Shown here: positions 1-64,000 of the stretch, piece after piece | Layout: every line of letters starts with the position of its first letter | Numbering within the stretch: position 1 is the first letter of the stretch | DNA from: Cylindrodendrum hubeiense | Lineage: Eukaryota > Ascomycota > Sordariomycetes > Hypocreales > Nectriaceae | Assembly (NCBI GenBank): GCA_014621425.1 | Contig: JAANBB010000011.1 | Coordinates: forward strand, 248,001-312,000 | DNA: 64,000 nucleotides | Direction of reading: 5' to 3' | Position numbers and translations under genes: made by a program | The notes under the pieces: model-generated | The model's input: the letters and a program-made list of their open reading frames with translations, nothing else | What the model was told of the DNA's origin: nothing | The model's database searches: none

Positions 1-610
1 TCCAACCGCACCTACACATACGCGAGCGACGAAATACCTCGGACTCCGATACAATTATATAATTTTGCTTGTCACTCGGCCTTATCTTGTTCATATTCTG
101 GCCGAAGACACAAACCCTGATCCCCATTCGTTGCTGAAGGTACAAATTTGCCACAACGCCAATGACGAGTCGATAAAGCTGCTAGGTGAGCTTGCCAGTC
201 AGGATCTCATCAGCCGAAATAACTTTCTCGATGTGATACATATCATCAGCAACGCCGCAATCCTTCTGCTTCGATGTCTCAAGTTTGAGCCTTCAAAAGC
301 TATACAAATCCTGGAAGACTATTTGCCCCTTATTCAGTTAACAGCGCACTCTCACATCGGCAGATTTGCGATGCTAACAATGAGAGCTTTCATATCGGAA
401 TTAAAGGATTTGTTCCACGAGAAAAGGTCCGTTGATAGAATAAATCATTGCCGTTTCCAATTTAACGTTGTCATTTCTAGTGAGCTAGATCAGCGCTCCG
501 GAGTTCCGACTCCGTCTGCGCAGCCAGATGATACATTTCTGGAATTCTTTGGCGCGACAGATATGCTATGGTTTTATGACTGGACTCTATATGACGATCC
601 AAGCCAATGA
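1..610 (+). CDS. C-terminal part of a fungal-type transcription factor (5' end outside window)
   Basis: The reading frame is open from base 2, so the gene begins left of the window; no start codon is needed here and the leftmost in-window candidate is only a TTG. About 202 residues remain, ending at the TGA at 608-610. The first residues include LRYNYIILLVTRPYLV, the characteristic helix (LRYN...LLTRPYL) of the fungal regulator middle homology region (Fungal_trans, PF04082). It is followed by helical sequence and a short acidic tail. By family knowledge this is a nuclear Zn2Cys6 regulator; the DNA-binding domain is not visible. A second regulator follows on the same strand at 1363. The target genes cannot be read from this fragment. 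Confidence 0.7.
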   Translation, partial: PTAPTHTRATKYLGLRYNYIILLVTRPYLVHILAEDTNPDPHSLLKVQICHNANDESIKLLGELASQDLISRNNFLDVIHIISNAAILLLRCLKFEPSKAIQILEDYLPLIQLTAHSHIGRFAMLTMRAFISELKDLFHEKRSVDRINHCRFQFNVVISSELDQRSGVPTPSAQPDDTFLEFFGATDMLWFYDWTLYDDPSQ

Positions 611-1362
611 CGGACGGTGTTTGACTTCTATTCCAGTCGACGTTTTGATCTTGCCCACCCAATGAGACGAATATTAACTAGTTATCATTATTTCCAAGAT
701 GTACTACCAAATGCAACCAGGCGAGGGTTCATCAATCAACGTATATCTACGAATCCTGCCACCCCAGGGGCCAGCAACTCGTACCGAAGTCAAAGGAGGA
801 GTGCGGAATACCGTGCACTTCCGTTGACGTCAGGTGCCTGTTATTATCGTATAACCGCGTAAATTCCCCATTGACCAGTAACTGTGGAGATCATCCCATG
901 TCCAAGGACTTTGCGTCCGCTCCAATCACCGCCGAGTAATTGATCAGTTTTGTACCAAAATGACAGGGCACTGATATGAGACATGTCTTAACCCGTCTAT
1001 TATCAGGCCATTGTTGCTGTGCTCTCGGCATTAACCTCATCCCGCTGACTCAGCGGAGATGCATCTTTCATGCAGACCGTAGCCAGCGACGGGACCCGCG
1101 CGGAGCCCGCGCGGGAAACATACTGTTGCCTCTCTCCCTTAAGCATAAAATCAAGAATTCAGCCTGATCTCCCATTGCATTTCTTGGCTGCAGGTTGAAG
1201 AATTTCTAATGCTGGTTCATCTTCAGTCCGACCCCGCAGACACTTTGTTTCCCCCCTAGAGGCCTGTTAATATTACCCACCCATCTGGTGACATAACACC
1301 CACTCGGCCCTTGCCTCCAGTGAGGTGTCACAGGGCATGCATGAGTCCAATTCATTGCAATC
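611..1362. other. Intergenic region upstream of the Zn2Cys6 regulator
   Basis: No credible gene is visible; short frames here lack codon structure or partners. The region holds a GC-rich double palindrome at 1096-1114 and probably the promoter of the regulator that starts at 1363. Confidence 0.5.
1096..1114. promoter_or_regulatory. Paired CCGCGCGG palindromes, possible Zn2Cys6 site
   Basis: Two copies of the perfect 8-bp palindrome CCGCGCGG (1096-1103 and 1107-1114) are separated by AGC. Each holds CCG/CGG triplets, the half-sites used by Zn2Cys6 dimers. They lie about 250 bp before the ATG of a Zn2Cys6 gene, so self-regulation is possible. The function is inferred from sequence and position only. 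Confidence 0.3.
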
Positions 1363-3705
1363 ATGGTGCAAAAAAGAGCTTGCGATTCTTGCTATCAAAG
1401 AAAGGCATGTTCCTTCGCGTTGATGTTGCGTCGCTTGATATTCGAGACCATATAGCGTAGTTTGTGGGTGACTGCTGACATTATTGCATACAGATACAGT
1501 GCAAAAGATACCGTAGGGAGGATCCCTGCGACTGGTGTGGTCACCACGGCCAGTGCTGCACGTTCTCTAGGACCCGAAAGCGGAACGATCTCGCAAGAAA
1601 GTAAGTCAGATGACGCTTGGATATCTCCACACACCGGCTTACTTCTCTTATTTATCACTGAAGCAAACTAACTTGTTCTATATATGTATTGACATCTCTT
1701 CCAACTTAGAACTGTCAAACAGACCTTCTCCGAGAGACTTCGGCAACTCGAATGTTCTTTGGATAACCTCCAGCCACCACAAGCACGTTCAACTACATTG
1801 TCCAAGACACCTGAATCGCCGACACTAAATTCAACGATATTGACTGCGCCAGCGAGTCCGAATGAATCAGCCATAGCATTCAGGCTTACCGAGAAACTCG
1901 CCGCTTATGCGTCATCACATTTGACAAACACGTTCGAGTCCACGAGTATCCTCACCATTGGGCAATTGAGCCAGATTTATGGATCTACATATCTCCTTGG
2001 CGAAACCCGCTTTCCCAATGGTTCCCCTGTTATCTCTGAGGAAGTACAGAGATGGATTACATCAAAAACAGGGCAAGACATCGCATCAAGCAAGCAGCAC
2101 CTATTGAAGTCCGACCCTCCTGTAATGGATTCGACTTCTCCAGCATTCAACTTTCATAAACCCTCCGATGGGTCTTATGATTTACCAGACAAGGCCGTTG
2201 TTGACAGAGTCATCAAAAAGTTCTTCAATTCACCCTTCAAGCTAGGTCACCTACCTATCGTAGATCGTCTTCTGTTTGAGAGAACAATTACGCTAGCATA
2301 CAAACCATTTGACGGAACGCCTCCTTCCGAGCAAATCAGTGCGATAGGCTGTCTTTTAGCCTTTCTATCCCTGAAATCCCTCTTCGCGACTGAGGTTGAA
2401 ACCTTACGGCCTATCAACACCGATGCTTGCGCTATCAAGGCCTGCCGCTTGCTATCCGAATGCGGTGAGGATGCTAGTACGATCAAACTCCAAACTATGT
2501 TACTGCTAGTGAGTGTTTTTAGAATCTCAATCAGAAATTGAAATTTCTAGAATCATTGGACAACGGATTAATCGACATATAGTTCATACATGAGATCTCT
2601 CTGGGACGTCTGCAATCCGCTTCTATCATGCTTGCGACGGCCTGCCGCGTAGTGTTCACACTCGATGGACATATGCAAGAACCGTTGGAAACTTGTGCAG
2701 TCGAATACACCATCCAAGACCGAGAACGTCGTCAAACCCGAATCCTGTTCTGGTTTTGTTATGTTTTTGACAAGCAACTAGCTCTGTGTACTGGGCATCC
2801 ACCATTGGTAACCGACGATTACTGCGACCTCACCATCCCAGCAAACTACAAGGAATACTATTTTGGCCAAGACGAGGCTGATAGTTTTCACTTGGCTGAT
2901 ATGAACACCTCTCCCTCTTTCCCGGGGGATCTTCGACTAAGTCAGCTGAAAGACAAAGCTTTCCGCCTTCTCTACTCGACTAAGGGGGCTTCAGATGCTA
3001 AATTACTTTGCAAAATACGAGAACTAGACGCGGAACTTGAAAGTTGGCGACTATCAATTCCGGCCGACGCCCGACCTGCGCTTTTAGTACCCAAACAGTC
3101 CTACTCCCCTCAGCCGGAAACACGACATGGTCGTGGCATGCGGCATATCGGGCGACACCTGGAATATTATCATCTCATAAAATCAATCCACCAAGCTAGC
3201 GCAAGCTACCAAGCTTTGAACTCTGCTTCGACTTCTGGGAAAGATGAGTTGATTAGCGATCAGGATAGTGGGGTTCAATCCAGTATGGCAATTTCGCTAA
3301 ACGCGTGCCGATCAACTGTCCACTACCTACGGGCAGTAGCTAATGAGCTTGACGGGGAAGCATTTTGGTAAGATAACATTCTCTTTCAATATTTCTTTTA
3401 GCGGGCTCAATGGGGACGTTAAATAGGCAACTCAAAGATATGTCCAATCGAACTAACCTTTTACATCTAGGATCATTGTGTTTTATTTGATAACTGCTAT
3501 TGTAGCTATCTTCTTTAACATTCTCAAGTGTCCTATTGAGGCTAGGCTTGACCTAGAATTGCTTAGCAGTGCTTCTGGCCTGTTGAATAACATGTTAGTA
3601 AACGGGCTAACCTTGAACAAGATCGGATTTGTGCAGTCGGTAAATGAATTTGTCATGGAGCTATATACGCTTGGAGCTTATGCTATTCGGAGAGTAAGGG
3701 AATGA
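1363..3705 (+). CDS. Zn2Cys6 transcription factor, XlnR-like middle domain (655 aa, 5 exons)
   Basis: Exons: 1363-1404, 1494-1600, 1710-2508, 2583-3367 and 3471-3705; they sum to 656 codons including the stop. Exon 1 gives MVQKRACDSCYQRK and exon 2 continues IQCKRY...CDWCGHHGQCC, which together rebuild a Zn2Cys6 cluster (C-x2-C-x6-C-x8-C-x2-C-x6-C) at residues 7-36. A Leu-rich segment, likely the coiled-coil dimer interface, follows (about residues 50-65). Exons 3-4 carry the Fungal_trans region, with FIHEISLGRLQSASIMLATA at the start of exon 4. Intron 1 (1405-1493) appears to begin with GC (AAG then GCATGT), has a CTGAC branch site and ends CAG; the other introns are GT-AG. The protein should act in the nucleus on CGG-type sites. 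Its 3' end faces the tyrosinase gene, whose control is one possible job, but nothing here proves it. Confidence 0.85.
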
Positions 3706-4120
3706 CTTGGAAAGCAATGGCGTGCGCAGTGAACAATGGATTATATAATGTTTAGGGATTAATTTAATGGGAATGTTAAATAGAATCACAGCGTAGAGTA
3801 TAATGTGCAAAAACACGCGCCCGGCAAAATCAACCCCACCCACCAGCAACATAAGCTAGTGTAGGGTAGCGGATTTGGTCTCGACGAAAATCCATGTAAT
3901 ATAATATCAACTACAAAGTAAGGTAGCAATTTATAATCTGGGTACTGGCATATTTCGACACTGCGTTAATATCCCTAGTAACTCGCATAGCTCATGTGCT
4001 TTCCCTGGTAAGTCTGCCAAGGCCACCCAACACAAGACTACCGCTGCGTGATCATCACGTTTGGTTTGAAATAATCAAGCAAAGATATTAACTCATTAAA
4101 ATGTAAGATATTGAAAATAT
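3706..4120. other. Convergent 3' spacer, AT-rich
   Basis: Spacer between the 3' ends of the regulator (plus) and the tyrosinase (minus). It is AT-rich; I see no gene or repeat. It probably holds both 3' UTRs. Confidence 0.5.
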
Positions 4121-6604
4121 TTAGTGGAAATACTTGTTATTCTCGGTGACTCCAGTTCCCTCTGCACGACCAGAGGTTCCATCTTGTTTGGTGGTAATCG
4201 CGGGATGTACAGTGATGTCGGGCGAGTAGCGAGGGAACCCAGACCCGTTCCCAGGGAGCGTGACCTCGTTGCTCACAACACCAACAAGCAAGCCTTCAAC
4301 CAAATCTCTTTGGCTCTCAAGTCTCTGGCCTTGCTTGTCAACGACTTCCCAGTGTAGGTTGGTCTGGAGATACTTGATGACGTCTTCCTTCAGAAGGCTA
4401 TCCAGCTCGCCCGCAAAGTAGCGTTCAGCCAACGCAATGGTGAGCGGGATCTGGCCGGTGATTTCCGTGGCAGCCGCTTGGTCATGTTGACACTTCTCGC
4501 ACCCTGTCTCCTCGGACTGGCCTAGAGGGGAGAATGTTCCAATGTGGTATGGCGATACTGCATAGAGAACGGTTGACTCTTCCGGTGGCACGCGGCCCAA
4601 GAAGATATGGACAAGGTATTGGCCGTCTAGGGTATGCTTTACCGCCTTGATGTTGACAAGCCATTCCAAATAGGTGTCGCCTTTGGCTAACTGGGCTAGT
4701 GAGCGACCATCGGGAACCTGGATACTGGGAACATCCAGCGGCGGAAGAACTGCTGCCAACCGCGACTCAGGGGTAGGTGATACTGCCTGAGCAAGAGATA
4801 ATGCAGTTATTGCAGTGGAGGGACTATCGACGGCATCAATCCGTGCCAGCTTCTTCGCCCGTGTCCTAAGCGTGGCTTCTGGTTGTTTATCTCCTGCCTT
4901 GCTGGCTGTGATCATGGTTGCTAGCGAGCCCGATGCATAGAGGGCACTGAGCCTTTGTTTAATGTCTTCGCGATAGTCACCTGGATTTGCAAAGCCCCAA
5001 GATTTGGTCTCCGGGTAAGCATAGCCAAATGTTGTCGTATCGCGGACTTCCCTGGAGTTCCAAAAGCTGTCTTTGTCTTTGTAGAATGGTGCAAGTGGTG
5101 TGTCGAGGCCTTCATCGGAATTTCCAAGCGTGACCCAGGTACCTCCTAGCGATTTCTTGGTCGTGACCCAGCACTCTGGCTTACTAGGGTCGGCACGCAT
5201 ACCTTCCCACATGGAGACGATGCGATCGATGTTCCTAGGAGAATATTAGCATGGTTATTCGACAAGAGTTAACACAATGCCTACGTGTGGTGCAACCAAA
5301 ATATCGGGTCGAACGCAGAGATAGGGACTCTGCTCATGTGTCCGGTCCTTGAGCGATTTTGTCTATCACTGCCAAAGCCGCCCACTAGCCCATGGACGGC
5401 GTTGTGAATATCTTCAATACTTCCGAAACCCCGACCGTTATTCTTTGGATCCCACTTATTGTGACTGACCTGGTCAAACATTTCGTAAGATTGAATTAGA
5501 TAAACCACCCTTTCGCGAAGATTGCGCTCGACTCCCAAGTCTCTACTGACTTCCCGAGTAAATGGAGTGATTTCATCAAGTATGGCCTCCTTTTGTTGTT
5601 CGGGTGATTGTTCCGTCGACACACCAGCTGAATGATAGCGAGTTGTAGTTTGTAGGCCCTCAATCTATGCGACACGCCTGAATTAGCACACGAATCAAGG
5701 GAGCGAGAGCTCTACAACTCAGAGACATCCGAAAAGGCTCTCCCACCCACCTTGAAATCTTTCCCAACCCCTTCTTGAAACTTATACGAATACAATGGAT
5801 TGGGGATTTCAACAGATCCATCTGCTTCTTTCTTCCGTCCTTCGTCCTCCTTTCTCAATGTCTCCGGCATAACAACTCGGACCACGTTCGAGTCAGTTGC
5901 CTCGTCGGGGAACACTGGAAGGTCCGAACGAGCCCAGTCTATAAAGCACATTATCAGCGAATCATCTAATTTATTGAGCATGAAATCAAAAGGATCACCC
6001 ACCCCAAAATGGCATCCGGAATGCCTTAGCAGCCGCCAAGTACCTCCCCTGGCCTTCCTCTTCAGTAAACTGTTCCGCAACAGAGAGCATGGCGTCTTGG
6101 AGGACAGACTAAAAAGCGTGAGGAACGACTCGCTGTGCATTTGGATTGTTAAACACCTACCTCGAAGAGGGCCAGGTATGGCCGATGCCAAGTGAGGAAC
6201 AAAATGGAAGTATGAGTGCAAAACCCAGCCTGTTGCTTCTTCAATTTCTCCAGATTAGGGTCATTTAATGGCCACGCCTGGTATGGGAACCCATGAATGC
6301 CTGGATAGGTTTAGTTGCAATCTCTGTGCATGGGTCATGTTAAATTCTCACCAGCAATTTGGAAGTAAGAGAGCTGGCCCTTCATGGGAACCTGTTGGAA
6401 CTGCCAGAGGCCAAGCAAGTAGAGGTTCCACATGTCCGTATCCTTCTTGAAATCTCGCAGCTCTTGGCGAATTCCAGGGATCTCTATGTAGATGATTAGA
6501 TTCCCGAGTCTCCATGCTGAAGCGAGTTTCTTACCGCCATTGTCAAGGGCAATACCCTTAATGGGATAGGATCCCTCTGGGTCTTTAGGGTCGAAATTTG
6601 GCAT
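4121..6604 (-). CDS. Tyrosinase (polyphenol oxidase), 709 aa, 7 exons
   Basis: Exons on the minus strand: 6604-6535, 6483-6352, 6300-6161, 6108-6003, 5938-5751, 5664-5285 and 5234-4121, summing to 710 codons. The CuA site has H70, C95-T-H97 and H106 (TWHRPY); the Cys two residues before His is the thioether-forming Cys of ascomycete tyrosinases. CuB has H299, H303 ([11 protein letters not shown]) and the HH pair at 337-338 in FDPIFWLHH. The [10 protein letters not shown] segment is rebuilt across intron 4. The long C-terminal part matches the lid domain (Tyosinase_C type) that shields the active site until cleavage. The enzyme oxidises monophenols and o-diphenols to quinones, as in melanin formation. 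No signal peptide is seen, as expected for this family. The gene diverges from the laccase at 8005. Confidence 0.93.
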
Positions 6605-8004
6605 TTTGAATGTTCAATGATTGAAGTTTGCTACATTGGAGGGTGAGAAGTGATAGTAGCAGCAGTGGGAGGAGCAGGAGGGTGGCCGTCTTAAATAACC
6701 GAGGAGAGACCCCAAACTGCAAAATTCATCCTGACAAGCTTTTTTCCTCATTTACTAGAACATGTTTGCGAATTTATAGCCTGAAAATTTGTACTGTGAG
6801 GATTCCATGGAGACTTTGTTGCGTCTTTGGGTTCTTCCTTTCCCCTCATCATTGGTTTGCAGATGTGGAATAGTGTTTATCAGAGAAAAATGCTGTGGCA
6901 AGACTATTAGATGGCGCATTCCACGCCGGCCAGGTAGGGTCGAGCTGATCTGACGCCTAAGAGTCCTAAAATGTACTTTTTCTTTTTGCAACGGTGGTAA
7001 AGTAAGAATTACATAGAAACTTCATATTTTCTGCATGCCAACATCTTTTCCTATTGAAACAATTTGAAGTTAGTTTAAGATTCCATAATTGTAAAGTTTG
7101 CGTAGCTTGACTCGGGATTTATGTCACGCCTGCTTACCGTGCCCATCGATTGAGGCTTTGCATAAAATTCAGTCTTAGCCTAAATGAAACTGCCCCGAAT
7201 TTTTATCACTCTCGTCACATACATGTGATACGACCTTTTCTGAACTATCATCACTAGTTTGCGTTCCAGACCACGCCCCAGCAACGCGCTGTTGCAATTC
7301 TATCGGCATCTAACCTACTTGGTAGTCAATCACGGTTCTCTGCGGGGTAAAGCTGATGAATACGCACCACCAGAGACGAATGTTATCATGACGGAATGGA
7401 CGCGCTACCGGATGCGTGGCGGTATGCCATGCGTCAGCGGGCCGTGGGCGGTAGTTGTGCCCTCTCACGCTAATACGAACCGCAGGTCTTCCCGTTCTGT
7501 CCCGTCCTGTGCCGAAGCTACAGCCAATAGTTCAGACCGTTTGGACCGTCTCCATACACTGTAGCCGGCTGGCATACCCTTGTTGGCTAGCCCCGATGGG
7601 TCGCTACGTATGTCGATCTCCACCAGCCAGTGTATTTGGTGGTCTCAGCGTGCTGTGGCTGGCTGACAGGGCTGCCAAGGATCTCGATTTGCCTTGCTAG
7701 CCTGTGGTGTCAGCTTTGGTCGAATCCGGCATCAAAGTGCAGGTTTCCGAACGCTGTATCACATCATGGCTGTTTGCTGCCTTGGTGGCTGCATGTTGCT
7801 TATGGTGTCTGTCTATTGCTTATGGTGTCCGTCTGCTGCTGATGGTGGCTGAAACAGCGCCTCGCATGTACGACGGAATCCGGCGACTTCTCTTATTGAA
7901 AAGAGCCGAAGCCCCAGCATTATACCACCCGCTTGTTGAGCTCCTTGAATCTTTGGCAAATCTCATTGAACTCTGAAAAGCTCAACCTGAGCATCGAGAG
8001 AAAA
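6605..8004. promoter_or_regulatory. Shared 1.4-kb spacer between tyrosinase and laccase starts
   Basis: The two phenol oxidase genes point away from this spacer, so it should hold both promoters. The half near the tyrosinase is AT-rich and the half near the laccase is richer in GC. Short frames at 7259-7976 have no recognisable product and are probably chance. A small 20-bp tandem repeat lies at 7796-7855. Confidence 0.45.
7796..7855 (+). repeat. 20-bp tandem repeat, about 2.8 copies
   Basis: Copy 1 (7796-7815) and copy 2 (7816-7835) share TTGCTTATGGTGT and differ at two of 20 positions. A third, shorter and more diverged copy (CTGCTGATGGTGGCTG) follows. It sits about 150 bp upstream of the laccase ATG. 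Confidence 0.7.
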
Positions 8005-10312
8005 ATGACTCTCATTACTCGCTTTTGGCATGCCGTCGTGGGCCTTTTCACGTGGCTGACAATGTCACCCGTGGCAGAATACGGCTACCCTCCATCTCAA
8101 CATCCACTTGGTGTACCTGTCACACATACCCACGAATATGATGACAATCCTCCCATTTTCAGACCCCCGGCAGCAAACCCGAACGATCACGACTTCGTGT
8201 GCGACTACAGCGCAATGGAGGGATGGTTTCCCTGTTCTACCCCAGAGAACAGAGAATGCTGGCTTCGGAACAAAGACGGCCGTGAGCTTAACATCCATAC
8301 AAACTACGAGAACATCGCTCCCGTGGGAATTACTCGACACTACGTCTTAAATCTTACCAACGGCACGTTCAATGCCGACGGTCAACCCTTTACCGAGGCC
8401 AAGCTTTTCAATGAGACATATCCTGGTCCCTGGCTTGAAGCGTGTTGGGGAGATGTGAGTCCAACATCAGACAACAGTGTGATCCATGTCTCTGACTCAT
8501 TGGTTGATAGACCCTTAACATCACCGTCGTCAACAACATAGTAGGTAATGGCACCAGCATCCACTGGCACGGGATTCGACAGAACCAGACGGTAGATATG
8601 GATGGTGTCAACGGCGTCACACAGTGTCCTATCGCACCGGGTCAAAACTTTACATATAGCTTCAAGACAACTCAGTATGGAACCTCTTGGTATCATAGCC
8701 ACTATTCTGTACAATACGCAGATGGCCTGCAGGGCCCACTGGTAAGTAGACCTTCCATGAGTACAGGTTTCAACAATTTGTGAACACCAGCTGACAAGCA
8801 ACACAGACAATCCACGGTCCAACTTCTGCGCCTTTTGATGCATCTAAGCGTCCGTTGCTAATCACGGATTGGTGTAAGTTACTACCGTTACGCGCATGAA
8901 GCTATTCAACTGCTAATAAAATGGAACCAAAAAGCGCACAATAGTGCCTTTCAACTTTTGTTCAACCCCGCCTGGGGAAACAAGACCATCCTTCTGAATG
9001 GCGCTGGAAATGTGTCCCACTACAACTATACTCCCACGCTTGACGTCCCAGATAACTATGAGTTGCATTTCAACAAGACGCCAACCGACAAGCCCACTCG
9101 GCCGAAGAGATACTTGCTTCGCTTGATCAACACTTCGTTCGACACTACATTCGTCTTCTCCATCGACAATCATTGGCTTCAAATTGTGTCGGCAGATTTC
9201 GTGCCTATTGAGCCTTACTTTAACACGTCTGTCTTGATAGGTATCGGCCAGCGATACAATGTCATTGTCGAGGCCAATCCCCTCGTAGGCGACGACAACC
9301 CTATCCCAGATGACGGCAACTTCTGGATCAGAACCTGGGTTGCGGACCGATGTGGGATAGCGCCAGGAGGTCCGGGCTATGAGCAGACTGGCATCCTGCG
9401 ATACGATAACACTAGCATAACCGCGCCGAAATCGCTGCCTTGGACCAAAATCAGCAAGAGCTGTTCCGATGAGACATACAGCTCGCTGAGGCCGAAGCTT
9501 CCGTGGTATGTAGGTCCAGCGGCAAATGCCCAGACGGTTGAAGACGTCGCTGGTGAACAGTTCAATGTGACCCTCGACACTGAATCAAAGAATACGGAAG
9601 CGTTCAAGGACTATCCCTTGGCCACCTTTTCATTGCAGCAATCCGACAACCCGCAATTCAGACCACTTCAAATCAATTATTCTGATCCGGTCTTGATGCA
9701 TCTTGGTGAATCTAGAGACACGTACCCTCCGAAGTGGGTTGTGATCCCCGAAGACTATACCGAGGACAAATGGGTATAGTTGAACTTGGTATTTGGCTGA
9801 AGGCGCTGTTCTAATTATTTTCCTAGATTTATCTTGTACTAACTATGGAGCCAACAAGCAGTGTTACTGGTGCTCATCCGGTATGTCATCCCTTTTCGTT
9901 CGCGACATGGTAGGCAAGGATGGAAACTCACATTATATCTCTTCAGATCCACCTCCACGGTCATGATTTCGCCATTCTGCAGCAGGAGGAGCATCAACTG
10001 TACGACCCTAGCAAACTCAATCTCAAACTTGACAATCCTCCGCGACGGGATGTAGTACTCTTGCCTAATGGTGGCTTCGTTGTCATCGCTTTCAAGGCTG
10101 ATAACCCTGGTATTTGGCTCATGCATTGCCACATAGCTCGGCATGCATCCGAAGGTCTGGCATTGCAAATCCTGGAACGTCAGACCAATGCCAATAGGCT
10201 CTTCCCGTTGGACTCCCCCAACTTGATCGATGCAAACGATATTTGTGTTGAGTGGAAGAATTGGCAACATGCACAAAAGGAAGAGGTCTTCGAGGGTGAC
10301 TCGGGCATTTAA
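8005..10312 (+). CDS. Laccase (multicopper oxidase), 668 aa, 6 exons
   Basis: Exons: 8005-8454, 8511-8741, 8807-8873, 8935-9773, 9827-9880 and 9947-10312, summing to 669 codons. All four copper motifs are present: HWHG (168-171), WYHSHY (210-215), HLHGHDF (549-555) and HCHIARH (607-613), with Leu at the axial T1 position (about 618). That pattern fits an ascomycete laccase sensu lato, which oxidises phenols while reducing oxygen to water. The N-terminus (about 25 residues, hydrophobic, ending near SPVAEYG) looks like a secretion signal. There are many N-x-S/T glycosylation sites. The protein ends exactly in DSGI, the C-terminal plug motif (DSGL/V/I) of ascomycete laccases. The start is the first ATG giving a signal peptide. 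The gene is divergent from the tyrosinase, so joint control is plausible. Confidence 0.95.
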
Positions 10313-11604
10313 GACTAGGTAGGCTGTATTTTGTGACCATGACAGCGCCGAACTGTACGGATAGTGTTTACCTTTCGGTGCAGCCTACCTAGCAATAATG
10401 CTCGCCGTAGATATACCGGCATTTTTGCACAAGTTTAGAGTCATTGTACAATTAATTAGACTTCATCTGATTAACTACTCTTTTTTCGGTTTTGCGCCTT
10501 CGGCTTCGGTGAATCACATATCACAACTCAATCACGCTGACTGGACACAGCGAGGTGCAGGTAAGACATGACAGGGGCACTGCAACCTACCATCGCCATA
10601 TCGTCATAGCCAATCAAGCACAATGAAACGTAAAGAGGCAGTGCCAGCGAGGGTGGCTAGTCGAGGGCGTTGACTTCCACCGCAGAAGCTCTTGAGTGCG
10701 TATAGCGATGATTGGCTTGACAATAACACACCGCTATTTTAGGAGAGTAGCAATGGAAAGTAGTGACAGTGCGACAATAATACATGTCACCAACGCGATT
10801 GCTTCCGTTTGTATGCGTAGTCAGCAGTCTCATGGCAATGTTGTGGAACATGATCCTTCGCGGATGCGTCGGGGTGCCGTCTCTATTCGCCAAGTGGCGC
10901 CAGTCTCACCCCGCGTCAGTCCCGCCAACGCCCCGTATGATTGTGTAAGTCCTATGCAGAGCGCCTTAGGGTATAATCATTAGGCCTTGGTTGTTAATTG
11001 GACTTTCTCATAGAATTAAAATTAAAAACTACACGATCTTAAGACAATCACATGTTCATCACCTCCGCTCCGTTGTAAAGTGGATGGTTCACTCGTTTAC
11101 TGCCCTATTTCTTCATGCACAAATATGTTCTCTGATATATTGCGTACAGCCCATTTAATGAGGGATCTAAATGTTCAATTGAGTGTGGATTCAGAAGGTG
11201 GATGGTGATTCTGTTGATTCAGAATGTCCCCGAGACCCTCTTTAATCGAGCGGGGTGAGATTCTCAATCCTACCCACCCTGACTAAGATCGGGACATTTG
11301 TAAATCAGAGAATTGCATATTCTGTAAATCCGGTCTCAATCTAACACCCTCCGATGTTTGATGGAGGGTGTTCATAGTCAGCCCGCCAGGTACAAGGTAG
11401 TTATCTCTCGTTGCCTTACAATTTATGTGTGAATCAGGACCCCGCTTGAATATTCATACACCCTAGTCCAAAAGAAGGCGGCCAATTAAAACACCCACTA
11501 CCAGGTCACATGGTGCTGGTGCTACATGACATGAGCTTACGCGCATAAACTCAGCCTCATTCCTCGTAACGCATTCCAAAGCTGATTTTCATCTTGCCCG
11601 CCAA
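10313..11604. other. Intergenic region, no gene recognised
   Basis: About 1.3 kb without a supported gene. Small frames at 10657-10983 overlap on both strands and look like chance. A perfect hairpin lies at 11343-11372. The right part should hold the promoter of the large C2H2 gene. Confidence 0.5.
11343..11372. repeat. Perfect 10-bp inverted repeat with 10-nt loop
   Basis: AACACCCTCC (11343-11352) is followed by a 10-nt spacer and its exact reverse complement GGAGGGTGTT (11363-11372). It lies about 230 bp before the ATG of the large C2H2 gene. It could be a dimer-binding site; the function is unknown. Confidence 0.6.
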
Positions 11605-14600
11605 ATGGAACCCCGAGTAAAGGCAAGGGATCCCTTGGATGAGAGTAGCGGTGCTGCCGAGGCACCGCTCTCTCCTCCGATCCTTATCGACCAGCTGCGT
11701 TCTCCGCCCGTTAACCACCTTGCGACTTCGGCCAGCGCCAGTGACCAACGCGACGACTCCAGCCATCCCCAAGAGGCCTTGGCATTTAGCTATGACGCTG
11801 GTGCCGATGACAACGATAACGCCGACCTTGGACAGGGACCTGGGCTGTTGCCAGCCCCCTCTTTTGATGGTGGAGCTGTAGGCTCGCCCATTGCGGAACT
11901 CGCGAGAACTACCAATGAACTAAATCTTCAAGAAACGTCCCATCCGACTCTCGTTTCAATGTGGAACATCTCTTGGGACCCGCCCACTGCGGGATTGGCG
12001 AGAGGAACCAAAGACGAGAGTGTACAGAAACCGTCGGACCAGCTTGGTGCGTTGTCCAACCTGGCAAAACAAAAAACCCGTGGATGGAAGCCTCAAGATA
12101 AGCCACCAGACAGAAAACCAGGCAGGTCATATGCAGATAAGCAGCTTGCATGCCCGTTTTATATCCGCGACCCCAACACACACCGGAAATGTCGGAGCAT
12201 CAAGTTTCGCACCACTACCGACATCCGGCGGCATCTTCTGAGTGCCTCAGCACATCGGCAGCCTCGTCACTGCCCAATTTGCAAGTGTGTTTTCGAAGAC
12301 CGTGACGACGCCGTACTTTGTACCCAACTCAACCAACATATCCGACAGAGCCTCTGTACCGAGGAAACGATCGTAGTTCCTGGAGTTACGGAGGAACAGA
12401 GGCAACGACTCGATTATGGTGAGAATTTCCAAGGTTCGCTGAGGGAAAACTGGTTTCACCTCTGGGATATCCTATTCCCCGACGATCCTCGGCCTATTTC
12501 GCCCTTTCTCGCTATTGAAACCCAAGTGTTTGATGATGATTTTGACTACTTTGGGTCATCTGGAGATGAAGAAGACAATGGCGAAAATAATGATAATGCA
12601 TCGATTATCGATACAATCAGCCCGGATATGGCGGGTTTCAAGAAATATATCCTCACCCTGAACCCGATGTTGGTTACAGAAAATAATTACCTTGTGGAAC
12701 GAATTGCACACCAGCAAGTGATCAGGTACCAAAGGCTGCTGAGGTCAAAGGTCACTCATCTGCGTCTGGCTGCCAACTGTCCTTCTGGCGCTCTTTGCAT
12801 TGCCATGGGTGGATCTGCTTCTATCTTAGATCCGACTACCAATCTCCATGAGCTGGACCACCTCTCATCAGTTCATGATGATAATAACTCTCCTTCTAAG
12901 CGCAATATTAACGACGACACCTTCCCCACAGACATTCCCATGCCACCAACTATATATCTCCCAGCTGAGTTTGAGTGCCAACTCTGCTACCAGAGCAAGA
13001 AATTCCAAAAACCATCCGACTGGACGAAACACGTGCACGAGGATATTCAGCCTTTCACATGCACATGGGACAGATGTATAGAGCCAAAGACGTTTAAGCG
13101 GAAGGCTGATTGGACTCGACATGAGAACGAGCGGCACCGACATCTTGAGTGGTGGGTTTGTGATTTTGAAGGTTGTCGTCACCCGTGTTTTCGCCGAGAT
13201 AATTTTCTCCAACATCTTGTGCGAGAGCATAAGTTTCAAGAACCTAAGCTTAAGAGCAAGCGTACCGTAAATGGGTCTACGGGGGTCGACCTGACTTGGC
13301 AGAAGGTTGAACAATGCCACATGGAGACGTCAACGCGACCACAGGATGAGCCTTGCAGATTCTGCGGCAAAGTATTGTCAACGTGGAAGGATCTGACAGT
13401 TCATTTGGCAAAGCATATGGAGGCCATATCGCTTCCAGTCATCCGACTCGTGGAAGCAAAGGCGGCAGAGCTCAAAGCCGATACAATTATCGACCCAGTT
13501 CAGGATCCTCCTCAAATTGGTAGATTTCCGATGCGGCCAGCTCTTTCCCCGATTCCATTTCAGACAAGTCTCGGAGAAGATATCCCATTATTTCCTGTTC
13601 AGGGGCAAATGAGTCAATATCCACCGTTTATCGCCCCAACAGATATTTACAAACGACTTTCAGCCTCAACGAGTCGGTTGATAGATACAGCGTACCCCCC
13701 ACACCTGTATCCACAGATGGAACTCGTAGCTCCTACGGACTCTGGATACGCTTCTGTTAAAAAGACCACATGTGAAAATGGTCAAAAATACGTCGAAACA
13801 AGTGCTCAGCAAGACAGTCAGGATACGTTGGAGTCGCAATTTGACGATGCCACAACAGAATATACCAATGCATCGAGTGTTGGGACTTTGAAAAGGGAGA
13901 GCTACATTTCGGGCTTTGCAGATGATTTATTCCAATGCATCAACGATCTGCAGCCACACAAGCAGGAGATTGAGAGAATTTCCACCATTCTCCCTGACTT
14001 GCTGAAGGCCTTTGCCCTATGCCTCGGTTATAAGGCACCATCAGCAATGCACCGTGACGTGATGTATTTTGTACACAAACATCGCAGGTGAGTTTGCCAT
14101 CGGCTCACCTGTAGCCATTTTTGTTTTCACATACTAACCTGCAAATTTTAGAATGATCGCCAAAGCCTTCAAAGACAGGTGTCGAGAGGAAGAGGAAAAT
14201 TCTTCGGATACGCCTGACCCCAGCCCTACCGATGGCGAGAAGATGCCCCTCAATGAGATAATGAATTCTTGGTTTCAAAAACAAAATCTTGAGGAAATTC
14301 CACTTCATGCAGGAGTAGACGATATTGACTCAAAGTCTAGAGAGTCAGATGAAGACTCTGATGATGACAGCACCGCGATGGGGGGCTATCGAGACTTGGT
14401 TGTTGACACTGACGCATTTCGATGGCTTCTCGCTCGTATGCGGATGGAAATTCGCTCAGTTTCAACTGAGCCGAAATCCATGGAGGCTATCAGACAGAGG
14501 ATCATATCCTCACTGCTTCCATCCCATATATTCAGCAGAAAGACGACCTCGAAAGAGTTCAAAGTCACTTTTGAACTCGATTGGGACCTGCTAGGTTTTT

Positions 14601-17600
14601 TGAAACAGCAACGGTACGCCAATGAGGACACCGAGACCATCTCCAAAGTCATTACATTGACTGGATCTGGTCAGGATGCACAGGCATTAACCTGTGCTGA
14701 ATACCTGACCCAAACATGGCCGGTCACAGGACATGTCACCATGCAATTGATACAAGATGTGCTTAATAACAGATATGGAATTCCACAATCAGGTGAATGG
14801 CACTGTGATTGGTATCCAATTTATATGCTAACTTGTCTTGTAGCCTCTTTCTCTGATGGGACTGTGCTTTCAGCTCGGATTCAAAGCCCAGGGTTTGTTC
14901 TTGAGGCTTGTGGAAGCCCATTTTCTCTTGCAGAAATTGGAGAACAGCTTGGCTGGCTCGCGTCTGCACTTAAACCGTCACCTGGTGGTGCTGGAGTCGT
15001 TTGTTGCAACCCCTTTGTCAGCCATATTATCGAATCCAGTTCTCCCCCCCAGTCCTCTAAATTGCCGGTGTCAGCAGCGATTACATGCAAGATCGGGTTT
15101 AGTATCGAGATACTTCAGCAGTCTTCCGATGCTGGCAGTTGCCAATGCTGGTATGACATGTTTTTGAACCCGATAGTCGTTCGAGGATACCCTATTCCAT
15201 CCAGAGTCCAGTCAAACACTGGTATGGAGATTCCACTTAATATCATGGCTGGCCTGGCTCGAAGTGAGCGACTGGATCAGTTCAATGGAAATACCTTCAT
15301 CAAAGGATTTTCTACTCTGCTCGTGCCAACGGAGCGAATTGGAGACATGATTCTCTGGCATCTCGTCTATAATGTGGACGGAAGCCGTATATCCTATTTG
15401 GACAGTACCGTAACTCACATCGGAGATATCAGCAATCCTGATCTGGGGAGCCTGCGACATGTGCTTGGTTGGTGCTCAGAAGCTCAGTTCTATGCTGGTA
15501 GGAGTTGCCAAGACCGCCGAAGTATTGTGGCTAATATTTGGTGTAGGATCTTCCCAGGCGAATCATCCTGTCAGCGGATCGGGACTCCTCAAGACTCAAG
15601 AAGGAGGTTTCCTTGCTAACCTGGCTGTGTCTCCAGGGAGAGGCATCATGGGCGGTGCAAAATTTGTCTTGGGTCTTAGAGATACGCCTGCTCATGTGGC
15701 TCGCAATGGTGGCTACATACCAAAACTCCAATGGATTGCAACTAAATTTGTCCTGTTCTGGGATGAAAATGACAAGCGAGGCTGGCTCATCAATGGAACA
15801 AGTGCACTGCTACACATTGTCAGAGCGTCGCTAGCCCATAACAGCACAGATAAGTTCAAAGCTGCATTTGTCTTCAGACCAGAGGATATGAAAGAGTCCC
15901 CGACGCCCTTGACAGCAGATTCAGCAATTGATGTGCTTATTAACTCCGAAAATTTGGCACTCAAGTTATACCACGAAATGGACGGTTACCTATCACTGCA
16001 AAGCCGAATCGAGCATTTCTACCGTATCCTGGAGAAGCTCATTGATCATCAAGCTGATGGTTCAGGGGAAGATGGCACAAGGTTGGCAGATAAACCACGC
16101 CAATACCTCGAGGGCTGGGATTTCAAGGATCTTGCGACATCCCGCGACCCGATGTACCCACGAGTGGCTACTCTTGAGACCGAGGGCAAGGTATGGGTTG
16201 ATTTAACTCGGGCCTTGCACACAATCACTCTCTTCGGTCGCGGCTTTGGGGAGCTTATAAGGCCAGCTGATGCAGACAACTGTGAGTACTGGGTCGAGTT
16301 GCCCAAGCAAAAGTACTACGTGGCAGCTGGTCTTTCGGATTTGATTCAGGTGGCGAATAATAACGATTACTACAATGATGGACATATGAGACTTAGCGAA
16401 ACGACAATATGGCACACTCCAACTACCCTATTTGGGTCCTGTCGATGTCGAGGAGCTCTTAGACGAGATCACAGCGAGCCAGTGCAAGCATTGTTGCCTT
16501 CGACAATGTTACCTTTGTTGCTCCCTAGGAAAACTCCTGTCCCCGAGGAAAGCCTTGGCGCAGTTATCTTTGGGCAGCACTCTGCTTTTCCTTGGATTTG
16601 GAGAGACCACGGTCCTCCTGAAGATGGAACCGCCCCATCTCCCTCCAAGTTGTCCGATATGGACTCGTTTCATGACAGTGGAATTGGGTCAAGCACGAGA
16701 TTATCCAATCTGGGAAGTGGCGCAGCATTATCCCGATCGAGCACGAGACTTTCCCATCCGGACAGTGACACAGGATTATCTCGATCAACCACGCCGAGGC
16801 TGAGTCGTATTGCGAATAATGACGATGTGGATGCTGCCTGGTTAGATACTGCATCTGCTATACCCGAAACACATTCCCACGAAGACTACACTGTCGGCAT
16901 ACTCTGTGCGCTACCAAAGGAACTATTGGCAGTGCGAGCCCTCTTTGATAAAAAGCATGGCGTACTCGACAATATGACGGGAGACACCAACCATTATGCG
17001 TTGGGACAAATGAAGCGACATATGGTCGTTGCAACCTGTCTACCTAAGGGAGTCTACGGAACAAACCCCGCTGCTGATTCCGCGTCTAACATGAAGAGGA
17101 GTTTCAGAAATATCAAATTCTGTCTCTTGGTTGGTGTTGGGGGTGGAGTCCCGTCAAGACAACATGATATCCGCCTCGGGGATGTTGTCGTAAGTACACC
17201 CACGGCAACTTACCCGGGTGTAATCCAGTTTGACCGAGGAAAGGAGAACGAGAATAGCAACTTTGAGCCAACTGGATCCCTCCCACCCCCACCTTGGTTC
17301 TTAATGACCGCCATCAGTCATTTAGAATCAACGCCAGATCGTTCCTCTAACCCGCTTGAGCCATACCTGGCACAAATTGAACCGAGAATTCCCTTTTCCG
17401 AAAGGACAAAGTACAAACACCCTGGGCAAGAGTACGACCAGGTCTCCCACATCGAATGCTCAACATGCCAAGGTATAGGGGAGTGCGCCGAACGCAGTAC
17501 TTTCCTAAGGAACAGAAAGCGTCGACCGACAGATGATCCAGCAATATTTTACGGGCTTATTGCTTCTGGAAATCGGGTTATAAAGGACGCTCACTTTCGA

Positions 17601-17888
17601 AACGAATGGGCGCAGAAATATGACGTTTTATGCTTTGAAATGGAAGCAGCAGGAATTATGAACACATTCCCATGCCTTGTTATTCGAGGTATCTGTGATT
17701 ATGCAGATTCATCTAAAAACAAGGTCTGGCAAGAGTATGCAGCTGCAACAGCTGCTGCATATGCCAAGTTGCTACTGGGTGAAGTAGCTGTGGTTGAAGG
17801 GCAGTGTGGTTTCATGTTTGGGAAGCGAAACATGAGTTTAAGCCATATGTGTCAAGAGGAGATATCTGAGAAACGACAGAGAGTTTAA
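11605..17888 (+). CDS. Large C2H2 zinc-finger protein with C-terminal PNP/UDP-phosphorylase-like domain (2056 aa)
   Basis: Exons: 11605-14087, 14152-15497 and 15547-17888, summing to 2057 codons. The N-terminal 180 residues are acidic and low in complexity. Zinc-binding modules follow at about 183-245 (CPFYIRD...CPICKCVF), 458-540 (three C2H2 fingers) and 584-606. A helical stretch bridges exon 1 and 2. A middle domain (about 1150-1600, with GYPIPSR and WLINGTSALLHIVRAS) is of a type I associate with uncharacterised fungal proteins. The C-terminus (about 1722-2020) is a nucleoside-phosphorylase fold: YTVGILCALPKE, LLVGVGGGVPS, CFEMEAAGIM and RGICDYADSSKN are its hallmark motifs. In fungal NLR proteins this domain usually sits at the N-terminus before a NACHT or NB-ARC domain; here none follows. 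The role is not known. Two neighbouring genes could have been merged, but both exon joins keep frame and have normal splice signals. Confidence 0.78.
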
Positions 17889-18557
17889 GGATATAGTTGG
17901 AGATAATACCCAGTAGTTAAGAGATACTGCCACACATACTGTCTATCACTTGTTGTCGCGCAGGCTACTGCGCAACCCGAACAACGACGAGATTGACGAT
18001 CTGGTATACTGCTCACAAATTGCGTACAGCTTATTGATGTACAACAACCTTCAAGGATAATGTAACTAATTCAATAAGCATAGGTAATTATGGCTTAGCA
18101 TATGGGACAGGACGGTTACCCAGTCAATTAAGATATTCTTGTCATGTAGAGTCGGGAACTTCTGATAGCGTTGGTTGCTAGTCATGAGCAACCAAAACGG
18201 GTTTGAGCAAATTGGACAGTGACTTGTTGAAAGACCACGGGATTTAAATCTAACACTGTTGCATGGTGTGAGAGAAATGAATATTCAGTGACCAAAATTT
18301 CTTCATTTATGCTCAACTAATGATCATCCAAGAGGTAGATGATTATGAAAACAGCCTATGCAGAGCCCACATATTGGAAGCTTGAGACTGGGAACCTTAG
18401 GTCAGGGATGTGAAGCTGTCATTGGGGAAGCTAGAGTCTGATCCATAAGGGAGTCTATAGACATTTGATAATACCTAAATGTGATTAGAACTATATATGT
18501 CTTCACAATACTCAGTATCCAACGTTTTATCATGCCATATCATCGCTTATTATCGGA
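17889..18557. other. AT-rich intergenic region
   Basis: Spacer between the 3' ends of two convergent genes. I see no gene, RNA or clear repeat. Confidence 0.5.
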
Positions 18558-19043
18558 TTAACGAATGAAATCATTGATCCTCTTCTCATCTAATATCTCT
18601 CGTTCTACCAACCTCCCTGTCTCAATCACATCTCCGTTAACTTGCTCATAGCGCGCCAGCGTGGGTACATTGTGGATGTTCCAATGAGTCCTGTACAAAT
18701 TCCCGGGTGTCTTCCATCTACATCGCATGATAAGTCAGTTAAATATCATGGAAGACTCTCTCCACACTCGCTTCACTACTGTGCAGCCGGTTTCACTGAG
18801 GATGTTTTAAGGAACGTACTCTGGTCTTTGTCCAACCTCAATAACATTTACATTTTGTGAACTATCTCCTGAAAATGCGGCACGGATATAAGGCAATGCA
18901 GCCTGGACATCGGGACACCAAGACAGCCCGGTAGCTTGGTCTGTGGACGATATAAACACAATAAAAACCTTTGAGTCGGTTATTTTCGGCAACACCAGTT
19001 GGGTTGCAGAGCCAGGTAGTTTGAAGTCTGTCGTAATTGGCAT
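18558..19043 (-). CDS. Thioredoxin-like protein, DUF953/TXNDC17 family (127 aa, 2 exons)
   Basis: Exons on the minus strand: 19043-18820 and 18717-18558, joined over a 102-nt intron starting GTACGT; total 128 codons. The join rebuilds EVGQRPEWKTPGNLYRTHWN, a strong family signature, followed by VPTLARYE. The redox site reads SWCPDV rather than the WCPDC of animal TXNDC17, so the resolving cysteine is absent at the usual place. Length fits the family (about 120-130). Family members are small cytosolic thioredoxin-fold proteins; whether this one is redox-active is open. An in-frame ATG upstream at 19130 would add 29 residues without family support, so the later ATG is preferred. It lies between two large genes on the opposite strand. 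Confidence 0.85.
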
Positions 19044-19573
19044 TCTCGCAAGCGAAAAATGTTTGGTGAGGAGGAATGAACCCGGTTTATGATAGAAGCA
19101 ATGGTTACCCTTCGCCCAACTGTCTGGCAAGAAACTCTTATGAGGGAATTTTAATCAGCAAAGATGACACAATCGATAATAATTCTTAGCTCATTATCTA
19201 GAAGGATTGATATGGGGCTGTCACTGTGGGATTCTTAAGGCTGCGGGGCTCTCATCTCCGATTACAGGCCAATTTTAATCACGCCATCATATGCTGTGGG
19301 ATACTCCGGCCAATGGCTTCCGAGAACAGGTGGGATCGTTACAAGTCTCACTTACAACGTAACCTCAATGGGTCTGATGGGTCTGATCCTTGTATCCAAA
19401 AGCTGGAAAGGTTGGTATTCGATTTGTGACGAATATTGATTGAATTAAAATGGACAACACTAATGACTTCCCAGAATCTCTCCATCTCTCTCACTTTCTA
19501 AATTCTACGAAAAGGCCGACCCGGACACCACGCACATCATCTTTTCACCCACCTTGCCGAGAGAACTCGCAGC
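19044..19573. other. Divergent promoter region
   Basis: Spacer between the thioredoxin-like gene (minus) and the P-loop/FGE-like gene (plus). A CT-rich stretch at about 19469-19500 precedes the plus-strand start, as is common in fungal core promoters. No gene is seen. Confidence 0.4.
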
Positions 19574-21655
19574 ATGGATACGATAGGTAGTCTCAAAGCT
19601 GCTGCCGTGGCTTTCGGGGACGAGCCACTCTTCACATTCCCGGATGGCCAGGTAGTCAAGTTATCTAGAGGGTACATTCCTCTCCTCGTCAATTATACCC
19701 TCGAAGACAAAGCTGCGAAGGGATTGCGGAAGTTCAAAGCAGCAGAAAGGCTGCAGTCTCCTGTCTTTTTCACAGCGCTCGAACTGGTGCGAGATCACAA
19801 GGTCCTATTGCTGAGCGGGGGCAGCGGTTCCGGTAAGACCAGCTTCGCTAAACACCTTAGCTTTCGCCTGGCAAATGAAGGTTCAATTGGACCGCATTTG
19901 ATATTACGAAACTATGATGGAGATGTTTACGAAGAAAGTTGGCAAGTTAATGGCATTCTGCCTGCTTACTTCACGATAAATAGTCCCGAGGCTTTGAGGG
20001 CAATAATCGATGACACCCTGCCGAGACTTGTTGGGCTCCTTGAAAGTGAAAAGGAGAAAAATGAGCGAACTTTATTGATTATTCTCGACACTGTTGAAAG
20101 AGCAGGGACTCAAGGCCAGGCTCTCCTCACTGAGCTGCTTGCCATAGTCGTGGAATTTGACAACATCAAGCTCCTCGTCCTTGGAGACACCATTGCTGTC
20201 AAGGATTGGAACTTACCCTCTCATTTGGCGCGCCACGACCTTCTTCCCCTACTCGAAAATGAGCGGCGGCAGGCAATGAGCACATTAACACAACTTCCGT
20301 CATCTGAAGTGGTTATCGGCACTGGAAAAGCAGCGTCGACCCCCATTTACTTCGCCCTAGCGTTGCAAGCAAGTCACCGAGGTGACCAAGCTGAGGGGCT
20401 ACTTGATGCATGGCTGGCGGTTGTCGCCCCTAATGGAAAAGATTCCAGCAGACTCGCAGCCACAGCCTTTTTTCATCTTGGTGGCAAGTCGCAACCCAAC
20501 GACGAGGTTGAATCGCCAATATCTACGAAGTCCAAGGGTCTCAATCTTATCCCCTCGAATATCATTCAACAATTATTGGCTGCCCGTCACCTTTTAACCC
20601 TACCATCGAAGGCGGCCATTGAATTGTTCCATGAAAACGCATTGAAGGCTGAGCCAATATTGCGCAGCCTGCTTGTCCGCCTCGATAGCGTGGGCGACTC
20701 GATCAATCTGGTCGAAGGACTCATCCATGGGCCGAGAATCAGTGCGCAACTCGGCGCATTATTAGTTTCTGATTTCATCGAAGTGTCTAGCAAGTTCAAG
20801 GAGCAGATCCTAGATCACATGTTAGCCATCATTGAGAGTACTCTGCCGGTCACTCAGAGAGAAAAGGCAGGCCGTGTTCTCTCTCGACTGGGCGACCCCA
20901 GAGACCTGATGGCTCTAGCCAATGTTCCCGGAGGAAATTTTATTCTTGGTTCAGAGAACCATGTTAATTCACAGCCTCTTAGGTCTATATCCCTAGATTC
21001 TTATCGCATCGGAATCTACCCTATCGTCAACAGGGACTTCACCGTTTTTGTTCGGGAAACAGGCCGTGACTGGCTAAGTCTAGATGGATTTTCTCCGGAA
21101 CGACAGAATGCACCGGCGACTGACCTTACCTGGTACGATGCAATGGCTTATTGCGAGTGGTTAACTTATCGCTGGCAGGCGAGCGGCAAGATAGCTCCCG
21201 ATGAACATGTGCGTCTACCGTCAGAGCCAGAATGGGAACGTGCAGCACGGGGAGGTATAATTCAAAATGACGCTGGGTTGATCTATCCTTGGGGCACGGG
21301 ATGGCAATCCGATAGCGCCAATTGCGAAGAGACAGTGTTCAACAGAACCTGCTCCGTGGGGCTGTTTTCCCAGGGCCGTTCCCCTTATGGGTGCTATGAC
21401 ATGGCGGGGAACGTCTGGGAATGGTGCACAACGCTCTGGGGCACCGACATGGCTACGCCGAGCTTTAGCTATCCGTGGAGTAACGACGGGCGAGAAGCTT
21501 TAGATGCACACGATTCAATACGGCGAGTCCTGCGCGGTGGGTGTTTCTCCAGCGGGAGCCTCAAGATTACTACCACATACCGTGGCAGTCTTGAACCAGC
21601 AGGTTTCTGGCGTGGGAATGGCTTCCGCATTGTCGTTGCATCAGTCTCATCTTGA
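19574..21655 (+). CDS. P-loop NTPase (STAND/NACHT-like) fused to FGE/SUMF1-like domain (693 aa, intronless)
   Basis: One open frame from ATG to TGA. Residues 76-100 hold a Walker A motif (GGSGSGKTS at 82-90) and about 167-172 a Walker B-like strand (LLIILD), typical of a STAND or AAA-type NTPase. A helical region follows (about 230-440). The C-terminal 240 residues are an FGE-sulfatase (SUMF1/EgtB/DGR-lectin) fold: VPGGNFILGS, RLPSEPEWERAARGG, YPWGTGW, GCYDMAGNVWEWC and RVLRGGCF appear in family order. The catalytic cysteine pair of true formylglycine-generating enzymes is not seen after the RGG motif, so a binding or sensor role is more likely than oxidase activity. NTPase-FGE fusions are well known in bacteria. 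The absence of introns in an intron-rich neighbourhood fits acquisition by transfer, but does not prove it. Confidence 0.8.
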   Translation: MDTIGSLKAAAVAFGDEPLFTFPDGQVVKLSRGYIPLLVNYTLEDKAAKGLRKFKAAERLQSPVFFTALELVRDHKVLLLSGGSGSGKTSFAKHLSFRLANEGSIGPHLILRNYDGDVYEESWQVNGILPAYFTINSPEALRAIIDDTLPRLVGLLESEKEKNERTLLIILDTVERAGTQGQALLTELLAIVVEFDNIKLLVLGDTIAVKDWNLPSHLARHDLLPLLENERRQAMSTLTQLPSSEVVIGTGKAASTPIYFALALQASHRGDQAEGLLDAWLAVVAPNGKDSSRLAATAFFHLGGKSQPNDEVESPISTKSKGLNLIPSNIIQQLLAARHLLTLPSKAAIELFHENALKAEPILRSLLVRLDSVGDSINLVEGLIHGPRISAQLGALLVSDFIEVSSKFKEQILDHMLAIIESTLPVTQREKAGRVLSRLGDPRDLMALANVPGGNFILGSENHVNSQPLRSISLDSYRIGIYPIVNRDFTVFVRETGRDWLSLDGFSPERQNAPATDLTWYDAMAYCEWLTYRWQASGKIAPDEHVRLPSEPEWERAARGGIIQNDAGLIYPWGTGWQSDSANCEETVFNRTCSVGLFSQGRSPYGCYDMAGNVWEWCTTLWGTDMATPSFSYPWSNDGREALDAHDSIRRVLRGGCFSSGSLKITTTYRGSLEPAGFWRGNGFRIVVASVSS

Positions 21656-22069
21656 ACGCACGCAGGAGCTGCGGCCAATTTGTATTACGACATTTTCAAT
21701 CCCACTGGCATATCTTGGCCCCAAGCCCTGGAGGTAAATAAAGTATGTCAGGCATATTGAAATGACTGTCAGATATTAGTTCATTTTGAATCTCCGTACC
21801 TTAAGGTGGCCCGAGATATAGTCCTAAATTTGTATCTATAGTCCCTGTCGGTGTTTTACCTTGGATCAGTCATCCTTATTTGACTCTATTCTTCATCCAT
21901 TGTTGACGTCGATAACGGACCACCACTCGTAACCACTAGTTAATGCCGGGCATAGTGTCATTTTGTGACTTGACTATCTATTTGATACGCTGGCTTGTAG
22001 CAATTCAAGATATAGATCATTTCTCCACGGAAAGCTTAAAGTCATCTGTTATGATATGCATCTCCATTT
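21656..22069. other. Convergent 3' spacer
   Basis: AT-rich spacer between the 3' ends of the P-loop gene and the solute-binding-protein gene. Nothing else recognised. Confidence 0.5.
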
Positions 22070-23503
22070 TCATGCAATATTCAGCACCCCTTTACAATCA
22101 AGATTAAGACCTTGAACATGCAACCTCGCAGCAAACACCTCTATCGGGTGGACTAAGTACAGCCAGGGCGGGTTCTGTCTCAGACGTTCCAGGCACTGGC
22201 TGTATGCAATCTGCCTGTCACGATCTTCTACAGCATCGTTTGCCACTTTGATGAGCTTATCTACCTTGACATCCTCATATCCTTGCCACCACACTGCTCG
22301 AGTCACACTTGAGATTTTGTCGTCAAGTACACGATATGTGCTATGAGGTGATGAGTCAAACAACGCTAGGTCTCCAATCTCTTTCTCAAGTCCGACTTGG
22401 CGAGCATATGCTGCACGGTCCTGTTCCACCTCCACTGTCACCTTGAAGCCGACAGCTTCGAGTGAAGAAACCACGAAGCTCGTGATGGCTTCAGCGCGAT
22501 CTGGCATGTATTCCGGTGTACGTAGAGTTATGGGCCTGCTCAAATCAATTCCCTCGAGCAGCCGTTTCGCCTCCGACAAGTCATAGGGAATAGGCTCAAG
22601 ACTCGCTTTTTGTGAGCCGAGGTGAAATGGACTAACAATGGTGGCTGAAGGTATAGCGAGACCGTTGAATACATCGAGAGCCAGTGCTGCAGTGTCAACA
22701 GCGTGGTTGACGGCGAGTCGCGCATTGGGGGAAGTAAATATTCCATTTTGGCAATTCAGGTAGTAAATGACAGAGAGCGTGTTCGTTGCCCTTCCCCACT
22801 GGAGATTTGGGAGGAAGTCAGGAGGTTTTTCCAGCCTTTCGAGGTTCAGCGCGACGTCAATTTTGCCCTCAGACAACTTCCTGAATCTCTCTTCTGCACT
22901 GGGCTGCGGGCTTTGGCTGTTGCCCCTCGAGCCTGCATACTCCAGCACAGTTCTGCCTTTTTCTTTGTCAAATTCCACGACTCGATACCGTCCAGTGCCC
23001 AGTATCGGTTTCCCGTCAACCGAGACTCTGCAAATGTAAAGCTCAGTAAAGATATCCAAGATAGCAGCTATCGGTTCTGGGTTCTCAACCCTGACGGTTC
23101 TGCCGTTGATCGCGGTGATATTAGCACGCGCGAGGTAGCGATGGTAACTCCACCTCATCCCAAAGGTATCTCTAGAGTTTAGAATCCCATGAATAAATTC
23201 CACGATATGCCCCGCTTCGCATACCACGCCATCGTGGAACACGGCTCCATCGCGGATGTAGAAATGCCATTCGCAGCCGCTTGGAGAATGTTCCCAGCGA
23301 TCAAAGAGAGCTGGGTGTGCTAGGCCGCCAGGCTGCCATTTCAGAAGAGGCTCGAAAACACAATTTTTCAACGTCAGCACACTGGAATCGTCCGTGACCT
23401 GTGTAGGTTGGCGAAAATCGACCTTCTCGAGGCTAATGCGAAGGGTGCTTGTTTTCATGGTCAAATGACTAGTAGATGATTGGTATGGAGATCCCTTGTC
23501 CAT
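22070..23503 (-). CDS. Bacterial-type extracellular solute-binding protein family 5 (DppA/OppA-like), 477 aa, intronless
   Basis: The sequence follows the SBP_bac_5 pattern: an early segment LTLKNCVFEPLLKW, then WEHSPSGCEWHFYIRDGAVFHDG (the conserved W...F.LR.gv.FhdG motif), then LGTGRYRVVEFDKEKG (the GTGPY motif), and ARLAVNHAVDTAALALDVFNG (the R.A...aiDr..l.....G motif). In bacteria these proteins bind peptides, nickel or other solutes for an ABC importer. Here there is no obvious signal peptide, lipobox or intron, so the protein is probably cytosolic and its role is unknown. A second ATG at 23458 (MKTSTLRISLEKV) starts closer to the conserved region and may be the true start. The gene shares a ~490-bp promoter with the MFS transporter at 23995. 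Confidence 0.85.
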   Translation of the reverse strand: MDKGSPYQSSTSHLTMKTSTLRISLEKVDFRQPTQVTDDSSVLTLKNCVFEPLLKWQPGGLAHPALFDRWEHSPSGCEWHFYIRDGAVFHDGVVCEAGHIVEFIHGILNSRDTFGMRWSYHRYLARANITAINGRTVRVENPEPIAAILDIFTELYICRVSVDGKPILGTGRYRVVEFDKEKGRTVLEYAGSRGNSQSPQPSAEERFRKLSEGKIDVALNLERLEKPPDFLPNLQWGRATNTLSVIYYLNCQNGIFTSPNARLAVNHAVDTAALALDVFNGLAIPSATIVSPFHLGSQKASLEPIPYDLSEAKRLLEGIDLSRPITLRTPEYMPDRAEAITSFVVSSLEAVGFKVTVEVEQDRAAYARQVGLEKEIGDLALFDSSPHSTYRVLDDKISSVTRAVWWQGYEDVKVDKLIKVANDAVEDRDRQIAYSQCLERLRQNPPWLYLVHPIEVFAARLHVQGLNLDCKGVLNIA

Positions 23504-23994
23504 ACCAGATTGACCGCAATAATCGCGGTGTGCAAGGGCTTTTTAAGCCAGGATGCGAAAATTCTCGCGTCTGACTCGATGACATGGTTTTGGTAATCAC
23601 GACGTACACGGTATCGTTGGCGTAATAGCTCTGACTACTATGATGGTTGCAGCCAGCCAGGGTTAAGATCCACTGAGGAGCCCACCGATACACCCGCAGT
23701 CGGACAAGCTCCCTATTAGGATCTGATTCAAACCATTTTGCAGGGTTTCAACACCTAATCTCCATTTTTCCCCAAAAGTTCACGGCCATAAGTAGGCTTT
23801 TGCTAGCCACCTAATTCAGAGACACAATATTGGGTCTAAATGGTGTCATGACGGCAGACCCACCGTGCATTATCAAGACGAAGCAAGGGCGAGGACGTCG
23901 TAAAATAGTATTTCTCATATATGGTTATGAACCTGCTTTCTCGGGAGATTATTATGGTCATTTTAAACCCTCCTACATGTACTAATAAGTCAAC
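23504..23994. promoter_or_regulatory. Shared promoter of SBP-like and MFS genes
   Basis: The two genes start on opposite strands about 490 bp apart. No gene lies between. CCCCAA at 23770-23775 is the reverse of an Adr1-type TTGGGG core, but so short a motif can occur by chance. Confidence 0.4.
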
Positions 23995-25938
23995 ATGTCT
24001 GTATCCAAGGCAGTAGCCCTTCCCGACGTGGCGAACGACAGCTTGAATCACGAGGTCAAAACAACATCCCGTTGGCGCCGTATAGCAGGGCTGTTCTGGG
24101 ATTCCTTCGAAGGAGATCCAAGGGACAGAAAGTATGTTCGAAAGCTTGATAGCTTCATGTTGTAAGTCAACGTCTATCTGCGACCCAGCCCAGAGTCGAT
24201 ACTAAATGCAGCAACTAAAGCACGACTATTTGTCTCGGTTACTTCATCAAATACCTAGACCAGACAAACATCAGTAAGTTGTTCTATCACTGCTACACAG
24301 TGGTCTTGTTCTGAGTTTTGCGATCTACAGGTAACGCCTTCGTTAGTGGCATGCGAGAAGACGTGAGTTATACCTACCTTGCATGTTATATCCCCAGAGT
24401 CTAACGTATTACTGTCCTCCAGCTTGAGCTTTATGGCAATGAAAGGAACTGGCTCAATATCTGGTTCAGCCTTGGCGTCATGGTTGGCAGTTTGCCGACA
24501 ATGATGTTCCAACTAAGCTGGGCGCGACCTTCCTACTTCATTCCAGCTTGCGAGATTGTCTGGTCTGCTCTTGTAATGAGTATGGCTGCGGCGAAAAATA
24601 TTGAAACTGTAAGCTCTTATTATTAAATCAGTATTGACTTACCTCAAAGGTCACAAATACTAATTTGTACAGCTGTACGCTCTCAGATTCTTTATTGGCC
24701 TTTTTGAAGCGTGCGCATTCCCTGGCTACATCGCGTTACTAGGCGGTTGGTACGGTCCCAAAGAGCTCACAAAACGGGTTGCCATTCTGTTAGAGATTGA
24801 GTCGATAGCCAGTATGTTCAGTGGGTACTTGCAAGCGGGACTTTACAAAAGTATGGATGGCCGGCACGGCATTGCCGGATGGAGATGGCTATTTATCATG
24901 GACGGTGTCATTTCTGTGCCAATCGCTTTGTGGGGATTCTTTGGTATCCCAGATCTCCCACATACGACTAAGGCATTCTACTTGAGCGCAGAAGATCGAG
25001 CATACGGGATTCAACGAATCGAAAAGGTTGGACAACGGCCGCCAGTGAAGCTATCCTATAAGGTAATCAAGGAAGTCTACTCTGGTTGGAAGATTTGGGC
25101 TTTTGTCTTCCCCTACGTGTAAGTCCTACGGCTCGGGTAAACGCTCCAATTTGAAGCTAATGTGATCCCAGAATGTTAGCAGCATGCCACACCGCAACAA
25201 GCTACTTCAATCTCTGGCTTTCTGCTGCTGGCTACAGCGTCGTCAAAGTAAACGTTCTGCCAACCGGTGGCAACGCAGTCGCTATCGTTGTTACTATCTT
25301 TTGGGGAATATTAGCAGACCGCACAGGCAAGAGATTGATCCTCATCAATAGCTTGGTGTTGTTGATGATACTGTCAAATATCTTGCTATCGGTGTGGAAT
25401 ATTCCCAAAGCAGGCCTTATGTTCGCCTATTACCTGTCGTACGCTGGGTCAGCAACAACACCAGTACTGATTGTGAGTTTTGGTCCTGTTCCATGGTTTA
25501 CTACCAAAGTTGAAGAGATTTTACTAACAATGGTAAAGGCCTGGGGCGCGGAGTTGAATGCCAGTAACCCGAATTTGAGACAGTTGCTCGTCGCGACTTC
25601 CAACATTGTCTCCTACGCCTGGGTTCTCTGGGTTCCACGTAAGCTGATATTTCTGATATCACCCTCAAGACACCGTGTAACATCTAACATGATTAATGGC
25701 AGTGGTTCTATTTCCTACCTACGATGCTCCCAAATACAAGTACGGTTATCAGATCTTGGTCCTATTTGGCGGCCTTGCAATAGTCGGTACATTCCTGCTG
25801 TCGTATTTGCACAAACGCGATGTGTAAGTTTATTCCCATAGCCCTCCAACTAAACTTTATAAGCTAATATTTAAAATAAAAAGGAAGAAGAGGTCTATTG
25901 AAAATGAGGACATATTGACAGACGGATATTCGGAGTAG
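23995..25938 (+). CDS. MFS transporter, Dal5/pantothenate-vitamin anion:cation symporter family (486 aa, 9 exons)
   Basis: Exons: 23995-24161, 24221-24273, 24331-24362, 24423-24608, 24673-25118, 25172-25472, 25539-25638, 25703-25823 and 25884-25938, summing to 487 codons. The joined protein has CLGYFIKYLDQTNISNAFVS in the first membrane segment, then a NERNWLNIWFSLGVMVG segment, RFFIGLFEACAFPG, and GWRWLFIMDGVISVPIALWG, all diagnostic of the Dal5/Fen2-like anion:cation symporters (allantoate, pantothenate, nicotinate, biotin). About 12 membrane segments can be traced. It should import a small carboxylate across the plasma membrane; the substrate cannot be read from sequence. It diverges from the solute-binding-protein gene and converges on the Old Yellow Enzyme gene. 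Confidence 0.9.
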
Positions 25939-26312
25939 TCCGTTTTAGCTTCTTGTTATATTTGATGACTTCTTCGCGAATACCCTGGTCCTTCGTGATT
26001 TACTTTGCATCACTCGACACCTTTGTGTGTACTGGGTGGTTGCAGGTCATATTTTAAGTATTGATACCTTATCGGGGCTTCTCCCAATCCTTCATTTTCC
26101 TCTGGTCATCATTCAAGTAGATAATTGTATTTCAAGGACATATTTAATCATGTATGAAGCTAACTCTGTCTTTAACGTCCAATGATTGTGGAATAATGGC
26201 ACGGTCAGCCCAGTTCAAATATCCGTCCCGTTTGTCGTTATTTCGCCACTTGCTGTAAGTGAATGGGAAATTAGCAGGACTTCTTGTGGACGTAGAAACT
26301 GGAGTCAACTTA
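25939..26312. other. Convergent 3' spacer
   Basis: Spacer between transporter and Old Yellow Enzyme 3' ends. No gene seen. Confidence 0.5.
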
Positions 26313-27484
26313 CTACCACCAATGTTCATCGCCTGGTTGTTCTTCGTAGAGACTATCGGCCTGGCCAGCTTGAAGCTTTTCGACGTAATCTGGATTGTAA
26401 AGCAGGGGCCTCCCGATTACCACTCCATCCATGAGCCCATTCTCGATCCACTCATCTGCTTCTGATGGCGAAAAGGCTGTATTTCCAAAGAGAAGTGTAT
26501 TTTTGAGGATTGGGCGCAGGTAAGCGATTGGGTCCCATCGAACTCCGCGTGGCTTTCCGTCAATCATCAAATCGTATGACGCCCACCATCGCATGACCTG
26601 AACATAAGCAAGGCCGAGCTTTTCGAGTTCTGTGCAAAAGCCTCCGTAGGTTGCCTTTGAAGCCTCAACTGACGGCTTCCCATCGGCGTCAAGCTCTCCC
26701 ATGTCATTGTATCCCCCGCACGGGGCAATCTTGACGCCAATGCGATTCCAGGGAAAGTGCTCATGCATCTTGGCCAGGCATGCCAAGGAGAACTTCATTC
26801 TGTTTTCTAGGGAACCGCCCCAGCCATCTTGCCGAAGGTTACTGTGAGACTCAAGGAATTGCATTGGCAGATATCCGTTGGCGTTGTGGATCTCCACCCC
26901 ATCGAACCCAGCCTCCTTGGCAAGGCGGGATGCACGACCGTAAAGCTCGATTATCTTTTTGGGGTCCTCAATTGGCGTTGGAGTGACATATCCAGGCGCT
27001 CCAGGCACGTTACGGAACTTGCCTCCTCGTGCAGCGATTGCAGAGGGGCCGGGTACGGGTTCGCCAGACTCCCGCTGAACTCGCGTTCCAGGGTGTGCAA
27101 CGCGGCCAACGTGGTGGAGTTGGCAAAATATTAAACCGCCGCGCTCATGAACGGCCTGAGTGACCTTTTTCCAGCCGTCGACATGCTCTTCGGAATAGAT
27201 TCCAGGCATAAATGTCCATTCAACACCCTGTGGGCAGATCAAAGCAGCCTCTGAAATCTAAGGAAAGGTCACGGTCAGTTAGCACAAGCAATCCAAGATA
27301 GTAAATGCTTAAGTGTCCTCACAATTAATCCAGTTCCGGCTCGCTCGGCGTAGTACGGAACGTGAAGATTCTCCCGCGGAATGTTATCGCGGTTTCTCGT
27401 CAATGAGGCCATGACTACGCGGTTCTTCAACTCAAGGTCTCCCACCACCAGGGGCTTCAAAATGTTCTCAAAATCGGACCCCAT
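26313..27484 (-). CDS. NADH:flavin oxidoreductase, Old Yellow Enzyme family (368 aa, 2 exons)
   Basis: Exons on the minus strand: 27484-27323 and 27257-26313, giving 369 codons over a 65-nt intron. The TIM-barrel motifs of FMN-binding ene-reductases are clear: LVVGDLELKNRVVMASLTR near the N-terminus, FCQLHHVGRVAHPG, GFDGVEIHNANGYLPMQF (substrate His and Asn), NLRQDGWGGSLENR, and FGNTAFSPSEADEWI...DGVVIGRPLLYNPD for phosphate binding. Such enzymes reduce activated C=C bonds of enones, acrylates or nitro compounds with NAD(P)H. The first true ATG is at 27484; the frame further upstream starts only from GTG. It lies between a transporter and an unknown gene, in a group that looks catabolic. Confidence 0.92.
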
Positions 27485-27921
27485 ATTGTTGATGCGACGG
27501 AAGATCAGCGATGCCACAATAACGAACTCAATGAATCTAGTAAGACACGATCTTGCTTCCTAAATCACATTGAGAAGAATACTCGTGTGCCACTGATTGA
27601 CTCTACAGACGCCTAATATCGTTGAACCTTGAAAAAGTAGCTCCATGCTGTGATTGGTGTATTCCCGGGCGATTAGATACCCCAACATCCCCGAACCTCC
27701 AAGAATCCCGAGCCATGACTAATTCCTTCTCCAACTGACTCGAGGGTGCCCGGGGACCCGCCAGATGGTTAGCGTGAGAGACTCGGAATGGCTTGCAAAT
27801 AAGGCATTCATAGAATATTTCGGCCTTCACATCATGCCTTCATATTTTACACGGTGTGCTGTTTGTGTCTCTCTGGATTATCTAAGTTCAGATTTAACGC
27901 AAATTTAACGTCAAAGGGCCA
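27485..27921. promoter_or_regulatory. Divergent promoter of OYE and unknown gene
   Basis: Both neighbours start here, on opposite strands. Near the middle, at 27697-27719, is a motif with the core ATCCCGAGCC that recurs 4.9 kb away before the C2H2 regulator. Confidence 0.45.
27697..27719 (+). promoter_or_regulatory. Shared motif, copy 1 (CTCCAAG + ATCCCGAGCC)
   Basis: CTCCAAG, then AATCCCGAGCC, then ATGAC. The same string, with two extra bases and one change, is at 32608-32632 upstream of the C2H2 regulator. CTCCAA is the reverse of TTGGAG, the core bound by yeast Adr1. A role as a regulator site is inferred. Confidence 0.45.
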
Positions 27922-28740
27922 ATGATGTTGTCAACAATCAGTTACCAGGACCTTAATGATTTCAGTGGGCTCCCCGCTGTTCGAGAAATTCTTGGTCGGC
28001 GGGACCCAGGATTTACCATCAATGGGCTCCTTAAGCTTGCCGAAAATGATGCTATCAATAAGCTGGTGAGTCTCATCATATCAGTACTTGAATAGAAGAA
28101 ATAGGCGTCAGCTGGCGGACATTGCGTTACAGAAAGACATAACCATTCAGAAGCATGAGCTTGCTACTTCATCGTCTCCAGCATTGGATGCAGTGGCTAC
28201 TATTATGAAGGCCTTACACTCCCTCTCTCATACAATCTTTAAGAACCTCTCTCATGGTGTTGAATTGCCTTGGGAGAAATACCTGGGTGAGATGCACGAG
28301 TTTGCTGCGCCGGGAAAAGACGAGCTACGAGTTGTGCCTCGGGGTGAAAGCATCGATAACGAATGGTCAACATTGGTAAGTTCATAAATGTTCCAAACTT
28401 GCAATATTTTCCGGGTGATGGGCGTGGTCTAATGTCTTTCTCTTAGACCATTGTTGTGAATTCCTCTTCACCACAAGAAGCACTGGTGCTATTTGGCGCA
28501 GCCCTGTCTGTGTTTACTGAAGGGATCAGCCCAATGCCAACTGGATCTAAGATTAATGGCGATTTTCTGCCTGCTGCATCTAACGATGAACAAAGCTATT
28601 GGCTTGTCTACTATGTGCGACCAAATGAGGATGTCTGGTACACGAGAACTGCGGGGGCGTTGATGACTCCGCTGAGCACACAGGAATATGATTCAGGGGA
28701 ACGTGTAAAGGATGTAGTAGGAATTCACCAAATATTTTGA
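27922..28740 (+). CDS. Hypothetical protein (233 aa, 3 exons)
   Basis: Proposed exons: 27922-28065, 28112-28375 and 28447-28740; all joins are phase 0 and sum to 234 codons. Intron 1 is only 46 nt (GTGAGT to CAG) and is the least certain join; intron 2 (71 nt) is standard. The protein begins MMLSTISYQDLNDFSG, is soluble, has an acidic-aromatic C-terminal half (YWLVYYVRPNEDVWYTRTAG) and no signal peptide or membrane segment. I do not recognise a family. It diverges from the Old Yellow Enzyme gene and is followed on the same strand by the metallo-hydrolase, so it may belong to the same local pathway. Confidence 0.55.
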
Positions 28741-29048
28741 GCCCACCAGATGAGAAATACTACCATCAATCATACCATCATTAAAATCAACAGTCTTCGC
28801 TTTGTGCTCGAGTCAGTGACTGACGAGGTCAATCCACACCACCCTCGAAGTGCGGGGAAATCTCTGCTCATCACATCTACCCCGGCTCAAGGAAGCGTGG
28901 AGAATGTGGAGAACCCCGGTGTTGCCCTGTCTTGTAGTTTTCGGCCAGGACATAAAGCAGGGGGTTCAGCCTGCTCACACGGTCATTAAATCTCATTAAA
29001 TCTGCCTAACTGCTTGAGTACCACTCAGATCCAACAACCTTAGGAAAG
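28741..29048. other. Intergenic spacer before the metallo-hydrolase
   Basis: About 300 bp with no supported gene; probably 3' UTR plus promoter. Confidence 0.45.
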
Positions 29049-30433
29049 ATGACAGAAATCGTACCTCTCCCGGCCCCGAGTCTTCACCTTCCAGCTTCGT
29101 CAACGACGGTGCGCGTACAGGCAATTGACACAACCACACGCATGGTGTGTGATGCCCGCGCATTCGTCCAGCCTCCTCTTGTCGGCCATGAGAAGCTCAA
29201 CTTCAAGACCATGTGCTTTCTACTCGAGCACACAACATCCTCGGGATCCGAACACGTACTCTTTGACTGTGGCTCCCGAAAGGACTTCTGGAACGGCTCG
29301 CCCCAGACGAAGAGGATGATTGAGGGACACGTCCCTGCAGTTCAGGTTGATCATGGTGTTGATGAAATTCTCACCTCCGCTGGCTTTGACCTAGCAGACC
29401 TAAGTATGCATCTTCATTTCACCATCTAGCATCTACCCATCGTCGTGCGCCAGCTAATACTATTTCCCAGAGGCCATCGTGTGGAGCCATTGGCACTGGG
29501 ACCACATCGGCGACGGGTCGAAATTCCCATCCACCACAGATATCGTGGTTGGACCAGGGTTTACTGACGAGTTTGTCCCAGGTTGGCCCGAGAACCCAGA
29601 GAGCTTCGTCCTGACCAGTGATTTGGAGCAAGTTCATCTCCCAAACGAATGAACCACCGATGCTAACTTTGAGATCAAGGGGACACCAAATACATGAACC
29701 GAAGTTCGACATGACAGTCGCCGGATTCTCTGCTCATGACTACTTCGGCGACGGCTCCTTCTACTTGCTAGATGTGCCTGGCGTTAGTTTTCCAAATTTT
29801 GTTCCTGATAACTCGCCTTCCACTAAACTCGCGTATTAGCATGCCCTCGGTCACATCTGCGGACTGGCACGTACTACACCAGACACCTTTGTTTTCATGG
29901 GAGGTGATTGTTGTCATTATGCCGGCGCTTTTCGGCCAACGCCGTACTTGCCACTGCCGTCAAACATTCCGACCGAGGAACTTGATGCCTATTACCCTCG
30001 TCCTTGTCCGTGCTCTGCGTTCACAATTCACCATCCCACAGTAAGGCATGGTGCGAACGCAAGCTCCGACGAATCTCGGACAAAGCCGTTCTACGATATT
30101 TCCCAAGCCCCTGGCAGCGCTTACAGTTTTGGTGATATCGCTCAGTCAAGCGTCAATATGCTCCAGGCGCTAGATGCTCACCCGTCAATCTTCATTTGTC
30201 TTGCACACGATGATGTTCTTTTCAATATCCTCCCACTACTAAATCACGAACCAACGGCAGACATCAATGACTGGAGACGCTTAGGATATAAAGAAAGGTC
30301 TCGCTGGGCATTTCTCAATGAACTCCCTAAAGGCGACAAGCCAGGACGAAAACCTTTAGTAAATGGGTTGAGGCGCGAAGGCAGACTTATTTATTGGAAA
30401 GAAGATGGCGGGTTCACTGATGTCGACAAATAG
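29049..30433 (+). CDS. Metallo-beta-lactamase-fold hydrolase (402 aa, 4 exons)
   Basis: Exons: 29049-29403, 29471-29627, 29680-29782 and 29840-30433; total 403 codons. The zinc motif SHWHWDH (H-x-H-x-D-H) is at about residues 124-130. Further metal ligands are in LLDVPGHALGHICGL and FMGGDCCHYAGAF. This layout matches lactonase-like members of the fold (N-acyl homoserine lactonase relatives) that cleave ester or lactone bonds. The second intron (29628-29679) only keeps frame if it starts with GC (GA then GCAAGT); it has a GCTAAC branch site and ends AAG. Using the nearest GT instead gives the wrong phase. The gene lies among OYE, ADH and transporter genes and may open a lactone or ester intermediate. 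Confidence 0.88.
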
Positions 30434-30624
30434 TAATTCTTACACTGCACATTCATGGTTCTCATCACACACAATAAGTAAGACTTAGCAGATAATATTT
30501 GAAGAAACTAATAAAGACTTCTCTATTTTCTCTACATTCGTGGCGCACTGAATGATACGGGATAACTCTGAAAAACATTCCATTTGTGACAAGGTCCTAG
30601 TGAACTCAGCCCATGTCTGACTAT

Positions 30625-31796
30625 TTATAAAGTTAACAATACCTTGTGAACCTTGCGGGCATTAAAAAGCTCATAGGCCTCGGAGGCCTGCTCGAGCTTC
30701 ATGTGGCATTCGCATAGGAAAGCAACCTTGTCCTGAACTTCAATCAAGCATTCGAGTGCCTCTTCGAATATACCACGCACAGGACAGCGACCCCAAGCAA
30801 TTGTGACATTCTTGGCGTATAGAGTCGGGCCATGAAATGAAACTTCCTCCGTCTGGACTCCCACGCTGCTGATGCTTCCAAACGGGCGCACCATGTCCAC
30901 GCAAAGCTGCATGGCGGCAACAGTTCCAACGACCTCTAATACAACATCCGCACCGCGCCCCTCGGTTGCGGCTAAAATCTTTGCGGTTGGGTTTTCTGTG
31001 AGTAGTAGTGGCGTGGCTCCCAGTTTCTGGGCCTCTGCAAGGCGCTCTGGGACCATGTCAATGGCAAAGATGTTATCGCACCACTGGGAAGCGGCTGCTA
31101 TGGCGCAGATCCCAACTGGGCCGCATCCAACCACGACGGTGCAGGCGGATTTGGCCTCGTCTCTAGGAAGCGGTTTGAGGAAACGGGAAGCGCAGAAGTA
31201 CCCGGTTGGAAAGATATCGCCCATTAGAACCAACATATTGTCCGGGAGCGATGCCGGCTTAGGTACAAGGGTTGAGCTGGCAAACGGCACTCGGACATAT
31301 TCAGCCTGGCCTCCATCAATGCTTGTGGCTCCAGCACTGTTTCCTAAATATTTGGCGGTCAGAGAAAACTCCATTTGAATGGGTGCCAAGTTCTTACCAA
31401 AGAGGAAACTGTTCTCACATCGGCTGGTTTGCTTCTTTTTACAATAAAAGCAATACCCGCATTGTGTCGTAAACGTTGCCTATGGAAGTCGGGTTTAGTC
31501 GGCGGCATGTGTCTCGGAATGTTTCTACATACCACAACCGAGTCGCCGATATTGAGCCCAGTGACTTGACTCCCTATTTGATGGACAACTCCGGCGAATT
31601 CATGGCCTGGAATGAAGCCAGTGGGAATCTTTTGGTGTCCGCGATACCAATGCAGGTCGCTTCCACAGAGGGCCGCAACGCTCACTTTAACGATGGCATC
31701 GCGAGGGTCCTGGATGACAGGGCGTTTGCGCTCCTCCACAGCTACCTGGCCCACTCCCTTGAAGATTACTGCCCTCATCGAGCTTTCTGATGCCAT
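30625..31796 (-). CDS. Zinc-dependent alcohol dehydrogenase, MDR family (354 aa, 3 exons)
   Basis: Exons on the minus strand: 31796-31533, 31479-31398 and 31343-30625, giving 355 codons. The catalytic zinc ligands are in VAALCGSDLHWYRG (Cys) and GFIPGHEFAG (His-Glu). The structural zinc loop CGYCFYCKKKQTSRC is rebuilt in exon 2. The NAD(P) fold reads VVVGCGPVGICAIAAA. Length and pattern fit medium-chain dehydrogenases related to sorbitol or formaldehyde dehydrogenases; the substrate is not clear. A second ATG at 31778 could also serve as the start. It shares its upstream region with the C2H2 regulator at 32745. Confidence 0.92.
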
Positions 31797-32744
31797 AGTT
31801 TGTCTGTGCTTCCCGTATGTATTTGGCCCCGTCTCGAGTGATAATTATTTCACCGAGATAGAGTCTGCTTGGTGTTATCGCAGAGTTAGCTGCACAGCCG
31901 CGTTTACCCTGCACCTATAAAGACCTGCAGCAGCCTGCAGCAACACATCATTGCTTCACAGAAGAAATAGCATGGGGAGAAAAATGCTTCCCCGCAATCG
32001 ATAGTTCCGTCGCCAGGGCTCTACCGATGGAGAATGACGCGTGAAGCTTCCGGGGAGGCCGGTGGCTGCTTGAACGACCCAAAAAGAGTTAGCCTCCTTT
32101 ACCTCTCTATGACTGGTCTGGCTTAGTGATGGGGTGATTACAAATCGTCGGGGTAGAAATTGACGAAGCCACACTACTTCGATCAGTTTGTTGGAGAAGA
32201 AATGATTGATCCCCACTCTCAAGATATCGGCAAGTCCAGATCTTGGACCATTGGAAACCAATCATAGATTCAACAGTCACATCTCTGGGCTCGGTGTTCG
32301 ACGAAGTTATCTTTATTTGAGTGTGTGGTCTAATCTATCGTCTTGAGATTAAAGTGGTAGTCATAAACCTGGTGGACATTGCTGATGATGCCTACCCTAC
32401 ACCATCTTCGCAATCCATAACACCAAACGCGTCGACATTGGTCTGTCTAGATTGTAGTCCTCAATTGCGGCCATAGCTTTAAAACCGGCCTCCAGCTAGA
32501 AGTAGCCTACGCCCCTTACCTGATCTTTGACAACAGAACATGCGGATATCCATGCTAGGGCGATGATAGCCCTTACCTGGCGCCAAACACGTGAGCGAGC
32601 GGGGAGACTCCAAGAGAATCCCGAGCCCTGACGTAACTTCCCGCCGTCACCATCATCACCACCTTGCCAGACAGCGCAGTTCACCTGTCCTGCTTGCCTG
32701 TCCTGCTCAAACTCGCCCTGCTAGATGTCCTTGTATCAGCTCAT
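31797..32744. promoter_or_regulatory. Divergent promoter of ADH and C2H2 regulator
   Basis: A 950-bp spacer between divergent starts. It contains a second copy of the shared motif at 32608-32632 and a short CAGCAGCCTGCAGCA direct repeat at about 31927-31941. No gene is supported. Confidence 0.45.
32608..32632 (+). promoter_or_regulatory. Shared motif, copy 2 (CTCCAAG + ATCCCGAGCC)
   Basis: CTCCAAG, GAATCCCGAGCC, then CTGAC, about 115 bp before the ATG of the C2H2 regulator. It matches 27697-27719 over its whole length except for a 2-base gap and one substitution. If the regulator is Adr1-like, this would be a self-regulation site. Confidence 0.45.
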
Positions 32745-35423
32745 ATGCCAATGGCAAGGGGCCGCCCTCGTATCCAGGTGGCACCATGCAAGTTTTGTCA
32801 CAAGCAATTCAAGCGCCTGGAGCATCTGCAACGCCATGAACGCATTCGTAAGCCGCCCCGGACTCTTCTTGATCGCATCTTGTCCCAATTCATCTCGCAG
32901 CGCTGACCGTGGACCTCTTTACGCGTAGACACCCACGAGAAACCCTTTGCCTGCCGGTGCGGGCACAGGTTTTCGCGACAGTAAGTCAATGGCGCAGGTG
33001 AGGGGAGCTGAGACGATGCTGTATTTGTGAATTTCTGGGACTGACTGAGACGTCATATCTTGTCTTCCAGGGATCTCTTGACTCGTCACCACCGTCAGCA
33101 CCACCATGAAGACGAAGAAGGTGATGCAGCCGCGCCCGATGACGTCTCGGACGCGATATCGCACGCGTCGCACGAGTCGTCAAACATCGCCGGACCCGAG
33201 CCCGAGAACGCTCCAGCCAGCGACCGAACTCTGCCAGATGATGAAAATGACGACCAAGAACTGCCAGCCGAAGCCGAAGGCCAGGCTCAGGAAGAGATAC
33301 ATGTTCAAGACTACGCGGGCAGCCAACCCACCGAGCAGTTCTACCCAGAGACTGCCACTGGCGCCAACGAACCATTTGAGCTGCCTGTAGCTCCAGATCT
33401 CCTTCTCGGCACTATAGAAGGCGCAGAGGAGTTTGCCTTCTTGTGGAACGACTTTCCAACCAACGATCAGCGTCTGCCGGCAGATTTCTTCGACTCTGAT
33501 CTGTCTCTCGTGGATATTGCGCAGCAATATGCCATCTTGCCACCCGTGAATCTCATGGTCGGTGCTCCGGTGACGGAGCACAATCAAGACATGTTTGTAG
33601 AGCAATCAGTCAATCTGCCATCCTCACATGGCGTAGCGCCGTCTCACTTGGCCGCCTCTCGGTTACCGTCACTCGAGCCAACGCAAATACCTAACCCCGA
33701 AGCTGGCTCTGGGTACCAATCATTCACGACAGTAGAGCACCATGGCGTAATATGTCCGTGGAGAATATCCGTTGACGAGTACCAAAAGCTGTCCCAGGAA
33801 ATATCCACCTACAGCAACATTGTGCCCTTGTCCTTTTCCTTCCCATCGCGACAAACCCTCTCTCGCTACCTCGAAGGCTATTTCAGAGGTTTCCACGCGC
33901 ACATGCCATTTCTTCATACTGCCTCTCTTTCGGTACCAGGCCTTGGCCTTGAGTTGATCCTGGCACTTGCAGCGGTAGGTGCGCTCTATCGTTTCGAGCA
34001 TGCCAAGGGATTTGAACTGTACCGAGTGGCAAAGGCCCTCATCAACTGGAAACTAGACCAGATCGACCAAGAGACATTCACCCGCCTCACAAGTACGTCT
34101 CCAGGGTATGCCGGCTTTACGAACCCTCACAAGGGGCCCGGCATGGGAAGCCAGACCTCTCATAGTCCCCAAGATGGTGCATCCCCAGTAGCGTCGCAGG
34201 GACGCAAGGGTCTGCGCCTGCTTCAGGGCCCGACGGTCCTCATGGCCCTCACCTCGTGGGGCGACCGAGCGCTTGTGCGAGACGGCCTGGCCATGTCCGG
34301 TCGAGTCGCGATGCTGGTTCGTGAGTTTGAAATCGGCTCCTCGGAGGAAACATCTCGACGGGAGACATGCTGGGATACTTGGGTTCGCCGCGAGGAACGA
34401 CGTCGCACCCTCTTTGTGGCGTACATCTTGTTCAACCTGCAAAGCGTCGCATTCAACGTGCCACCGATGATCTTGAACCAAGAGGTGCGCATGAACCTGC
34501 CGGCAAGCGCAACGGAATGGCAAGCTCCAAACGCCGAGATCTGGCGACAAGTCAGTGCAACTGAGTTGACACCACCACGACAATTTCAAAAGGTCCTGAA
34601 CCAGCTGCTATCTGGTATTGCGATCCATCACGAGGGACCCATTTCCGCCTTCGCCAACTACATACTTATCCACGGCCTCCTGCAGCAGATTTTCTTTATT
34701 CGCAATGCCACCAGCTGTCTCCCAGACTCTACAATGTCGCTCAGCATGGACGTGGTCAAGAACATGGAGGCTGCATTGCGAGCATGGCAGGAATCTTGGG
34801 AGGCAACTTATGAGTCGACATTGGATCCATCTTCCCCAAAGGGCCCTCTAGGATTCAACTCAACAGCACTTCTGCGCCTGGTATACATCCGGCTTAATGC
34901 AAACACAGGCCCAGGCCGTCAACTGGTGACCCGCGACCCGATGGATATTGCCCAGGCGTTTACAAATGCTCAAGTACATGTCTGCAACCGATCACCTCAT
35001 CTGGATCGTGCCGTATTGTAATGCATCCACGCCCTCAGCATTCCAGTTCGCGTCGGGATTGCGTTCATAGCCCGCACGCAGACGCTCAACTGGAGCATCC
35101 AGCACTCTCTCTGCAACCTCGAATGCGCGTTTCTGCTCACCCACTGGCTGCGGGCACTCGCGGTTGACGTCGAAGCTTCCGGAATAAACTCACTGCGCGC
35201 TGACGAGCAAAAGCTTGTCAACATGGTGGTCAGCCTCGTGCGGGAGACAGAATGGACTGAAGGTCTCGATGCTAGCCAAGGTCATGCACGTCGAATTCAA
35301 CGACTGGCAGCATCAACTATACGAATTTGGGCAGAGACATTCAAGGGGTTCCAGGTATTTGAACTTGTGCACATGATAGGCGCCGGATTGTCCATAGTGG
35401 CGGATGTGCTTGATAGAGAATAA
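32745..35423 (+). pseudogene. Adr1-like C2H2 transcription factor with in-frame TAA at 35019-35021
   Basis: Exons: 32745-32847, 32929-32980 and 33071-35423. The first two exons rebuild two C2H2 fingers (CKFCHKQFKRLEHLQRHERI, then CRCGHRFSRQDLLTRHH), similar in style to yeast Adr1. An acidic linker and a Fungal_trans region follow (PFLHTASLSVPG, LELILALAAVGALYRFE, WVRREERRRTLFVAYILFN). After residue 701 a TAA stop occurs, but the same frame then runs on without a stop for 133 more codons to TAA at 35421-35423, with coherent protein sequence (CIHALSIPVRVGIAFIARTQ, HSLCNLECAFLLTHWLRALA). So the gene either carries a recent nonsense mutation or a sequencing error, or makes a 701-residue protein. 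The only GT-AG pair around the stop would give a 26-nt intron and a frame change. No other damage is visible. Confidence 0.75.
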
Positions 35424-35484
35424 GGTAGGCTATTGCGTGCTGGAAGCCAAAACTCCAGGCGCCAACTAAATCTAAACCTGTCTA

Positions 35485-36981
35485 TTAGACGAGGAAAGTC
35501 TCGATAACAGAAAGGTAGCTCTCATATGCAACACCAGTAGAAGGCTCCAGGCTGAACATGTAGTCTGCCCACCAAGGTCCAGCAGCCCACCACAAGAAAC
35601 CAGCCCAAACATCCGAGTTATCCTGGAGATACTGCAATTCTCCCTTGACAGCAGCAATGCAAACGGAGTTGTCTGCACCACCAGTCTCACCAAGAACACC
35701 CGTCTTGCCATTTTCCCTGAGCCAGGCGGTAGCAGCCTCAAGTCGCTCCTCGCCGATGGTGCTGCTGACGCAAGTCTCTGAAGTACCAGAGCCATCTGAG
35801 TCGAGATACTGGTGCATCTCATAGATGATCTTGTCCTGAGGATCGGTCAAGTCCTTGAGGGCGTCGCCGTTTCCGCTCGACACCCAAGTCCAAGCGCCAC
35901 TGTAAGAGTTACCCTCAACAAAGATGTATTGCGAAGTAGCGCCGGCGCCGCGGATCGCAGTAATGGCGGCCTGGTTCAACTCAGCCACAAGAGTGTTCTC
36001 CATATCGTGGTACTCGTTGTTGGTATCGAATACGACAAGCTCGTTATCAGCAAACTTCGCGGAGAGGGTCGCCCAGAATGAGCCGAAGGCATCCGTATCA
36101 GTAATGATGTTGGAGTAGTATCGACCATAGTTGTGAGGATCCAGAATGGCATAAGCGCCCTTGCCGGTAATGTGAGTGACGACTGTCTCGATCCCACTGA
36201 AGTAGTCGCTATCGAGGGTACCAGTCATTTCGGTTGGGATCATGCGCTCCATGAGGAAAGGAACACGGAACGAGTTCATGCCAGCATCGAACAAAATCTA
36301 ATTGGTCAGTTATGTGGACGCGTTCAGTATGCTGGTTTTGACAATACTCACATCGATGGCACTGGTGTTGGGGAAAGTGTAGTCAGTGCCCTCGGTACCG
36401 GGAATGTTGCCAGTTCCGAATTCGGCACCAGATTCACTGACACCGGTAAACAAGAAGCTTCCCGAAGCCACCTCAGTTGCCGCGGAGGATGCTGCTGAAG
36501 AGGCCGCGGAAGATATCGCGGAAGATGCCACTGTCGCTACTGAAGACGCCGCTTGGGATGCGGCTGAAGTCGCTACTTCGGATACCACTACTGAAGACGC
36601 TGCCTTGGACGCTGACGAAGTAGCTACCTCGGATACCACTGAAGTAGCTGCTTCGGATGCCACTGAAGTCGCGGCTTCGGATGCCACCTCGGATGCTACC
36701 TCAGACACTGCCTGGGATACCGTGGAGGATCGAATCGGAGTTGCGACGAAAGTTGCTGCAGAAGACGGCACGGAAGATGTCGTCAAGGACACTACTGGAG
36801 TATATACCGAAGATACGACCGGGGTTTCCAATGGGGTCTCCGTCGAGGACGATTGAGGCACAGCCTCTGCTGACGAAGTCTGGTGTACAGTTGCCAGGGA
36901 AGTCGTAGTACGGTGGGGTTTGCAAACGCGGGATGCTGCCAGTGATGCGCTGGCAGCGACGAGAAGGAGTGTAAGACGCAT
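35485..36981 (-). CDS. GH5 endo-beta-1,4-glucanase, secreted (480 aa, 2 exons)
   Basis: Exons on the minus strand: 36981-36352 and 36297-35485, giving 481 codons across a 54-nt intron. The N-terminus MRLTLLLVAASASLAAS is a signal peptide. A long Ser/Ala/Thr/Val-rich stretch follows (about residues 25-165), then the GH5 catalytic domain. The acid/base Glu is in FDTNNEYHDM (about E305) and the nucleophile in GVLGETGG (about E414); AYAILDPHNYGRYY is also typical of subfamily 5. The protein should cleave cellulose outside the cell. In related enzymes the linker often joins a CBM1 cellulose-binding module; I see no CBM1 cysteine pattern here. The promoter (36982-37587) has a TATA sequence and a CreA-type site. 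Confidence 0.93.
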
Positions 36982-37587
36982 GATGGGTCAATAAAGGAGT
37001 GTGGGAAACGAAAGAAGTGAACGAAAGATTATCTACAACGACAGGACTCGATCAACGAATCGAAATGAATGATTGCATCTAGAGAACAAGACTGCTGGGA
37101 AACACGCCCATAATATATATACTAGGTAGTAAGTCGTCGTAACTTGTGAGAGCATTCCACGTGGATCCGCCCACATCGTGGTCAACTGGGTCGATCTTCG
37201 CTGATCTGAAACTACCGGGTATACGGCATCGAGCTGAGACGAGGCCACGAACAACTGACTCCTGGAGTCCTCCTTAATTAAATGGAGATCGGGGGACTGG
37301 AAAACGGCTGATTACTGGTCGAAGCGAGAGCGGCACCAAGCTTCCGGGTCCAACAGTCATCCGATCTTTCCGAGCTGGGGTGCGAGCTGGGATAGCTACC
37401 CCTGGCTTACTGGTGGACCGTATTTTCCGCGGCACCACGGTAATTAATTGGCGACTTGGATTGAGAGCTCCTGCGTTAGACCCTCACGTGAGCGGATAAA
37501 TTGCCGAGGAGGATCTACCGCAAGAAGCTTCTATCTAAGGGTTCTATCAGAGGGTCAGAATGTTGTAGTATACAGAAATGCCGTCCA
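36982..37587. promoter_or_regulatory. Promoter region of the GH5 gene
   Basis: Spacer between the GH5 start and the 3' end of the esterase. TATATATA at 37114-37121 lies about 135 bp before the ATG. CTGGGG at 37375-37380 fits the carbon-repressor CreA consensus SYGGRG. No gene is visible. Confidence 0.45.
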
Positions 37588-38799
37588 CTATTGCTTCTCC
37601 TTCCACGCAGCGTACTTGGAGTAGATATCGTGACGGAAAGTGTGCTTTAAATCTGCAACCACACCGCCATCAACCGGCAGCGTAGCCTGAACGGCGCCAA
37701 CGCCGCACAAGTTGTTCTTGCGATCGATGAACCAGGCGAGAGTCAGGCCGCCGCCCCAGGTGAGAGTGCGCTCGCCGTACCAGCCATCGACGTCCTCTAG
37801 CGTGAGTAGGCCACCCAAGCCGTAGCCCGCCTTGATTTCCAGATCAACGCCTGTGCGGAAGAAGACGCCCATGGGGCTGACCAGCGCGGCTTGGTGCCCT
37901 GCGGTCGCTTCAGGGCCGAGGTGGTTCTGGAACATGTCGTCGACGGTAGCTGGCTTGAGAAGCTTGCCGTCGTTCGCCAGCAGCGAGCGCAGCACCTTGA
38001 CGTAGTCTTCGCCGGGCATGAACAGGCCGTGGCCACCAAAGTCTCCGCGGGAGCGCTTGTTCGAGTCGCCGTGCCCGCCCAGGACGGCGAGGCCAAGATG
38101 GTCTGGGTCCTGCGGGTTGAGGTCGACGAGGCGGGCGCGTAGATCCTCACGCGTGACAGGGTAGAACTGGGCGTCGGTGATGCCCAGCGGGTCGAAGATG
38201 CGCTGCTGCATGTACTCGCCCAGCGTGCGGCCCGTCACCCGCTCCACGATGCGGCCGGCCCAGTCGAGCCCTGTACCGTACATCCAGCTCGTCCCGGGCT
38301 GGAAGCCGAGCGGGTGGCTGAAGGCCTCCTCGACGGGCCGGCGCTTGCCTTCCACAGGGTTGAACTTCTGCTGCCACTTGCCGACTTGCGGATCGATGAA
38401 GTCGTAGTTGAACCCGGATGTGTGTGTGAGAAGCATCTCTAGGGTGATGGGGCGGACCGCCGGCTCGAGCAGAGGCGTTTCGCCATCATCAGCAAAGCCC
38501 GTGATGACCTGTTTACCAGCGAACTCCGGCGCAACCGAGGACAGGTCGCCGGTGAGGGTTAACAAGCCGTCGTCGACGCACTGCAGGGCAGCGATAGACG
38601 CGAGGAGCTTGGTGGCCGAGGCCAGGTACAGCACGTCGTCGAGACGCTGCGGCTGCTTCTCCCCCGAAAGCAGAGTGCGTTCTCCCAGCGCACTGTCATA
38701 TACAAAGCGACCTTCGGCGTCGGTGGCACAGATAACTGCACCGTTGATCTTGCCGGCGTCAATGGCCGCTTGGAAGCTAGTTTCGATGTTGTCGGCCAT
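37588..38799 (-). CDS. Class C beta-lactamase-fold serine hydrolase/esterase (403 aa, intronless)
   Basis: The frame from the first true ATG (38799) reads MADNIETSFQAAIDAG; an upstream extension would begin with TTG. The catalytic S-x-x-K motif is SATK at residues 61-64 and the Tyr of the Y-x-N equivalent is in WMYGTGLDW (about Y174). LEMLLTHTSGF and FGGHGLFMPGEDYVK are typical of the family, which includes EstB-type esterases and the LovD acyltransferase. No signal peptide, so probably cytosolic. The natural ester substrate cannot be told. GC content is visibly higher than in the flanking genes. Lying next to a dehydrogenase and a sugar transporter suggests a small catabolic set. Confidence 0.9.
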   Translation of the reverse strand: MADNIETSFQAAIDAGKINGAVICATDAEGRFVYDSALGERTLLSGEKQPQRLDDVLYLASATKLLASIAALQCVDDGLLTLTGDLSSVAPEFAGKQVITGFADDGETPLLEPAVRPITLEMLLTHTSGFNYDFIDPQVGKWQQKFNPVEGKRRPVEEAFSHPLGFQPGTSWMYGTGLDWAGRIVERVTGRTLGEYMQQRIFDPLGITDAQFYPVTREDLRARLVDLNPQDPDHLGLAVLGGHGDSNKRSRGDFGGHGLFMPGEDYVKVLRSLLANDGKLLKPATVDDMFQNHLGPEATAGHQAALVSPMGVFFRTGVDLEIKAGYGLGGLLTLEDVDGWYGERTLTWGGGLTLAWFIDRKNNLCGVGAVQATLPVDGGVVADLKHTFRHDIYSKYAAWKEKQ

Positions 38800-38971
38800 A
38801 TTGGAGGCAAAATAAATAGCCAAAACTCAATCGATGAGAGAGTTAAACACGACCATGCAATAATTACCGCCAAGTTTCGTGCCCAGAGGCGGGGTAAGTG
38901 GGGAATCCTGTCGTGGTAAGACAGGATCGACGGCGTGGTTGACGTGTATTCAATCGGGGCCCATAAACTAA

Positions 38972-40096
38972 CTATACCGTCATGTCAATAACAAGCTTCC
39001 CTCCCAACCCCTGGTGACTCTGTATCACCAACTGGTTAAGCTGGTCAAATGGAAATGTCTTGACCTCGGCCGAGATTTCGTGCTGCGTCACAAAGTCGAG
39101 CATCTCCCTGAGTTGATGATTCCTCCCGACCAAGCTGCCGACCACGCTGATGTCGCGAAACACGAGATCGTGGGCGCTGACAGCCAGTTTATCCTTGGGA
39201 AAGCTCACAACGACCATGACGCCGTGATTTCTCAAGATCTTCATGCCCATATCGAATGCTCTTTGCGATTCAGGTAGTAGAATGACGGCGTCGAGGCCAA
39301 TCTCGGTCGACGGTGCTCCGCGAGAGTCTTGGCCCACGGCCCTTATGTCGTCTGTTTCCGTGCTCCGGGCGTCTGCAATGTGCACTCGAGATCCTACATA
39401 TCCTAAGCCTTGCTTAATACGCTGTAAAATCCCGAGCGACTGGTCATTCGCATCTATGGCGATCACTTCCTTTCCCAGGTGTGCGGCGAACTGCACCCCA
39501 AGATGTCCCAAGCCTCCTCCGGCCCCTATTATGCCCACCCGACTGGCACTCTGCACTTTGTCATGGTGCAGAGCCGCCCAGATTGTAAGACCAGCGCACA
39601 TCAGCGGCGCTGCTTGTGTTGCGGAAAGGCCTTCTGGGAGCGGAGCAACCTGGCGACTGTCCACAAGGCAGTACTCCTGGAAGCCGCCGTCTCGAGTCAA
39701 GCCCAAGTTGCCTGCGTGAGGGCAATACGGGGAATATCCCATTTCATCCTGGCCGGGATGAGTACACTCATAGCACGCGCCGCAGGGGCGATATGCACGG
39801 CCTGGAACGCCGACTCGAACTCCGGTCGCAATGCCTCGATTGCCTGCGACGTCTGGGCCAATTGCAACCACTTCGCCTGCAAATTCGTGACATCCGATGC
39901 GTGGTAATTCCTGCGATAAATCGCCGGCTGCGAAGACGGAGTCGGTATGACAGTATGATGCCGCAAGGACCTTGATCAGGATGTCGTGACCCTCAGGTGG
40001 CGATGGGCGCGGAATTTGCTTCATCGTATACGGCTCGCCAAACTTCTCCACGACAGCCGCTAGCATCGTTGGCGGTGATGCACTCGAGTTCGTCAT
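38972..40096 (-). CDS. Zinc-dependent alcohol dehydrogenase, ADH/cinnamyl type (374 aa, intronless)
   Basis: The first true ATG is at 40096 (MTNSSASPPTMLAAVVEKFG); a frame extension upstream starts only from TTG. Catalytic zinc ligands sit in AASYCHTDSVFAAGD (Cys) and IGCHEFAGEV (His-Glu). The structural zinc loop (CGACYECTHPGQDEMGYSPYC) is longer than usual but has the expected cysteines. The cofactor fold is VGIIGAGGGLGHLGVQFAA. It should interconvert an alcohol and an aldehyde with NAD(P). It is transcribed in the same direction as the esterase (172 bp further on), so the two may work in sequence. Confidence 0.92.
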   Translation of the reverse strand: MTNSSASPPTMLAAVVEKFGEPYTMKQIPRPSPPEGHDILIKVLAASYCHTDSVFAAGDLSQELPRIGCHEFAGEVVAIGPDVAGNRGIATGVRVGVPGRAYRPCGACYECTHPGQDEMGYSPYCPHAGNLGLTRDGGFQEYCLVDSRQVAPLPEGLSATQAAPLMCAGLTIWAALHHDKVQSASRVGIIGAGGGLGHLGVQFAAHLGKEVIAIDANDQSLGILQRIKQGLGYVGSRVHIADARSTETDDIRAVGQDSRGAPSTEIGLDAVILLPESQRAFDMGMKILRNHGVMVVVSFPKDKLAVSAHDLVFRDISVVGSLVGRNHQLREMLDFVTQHEISAEVKTFPFDQLNQLVIQSHQGLGGKLVIDMTV

Positions 40097-40526
40097 TTTC
40101 TTGAATTGTGCTTTGATAGTTCGAACCTGAATTGGGCAAATGTTCACTTGCGGACGAGACCAATGCTCACTTCCGTCCGGCGTGAGCTGACTCAAATATG
40201 GGAACGAGGGGCAGAAGCTAACTCACTAGATGGGTCAAGATGGGGAATGTGGGGGAGGGGTTCTTTTGTCACACAGTCTCGGGGAATAAATTCTCGACAT
40301 TGATGGGGTAATCCATAGCTGACGATGGCTTTGTAAGACTGTATCGCGTCCGGTCCATATCTACAACAAATCACAATACGAATTAGGCATGACGGGGACT
40401 AAATGAGGCGAAATTGACTCCTCTGGGCAATTGATTTCCTCGCTAATCATGGGCTATTCATATTTAGGTCTCCACACCCTCCTCCATGTTTACAGTGTAT
40501 CTAGCCATGCTACAGCGATTATCTAT
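40097..40526. other. Intergenic spacer
   Basis: Upstream region of the ADH and downstream of the sugar transporter. No gene seen. Confidence 0.45.
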
Positions 40527-42272
40527 TTACGGCCCGGTAATTTCGGCGTGCTCTGTATCGGCGTCTCGTGCTTTGGTCGTCAGGGACGAGTGCGTATCAC
40601 TGAACTTCTCGTCAACAACTGGCGATTTGCTGTCCCCACCACCGGCGACGTTTGGCGCAGCCTCGTCGTCAAACAGAAGTGCAATCTCCTCCAAAGATAG
40701 CCCAGCAGTTTCAGGAAAGTACCTGCCCATGAAAAATGCACCAATCCAAGGGACGATAATGAAGATGAGGTAGTACTTCCACCCGACATGCTCAAAGGCA
40801 GTTGGAGCCGCCTGCGTGTAGATCAGCGTCATCATAAAAAGCCCAGACACACTCAGGCCGACGCCGTGGGCGCGGATTGATGTTGGGAAAATCTCGGCGC
40901 AGTAGACGTATGACGAAGCATCCATGCTGCCTCCATAGAAGAAGACAAAGAGGTACAAGAAGAATACTCCGAATCCGTTGCCAATCTTGTTGTTTGTGCC
41001 GACAAACTCGGCGACCATAGCGGTGAATCCTGAGAGTGACAGCGAGCAGCCGATTAGTCCAATGACCATGATGCGAATTCGTCCCCAGCGGTCCAGGATT
41101 AAACTGTTGACAAAGTTCATGAATGCTGCCAGCGAGTTGTAACAGGCGTAGAGGAGTAGAGAGATGGACCCTCGCAGACCCAGGCCATCGTAGAGTAGGA
41201 TTTGGTAGTTGTTCACAACAAGAACCCCGGTAGATTGAGCGACGCATCTATTTAATATGGTGAGAAGTGTTCTGTATTGCGGCTCATGTGGATCACTTAC
41301 TGGACAAAGAATCCATAGAGGAGTCTCTTGCGGAAAGACTTCTTGGAAAATGCATGTCGCCATCCATTGGAGGTAGTGCCAGTATTTTCAATCTCAAGCT
41401 GCCCGCAGATCTGCTGAAGTTCGTTCTCGGCAAATGAGTTGCCCTCATCCTGACCATCTTCACTGGGGTGAAGGTTCTCGAGGACTCGGCGAGCAGCTGC
41501 AGTTTTACCCATTTTGCACAGCCATCGAGGTGACTCTGGCATCCAAGGAGATCCAGCCAAGAGAAGCATCGGTGCCACAATTTGGAACGCGAGACATAGG
41601 CGCCATTGGAGAGCTTCATTGCTGATGAAGAAGCATCCGTAGCCAGCCCATCCGGCCAAGGCCTAAATTCCAGGTTATCAGAATGAGGATTCATTGAGGG
41701 ATAGATTGAATTGGGGGGCGAGGCTTACATAGCCAACAACTACCAGGAAGCCGTGCGATCCAACCATGCGGCCTCTGACTTTGGCAGGCGAAATCTCCGA
41801 CTGATAGATGGGAACAGCCACGTCCATCATGCCAACGCCAATTCCGTTCAAGAAACGACCCGCGAGTAGCATGCCGATATGAACAGATCCTGTCTGAAGA
41901 GCAGCAGAAACGACGCAAATAAGCGAAGTAATTTGGATAGCAGCGCGGCGCCCAGCGGCATCAAGGAGCCAGGGAACGAGGAGGCACCCGATGATGCCAC
42001 CGCCTGCGAAGAGACCATTGTTGGCTAGTTAGGCAGAATAGGTTTAGCATTCGCTCTCCTTCGCCTAAAGAACGAAAGTTCAAAATCTCACCTCCGATCA
42101 GACGGTTGCCTTTCGTGGCATTTGGGCCCGTAGTGCTCAGCTCAAAGTAGCTCAAGAAGGATGAGAGGCCAAGGACTGAGCCACTGATTGCAGAGTTGAA
42201 GCCATAGGTAAACGATCCAAGGGCAACAAAGAAGACGACTAAGAAGTTGTATCGTGTGTTTGTGTGTGCCAT
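40527..42272 (-). CDS. MFS sugar transporter (519 aa, 4 exons)
   Basis: Exons on the minus strand: 42272-42092, 42024-41729, 41662-41301 and 41247-40527, giving 520 codons. Sugar-porter signatures are present in order: FLVVFFVALGSFTYGFNSAI in the first helix, GRFLNGIGVGMMDVAVPIYQ, PESPRWL after helix 6, ILDRWGRIRIM, then AEIFPTSIRAHGVGLS and FPETAGLSLEEI after helix 12. Twelve membrane segments are expected. It should be a plasma-membrane hexose or disaccharide proton symporter. A decayed copy of its 3' part lies at 42795-43010. It may supply sugar along with the GH5 cellulase nearby, but that is inference. Confidence 0.92.
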
Positions 42273-42729
42273 TGTTGCTGGGTAGTCTGTCAATTCGCAG
42301 ATGACAATTGTGAGAAACAATAATGCCCCGAAAGCACGAGGCCTGGCTTATATCTTACCTGTTCGCAACAAAAGAATGCCAGTATAAACAGTACGCAACG
42401 AAGGAGAAGTCATCCAATTGTCTAGCCAAGAGCTGTTCCCCACAGATTGTCTGTTCAGGGGGAGTGGGCAGGTGTTCCTTGCTATGGGGAAGAAAGTCCG
42501 GGGGCATGGTGCATTTGGCTGGTCTAGATTGGTCCTTCTTTACGACGCGGCTAGGCCGTGGGGAAATGCGGAGAAGCCAAGTCCCTTGGGTATGAGATTG
42601 ATTCGTCGCATGGGGATACAGAATGCGGGGATGACACCCTGAGCCGTGATAGTAGCCCCTAAAGCGAGTTTGGTGGCGGTGGCGGTGGTCCGGAACACCG
42701 TTCACGCACCGAAAGCCAGGATCCAAACT

Positions 42730-42797
42730 CAACAAAATGGGGGTTCCCCTGTATTTTTACCCCATTCTCGTACCCCATAATTTGATGCCAGGAGGTG
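42730..42797 (+). repeat. Diverged direct repeat, copy A
   Basis: This ~68-bp stretch (ending TAATTTGATGCCAGGAGGTG) matches 46103-46169 at roughly three quarters of positions, in the same orientation. It directly abuts the decayed transporter fragment. Confidence 0.7.
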
Positions 42798-43010
42798 AGG
42801 AAAATGAAGATGAGGTAGTACTTCCACCTAACATTCTCAAAGGCAGTTGGAGCTGTTGCATGTCAATTACGTCATGATGAAGAGCCTGGATACACTGAAA
42901 TCAACGCCATGTGTGTGAATTGACGTAGGGAGAATGTCGGCCTTATAGGCGTATGATAAAGTATCTATACTACCTCTATAGAAAAAGTGGTAATAGTAGA
43001 CGCTATTATG
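42795..43010 (-). pseudogene. Decayed fragment of a sugar transporter gene
   Basis: The stretch aligns base by base with 40755-40955 of the intact transporter (for example AATGAAGATGAGGTAGTACT is identical, and the coding strand still reads DILPTSIHTHGVDFSVSRLF against EIFPTSIRAHGVGLSVSGLF). It has stops, small indels and no promoter or full frame. Most differences are C-to-T or G-to-A relative to the intact copy, the pattern left by repeat-induced point mutation. Confidence 0.75.
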
Positions 43011-43234
43011 GAAAGGGGTGTGATGGATACCTATTTTCCAATTCATCACGCACATTCAGAAATGATGTATCAGATGTTTCTTATTAACCTAATGAGTTTT
43101 CATCTTTGACTTAACGGCTGATTTTCTTCTTCCCTCCCTGATTACAGCTACTCTATATATGGGCCTCGCCCATATTAACATAGAAATGTATTCAAATTGT
43201 TCCCTACTCCTGAATATCAACGTGGTTATGTTTC
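43011..43234. other. AT-rich spacer
   Basis: Short AT-rich stretch between the decayed fragment and the helicase 3' end. Nothing recognised. Confidence 0.4.
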
Positions 43235-45700
43235 TCAAGTACTCTTTCTCATCCGTTCTTTTTCTCTTGACATCTTCTTGAAAAAGGCACTTTGATCAGC
43301 TCTTTTGTTCTTCATCAATGTACCAGGTGTTCGCTTTATTTTATCATTCGTCTTTCCGTTACTTTTCTGCCTCACACAGAAGAGATCGTCAGTCACAATT
43401 TCTTCCTCAGTCGACTTCTCGTTATCGGCCAGTGTACGTCGGAGCAACTCTTGTCGCTCCGCTGCAGTATTAAACGCAAGATTAGGCATCTTGTCTATGT
43501 TGGCTAGCTGTGTGATCACTTTGAAGGCGTAGCCCTGGTCCACTAGGAATGCCTGTCGCTTTGACGAATAGTACATTTCTTGCGTGTCTTTTGAGACCAG
43601 GGAATAGAAAAAGGCATTAAATCCCGTATCACTTCTGCGTTTTGCCCGTAGAATTCTGCCGAGCCTTTGCGCCTCTTGCCGACGTGACCCGAAGTGGGAA
43701 GAGATCTGGATTAGACAAGTTGCTTCGGGAAGATCTAGAGATGTGTCTCCGATCTTGGAGAGGAATAAAGTATTGACAAGGGGGTTATGTTGAAAGTTTT
43801 CCAAAATCCTGATACGCTCCTCCTGTCCAGTGGCACCATATATAAAGGCCTTGCCGAGTTTCAGTGCATAGAGCTTTAGCGCATAAAGCTCATCTGAAAA
43901 GACAATGATCTTATCACCGCGAGCCTCATGGTAGTCGATAAGATACTGACAGGCTTGGAACTTGCGAGGGTTCAGAGCCCCTAGGGTTCGCTTTAGACGC
44001 GCTGGTAGTTGTAGGTACTGATTATAAAATTCAGTTGGCATCGGGCACCAGACTTCTGCACATTGAACCTTGGCAATATGTCCTTGCTTAGATAATTCCA
44101 TCCAGTCCGCTTCGTAGAGCTTGGGGCCGATGAGGAAGTTGAGGTGTAAAATCTTATCGTCTTCGCGGAGCAGGGTCGCCGTGAGACCGAGTTTTGAGTG
44201 TGCTTTGATAGATGAGATGACCCTCCTGAAAATATTGGCAGGTACAACATGGACCTCGTCTAAGAGCATGAGGCCCCATTCTCGGCCTTGTAAAAAGTCC
44301 ATCATCTTTTTGGAGTCGTGAGACCGCTCACGGTTGTTGGTAACCATCGAATACGTTGTAACGATGACGCCGGTACTGCCCGAAAATCCGCTCTTATTGT
44401 CGGCCGTGAAGGTGGTGATACTCTCAGGATTGATATTCGACCACTTTAAAAATTCATTACGCCACTGCACAGCAGATACTGAGCTAGTACAGAGTACAAC
44501 GACACCTTTCTTGATTGTGCATGCCGCTGTGATGCCAACTAATGTCTTGCCAGCACCACATGGTAGAACAATGATTCCACTCTTGGCTCGACCGTTTCCA
44601 AACATCTTACTCAAGCTCTTCTCTTGGTATGGGCGAATCTGCGTATTAGGTCGTAGATCAATTTCGAGATCTGCGTTAACATGATCATGGCGAAAGGCAT
44701 ATTCCTCCAGGATAGGGTACGAGAGCTCCAAGCATTGCTTCTGGACCGTCTCGACAGCGACATCAGGAATCTCGAAGGCGTGCACAGCTTCTTTTTCATC
44801 ATTGTCATCTTCGCTCAGTGCGGCATAGATATCTACGTCATTGGAGTTTGGTGCCGCTTCGGTGATCTTGTTCGTATGGTGGAGGTTGGCTTGCTGAACA
44901 CCGGCAGCGTTCTTAGTCCCGGGAATGACGAGACCTCCAATTATGGGTTCAAATGTTGTCGTGATTTCACCTGAGCCTTGCACTCGAAGCTTTCCTATGA
45001 CTTCATCCTTCAGGAGCATTTGAAGAACCTCGGCGTCTGCACTCTCCACAAAGTACTTGTTGCTTTTCAACACCAACTTCACTTTCCCGTAGCTCTTCGT
45101 ACAGGACTTAATGAATTCCTGGATACTAGAGGGAAGCTCCGTCTTCAGGAATCGATCGAGAGTATTGATAATGTCCTGGGGATTCAAGCCAACAGAAACT
45201 GCAGTGTAGAGGCTATGGACTGTTAAGGCGTACTCGTGGAGAAATGTGGGTCTGGAATTGGGCTCCGCGATCGTGATGAGAAAGTCGGTGGCCTGATCTG
45301 ATAGAGGAGTAAATCTTTCAAGAATAATGACTCCTCTGTTAGGGTCGATCCATAAAGGGCGGTTTTGATGGTCCGGTTTGAGGGGTAGATCGGAGAAATC
45401 TCGATTTCCAAAGTATCGTGACATATCATTTCGCGCGCTATGCTTGCTAGACTCATCGTGATGTTGGAAGCGGTCGCTAGAAACTTCCCACGAGCTGACA
45501 AATGTATCCGCCTCCTTCTCTAATTTATCTTCCCTTGCTTTCTGTACCTCCGTCACGTTCTCGTCGAAATCGACGGGATTGGAAGGTATGTCGGGTTCGA
45601 TGCTTCGGCGCGTTGATGAGCCCGGGGTTGAGTTGGTATAGATTTTGCCGGCTTTCGAAGAGCCAGGCGTCGCATTCCGGGCCTTTCTCTTGGGAAGCAT
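43235..45700 (-). CDS. XPB/Ssl2-type DNA helicase (TFIIH translocase family), 821 aa, intronless
   Basis: The first true ATG is at 45700 ([15 protein letters not shown]). Superfamily 2 helicase motifs: [11 protein letters not shown] (Walker A), [10 protein letters not shown] (DEVH box), [14 protein letters not shown] (contains the XPB RED motif) and [21 protein letters not shown] (motif VI). The N-terminal damage-recognition-like region and the [24 protein letters not shown] end are family features. XPB unwinds promoter DNA in transcription initiation and opens lesions in nucleotide excision repair, in the nucleus. Some conserved positions look altered ([19 protein letters not shown] has a small internal repeat), so this may be a paralogue rather than the essential copy. 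It has no introns and lies between two diverged direct repeats. Confidence 0.9.
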
Positions 45701-46498
45701 GATCGCGACGCTGGCTCGCTCGGGGAAGAGACGTGCGGCAGAGTGATGTGGATTGAAGGTGGACGGACTTTTAGAAACAGAAACGAGTTTACAGTACGTA
45801 CTCCGTAGGAAGTACAACTGTCAGACGGAGGAGGAGTCGGCCCGGTCGCGATGACTAAGAAACATGGGAATGGGCGTCGCGACCTTGAAACCAACTCATC
45901 ACCAGCATCTTCATTGAAGGCAGTGACAACGACAGAAACAAAATTGTACCTATCGCCAATTACAATCGCCTGCTTATCCCCCTTTCATCATCAGTTTCCC
46001 TGGGTAGTATGCGTACATCACTCAGGCCGTGTGTTTGCATTAGTCGATGACATGATTGCCAAGCACGCCTCATATCGTATGTGGCAGGCCGAGATCCAGA
46101 CCCAACAAGATGGGGTTTCCATAAATTTTGTGCCCATTCTTGTACCCCGTAATTTGATGCCAGATGGTGTAGGGTATGTCAGAACTTGGGGGTTGGTGTA
46201 GATTGGCGCACCAAAAACAAAAGAAAAGCCTGGTCTCTTGAGCTCTGGTCTTCATAGGCGACCAAAAAAATGTAACATCATGTACACCACGTTGTGGAAG
46301 GAATCTAACGATAATCAACTGTGTCGCGGCGCAATAAAGGATTAATACGCTCTCGGCCGTATTCAGCCTAAGCAGCTAGCTGAATCGCGCTATCGTGTAT
46401 TTATTTCTACACTGTCCCCCATTCAGGACGTCCCTCGTCGCGACGGATTTTCAATCTGAAGGGATAATCGACATGGAGCCTCCATGATCTTCAACAAT
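45701..46498. other. Spacer with repeat copy B
   Basis: No gene is supported. It contains the repeat copy at 46103-46169 and the 5' flank of the tRNA gene. Confidence 0.45.
46103..46169 (+). repeat. Diverged direct repeat, copy B
   Basis: Matches 42730-42797 in the same orientation, with shared blocks GTACCCC and TAATTTGATGCCAG. The pair brackets the transporter fragment and the helicase gene. Confidence 0.7.
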
Positions 46499-46625
46499 GC
46501 GGGTTTAGCTCAGTTGGGGTATGTCACTACATTAGTCCCTATTCGAGAATAATAACTAACCTTCACTGACAGAGAGCGTCAGACTGAAGATCTGAAGGTC
46601 ATGTGTTCGATCCACATAAACCGCA
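46499..46625 (+). tRNA. tRNA-Phe (GAA) gene interrupted by a 54-nt insert in the D-loop
   Basis: The two flanks, 46499-46518 and 46573-46625, together form a standard 73-nt tRNA-Phe: 7-bp acceptor stem with one mismatch (G5-A68), D-arm GCTC/GAGC, anticodon stem TCAGA/TCTGA with loop CTGAAGA (GAA at 46586-46588), T-arm ATGTG/CACAT with loop TTCGATC, and discriminator A. Box A (TAGCTCAGTTGG, 46506-46517) and box B (GTTCGATCC, 46605-46613) are intact, and TTTTT at 46635-46639 could end Pol III transcription. The usual tRNA intron position next to the anticodon has no insert. The 54-nt insert is described separately. Whether the tRNA is functional is unknown. Confidence 0.85.
46519..46572 (+). 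other. Spliceosomal-intron-like insert inside tRNA-Phe
   Basis: The 54 bases begin GTATGT, contain ATAACTAAC (branch-site consensus CTAAC at 46556-46560) and end CTGACAG, 12 bases after the branch site. These are the signals of the mRNA introns in this window, in order and at the right spacing. The insert falls between GGG and AGAG of the D-loop, just after box A. Confidence 0.8.
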
Positions 46626-46790
46626 GTTACTATCTTTTTGCATAAACCATGTATAAATGAGAGTGGCAAGGGAATTCAATCCAACAAGTGGTGCAATTCA
46701 CATCACAAAGCGGTGACTGGCCTCAAATTGTATCATAGTCTTGGTGTGATAGGTATATTGCTCTCTGCCCCATCCTATTCGCACCCGTGA

Positions 46791-47354
46791 TTACGCGTCC
46801 TTGTTGGCCAGCGGTGATACCTCCGCAAGCTCCCTCTTATGCTCGCCCTTTGCAATCATGTCATTGATAGTCTTCTCGGCTACCTTCATAGCTTCCACGC
46901 CCGCGGGAACACCGCAGTAGATGGTGGCGTGGAGGATCGACTCGCGAATTTCCAGCTCAGTCAGGCCGTTGTTCAGAGCACCTCGGACATGGATGCCGAG
47001 CTCGGGCCAGCTCTTCAACGCAATCAACATGCCAATATCTACGCTAGCGTTAATTCATAGTCTTCCATGAGCGCTGGATTGCGACCGTGGCGAGACATAC
47101 TCAAAAGACTGCGCTGCTTGCGCTCCAGTCCGGGGCGTGACCACACATTACCCCAACACCACCTGTTCATCCGTGTGAGCAAAATTTGACACATAAATTG
47201 TTGGGGAAACTAACTGGGTAACCAGTTGTTGACTAGGGTAGGCGAACTCGCTGGAGCCGTTGCGGAGGGCAGCGTCGACGTAGGCGTTTCCAACCACCTC
47301 CCGACGGTTTTTGAGACCAATAGCGAACATGTCGGTGTTATTTTCGTTTGACAT
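46791..47354 (-). CDS. Carboxymuconolactone decarboxylase-like protein (149 aa, 3 exons)
   Basis: Exons on the minus strand: 47354-47215, 47162-47101 and 47038-46791; total 150 codons. The joined sequence [20 protein letters not shown] is the hallmark of the family, followed by [42 protein letters not shown] and the C-terminal helix. Bacterial gamma-carboxymuconolactone decarboxylase acts in the protocatechuate branch of the beta-ketoadipate pathway; many fungal homologues lack a proven reaction. The start at 47354 is the first ATG (upstream extension begins at TTG). It diverges from the lactonase-like gene at 47794, which fits a shared role on lactones. Confidence 0.92.
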
Positions 47355-47793
47355 TTTGGCGGATGACAATGGGGTAGATTTCTTTGCTTGAATGAATAAT
47401 AGCTATTTACCGGATTAGCCGGGTTTAAAGTTGTCCACGATGTTTCTTTATACAATGATGCAAATTGTATCCCCACAATGACGCCCAGTATGAATTCTAA
47501 TATTATTTTCTTCTCCAATCCGCCCCCCATCCGTATATCCAATGCCCACACCCGCACAAGAGTCAATAGGGGATAAATTAGTAGCATGTACCATTCGCCT
47601 TCTGAGATCCACAGTAATCATCAATCACATCAGTTGGAGTAGCTTTGAGCATGCATTAGGAAGTCCATGGGCATGACCCAACTAGTGGGAATTAAATCAA
47701 CTCCGTATCACTTTCTAGGGGTTCAGGTATTTGATTCCGCCTCGTCTACAGTCAAGACATTTTCTGTTGACCTTCTATGCAATACTCATCATA
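47355..47793. promoter_or_regulatory. Divergent promoter of CMD-like and lactonase-like genes
   Basis: A 440-bp spacer between divergent starts. No gene seen; short frames overlap the promoters only. Confidence 0.4.
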
Positions 47794-48795
47794 ATGACAC
47801 TCAATACCAACATGCGTACAGAGGGTTCTGTCTCGGTCCACGCACTCTCGGCCGGTTACTTGACCTTGCCTGAGCGTTTCTTCGTCACACCAATCGATGA
47901 TCCTTCAGCGCGAAGAACAGTCCCGTCGCTTTCCTTTTTAATCCAGCACACAAATCCCAAGACCCAAAATACAACGCGAATAGTCTTTGATCTTGGCATC
48001 CGTCGAAAGCTCGACGATTATCCGAAGCCCATCTACAAACATGCGATGACACGCCAGCCGCTATCGGGAGAGCCCGACACCCTGGAGTCACTCGCATCTG
48101 GTGGCCTTACTCCCGATGACGTCGATATGGTTATTTTCAGTCACCTTCATTGGGACCATGTCGGCACGCCCTCCGACTTCCCCAATTCCACTTACGTTGT
48201 TGGCCCAGGCGCCCTCGGTTTGATCGATGTCGGGAAGGAAAGCGGCGTCGGAAGTCACAACCATTTTGAAATGGGAATGCTCGATTTAAAGAGGAGCATT
48301 GAACTCCCTGCAACTGGTCTCCCCAGCACGCCGCCGCCATACGATGAGGTTGATTCTCTGGAGCCTCAGACTGCGCAACTTGTACACCATTTCAGCAAAC
48401 CGTGGCAGCGAAAAGGTTATTTCGAAGCGGTTATGGATATTTTTAACGATGGGAGTGTGTACATAGTCTCTGCACCCGGTCATCTCGATGGACACATTAA
48501 TATTCTCTGTCGGCTTGATGACGGGAGGCATATCTATCTTGCCGGCGATGCGTGTCACGACGAACGGATTTTAACAGGCGAGAAAGATATTGCCACGTGG
48601 ATCGATGAAGACTACCCTGGTGCCATCTGCTGCATCCACAAGGATAAGGCTCAGGCCGAGGAGACGATTTCTGCCATTCGGGAGACCATAAAAGGCCCTG
48701 GCGACTTGGTCAATGTTGAAGTTATCCTTGCTCACGATGCCGTCTGGGCGACGAAGGCGAGAAAACAAAACAGGTTCTTCCCTGGTCGTCTTTAG
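47794..48795 (+). CDS. Metallo-beta-lactamase-fold lactonase-like hydrolase (333 aa, intronless)
   Basis: The true start is MTLNTNMRTEG at 47794; the frame extends left only through TTG. FSHLHWDHVGTPSDFP holds the H-x-H-x-D-H zinc motif. SAPGHLDGHINILCRL and YLAGDACHDERI carry the further metal ligands. The pattern fits N-acyl homoserine lactonase (AhlD/AiiA-type) relatives, which open lactone rings. It is distinct from the metallo-hydrolase at 29049 (different loop lengths, no introns). No signal peptide. Its neighbour across the promoter is a carboxymuconolactone-decarboxylase-like gene. Confidence 0.88.
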   Translation: MTLNTNMRTEGSVSVHALSAGYLTLPERFFVTPIDDPSARRTVPSLSFLIQHTNPKTQNTTRIVFDLGIRRKLDDYPKPIYKHAMTRQPLSGEPDTLESLASGGLTPDDVDMVIFSHLHWDHVGTPSDFPNSTYVVGPGALGLIDVGKESGVGSHNHFEMGMLDLKRSIELPATGLPSTPPPYDEVDSLEPQTAQLVHHFSKPWQRKGYFEAVMDIFNDGSVYIVSAPGHLDGHINILCRLDDGRHIYLAGDACHDERILTGEKDIATWIDEDYPGAICCIHKDKAQAEETISAIRETIKGPGDLVNVEVILAHDAVWATKARKQNRFFPGRL

Positions 48796-49325
48796 TTTAG
48801 GATGCGTATAGATACGGGGATAGTTATCAGCAGTTCCAGTGAAATAGATGATGTAATACAATCTTATTTCTAGTGCATATTTCTTGACATTGTGAGCACA
48901 CATAGGCATGAGGGTCGTGGCATGCTGGCTGTGAACTTTTGCTACTCTATGAACTTCGGTCACTCATTTTGTTTTCATCCCCAAGCCGCTAATGTGATCA
49001 AGATGTAACTTAATATTAGCGCCTTAACTCTGTGGGCCTGGCGCTGACAAACAAGAAAGGCGATTTTACCCCAATGCTTTTTACCCCATCCGCTTTTTAA
49101 TGCGAACACGACTCCACCCTTCCCCCCCCCCCGACTAGCCACAATGCGTTGCTCTGTACCAATATCTAAATTACCGATCTACTTTAGCTCATTATATCGG
49201 TGCAGCTGTTGGGATATAGACTGTCTAGCATTCTCCATCAGTCCCTCACTTTAAGCTGCTATTCTTCGATCTCTTACTTCTCAACCTCTTGCCTCACGAG
49301 CATACCCCGGTTACACTATTTAATC
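48796..49325. other. Intergenic spacer
   Basis: No gene. An 11-base C run is at 49122-49132. The right part should be the promoter of the dehydrogenase gene. Confidence 0.45.
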
Positions 49326-50371
49326 ATGGCCGAAAGACAGATCTCGCCTGCCAAATCATATGGCTTCATCGGACTTGGTGTAATGGGATATGGAATGGCA
49401 AAGAATCTCAGAGCGAAAATACCTGAGAACTCGACGCTATATGTGTGCGAAGTTGTTACAGAGCGTCGTGATCGATGGGTGGCTGAAACACCTGGCGACA
49501 TTCAGGTAGTGGCGAGTCCACGGGAACTCTGCCACAAAAGCGTAAGTCTTTTGATATGCAATTTTTCCGTCCCCAATATCACTTTCGCTTACATGTATCC
49601 TAGGACATCATTATAACCATGCTTCCCCGGGGGGAACACGTGCAGGAGGTGTTTACTAACCAGAGCAATGGTCTTCTATCTGTTAACTCTATACCCAAAG
49701 CGGAGGGCAAGATCTTCATTGACTGCTCTACCATTGATGTCAAGACATCACAACATATTGGAGATGTTGTAAAACAATCTGGACTTGGAGCTTTTGCTGA
49801 CGCCCCGGTTTCGGGAGGCGTTGGTGGGGCCAATGCTGGAACGCTGACTTTTATGGTTGGCAGCAGTCCAGAGGTGTTTGAACAAGTCAAGTCAACCATT
49901 ATTCACATGGGCAAGCCTGAGAGTATTTTCCATTGTGGTGGAGCTGGTGCGGGATTGGCCACAAAATTGATCAACAACTATCTCTCGGCTGTCAACATGA
50001 TCGGTGTTTGCGAGGGCATGAATATGGGACGTTTATACGGGCTAGACCCTGCTGTTCTTGCTGGGGTCATCAACGTCTCAACAGGCATGTCGCGGAACAG
50101 TCGAGAGCAGAACCCTGTCAAGGGCATTTCCCCAGTGGCATCTTCTGCCAATGATTTTGAGGGAGGCTTCACGACCGAATTATGCCGAGGAGTCCTGGAG
50201 ATGGCTCTAGAGCTGAGACAGCAGCTGAACGCCGGGAGTGTTTTAGCTCCTGCCGTTCAAAGTTTGTTCACAAAAGCTGTTGGGAGTGAAAAGTGTCAAG
50301 GAAAGGATTTTAGAAGCATATACCGGCTATTCTCAGAGGACAACAACTCGAAGCTATCTCTGGGGGGTTGA
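49326..50371 (+). CDS. 3-hydroxyisobutyrate dehydrogenase-like protein (327 aa, 2 exons)
   Basis: Exons: 49326-49541 and 49604-50371, giving 328 codons over a 62-nt intron. The N-terminal dinucleotide fold reads YGFIGLGVMGYGMAKNL (GxGxMGxxM type). The substrate motif is FADAPVSGGVGGANAGTLTF and the catalytic Lys region is GAGLATKLINNYLSAVNM. Length matches beta-hydroxyacid dehydrogenases (about 300). In valine catabolism such enzymes oxidise 3-hydroxyisobutyrate in mitochondria; no clear targeting peptide is seen, so a related hydroxyacid may be the substrate. The start was chosen as the ATG just before the nucleotide-binding fold. Confidence 0.92.
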
Positions 50372-51395
50372 ACCCTTATTAAACGGCTTTCGGAGTATTT
50401 TAATGCTCCCTGTTTCCGGGTGGTCTCCCTCATCATGAGATTTAGCATAATGAAAGACATTAAAAACTATGGAATTTCTCAAGCAGTATCATTTCACATT
50501 CTCTCATCTAAGCTTCGAGGTCTTCGTTTTCTTTTTATTATGACCTCGATTCAGCCTCGTCTCTACTGACCAGGCAACGCGCATAACTGCAGCAGTGTTT
50601 GTTCCATTGTCATGAGCCGAATACGTACTGATGAGTATTACAATACACTCGCTTGAATGATTTGAGGGCACAATGAGATTGCGCAAGTGCCGATATCATC
50701 ACATCCCTTATCAGTCACGTCCTTTTATATCTGCCATTGATCGGTCATGAGGTGACAGACATGGTATTGGGTGCTTGGTTTGTATGAATCACACAGGCCA
50801 TCATAAAATATTTCTTCTTGGAGAGTGATGTAACCAGGCGCTCAACTCTAACGCCACCCGCTCATTTTAGTAACTTGGTGGAGAATAACCTTCCCACCGA
50901 ACCGAATGAATGTTTTACCAGCGAACGGGAATTTGCACTCAAATTCAATCTACACTAACGTCTTTTCTTTATTCCGCTGTCTTTATTGTGATTGTTAGTT
51001 GCGCTTTTGGTGTCGCGGGTTTTGATGGAGACTAATCGTGGAGATACTGACATCCTCATAGAGATTGCCAAGCGCCTTTTGCATCAAACATGCAGCAGCG
51101 AATTGAAGACTTGAGAGGAAAAGAGATTTATAAAACAATGTTTTTTTTATTTTTTGTTGCTACTACTAGTATAAGGAGTGTCGGTAGTTCAGGGTATTCA
51201 AAAGCTAGCTCTGGTGAAACAGAGCAGACCTCATCAGCCTAAAACTCAAAACAAAATGAGAACATATTTCATTCTTCCACTTCTGTATTCACACCTGCTC
51301 ATTCCACTGCAGTAAGCCCTTCGCGTCCGTCTTATGGGCATAGAGTATAAACCCAGCGCGTCGCTTTTATTGACCTCGGGCTCCAGCAAGCGAAT
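50372..51395. other. Gene-poor AT-rich spacer
   Basis: About 1 kb with homopolymer T runs (around 51140-51160) and no supported gene. Confidence 0.5.
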
Positions 51396-51811
51396 TTAGA
51401 TGAAGATGACCTTGGTAGTGCCAAAGGCCGAACAGGTCTGCGAGGCGCTGGCTCCCTGTATTCAGTTATTAGTATGGAATTCCCAATGGGGATGGAATTG
51501 AAGGTCGAATTAGTTCGTCAATCACGTACCTGCTGAGCTTGGTTGTTGCAGCACACAGCGATGCTGTTGCAAGCGCCGACCAACTTGGAGCATGTGAAGC
51601 CATTGGCATTGCCTCCACCCTTGCTGTCGTCGGTGCCACCAGTAGAGGCAGTGCAGCAGTAAGGATCCCCAGAGGAGCAGCTGATGGCAGCCACCTGGTT
51701 GCCACTTGGGGGAGCGGGCTTGGGAGGAGCCTTGGGTGGGGCCTTGCCACCGGGAGCAGCGAGAGCGCCAGTAACGGCGAGGACAAGACCGAGGAGATAG
51801 GTGACCTGCAT
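51396..51811 (-). CDS. Hydrophobin (113 aa, 2 exons)
   Basis: Exons on the minus strand: 51811-51530 and 51455-51396, 114 codons, intron 74 nt. The signal peptide is MQVTYLLGLVLAVTGALAAP. A Pro/Lys-rich spacer follows, then eight cysteines in hydrophobin order: C, CC (SCSSGDPYCC), C, C, CC (NSIAVCC), C (SQTC), the last in exon 2. Spacing is C-x6-CC-x20-C-x6-C-x5-CC-x13-C. Hydrophobins are secreted and self-assemble at air-water surfaces of hyphae and spores. TATAAG at 51932-51937 (minus strand) is about 120 bp before the ATG. It diverges from a second hydrophobin at 53413. Confidence 0.9.
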
Positions 51812-52040
51812 GTTGATGTTTGGAAAGTGTTGATCTTTAAAAGAGAAGAATAGATTGTGTTGAAGTTGCTTGTTGATTGTGATGTCTGAGAGTGATGAGG
51901 AGAATCTGGAGACTGCGAGATACAGGTCCTTCTTATACCTTTTCGCACATAGGGCTCTCTTGAGTCTTCCATGACTTGAAGAATACATCCTCAGTACTCT
52001 GGACAATGCCTAGCAGGTCTAAGAGCCGGCGAGACCACGC
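51812..52040. promoter_or_regulatory. Promoter of the minus-strand hydrophobin
   Basis: Contains the TATAAG element (51932-51937) and borders the 114-bp repeat array. Confidence 0.45.
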
Positions 52041-52820
52041 CTTGACGCCCCTTACTGCGTATGTCTGCCGAAATTCGATACTATTAAACTCTTTTTCAGT
52101 TCCTGACCCTATTCTGAGCACACTCATGATCATCCGGGAGATCGTCATCCAGTCCTTGACGCCCCTTACTACATATGTCTACCGAAATCCGATACTATTG
52201 AACTCTTTTTCAGTTCCTGACGCTATTCTGAACACACTCATGATCATCCGGGAGATCGCCATCCAGTCCTTGACGCCCCCTTTTGCATCTGTGGACCGGA
52301 TGTTGAGACTATTGAACTTTTTGCAATTCGTGTGTCACACCTCAGCTCCCTCTACGTGAAGCCTGCCACTACGCTGACCTTGTCCATGTCTGTTGGTGTC
52401 CACGATGTGGAGCTACTGAACCTTTTTGCAGTTCCTGACGCTATTATGAGCGTCTGGGTGATGCTATAGAGATCAGCCAGTACCTAGCGCCCCTTTCTAC
52501 GTCTAGCGACCAGAGCTGGGAACGATTGAACTCGCTTCAAGTTACTACACCACAGTGCAGATGCTTCCCCATACATCATTGGATTATTCTGAAACTCGTT
52601 AATTGCACTTTCTGGCCCTTAGTAGGTGTGTGCTGAACTATTTGCAATTCTTAACGCCATTCAGAAGCATGAATGATGCCGCGGGCGTGTCACTCGGCAT
52701 CGGCGCCCCCAACTGCACACTTAGGCGCAATTTGGAGCTATTGAACTCTTTTCAGATTCTTGACGTTATTCTGAGCACGTTAATGATGCTGTATGAGGTT
52801 TCAAAGCAAGCCAGCGTAAT
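52041..52820 (+). repeat. Degenerate 114-bp tandem repeat array
   Basis: Units begin CTTGACGCCCC at 52041, 52155 and 52269, exactly 114 bp apart. The first two share almost all positions (TCAGTTCCTGACnCTATTCTGA, then CATCCGGGAGATCG). The third and about four further units to about 52820 are progressively eroded but keep blocks such as TTGAACTCTTTTnAG and GACGnTATTnTGAGC. Because 114 is a multiple of three, one frame through the first units encodes a 38-residue repeat, but later units break it. No promoter or partner domain suggests real coding. Confidence 0.75.
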
Positions 52821-53412
52821 GTCCTTGCCGAATTCGTCAGGGCCAATGGAGGCACAGATCGATGTCTTTACCTAATTCGTCAAAACAAATATACAGGCCA
52901 ATGCAGGCGAGAATTAGAGGCTTCATCTAGCCACAGTCTAGGTACATCGGGGCACGCAGACCGATAGCCGGTGCAATTCATCACAGTGAGGCTAGGCACA
53001 CTTGCTACGGTGGCAAGGTGCCGATGCTCCGAGGCTCCAATACTACTATGCTAGCCTGAGCTAACTCGGGATGCCGGAACGCCAAATATGTAGAGATGAT
53101 GGATAATGATGTAAGATCGTGTCACCGGTCGGTAATCGGAGGCGTTCAACATTTCCAATGCTTCTGACCTTCAGCTTTTGGTGGATTCTGAGTTATATTC
53201 CCCGATCTACCCCCAAACAACAACCAAAGCTACGTGAAGACCTGCCACTCAAATATCACCCCCCGTGCCCTCCTTTCTCCCTTTGGTAAAATATTCTACG
53301 ACAGTTCTCTACACCTCCCTGTCACTCTATCTTTCTGCTCCCTAAACTTTGCCTTTACACTTCATTGATCCAAATCTTCCCCTCACTACCCTCACATTGC
53401 CAAACCGCAGCC
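52821..53412. promoter_or_regulatory. Promoter of the plus-strand hydrophobin
   Basis: A CT-rich tract from about 53260 to 53400 lies just before the ATG, a common fungal core promoter feature. No gene. Confidence 0.45.
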
Positions 53413-54082
53413 ATGCACTTTTCTGCTGTCTTCTACGGCTTTGCCTTCTGGCAGCTCGTCATGGCATCTCCAGTGGCTGGGCCGTTACCCGCCTCGGAGA
53501 TTGACCCTCGGGATCTTGATCTCCCAGCGCTAGCACCTCGAGCTGACGCACCTCCGGTTCTTGAAGGCCGGTCTGTTGGGCGCAGAACGCCAACTGCTAT
53601 GGACATTCCGTTCCCTCGATTCCCTGCCCGCAACAGGGATAACAATGGTAAGTTTGTTGGAAAATAAAGACATGAGGGGGCATAAGCTGATGACATCCTA
53701 TAGGAGGTAAAGGAGGAGGAGGAGGTGGTGGTGGAAAGAACAACGGCAATAACAAAGACTGCGCGTCAACCCCATCTACCAGCACACAGTCAAACCTCTG
53801 CTCTGCAGGTAATCCGTACTGCTGCTCAAGTGATGGTAACGGTGGTGAGTAGTCTTGATCGCGGTCTGCCCATCCAGGAAAGGTCTGACGAGTTTCTGCA
53901 GGTCATGTCTGCCAAAACACAACAGCTTGCCAGCAGACTGTCATTTGTTGCAACAATAACAACGGGGTAAGTGACTTGAGTACATTATCCCCATCTCAAA
54001 TTCTCACAACGACGTATAGTTCCAAATCTGCATTGGTGATCTCGACTTCAATGTACCGATCACCATCAATATCTATACCTGA
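53413..54082 (+). CDS. Hydrophobin (167 aa, 4 exons)
   Basis: Exons: 53413-53647, 53704-53844, 53902-53966 and 54020-54082; total 168 codons. The signal peptide is MHFSAVFYGFAFWQLVMAS. A pro-like spacer with Arg/Asp-rich stretches and a glycine run (GGKGGGGGGGG) precedes the cysteine core: LCSAGNPYCC, HVC, TAC, TVICC and QIC, giving C-x6-CC...C...C-x5-CC...C. One more cysteine lies just before (KDC). It ends IGDLDFNVPITINIYT. The class is not certain; the C-terminal core spacing is short. It diverges from the other hydrophobin across a repeat array, so the two are probably old relatives, not a recent tandem copy. Confidence 0.85.
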
Positions 54083-56943
54083 TTAATTCCCTCCTCCGAC
54101 GCGTGGTATCCGCATGAAGGTAAGATCATGTTAACTTCTGCTAAGATATTGGAGAAGACTTGGATAAAGGATCTGGTAGTATGGGACCTGGGATAAGATT
54201 ATGTTAATTTGCTTTCATCCATTTTCCACACATCTTTTCGACGTCAAGCTGCCTCTTTTTGGGTACACTGGTAGTAAATCACTGAATAACCCCCCTTGGG
54301 AGGGAGTAATCTTAAACCACTACCTCTGTTATAACTTGACGTATTGCGATGTGGATTAGTTGTTTGCTGCGCAGTGGCCATGACATATTGGAATGCCTCC
54401 ATGTCAACGAAAAGTGCCATCCTGCACCCAGAATGATCTGTCGGATGATGAAGCAGATGAGACAGGAAAACGAACTCCCAGTCATCCAGACTAACCACAT
54501 TGTTTCACTGGTGCAATCTGGTCATGACACCCTAAAAGCCACTCATGTGATATTTGCAGTGCTCGGGAAGTCAGCATCCGAATTAGCAGTTCAGGCCTAG
54601 CTTCAGGTCAACTCAGCTTAGCCTTGAGTTCAGCTAGACCTTAGTCTTAGCTCGCGTTCAAACGCCTGCTGTCGTATTGATAAACCAAGGGTGTGGGTGG
54701 GAGCCTTGTCGCCCGTTTGGTGCCGCCAGGCTTCAGCCGTGCGTGGGAAGTTAACCCTTCTATCGGTACCTGTGACGTTAATTATTGTCATGTATTGACA
54801 GATTAGGAGAAATTGAATCTATCCTGCACAGGATTGGGCAAGTTTGCCCCGCAGAAGGGACTGGTATGCGGAGCTTTTCAGAGGGACTGGTATGCGGAGC
54901 TTTTCAAAAACACACTTTTACTGGTTCCAGGCACCAAAGTTAATGATAGTGACAAGACTCCGGATAATCCGGATAAGAAGGACGGTGGGGGCAGGGTATG
55001 CTTCAGCCCAGTCTTAGTCCTAATACCAACGGCCAACGGAGATATGGACTAGTACTCAACTCCCGATCATGGCTGGATTCGAGGCAGAGTGTCAAGATGA
55101 TTCGTTGCTGTACGGGGGGTGTCATCCTCCCGGCGAGGCGCGAAAGCAGAGGCATGCTAGAACTACAGCACGCCAATCGTCAAGGGCGTCATAATTTCGA
55201 TAGTGGCGGGCTGTGCTCAAGACCCAGTGGAATGGGCCGCAATAGCCGGGGATAGTCTTCAGCAGTGGCGGCGCCGCTCTTCATCTTCGTAATCTTCAAT
55301 TGGTCGGTCCTTGAGCGGGACACCATCTGCTTGGATCTCAGCTTGGATCTCGGCCCGGACCTGGACCTGGACCCCATTTTTCGCTCACTCTGCCCAAATA
55401 ATCGCCGGATTTGGACATCCTCAACCGTGGCCGTTTGAGGCCCCGCAAGTTAGGGCGCGGATCGGACGGTCGTCCCGTACCACGCTAACCTAGTGAGTTG
55501 ATGACCGCAAAGCTTGATGCCTCAGAGACCCAGACTGAAGCAAATTCCAGAGAGGGGAGGCTCTCGACAGATCTAATTTGGCGAACACCAGCCTCATAGT
55601 GCCATTAGAGTTTCCTAGAGATACCATCTTTAGCCACGGAAAGCAGTGCCGCGCCGTACGGCAGCTCTGTAGACTGATAGTTTACGAAGTTGCGGAGCTT
55701 AGTGCCGTAAGGCAGGGTGTGTGGAGGTTCTGCCAAGAATAGCTTGCCAGAAACGACAAGAAGCCGCTGGTTGTGAGACATGGAAGGAAAATGTGATTTG
55801 GAAAGGGGCCTTGAGCGCTCCTCCGAACGTCACAATCGGCTCCTCTTTTGATTTCATTCTTTGCTGGCGGATTGGATGAAGAAACGGGAATGGGATTGCC
55901 GGAGTTTGGCGGTAGTATCGCAAGAAGAAAGATGGGCCACAGCATGTGAATTCTTAATTAGGCATGACAAGCAAAGTATATGAAATCTTTGCTCATAGTG
56001 TTTGCTGGTCGGCAAACCATTACTTTTGGAGTGGCGCAATGATCGATTGTGTTGAGCGTTGCCTACGTGCTACCGTCCCATTCGTATAGAATTTCATGTC
56101 CTGTGTTCCAGATTCACAATAGCCTTCCGTGCTTCTGCTACCAAGTCTGGTCGGATATCGTGGAAAGGACTAGCACTGGTACTTTGCGATCGAACACTTC
56201 GTTCATTTGCACCTGGAGCAGATGCCCCATTAATTCGGTTTGGTTCCCACTAAACCTATCACGGCAACTCTTTACCTGTCTCGGGAAATAGGGACAACCC
56301 AAACTTCATCCACTGAATATAAATGGGTGTGAACCCCCTGCCATTAACCGCAATCATGGAATTCAATGACATTCATACATCACAAACTCCAAATAAAGCA
56401 TGCGCTACGTTTAGACGACCCCGGCCTAGATGACGTCATATTCGGCGATTCGTTGAACCATTTTGTTCTCTAGGGTAGGATGCCTAGTCATCGAAGTTGT
56501 ATTGTTCGCTCGTGCCCCTAGAAAGTAAGTAGTATTTACTCCTCCCGCTGACAGAAATCCTGCGTGGAATTAGTGCACTGTTCATCCATCAGTGGACATC
56601 TTCAAGGGCGCAGACCTGCTGCATAAACGCGTGGCAGACATCTAATGGCACCAGCAGACCTGTATGACTCTTCAAACCTGTGTGGGTGTGGGTTACGTAA
56701 CATCTCATGATGTCAGAGGAGTGAGGAGAAATAACCCAATCTAGCCAGGCCGAGTAAAATTACCCGTTTGGATTTAGATAGCTGACGGGGCTAACCTAAA
56801 AGGTCAATGTGACTCAGTGTGAGATAATGGAGTGAGTAAAAAAGAAGTATACCGAATTTATTCGACTTATAAAACAACAATTGTTGGCTGTGAGTATTGG
56901 GCGAATACCAAAAACTAAGTTTGATCGTGCGAATTCGGCAAAG
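54083..56943. other. Gene-poor region
   Basis: Nearly 2.9 kb with no gene I can support. Frames such as 54349-54600 and 55682-55945 (minus; starts with a hydrophobic stretch) have no splice partners or family traits. A 26-bp tandem duplication lies at 54857-54906. Eroded mobile DNA is possible, but no element ends are visible. Confidence 0.5.
54857..54906 (+). repeat. 26-bp tandem duplication
   Basis: GGGACTGGTATGCGGAGCTT plus TTCA occurs at 54857-54880 and again, identical, at 54883-54906. Confidence 0.85.
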
Positions 56944-58017
56944 ATGAAACGAATTAACCAAGCAGACCAAGACTGCGTCATTACCGACAGAAGTGGCATT
57001 GTCGAAAACCGCCATGGCGTTCATGTCGCCATCACGGACTCTACAGGAAAGCTTCTCTATTCAGTTGGTAACCCATTGAGAGTGACTCTGGCTCGATCCG
57101 CGATCAAACCTGCACAAGCACTGGCAGTGCTCGAAACTGGCGGCTTTGAGCAGGCTGGCTTTGACGATGCCGACTTGGCCCTCATGTGCGCATCGCACAG
57201 CAGCGAGGAGATACACATCACACGCGCCAGGAAGATGCTACGAAAGGTTGAGGCCAAGGAGGACCATCTGCGCTGTGGTGGCCATCCTGCGGTATCTGAG
57301 GAAGTCAACCGTGCGTGGATCAAGGCCGATTACACTCCCACGGGCATTTGCAACAATTGCTCAGGAAAGCATGTTGCCATGTTGGCCGGCGCTCGTGCAT
57401 TACGCACAGAGCTCACTGACTATCATCTCCCGGACCACCCCATGCAACAACAAGTCAAGCGGGTTGTGGAGAGTCTGTGTCCCGATCCCGACTCTGTTCA
57501 ATGGGGCATTGACGGGTGCAACCTTCCAGCGCCAGCATTTCCTCTCTACTACCTGGCACGAATATTTGCCATTTTTGCCGAGTCAGCAGATATTCTGGAC
57601 AAGGATGGCCCAGAGGTTCCAACGCGGACTCACAACATGGCTCGGATCTTTCATGCAATGACAAAGTACCCGGAGCTGGTTGGTGGAACCGGGCGGTTTT
57701 GCACTGAGCTCATGGAGAATAACAAGGGACAACTGATTGGAAAGATCGGTGCGGATGCATGCTACGGGGTAGGAATACGGGAATCAGAGCAGACAAGAAA
57801 GCTCGGGGCCGACGGCGCACTCGGAATTGCCATTAAGATCGAGGATGGCAGCATTGAAATCCTGTATGCCGTGGTAATGGAAGTGCTCGAGCAGTTGCAG
57901 ATTGGATCCGCTGAAATGAGGAGCGAGCTGGACAAGTTTCATCACCTGAAAAGGAAGAATACCATGGATGTTGTGACGGGAGCTGTCTCCTTTGCTTTCA
58001 AGGTTCAGACTGTCTGA
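56944..58017 (+). CDS. L-asparaginase, Rhizobium etli AnsA type (Asparaginase_II family), 357 aa, intronless
   Basis: The true ATG is at 56944 (MKRINQADQDCVITDRSGIV); the frame to the left starts from TTG. The catalytic S-x-x-K is in LARSAIKPAQA (S52, K55). The zinc-site residues known from the R. etli enzyme are conserved in NNCSGKH (C139, K142) and GIDGCNLP (C192). This family is unrelated to the bacterial type I/II enzymes. It converts L-asparagine to aspartate and ammonia, probably in the cytosol as no signal is seen. It stands alone in a gene-poor stretch. The family occurs in bacteria and some fungi; the absence of introns is compatible with old transfer. Confidence 0.93.
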   Translation: MKRINQADQDCVITDRSGIVENRHGVHVAITDSTGKLLYSVGNPLRVTLARSAIKPAQALAVLETGGFEQAGFDDADLALMCASHSSEEIHITRARKMLRKVEAKEDHLRCGGHPAVSEEVNRAWIKADYTPTGICNNCSGKHVAMLAGARALRTELTDYHLPDHPMQQQVKRVVESLCPDPDSVQWGIDGCNLPAPAFPLYYLARIFAIFAESADILDKDGPEVPTRTHNMARIFHAMTKYPELVGGTGRFCTELMENNKGQLIGKIGADACYGVGIRESEQTRKLGADGALGIAIKIEDGSIEILYAVVMEVLEQLQIGSAEMRSELDKFHHLKRKNTMDVVTGAVSFAFKVQTV

Positions 58018-61000
58018 TGTGACATTAATTAGACCATTACAATAAATGAATAGAGCAAGTGGCTTCGATAAAACAGCCATCATTGAAACGGCATGGTCTC
58101 GGCGTAGGAGAGAAGAGAATATAATCTACAAATTCTCTACTATCAGTAGAAACTTGCAGGGCGTGCTTGCTTTAAGAAATCTGAGCATCGAACTGGGTTC
58201 GAATCGGGATTCCATTTTACCCGATAGCAAGACCTCTTCTACCACTTCTCAGACAAGGTTTGGGAGTGACTAGCGATTCCATCCCGTGACACTGGAATTA
58301 TGACAAAGAGCTGTTGTTTTCGAGTTGCAAAGTATTTCTGTGGCGCGACGGTGCGACGAAGAAGAGAAATTGCCGCATCACCGCACTGAAGCTTTATCAA
58401 CAGATGCAAGGGATTTTCCCAGGTGTTACAGCTTTCTCGGCGATAGCAACCATAGCCGGTGGCAATGGATTCACGTCGCAATTTCATCGGCTCCTCCTAC
58501 AAGACTGCATCAAAGGACTACACCCAGTTGAACGCGAGAAGCGTTGGGATGAATACTACCAAGTTCTTTGGACCGCATCGTATCAAATGGTTGAAATATT
58601 AGACGTTGCGTTTTAAACAGGCCTTTGTCATAATTGCGAATCATAATATGTCGGTGCGGTCCTCCATCCCCCATTGTCTTGCGGGAAGTGGCCCAACTGA
58701 TTCAGAAGATCTCCGTCCTGAGGGAATGGTGCCTTATTTTCCTTCAACCATTTTCCCTGGGAGACCTACCGGAGGGGAGTTTCTGCATAAGGTATTGACA
58801 AGCAACGGAGCAGCGCCTTGACAAAGATTTCACGCCCAAAAAAACTACATCTTCATAATTATCGTAGGCTACGTTGGATTCTCAGAGGCAAGCGATTCCT
58901 TCACAGCAATTTGTATTTTATAAGTTTCACTGTTATCACTATCAACATGTAATATTATATTGGGCAAGAGCCTATCCCAGCTCCCATACTCGGCAATTGA
59001 GCCAGTTCCAAATACGTGGGGTTGAAAAGAACCTGTATTCAATACCGTTTAGTCAACAAGATCAAAAACACCATTTACCCGAGTTCAGATGGCAGCCTGG
59101 ATGACAGGACAGTTCAGACATACAGAGGGCTTCCAACACCCTCACTCTGACTAGAAATCAAGAAATCATCATCAGATGCTACAGTCTCATTGCGTAACTG
59201 GTTCTCTAGAATGATCCGCCGTATATCTAAAAGTGTATGGTCTTATCGCGAACTATATTGATCATTCTCGGCAGTAGAAGCACTAGTACCTTTTAGTCCA
59301 TTTAACAATGGCACACAGCCTCCGTGGCAGATTACCTCTTCTTGCTAAATTATGTCGTCGAGGACGGCGATGGGATGATGACCCCATGTCGTACGAGTCC
59401 AACCTCAGTTATTAGCTCTCATGACTGGCTGATGACGGGACAGTGGAGAAGGCCGGCAAATCCCTACGAGTCTCATAATCGTGCTGCTTCTTCTGTTGGC
59501 TGGTTGCTGTGTTAGCCTTAACACACGCGGTGGCTTCGAATATGCTGAGTTTGCCAGTCCCACACAAAGTGCCGGGCCCAAGCCGCTTCACCCACGCTGA
59601 GTCACGGCCCAGCCCCTTTTCCATGTCACTCACCGGGAGCCGCCGCTGGGAGCCGCTCTGCTTTGTATTTGCTGAAACTTCTCGTACCTGGAAATCATGC
59701 GCTGCATAGCGCGCTCTCCCGAGCATGGTGTAGCCGCTGCCTCCCGTGTAAGTGTCGAAACCCCTGCCTTACAGTCCTCGACAATCCAGTAGCGCGCATA
59801 TCCACCCCGTGCCCACGACTTCTGTTACACTCTGATACACTACCTGTCCCAGGAGCCCCTAAATGTAGATGTTGTGGCCATGTTACGACGTTCTAGGTCA
59901 CGTCGAGAGCCTTGTTGCCCTCCAGTCGAAGTGGCTTCGCCTTTCGGATTGCCTATGCACCAGAAGTAATTTCATGGAAGCGCTTGACGATACTGTGAGT
60001 GTAAACTTTGAGATAGTGAGGCGCTGAGATTTAATTGTTCATTAATTAGGAAGAGAACAATGTATTGATGAGAGTTATTAGCTTTTCCATGTGGACTACG
60101 CCGCCGTAGAAGACGCTACATGAATGACCATCTAGATTAGCTCTCCAGCTGACACTGATGTATTATTCTTTCACTGCGCTTTGTAAATGTACTTCAATTA
60201 TGCAGATTATCTCAATACACCGGAATAAGCTCTTTAAGGTGAGCCTCTGTCGCTGGTTTGAGTTTAGAGTACGCATCGGTGGAGTATTGATTGATTGGCT
60301 CAACTTTGCCCGACCTTGTCTGGCCCCCTTGGTCCCAAGACAAAGTAAGCCAAAGCCAACGAGATATTCAGTCCTCGATCCGGTGTTGAACAAGCCAGGG
60401 GGACAGAAGAGCTATTGTTGCCAGAGGAAGGTATGTGTGGAGGCTGGATCCTCGCATGGCATACTAACTTTGGATCGCCACGGCACATTCCGGTCTGCAT
60501 TCCTAAGAGCTCTAGGATCCACACCTAATTTATCCTAGCGACTTCAGTGCGCGGCAATACATAAGGCTAGCTAGGTCCGGACTCTCGGAGGCACCGGGAG
60601 GACCAATTTGATCAGTCTGCGAGTGCCCATTCTCGCTTGCACGTCGCAATGCCCGCCGCCCGACAATATCTACCACGTGTTGTGGAGATGAAACAAGCTA
60701 AGTGAGGCAGAGCTATGTGACTGAGGGAGACAGCATTGGCCAATTCACGGCCCCCCCTCAATGACAATGAGAGTAGCGAAGAACCCCAACTTAGGTTTGC
60801 GTGACGGACTGATGGCTGCGATTGTCTTGGATGACTTCCGTTTCACGTTAACACTCCACTGTACCTAATCCGTCCACACAATGTCGCCTAACCCAAGTCA
60901 GCTCCATGTTGAATGCGTGCGCCCCGGACTGGCGGGTAACAATGAGGCGCATTCTACCCCTCTGTTGCGAACAGCTAGTACCTCCGGGTCGTGCCGCCGA

Positions 61001-61803
61001 GTGACAGCTCCAGCTAGGGGCAAAACACCAAGGGTGAAACAATTGCATGAGCATGGTGATATCTTCTTTTATCCGTACAATGGCATCACCGTCCAGGTTC
61101 TATTAAATCTTCGTATTAATCGACAGCAAACGAACGAGGTCGTGATGGAGTTGGCGCTGTATCATAACAGCCCAAATTACCACGAGTCGCCACAATGGTG
61201 TCGCACCTCCACTCGCTTGCGTCAGTATGGCCGCGCCGCATCCGAATTAATTCTCAACTGGTTGAGACTAACGGAGCATTGTTGCCGAGATCTACAGACT
61301 GCCTTTAGAGGCTAGAAATTTGCAATGGCGCAAGCTATTTCGGAATACTCCTTTGCTCCTCTTCCCCACACTGCTGCGCGGTCCCCGATCGGCGCTCAAA
61401 TTTGCTACGAGAGTGACAGCCACAAAACTTTCTCTGGGGTCTAGATCATGCGGATCTAGCAACCGCATTCCTCGCACGTCCACTAAGCGTAGTGTACCCA
61501 CATAGCACCGTCTTCGGACGCCTTCACGCACATCTCCGTGGGTCTGGACTTTGAGCTGTTGATGATTGTCATTCGAGAGGGCACTAAGCCATGACTAGGA
61601 TTGAACTTTGGGTGTACGGATTATACGGATTTGGAACAGCAGACAGAATCTGCAGAATATAAAGAAGCGTCCGTTCGTAGGTTCAGCTAATTCTCATTCC
61701 ATCCACATCTCTCTCCAACTCACCACCACCACAACGACATCAAATCGCCTAGCAACCACATCTCCTGAGTCTTAAATCTGAAAGATCATCAACCTCACAC
61801 ACC
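58018..61803. other. Gene-poor region
   Basis: About 3.8 kb without a supported gene. Short frames on both strands (for example at 58314, 60158 and 60881) lack start context, introns or family traits. TATAAA at 61658-61663 belongs to the next gene. Decayed repeats are likely but no intact element is seen. Confidence 0.5.
61658..61663 (+). promoter_or_regulatory. TATA box of the small secreted protein gene
   Basis: TATAAA about 140 bp before the ATG at 61804, followed by a CT- and CA-rich leader with CTCTCTCC and CACCACCACC. Confidence 0.5.
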
Positions 61804-62076
61804 ATGAAGTCGTTCGCCGTCATAACCACGATGCTCCTCAGCAGTGCTTTTGCCGCCCCAGGAGCCGGAAGCACCGCGAAAGCCACAGCGGCATCCGACG
61901 GAGACAGTGTACCTGCTAGCGGTGATCGTGTCGCCCTGCCTGCCGAATATGCGAAACTTTTGAACCCCGGCACCAAGATCTCGGCTGCCATTGCTTCTGC
62001 GACGGCTCACATCAACGGTATCCCTCAGAACGACTTCGTCAACGTTATCCAATCAGCCTCGGATCCATCCCCTTAG
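61804..62076 (+). CDS. Small secreted protein (90 aa)
   Basis: One exon. MKSFAVITTMLLSSAFAAPG is a clear signal peptide with a likely cut after AFA. The mature ~70 residues are Ala/Ser/Asp-rich, have no cysteine, and end NDFVNVIQSASDPSP. A good TATA box and leader support a real gene. I do not recognise a family. A role as an effector or cell-surface peptide is possible but unsupported. Confidence 0.6.
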   Translation: MKSFAVITTMLLSSAFAAPGAGSTAKATAASDGDSVPASGDRVALPAEYAKLLNPGTKISAAIASATAHINGIPQNDFVNVIQSASDPSP

Positions 62077-62367
62077 GAATGCTCTCCATGCATCGAAAAG
62101 CCGCACGCTCCCGCCTTCTAGGTCCGAGAGTCAGAATATAGAAAGATTTTAAACAGCAATCGGCTGCTTGAACATGAGGGAATCACTGCTGTACTTAGGA
62201 GCCGTGGGGTTGGGTCGGCAGGTCAGGGCAGATGGAACTGATTGGAGTTGGAGATGGACATAATATTTTCAGTCCACTCAGTAGATCTGAGCACTCGGGT
62301 CGGAAGTCGGTGGTCGGAAGGCAGGTAGATCCGATGAGGTCGGTCTGATGTCTTCCTTTGTTGGATT
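62077..62367. other. Convergent 3' spacer
   Basis: Spacer between the small secreted gene and the aminotransferase 3' end. Short GGTCGG repeats around 62213-62340; no gene. Confidence 0.4.
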
Positions 62368-64000
62368 TTATTGTATGCAATTTAGTTTGTGCCAGAGTAC
62401 TAGAAAGCGACTCGTTCTCTCTTCAGCTATTTCTTTTGACATCTCTCGCTTCGAATTTAAATTTACTTCCCCCACATGCTCTGAAACACACAATGTCGTC
62501 TGATCCGACCCTCCATCACACTCAATATCCCGAGATTGTCGCATGCTTGTAAGTAACGCATTATCTTGTAACTTATCCAGTGACGAACGAAGTCTTTCCA
62601 CTGCGAGGACAACAGTGTCAATCGGAACTTCAGTAAAGACCAATCTGAATTGCCCTGGAATATCGGAAAAGGCAAACTAATTATGTCGTCTTAGCCTGAG
62701 CTTTTAAACGAGAGGTGGGCATTGAAGGCTCGCTTGGAGGCACAACCCCTGCTTTCAGATACTTACCTGTCCTGGATTCAAAAACACACCCCCTTCCAAG
62801 AGCCAAGTGCAGAGCTGTATCTCACGAGTCTCCGCAGGGTTTTCCGCCTGGTCAGGGCCATCGAAATGTCCAATCCACCGGCTAAGATCTATCAAAACAA
62901 ACAACCCTGAAGTGGCTGCCTGAAATGGAATACCGTTTTCAACGAGAGCTTCGTATGTCTTGGAATATGCTTCGCTGAGGCGCTTTTGGTAGGTAGACAC
63001 ATAATTCTGTACGAGGTTCAGCTTACTGAAAAAGTCGGTGACAAACACTTCGGAGAAGGCAGTGATCCACGTAAACCAACTGATGCATGAATTAGCAATT
63101 GAGTCAAAACGGGGAACCTATCCGACGTACGTTACTCTCTTTATCGCTTCTATGATTGATGTGTTTCGCGTAATCAGGAATCCCATACGAACGCCGCCCA
63201 TGTCAAAGTCTTTACTCAGGCCATAAATGCCATGGACCATGTTATTCACGTCAACACCGGCTTCTATGTCGTCTTCAATGGCCAAAGCTGAGGAGAAGAC
63301 TTCATCTCCGAAGTGAGATAAGGCATATATCTCATCGACAACGAGATGCATCTGACGACTGGAGCAGAATCTTGCCAGAGCGGCGAGAGCCTTTGCGGAA
63401 TAACACCGGCCTTGAGGATTTGCAGGATTGCAGAGGAACAGCATCCGCGGCGGAAATCCCTTGGCCACGGTTGAAACCGCCGAGTTATGCAGTACCTCAA
63501 TTAACTTGCGGATATGCTCATCATCGCCACCAAATGGATTCTCAAGCATCGTCGTGGAGACGGGCACAGCAATAATGCCATTTCGGGAGGCAAGGTCGTA
63601 GTCGAGCATATAAAACGTTGGCGCCAGGTATAAGACCGCATCACCAGGCTCGCACAGAGTCCAGGCTACAAGATCAATCATGGACGTAACGCCATTTGTA
63701 ACGACGATCTGCGACGGCTCGACAGGGATGCTGGGACTAAAGAAGTGATTAAAGAACCCAGCCATGGCGCTCTGAAGTTGAGGCCCGCCAGATATGGTGC
63801 CATAAGAGAGTACTTCAAATCAACTATTGCGTAAGCGAAAGGCCGGGGCAGTGGAAATGGAAGCTATCACAAGGTGGGACTCACCTTGAGAAATCTGAAT
63901 ATCCGGCATGTGCTTGTCGGTATAGTCCTTCAGCCAATCCCGCATCAGAATATTCAGTGCGCCCGACAAATTAATGAATCCATCGGGACAAGTTTTGGGG
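62368..64000 (-). CDS. Class I/II PLP aminotransferase, ACC-synthase-like (5' end outside window)
   Basis: Exons on the minus strand: beyond 64000 to 63885, 63812-63131, 63079-62767 and 62676-62368. The joined sequence runs CPDGFINLSGALNILMRDWL, then LSYGTISGGPQLQSAMAGFF, VVTNGVTSMIDLVAWTLCEPGDAVL, NPANPQGR (substrate carboxylate loop), LVVDEIYALS (PLP-binding Asp) and YGLSKDFDMGGVRMGF, whose Lys forms the Schiff base. The end has PGQFRLVFTEVP. That is the fold-type I pattern of 1-aminocyclopropane-1-carboxylate synthases and related aminotransferases; fungal members often act on other amino acids. The stop at 62368 follows ~70 residues with no family match, so an unseen last intron is possible. 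Confidence 0.88.

Follow-up and report, generated by a model that had tools for sequence, protein, structure and literature searches.

A tRNA-Phe(GAA) gene interrupted by an insert lies on the forward strand of the window (the whole 64,000-nt stretch of Cylindrodendrum hubeiense DNA that was analysed), between positions 46499 and 46625, and the features of the locus are as follows.

46492..46497, + strand: CAACAA, just 5' of the tRNA, resembling the CAA/CATC stretches that precede its paralogues; may mark where Pol III starts
46499..46518, + strand: exon 1, tRNA-Phe(GAA) positions 1-20, with box A at 46506-46517
46519..46572, + strand: intron of spliceosomal type, 54 nt, with a GTATGT donor (46519-46524), a CTAAC branch site (46556-46560) and a CAG acceptor (46570-46572); 20.2 bits
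46573..46625, + strand: exon 2, tRNA-Phe positions 21-73, with the GAA anticodon at 46586-46588 and box B at about 46604-46614
46635..46639, + strand: T5 run, Pol III terminator

The insert, GTATGT...ATAACTAAC...CTGACAG, sits between G20 and A21, with box A entirely within exon 1 and box B within exon 2, both intact. Its removal leaves 73 nt that ARAGORN calls as tRNA-Phe(gaa); with the insert in place ARAGORN calls nothing, and across the window neither ARAGORN nor Rfam (gathering scores) finds a tRNA. The splitting of the tRNA-Phe(GAA) D-loop by an insert, first proposed in a sequence-only reading of this DNA, was thus confirmed to the base by exact coordinates, intact boxes A and B and the ARAGORN call after removal. 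That reading also described the product of excision as a standard 73-nt tRNA, which agrees with the Phe call and is slightly generous given one mismatch in the acceptor stem, G5-A68; the intronless copy described below is also unpaired there (G-G). None of the eight intact tRNA-Phe genes of the genome has a matched pair at 5-68 (G-A or G-G), and neither do the two split tRNA-Cys genes (A-G). Beside the tRNA gene lies an intronless ORF of 860 aa for an XPB/RAD25-like helicase (43235-45817, minus strand). Among the best 120 of 5115 matches, a Neonectria protein leads at 82% identity, followed in score by Dactylonectria (77%) and Fusarium (79%), which points to a Nectriaceae-like host.

The genome (47.5 Mb in 798 contigs) was searched using the window locus and the spliced tRNA as queries, and nine tRNA-Phe loci were found. 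Seven are intact and carry an intron (C13, which contains the window, C111, three in tandem on C70, C444 and C295), one is decayed and carries an intron (L007, on C31) and one is intronless (C557, 92% against the spliced tRNA query). An additional tRNA-Phe on C360, surrounded by many tRNAs of other isotypes, was taken to be mitochondrial and was kept out of this count. The search for intact paralogues suggested by the earlier reading therefore showed the same pattern at six other intact loci. All seven intact introns, 53-57 nt long, have a GTAWGT or GTACGT donor, a CTAAC branch site and an ACAG or GCAG end. The 73-nt exons are identical in six of the seven. The C111 copy departs from them twice, in the D-loop and at position 68, where there is a mismatch in any case; the predicted mature tRNA of the window gene is therefore the same as that of five other intact split genes. 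The split genes have the T-stem pair A49-T65, versus G49-C65 together with A57 in the intronless variant. In the 60-nt flanks, pairs of intact loci share 31-41 raw matches, with the exception of L001/L002 upstream (47/60), and of 13 Phe and Asn loci inspected for it, 12 have a CAA or CATC in the 25 nt upstream (a raw count). The three tandem split genes at L072 (G000:C70:36500-38500) have clearly different introns and flanks. Six of the seven intact Phe introns are identical in the stretch at 46561-46568 (CTTCACTG), which lies between branch site and acceptor.

Dedicated queries were used to survey four isotypes (Phe, Asn, Asp and Cys). With the intronless tRNA-Asn gene as query, six tRNA-Asn(GTT) loci were found, one as a full match and five as matches starting at position 22, and these five carry introns of 51-54 nt (GTAAGT...ACTAAY...AAAG) just before A21, structurally the same site as in tRNA-Phe. 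Their exons equal the intronless gene (C795) at 74/74 sites, and their AAAG acceptor is also found in one beta-tubulin intron of the same genome. A query of Asp and Cys returned 11 full Asp matches and, for Cys, three full matches, one covering most of the gene, which is an intronless gene, and two starting at position 22, which are split tRNA-Cys(GCA) genes. Two of the six Cys loci thus carry an intron, at site 24/25 in the D-stem, which differs from the Phe/Asn site: L124 (G000:C368) and L125 (G000:C155), with introns of 52 and 53 nt in the contexts GAG/GTACGT...CAG/CGAG and GAG/GTATGG...CAG/CGAG and with identical exons. The intronless tRNA-Cys genes are on C137 (two), C623 and C69. The introns therefore occupy two structural sites, before A21 (Phe, Asn) and 24/25 (Cys), both of which lie between box A and box B and spare the promoter. 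At least two U6 genes were found with the Rfam U6 model (47 of 2596 candidates scored), of which one is intact (L080, C450) and the other (L081, G000:C41:36727-36888, minus strand) is split by a 58-nt intron, GTGAGT...TACTAAC...CACAG, inside ACAGAGAAGAT/TAGCATGG, adjoining the ACAGAGA box. In broader searches, 63 of 1339 candidates from the Rfam tRNA search and 40 of 63 from an eleven-tRNA concatenated query were scored. The pattern of box A, 1-3 nt and GTAHGT occurred at 35 places versus 40 in the reversed control; 12 of these are the Phe and Asn genes and the other 23 showed no tRNA 3' half in the test used. The corresponding GTGDGT pattern occurred at 26 places versus 46 in the control, with no tRNA seen by eye in the two inspected. 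These box A-donor patterns miss other spacings, and the GTAHGT one missed the Cys genes. The viral_contigs and genome_contigs collections contained no match to the exact D-arm-plus-donor patterns of the Phe and Asn genes, as expected of virus and prokaryote sequences.

Between copies of the split genes, the exons are almost unchanged and the intron interiors are not. Pooled over pairs of loci, with the decayed Phe copy omitted and the pairs not being independent, differences in exons versus intron interiors amount to 12/1533 versus 148/583 for Phe, 0/740 versus 93/263 for Asn and 0/72 versus 8/27 for Cys, that is, 12/2345 exon pair positions overall against 25-35% of intron interiors. The window copy and L008, for example, match at 73/73 exon positions, and their introns give 34 aligned matches where shuffled sequences give a mean of 30 and a maximum of 37 (300 trials). 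Gene conversion could account for part of the exon identity, but it would have to halt at each exon edge, and selection on the mature tRNA appears to be the simplest cause, which implies that the intron must be removed. The suggestion that the window gene is a pseudogene hit by an insertion is therefore not supported, as the exons are conserved while the introns drift. A related possibility is that all split genes are dead or silent relics and that the intronless genes supply the cell. Such intronless genes do exist for all three isotypes (C557 for Phe, C795 for Asn and the four Cys genes named above), and one split Phe copy, L007, has truly decayed. This copy, however, looks different from the others: it retains 63/73 exon identity to the main type, has lost both splice sites (GT to TT and AG to AC) and scores 9.9 bits, so that exon changes and splice-site loss appear together where constraint is relaxed. 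The near absence of exon change beside the change in intron interiors also speaks against relics, as do the T-runs of at least four that follow within 30 nt at 13/13 Phe and Asn loci (a count that takes in the decayed copy) and after both split Cys loci, and we consider it very improbable that the split genes are relics.

The supply of tRNA genes was compared with residue use in 16 ORFs of the window (7524 residues), in which Phe accounts for 3.92%, Asn for 3.72%, Asp for 6.07% and Cys for 1.63%. The 11 Asp genes correspond to about 1.8 genes per percent, which predicts about seven genes each for Phe and Asn; the observed numbers are eight and six when split genes are counted and one and one when they are not, although the estimate is rough, with one clean comparison family (Asp) and residue use from a single window. 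Cys departs from the Asp ratio, with six loci, four of them intronless, being more than the ratio asks for 1.63%, and the split Cys genes accordingly look dispensable. Because every one of the three isotypes still has one or more genes without an intron, the cell may be able to do without the split ones.

For comparison with mRNA introns of the same genome, two typed tubulin proteins were aligned with splicing to four tubulin-family loci, yielding 18 GT-AG introns. Apart from one of 191 nt, which was excluded, these form a set of 17, five of which come from the fourth locus on a weaker alignment (score 635 versus 1641-2258); the set scores 15.7-23.1 bits, a range that is if anything flattered, the model having been built from these introns themselves. 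Scores for the U6 intron and for those of the 12 intact Phe and Asn genes fall at 18.0-22.3 bits, inside the mRNA range. The lowest of these values was reached by 2 of 200,000 shuffles of the window insert, which, with the recurrence of the pattern at six other intact Phe loci, speaks against chance. The Cys introns score 19.4 bits and, for L124, which has a weak branch site, 15.4 bits, just under the lowest mRNA intron, and 13 of the 14 tRNA introns of intact genes thus lie within the mRNA range. After splicing in silico, ARAGORN assigned the right isotype to all 14 intact split genes and not to the decayed one (0/1). For the unspliced sequences (12 Phe and Asn precursors and two Cys loci), it placed the intron correctly in 0/14, with ten giving no call, two the wrong isotype and two the right isotype with a wrong intron. 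The inserts accordingly show the hallmarks of U2-type introns, namely GT...AG signals within the host range (just below it for L124) and exact removal that restores the gene, and the genes that hold them show those of Pol III tRNA genes, namely boxes A and B, a terminator and a cloverleaf under constraint.

The position of these introns (20/21 in Phe, before A21 in Asn, 24/25 in Cys) is not that of canonical nuclear tRNA introns (37/38), which likewise require splicing of the precursor and differ in position, signals and presumed enzyme. Ordinary anticodon-loop introns occur in this genome, for example in Ile and Leu genes; the tRNA splicing endonuclease is therefore presumably present, and splicing by it presumably runs alongside. 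The earlier statement that nuclear tRNA introns adjoin the anticodon holds for this canonical class and is too general, as other sites are known in Cyanidioschyzon and the cryptomonad (Guillardia theta) nucleomorph, according to excerpts of PMC3978253. It could thus be argued that the present inserts are ectopic tRNA introns cut by the endonuclease and that their likeness to mRNA introns is incidental. In C. merolae the tRNA is likewise broken outside the anticodon loop, with D-loop introns and a permuted-gene junction at 20/21, and a relaxed motif or none is described for some introns of this kind; in the same excerpts the C. merolae and Guillardia introns are discussed as endonuclease substrates, with a bulge-helix-bulge (BHB) motif in C. 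merolae and many Guillardia introns lacking a defined one, and these excerpts make no mention of spliceosomal signals (PMC3978253). A simple scan for BHB motifs, run without a positive control and covering the 12 intact Phe and Asn genes, found that all four central pairs are possible in five of the seven intact Phe genes, a value reached by 223 of 3000 shuffles, although these five share exons and nearly the same donor and are not independent. A relaxed motif consisting of the central helix only may therefore exist, as the pairing in these five genes beats that of most shuffles. The other two Phe genes and all five Asn genes, however, reach three of four central pairs, as do 1458 of 3000 shuffles, and flanking helices are nearly absent (0-1 outer and 0-2 inner pairs) in the 12 scanned genes, for which removal through a strict BHB was rejected. 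Moreover, the endonuclease needs no donor, branch site or acceptor, yet these persist while the rest of the intron drifts. Cleavage of these introns by the endonuclease is accordingly judged highly unlikely.

Folding of the precursors was also considered. In six Phe copies, the 3' end of the intron can form a 7-bp helix with exon 2, which is reached by 17-40 of 500 shuffles and is absent in L008; the matching helix in Asn has 7 bp in one of five genes (60 of 500 shuffles) and 5 bp in four. Pairing of CTTCACTG and its neighbours with exon 2 may prevent the anticodon arm from closing until the intron is spliced out, or may be due to chance. A D-arm that is blocked before splicing was rejected as a general feature, the predicted pairing probability of the D-stem being 0.00 in Phe precursors but 0.48-0.94 in those of Asn.

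Use of the spliceosome would be explained without any link to Pol III if the tRNAs were part of Pol II transcripts, were spliced like mRNA and were released later. The intact Phe loci are, however, dispersed over five contigs with the flank matches given above, each is followed by a T-run within 30 nt, and their boxes A and B are intact, all of which makes a Pol II origin of the precursors extremely improbable.

Near copies of the introns were found only within tRNA-Phe loci when the window intron with its flanks and the introns of L008 and L006 were used as queries; the L008/L006 search missed the more diverged Phe introns, and this result for three Phe introns speaks only against near or recent copies. 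The queried Phe introns accordingly do not behave as introner-like elements, which occur as many near-identical introns at unrelated sites, and the idea that such an element had recently jumped into the gene found no support, the Phe introns being old and diverged. The mean similarity between Phe and Asn intron interiors was reached by 0 of 1000 plain shuffles, 2 of 1000 block-preserving shuffles and 4 of 1000 with three representatives of each family; for the best pair, the values were 21, 88 and 30 of 1000. The copies not being independent, this is only suggestive of a common origin of the Phe and Asn introns.

On the anatomy of the locus, the gene families, the exon constraint and the splice signals, the window locus is very probably a functional tRNA-Phe gene read by Pol III, in which a U2-type intron separates G20 from A21 and is removed by the spliceosome. 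Of the interpretation first given to the locus, what is retained is that the D-loop of a Pol III tRNA gene, apparently a functional one, holds an intron of spliceosomal type; the pseudogene and the recent introner jump are not retained. The transcription, processing and origin of the gene would then be as follows. Pol III would read from the internal boxes A and B, between which the intron adds 54 nt, as far as the T-run; GTATGT, CTAAC and CAG would serve the spliceosome as its signals, the intron would leave as a lariat, G20 would be joined to A21, and the tRNA would fold once splicing is done. The intron would have entered an ancestral tRNA-Phe gene, most likely by being reverse-spliced into a tRNA, with reverse transcription and recombination as the later steps, a route inferred from what was proposed for U6. 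It would then have spread through gene duplication, and introns would have entered tRNA-Asn, tRNA-Cys and one U6 copy in at least two further events.

Tani and Ohshima (1989, 1991) are reportedly the references for the mRNA-type intron of fission yeast U6. This U6, which is a Pol III RNA, is described as carrying such an intron in excerpts of PMC10484740, and a split U6 gene is also present in the genome studied here; the claim of novelty for any functional Pol III gene that depends on splicing of the mRNA type was therefore overstated, and what would be new is such an intron in a tRNA. Like fission yeast U6, the U6 copy and the split tRNAs of the present genome carry mRNA-type introns. Unlike tRNA, U6 is itself a component of the spliceosome, with an intron close to its catalytic nucleotides, for which reasons reverse splicing was proposed for it. 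The transcript of rDNA is a Pol I product. Spliceosomal introns in ascomycete rDNA, known here from the title of a reference in PMC2586383, are likewise introns of a non-coding RNA gene, but of rRNA and not of tRNA. No report of a spliceosomal intron in a nuclear tRNA gene was found among the titles and abstract beginnings matched on tRNA and introns in an open-access library, a body of text that mostly excludes subscription journals and preprints. Fungal genes of this kind would stay unseen if, as in excerpts describing tRNAscan-SE 2.0 (PMC8450103), noncanonical introns are searched for in archaeal mode. If the split genes work as proposed, standard tools may miscount the tRNA genes of such genomes, as the failure of ARAGORN to place any of the introns illustrates.

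Taken together, the data make a strong sequence-based case for tRNAs matured by the spliceosome. Somewhat more tentatively, and as a possibility that we would not yet favour over its opposite, the spliceosome may be a routine tRNA-maturation enzyme in this lineage, on which most Phe and Asn genes and some Cys genes depend, so that decoding would be tied to splicing capacity; D-arms, which come just after box A, would repeatedly receive reverse-spliced introns (two sites in three isotypes so far), and further isotypes would be likely to be affected without having been noticed, since common tRNA finders do not search for such introns in eukaryotes. If so, these genes would offer a natural case in which the spliceosome processes Pol III transcripts of very small size, across several isotypes and at varied divergence, with intronless sister genes as controls, and the reverse-splicing model of intron gain would become directly testable, given abundant target RNAs and known sites of insertion.
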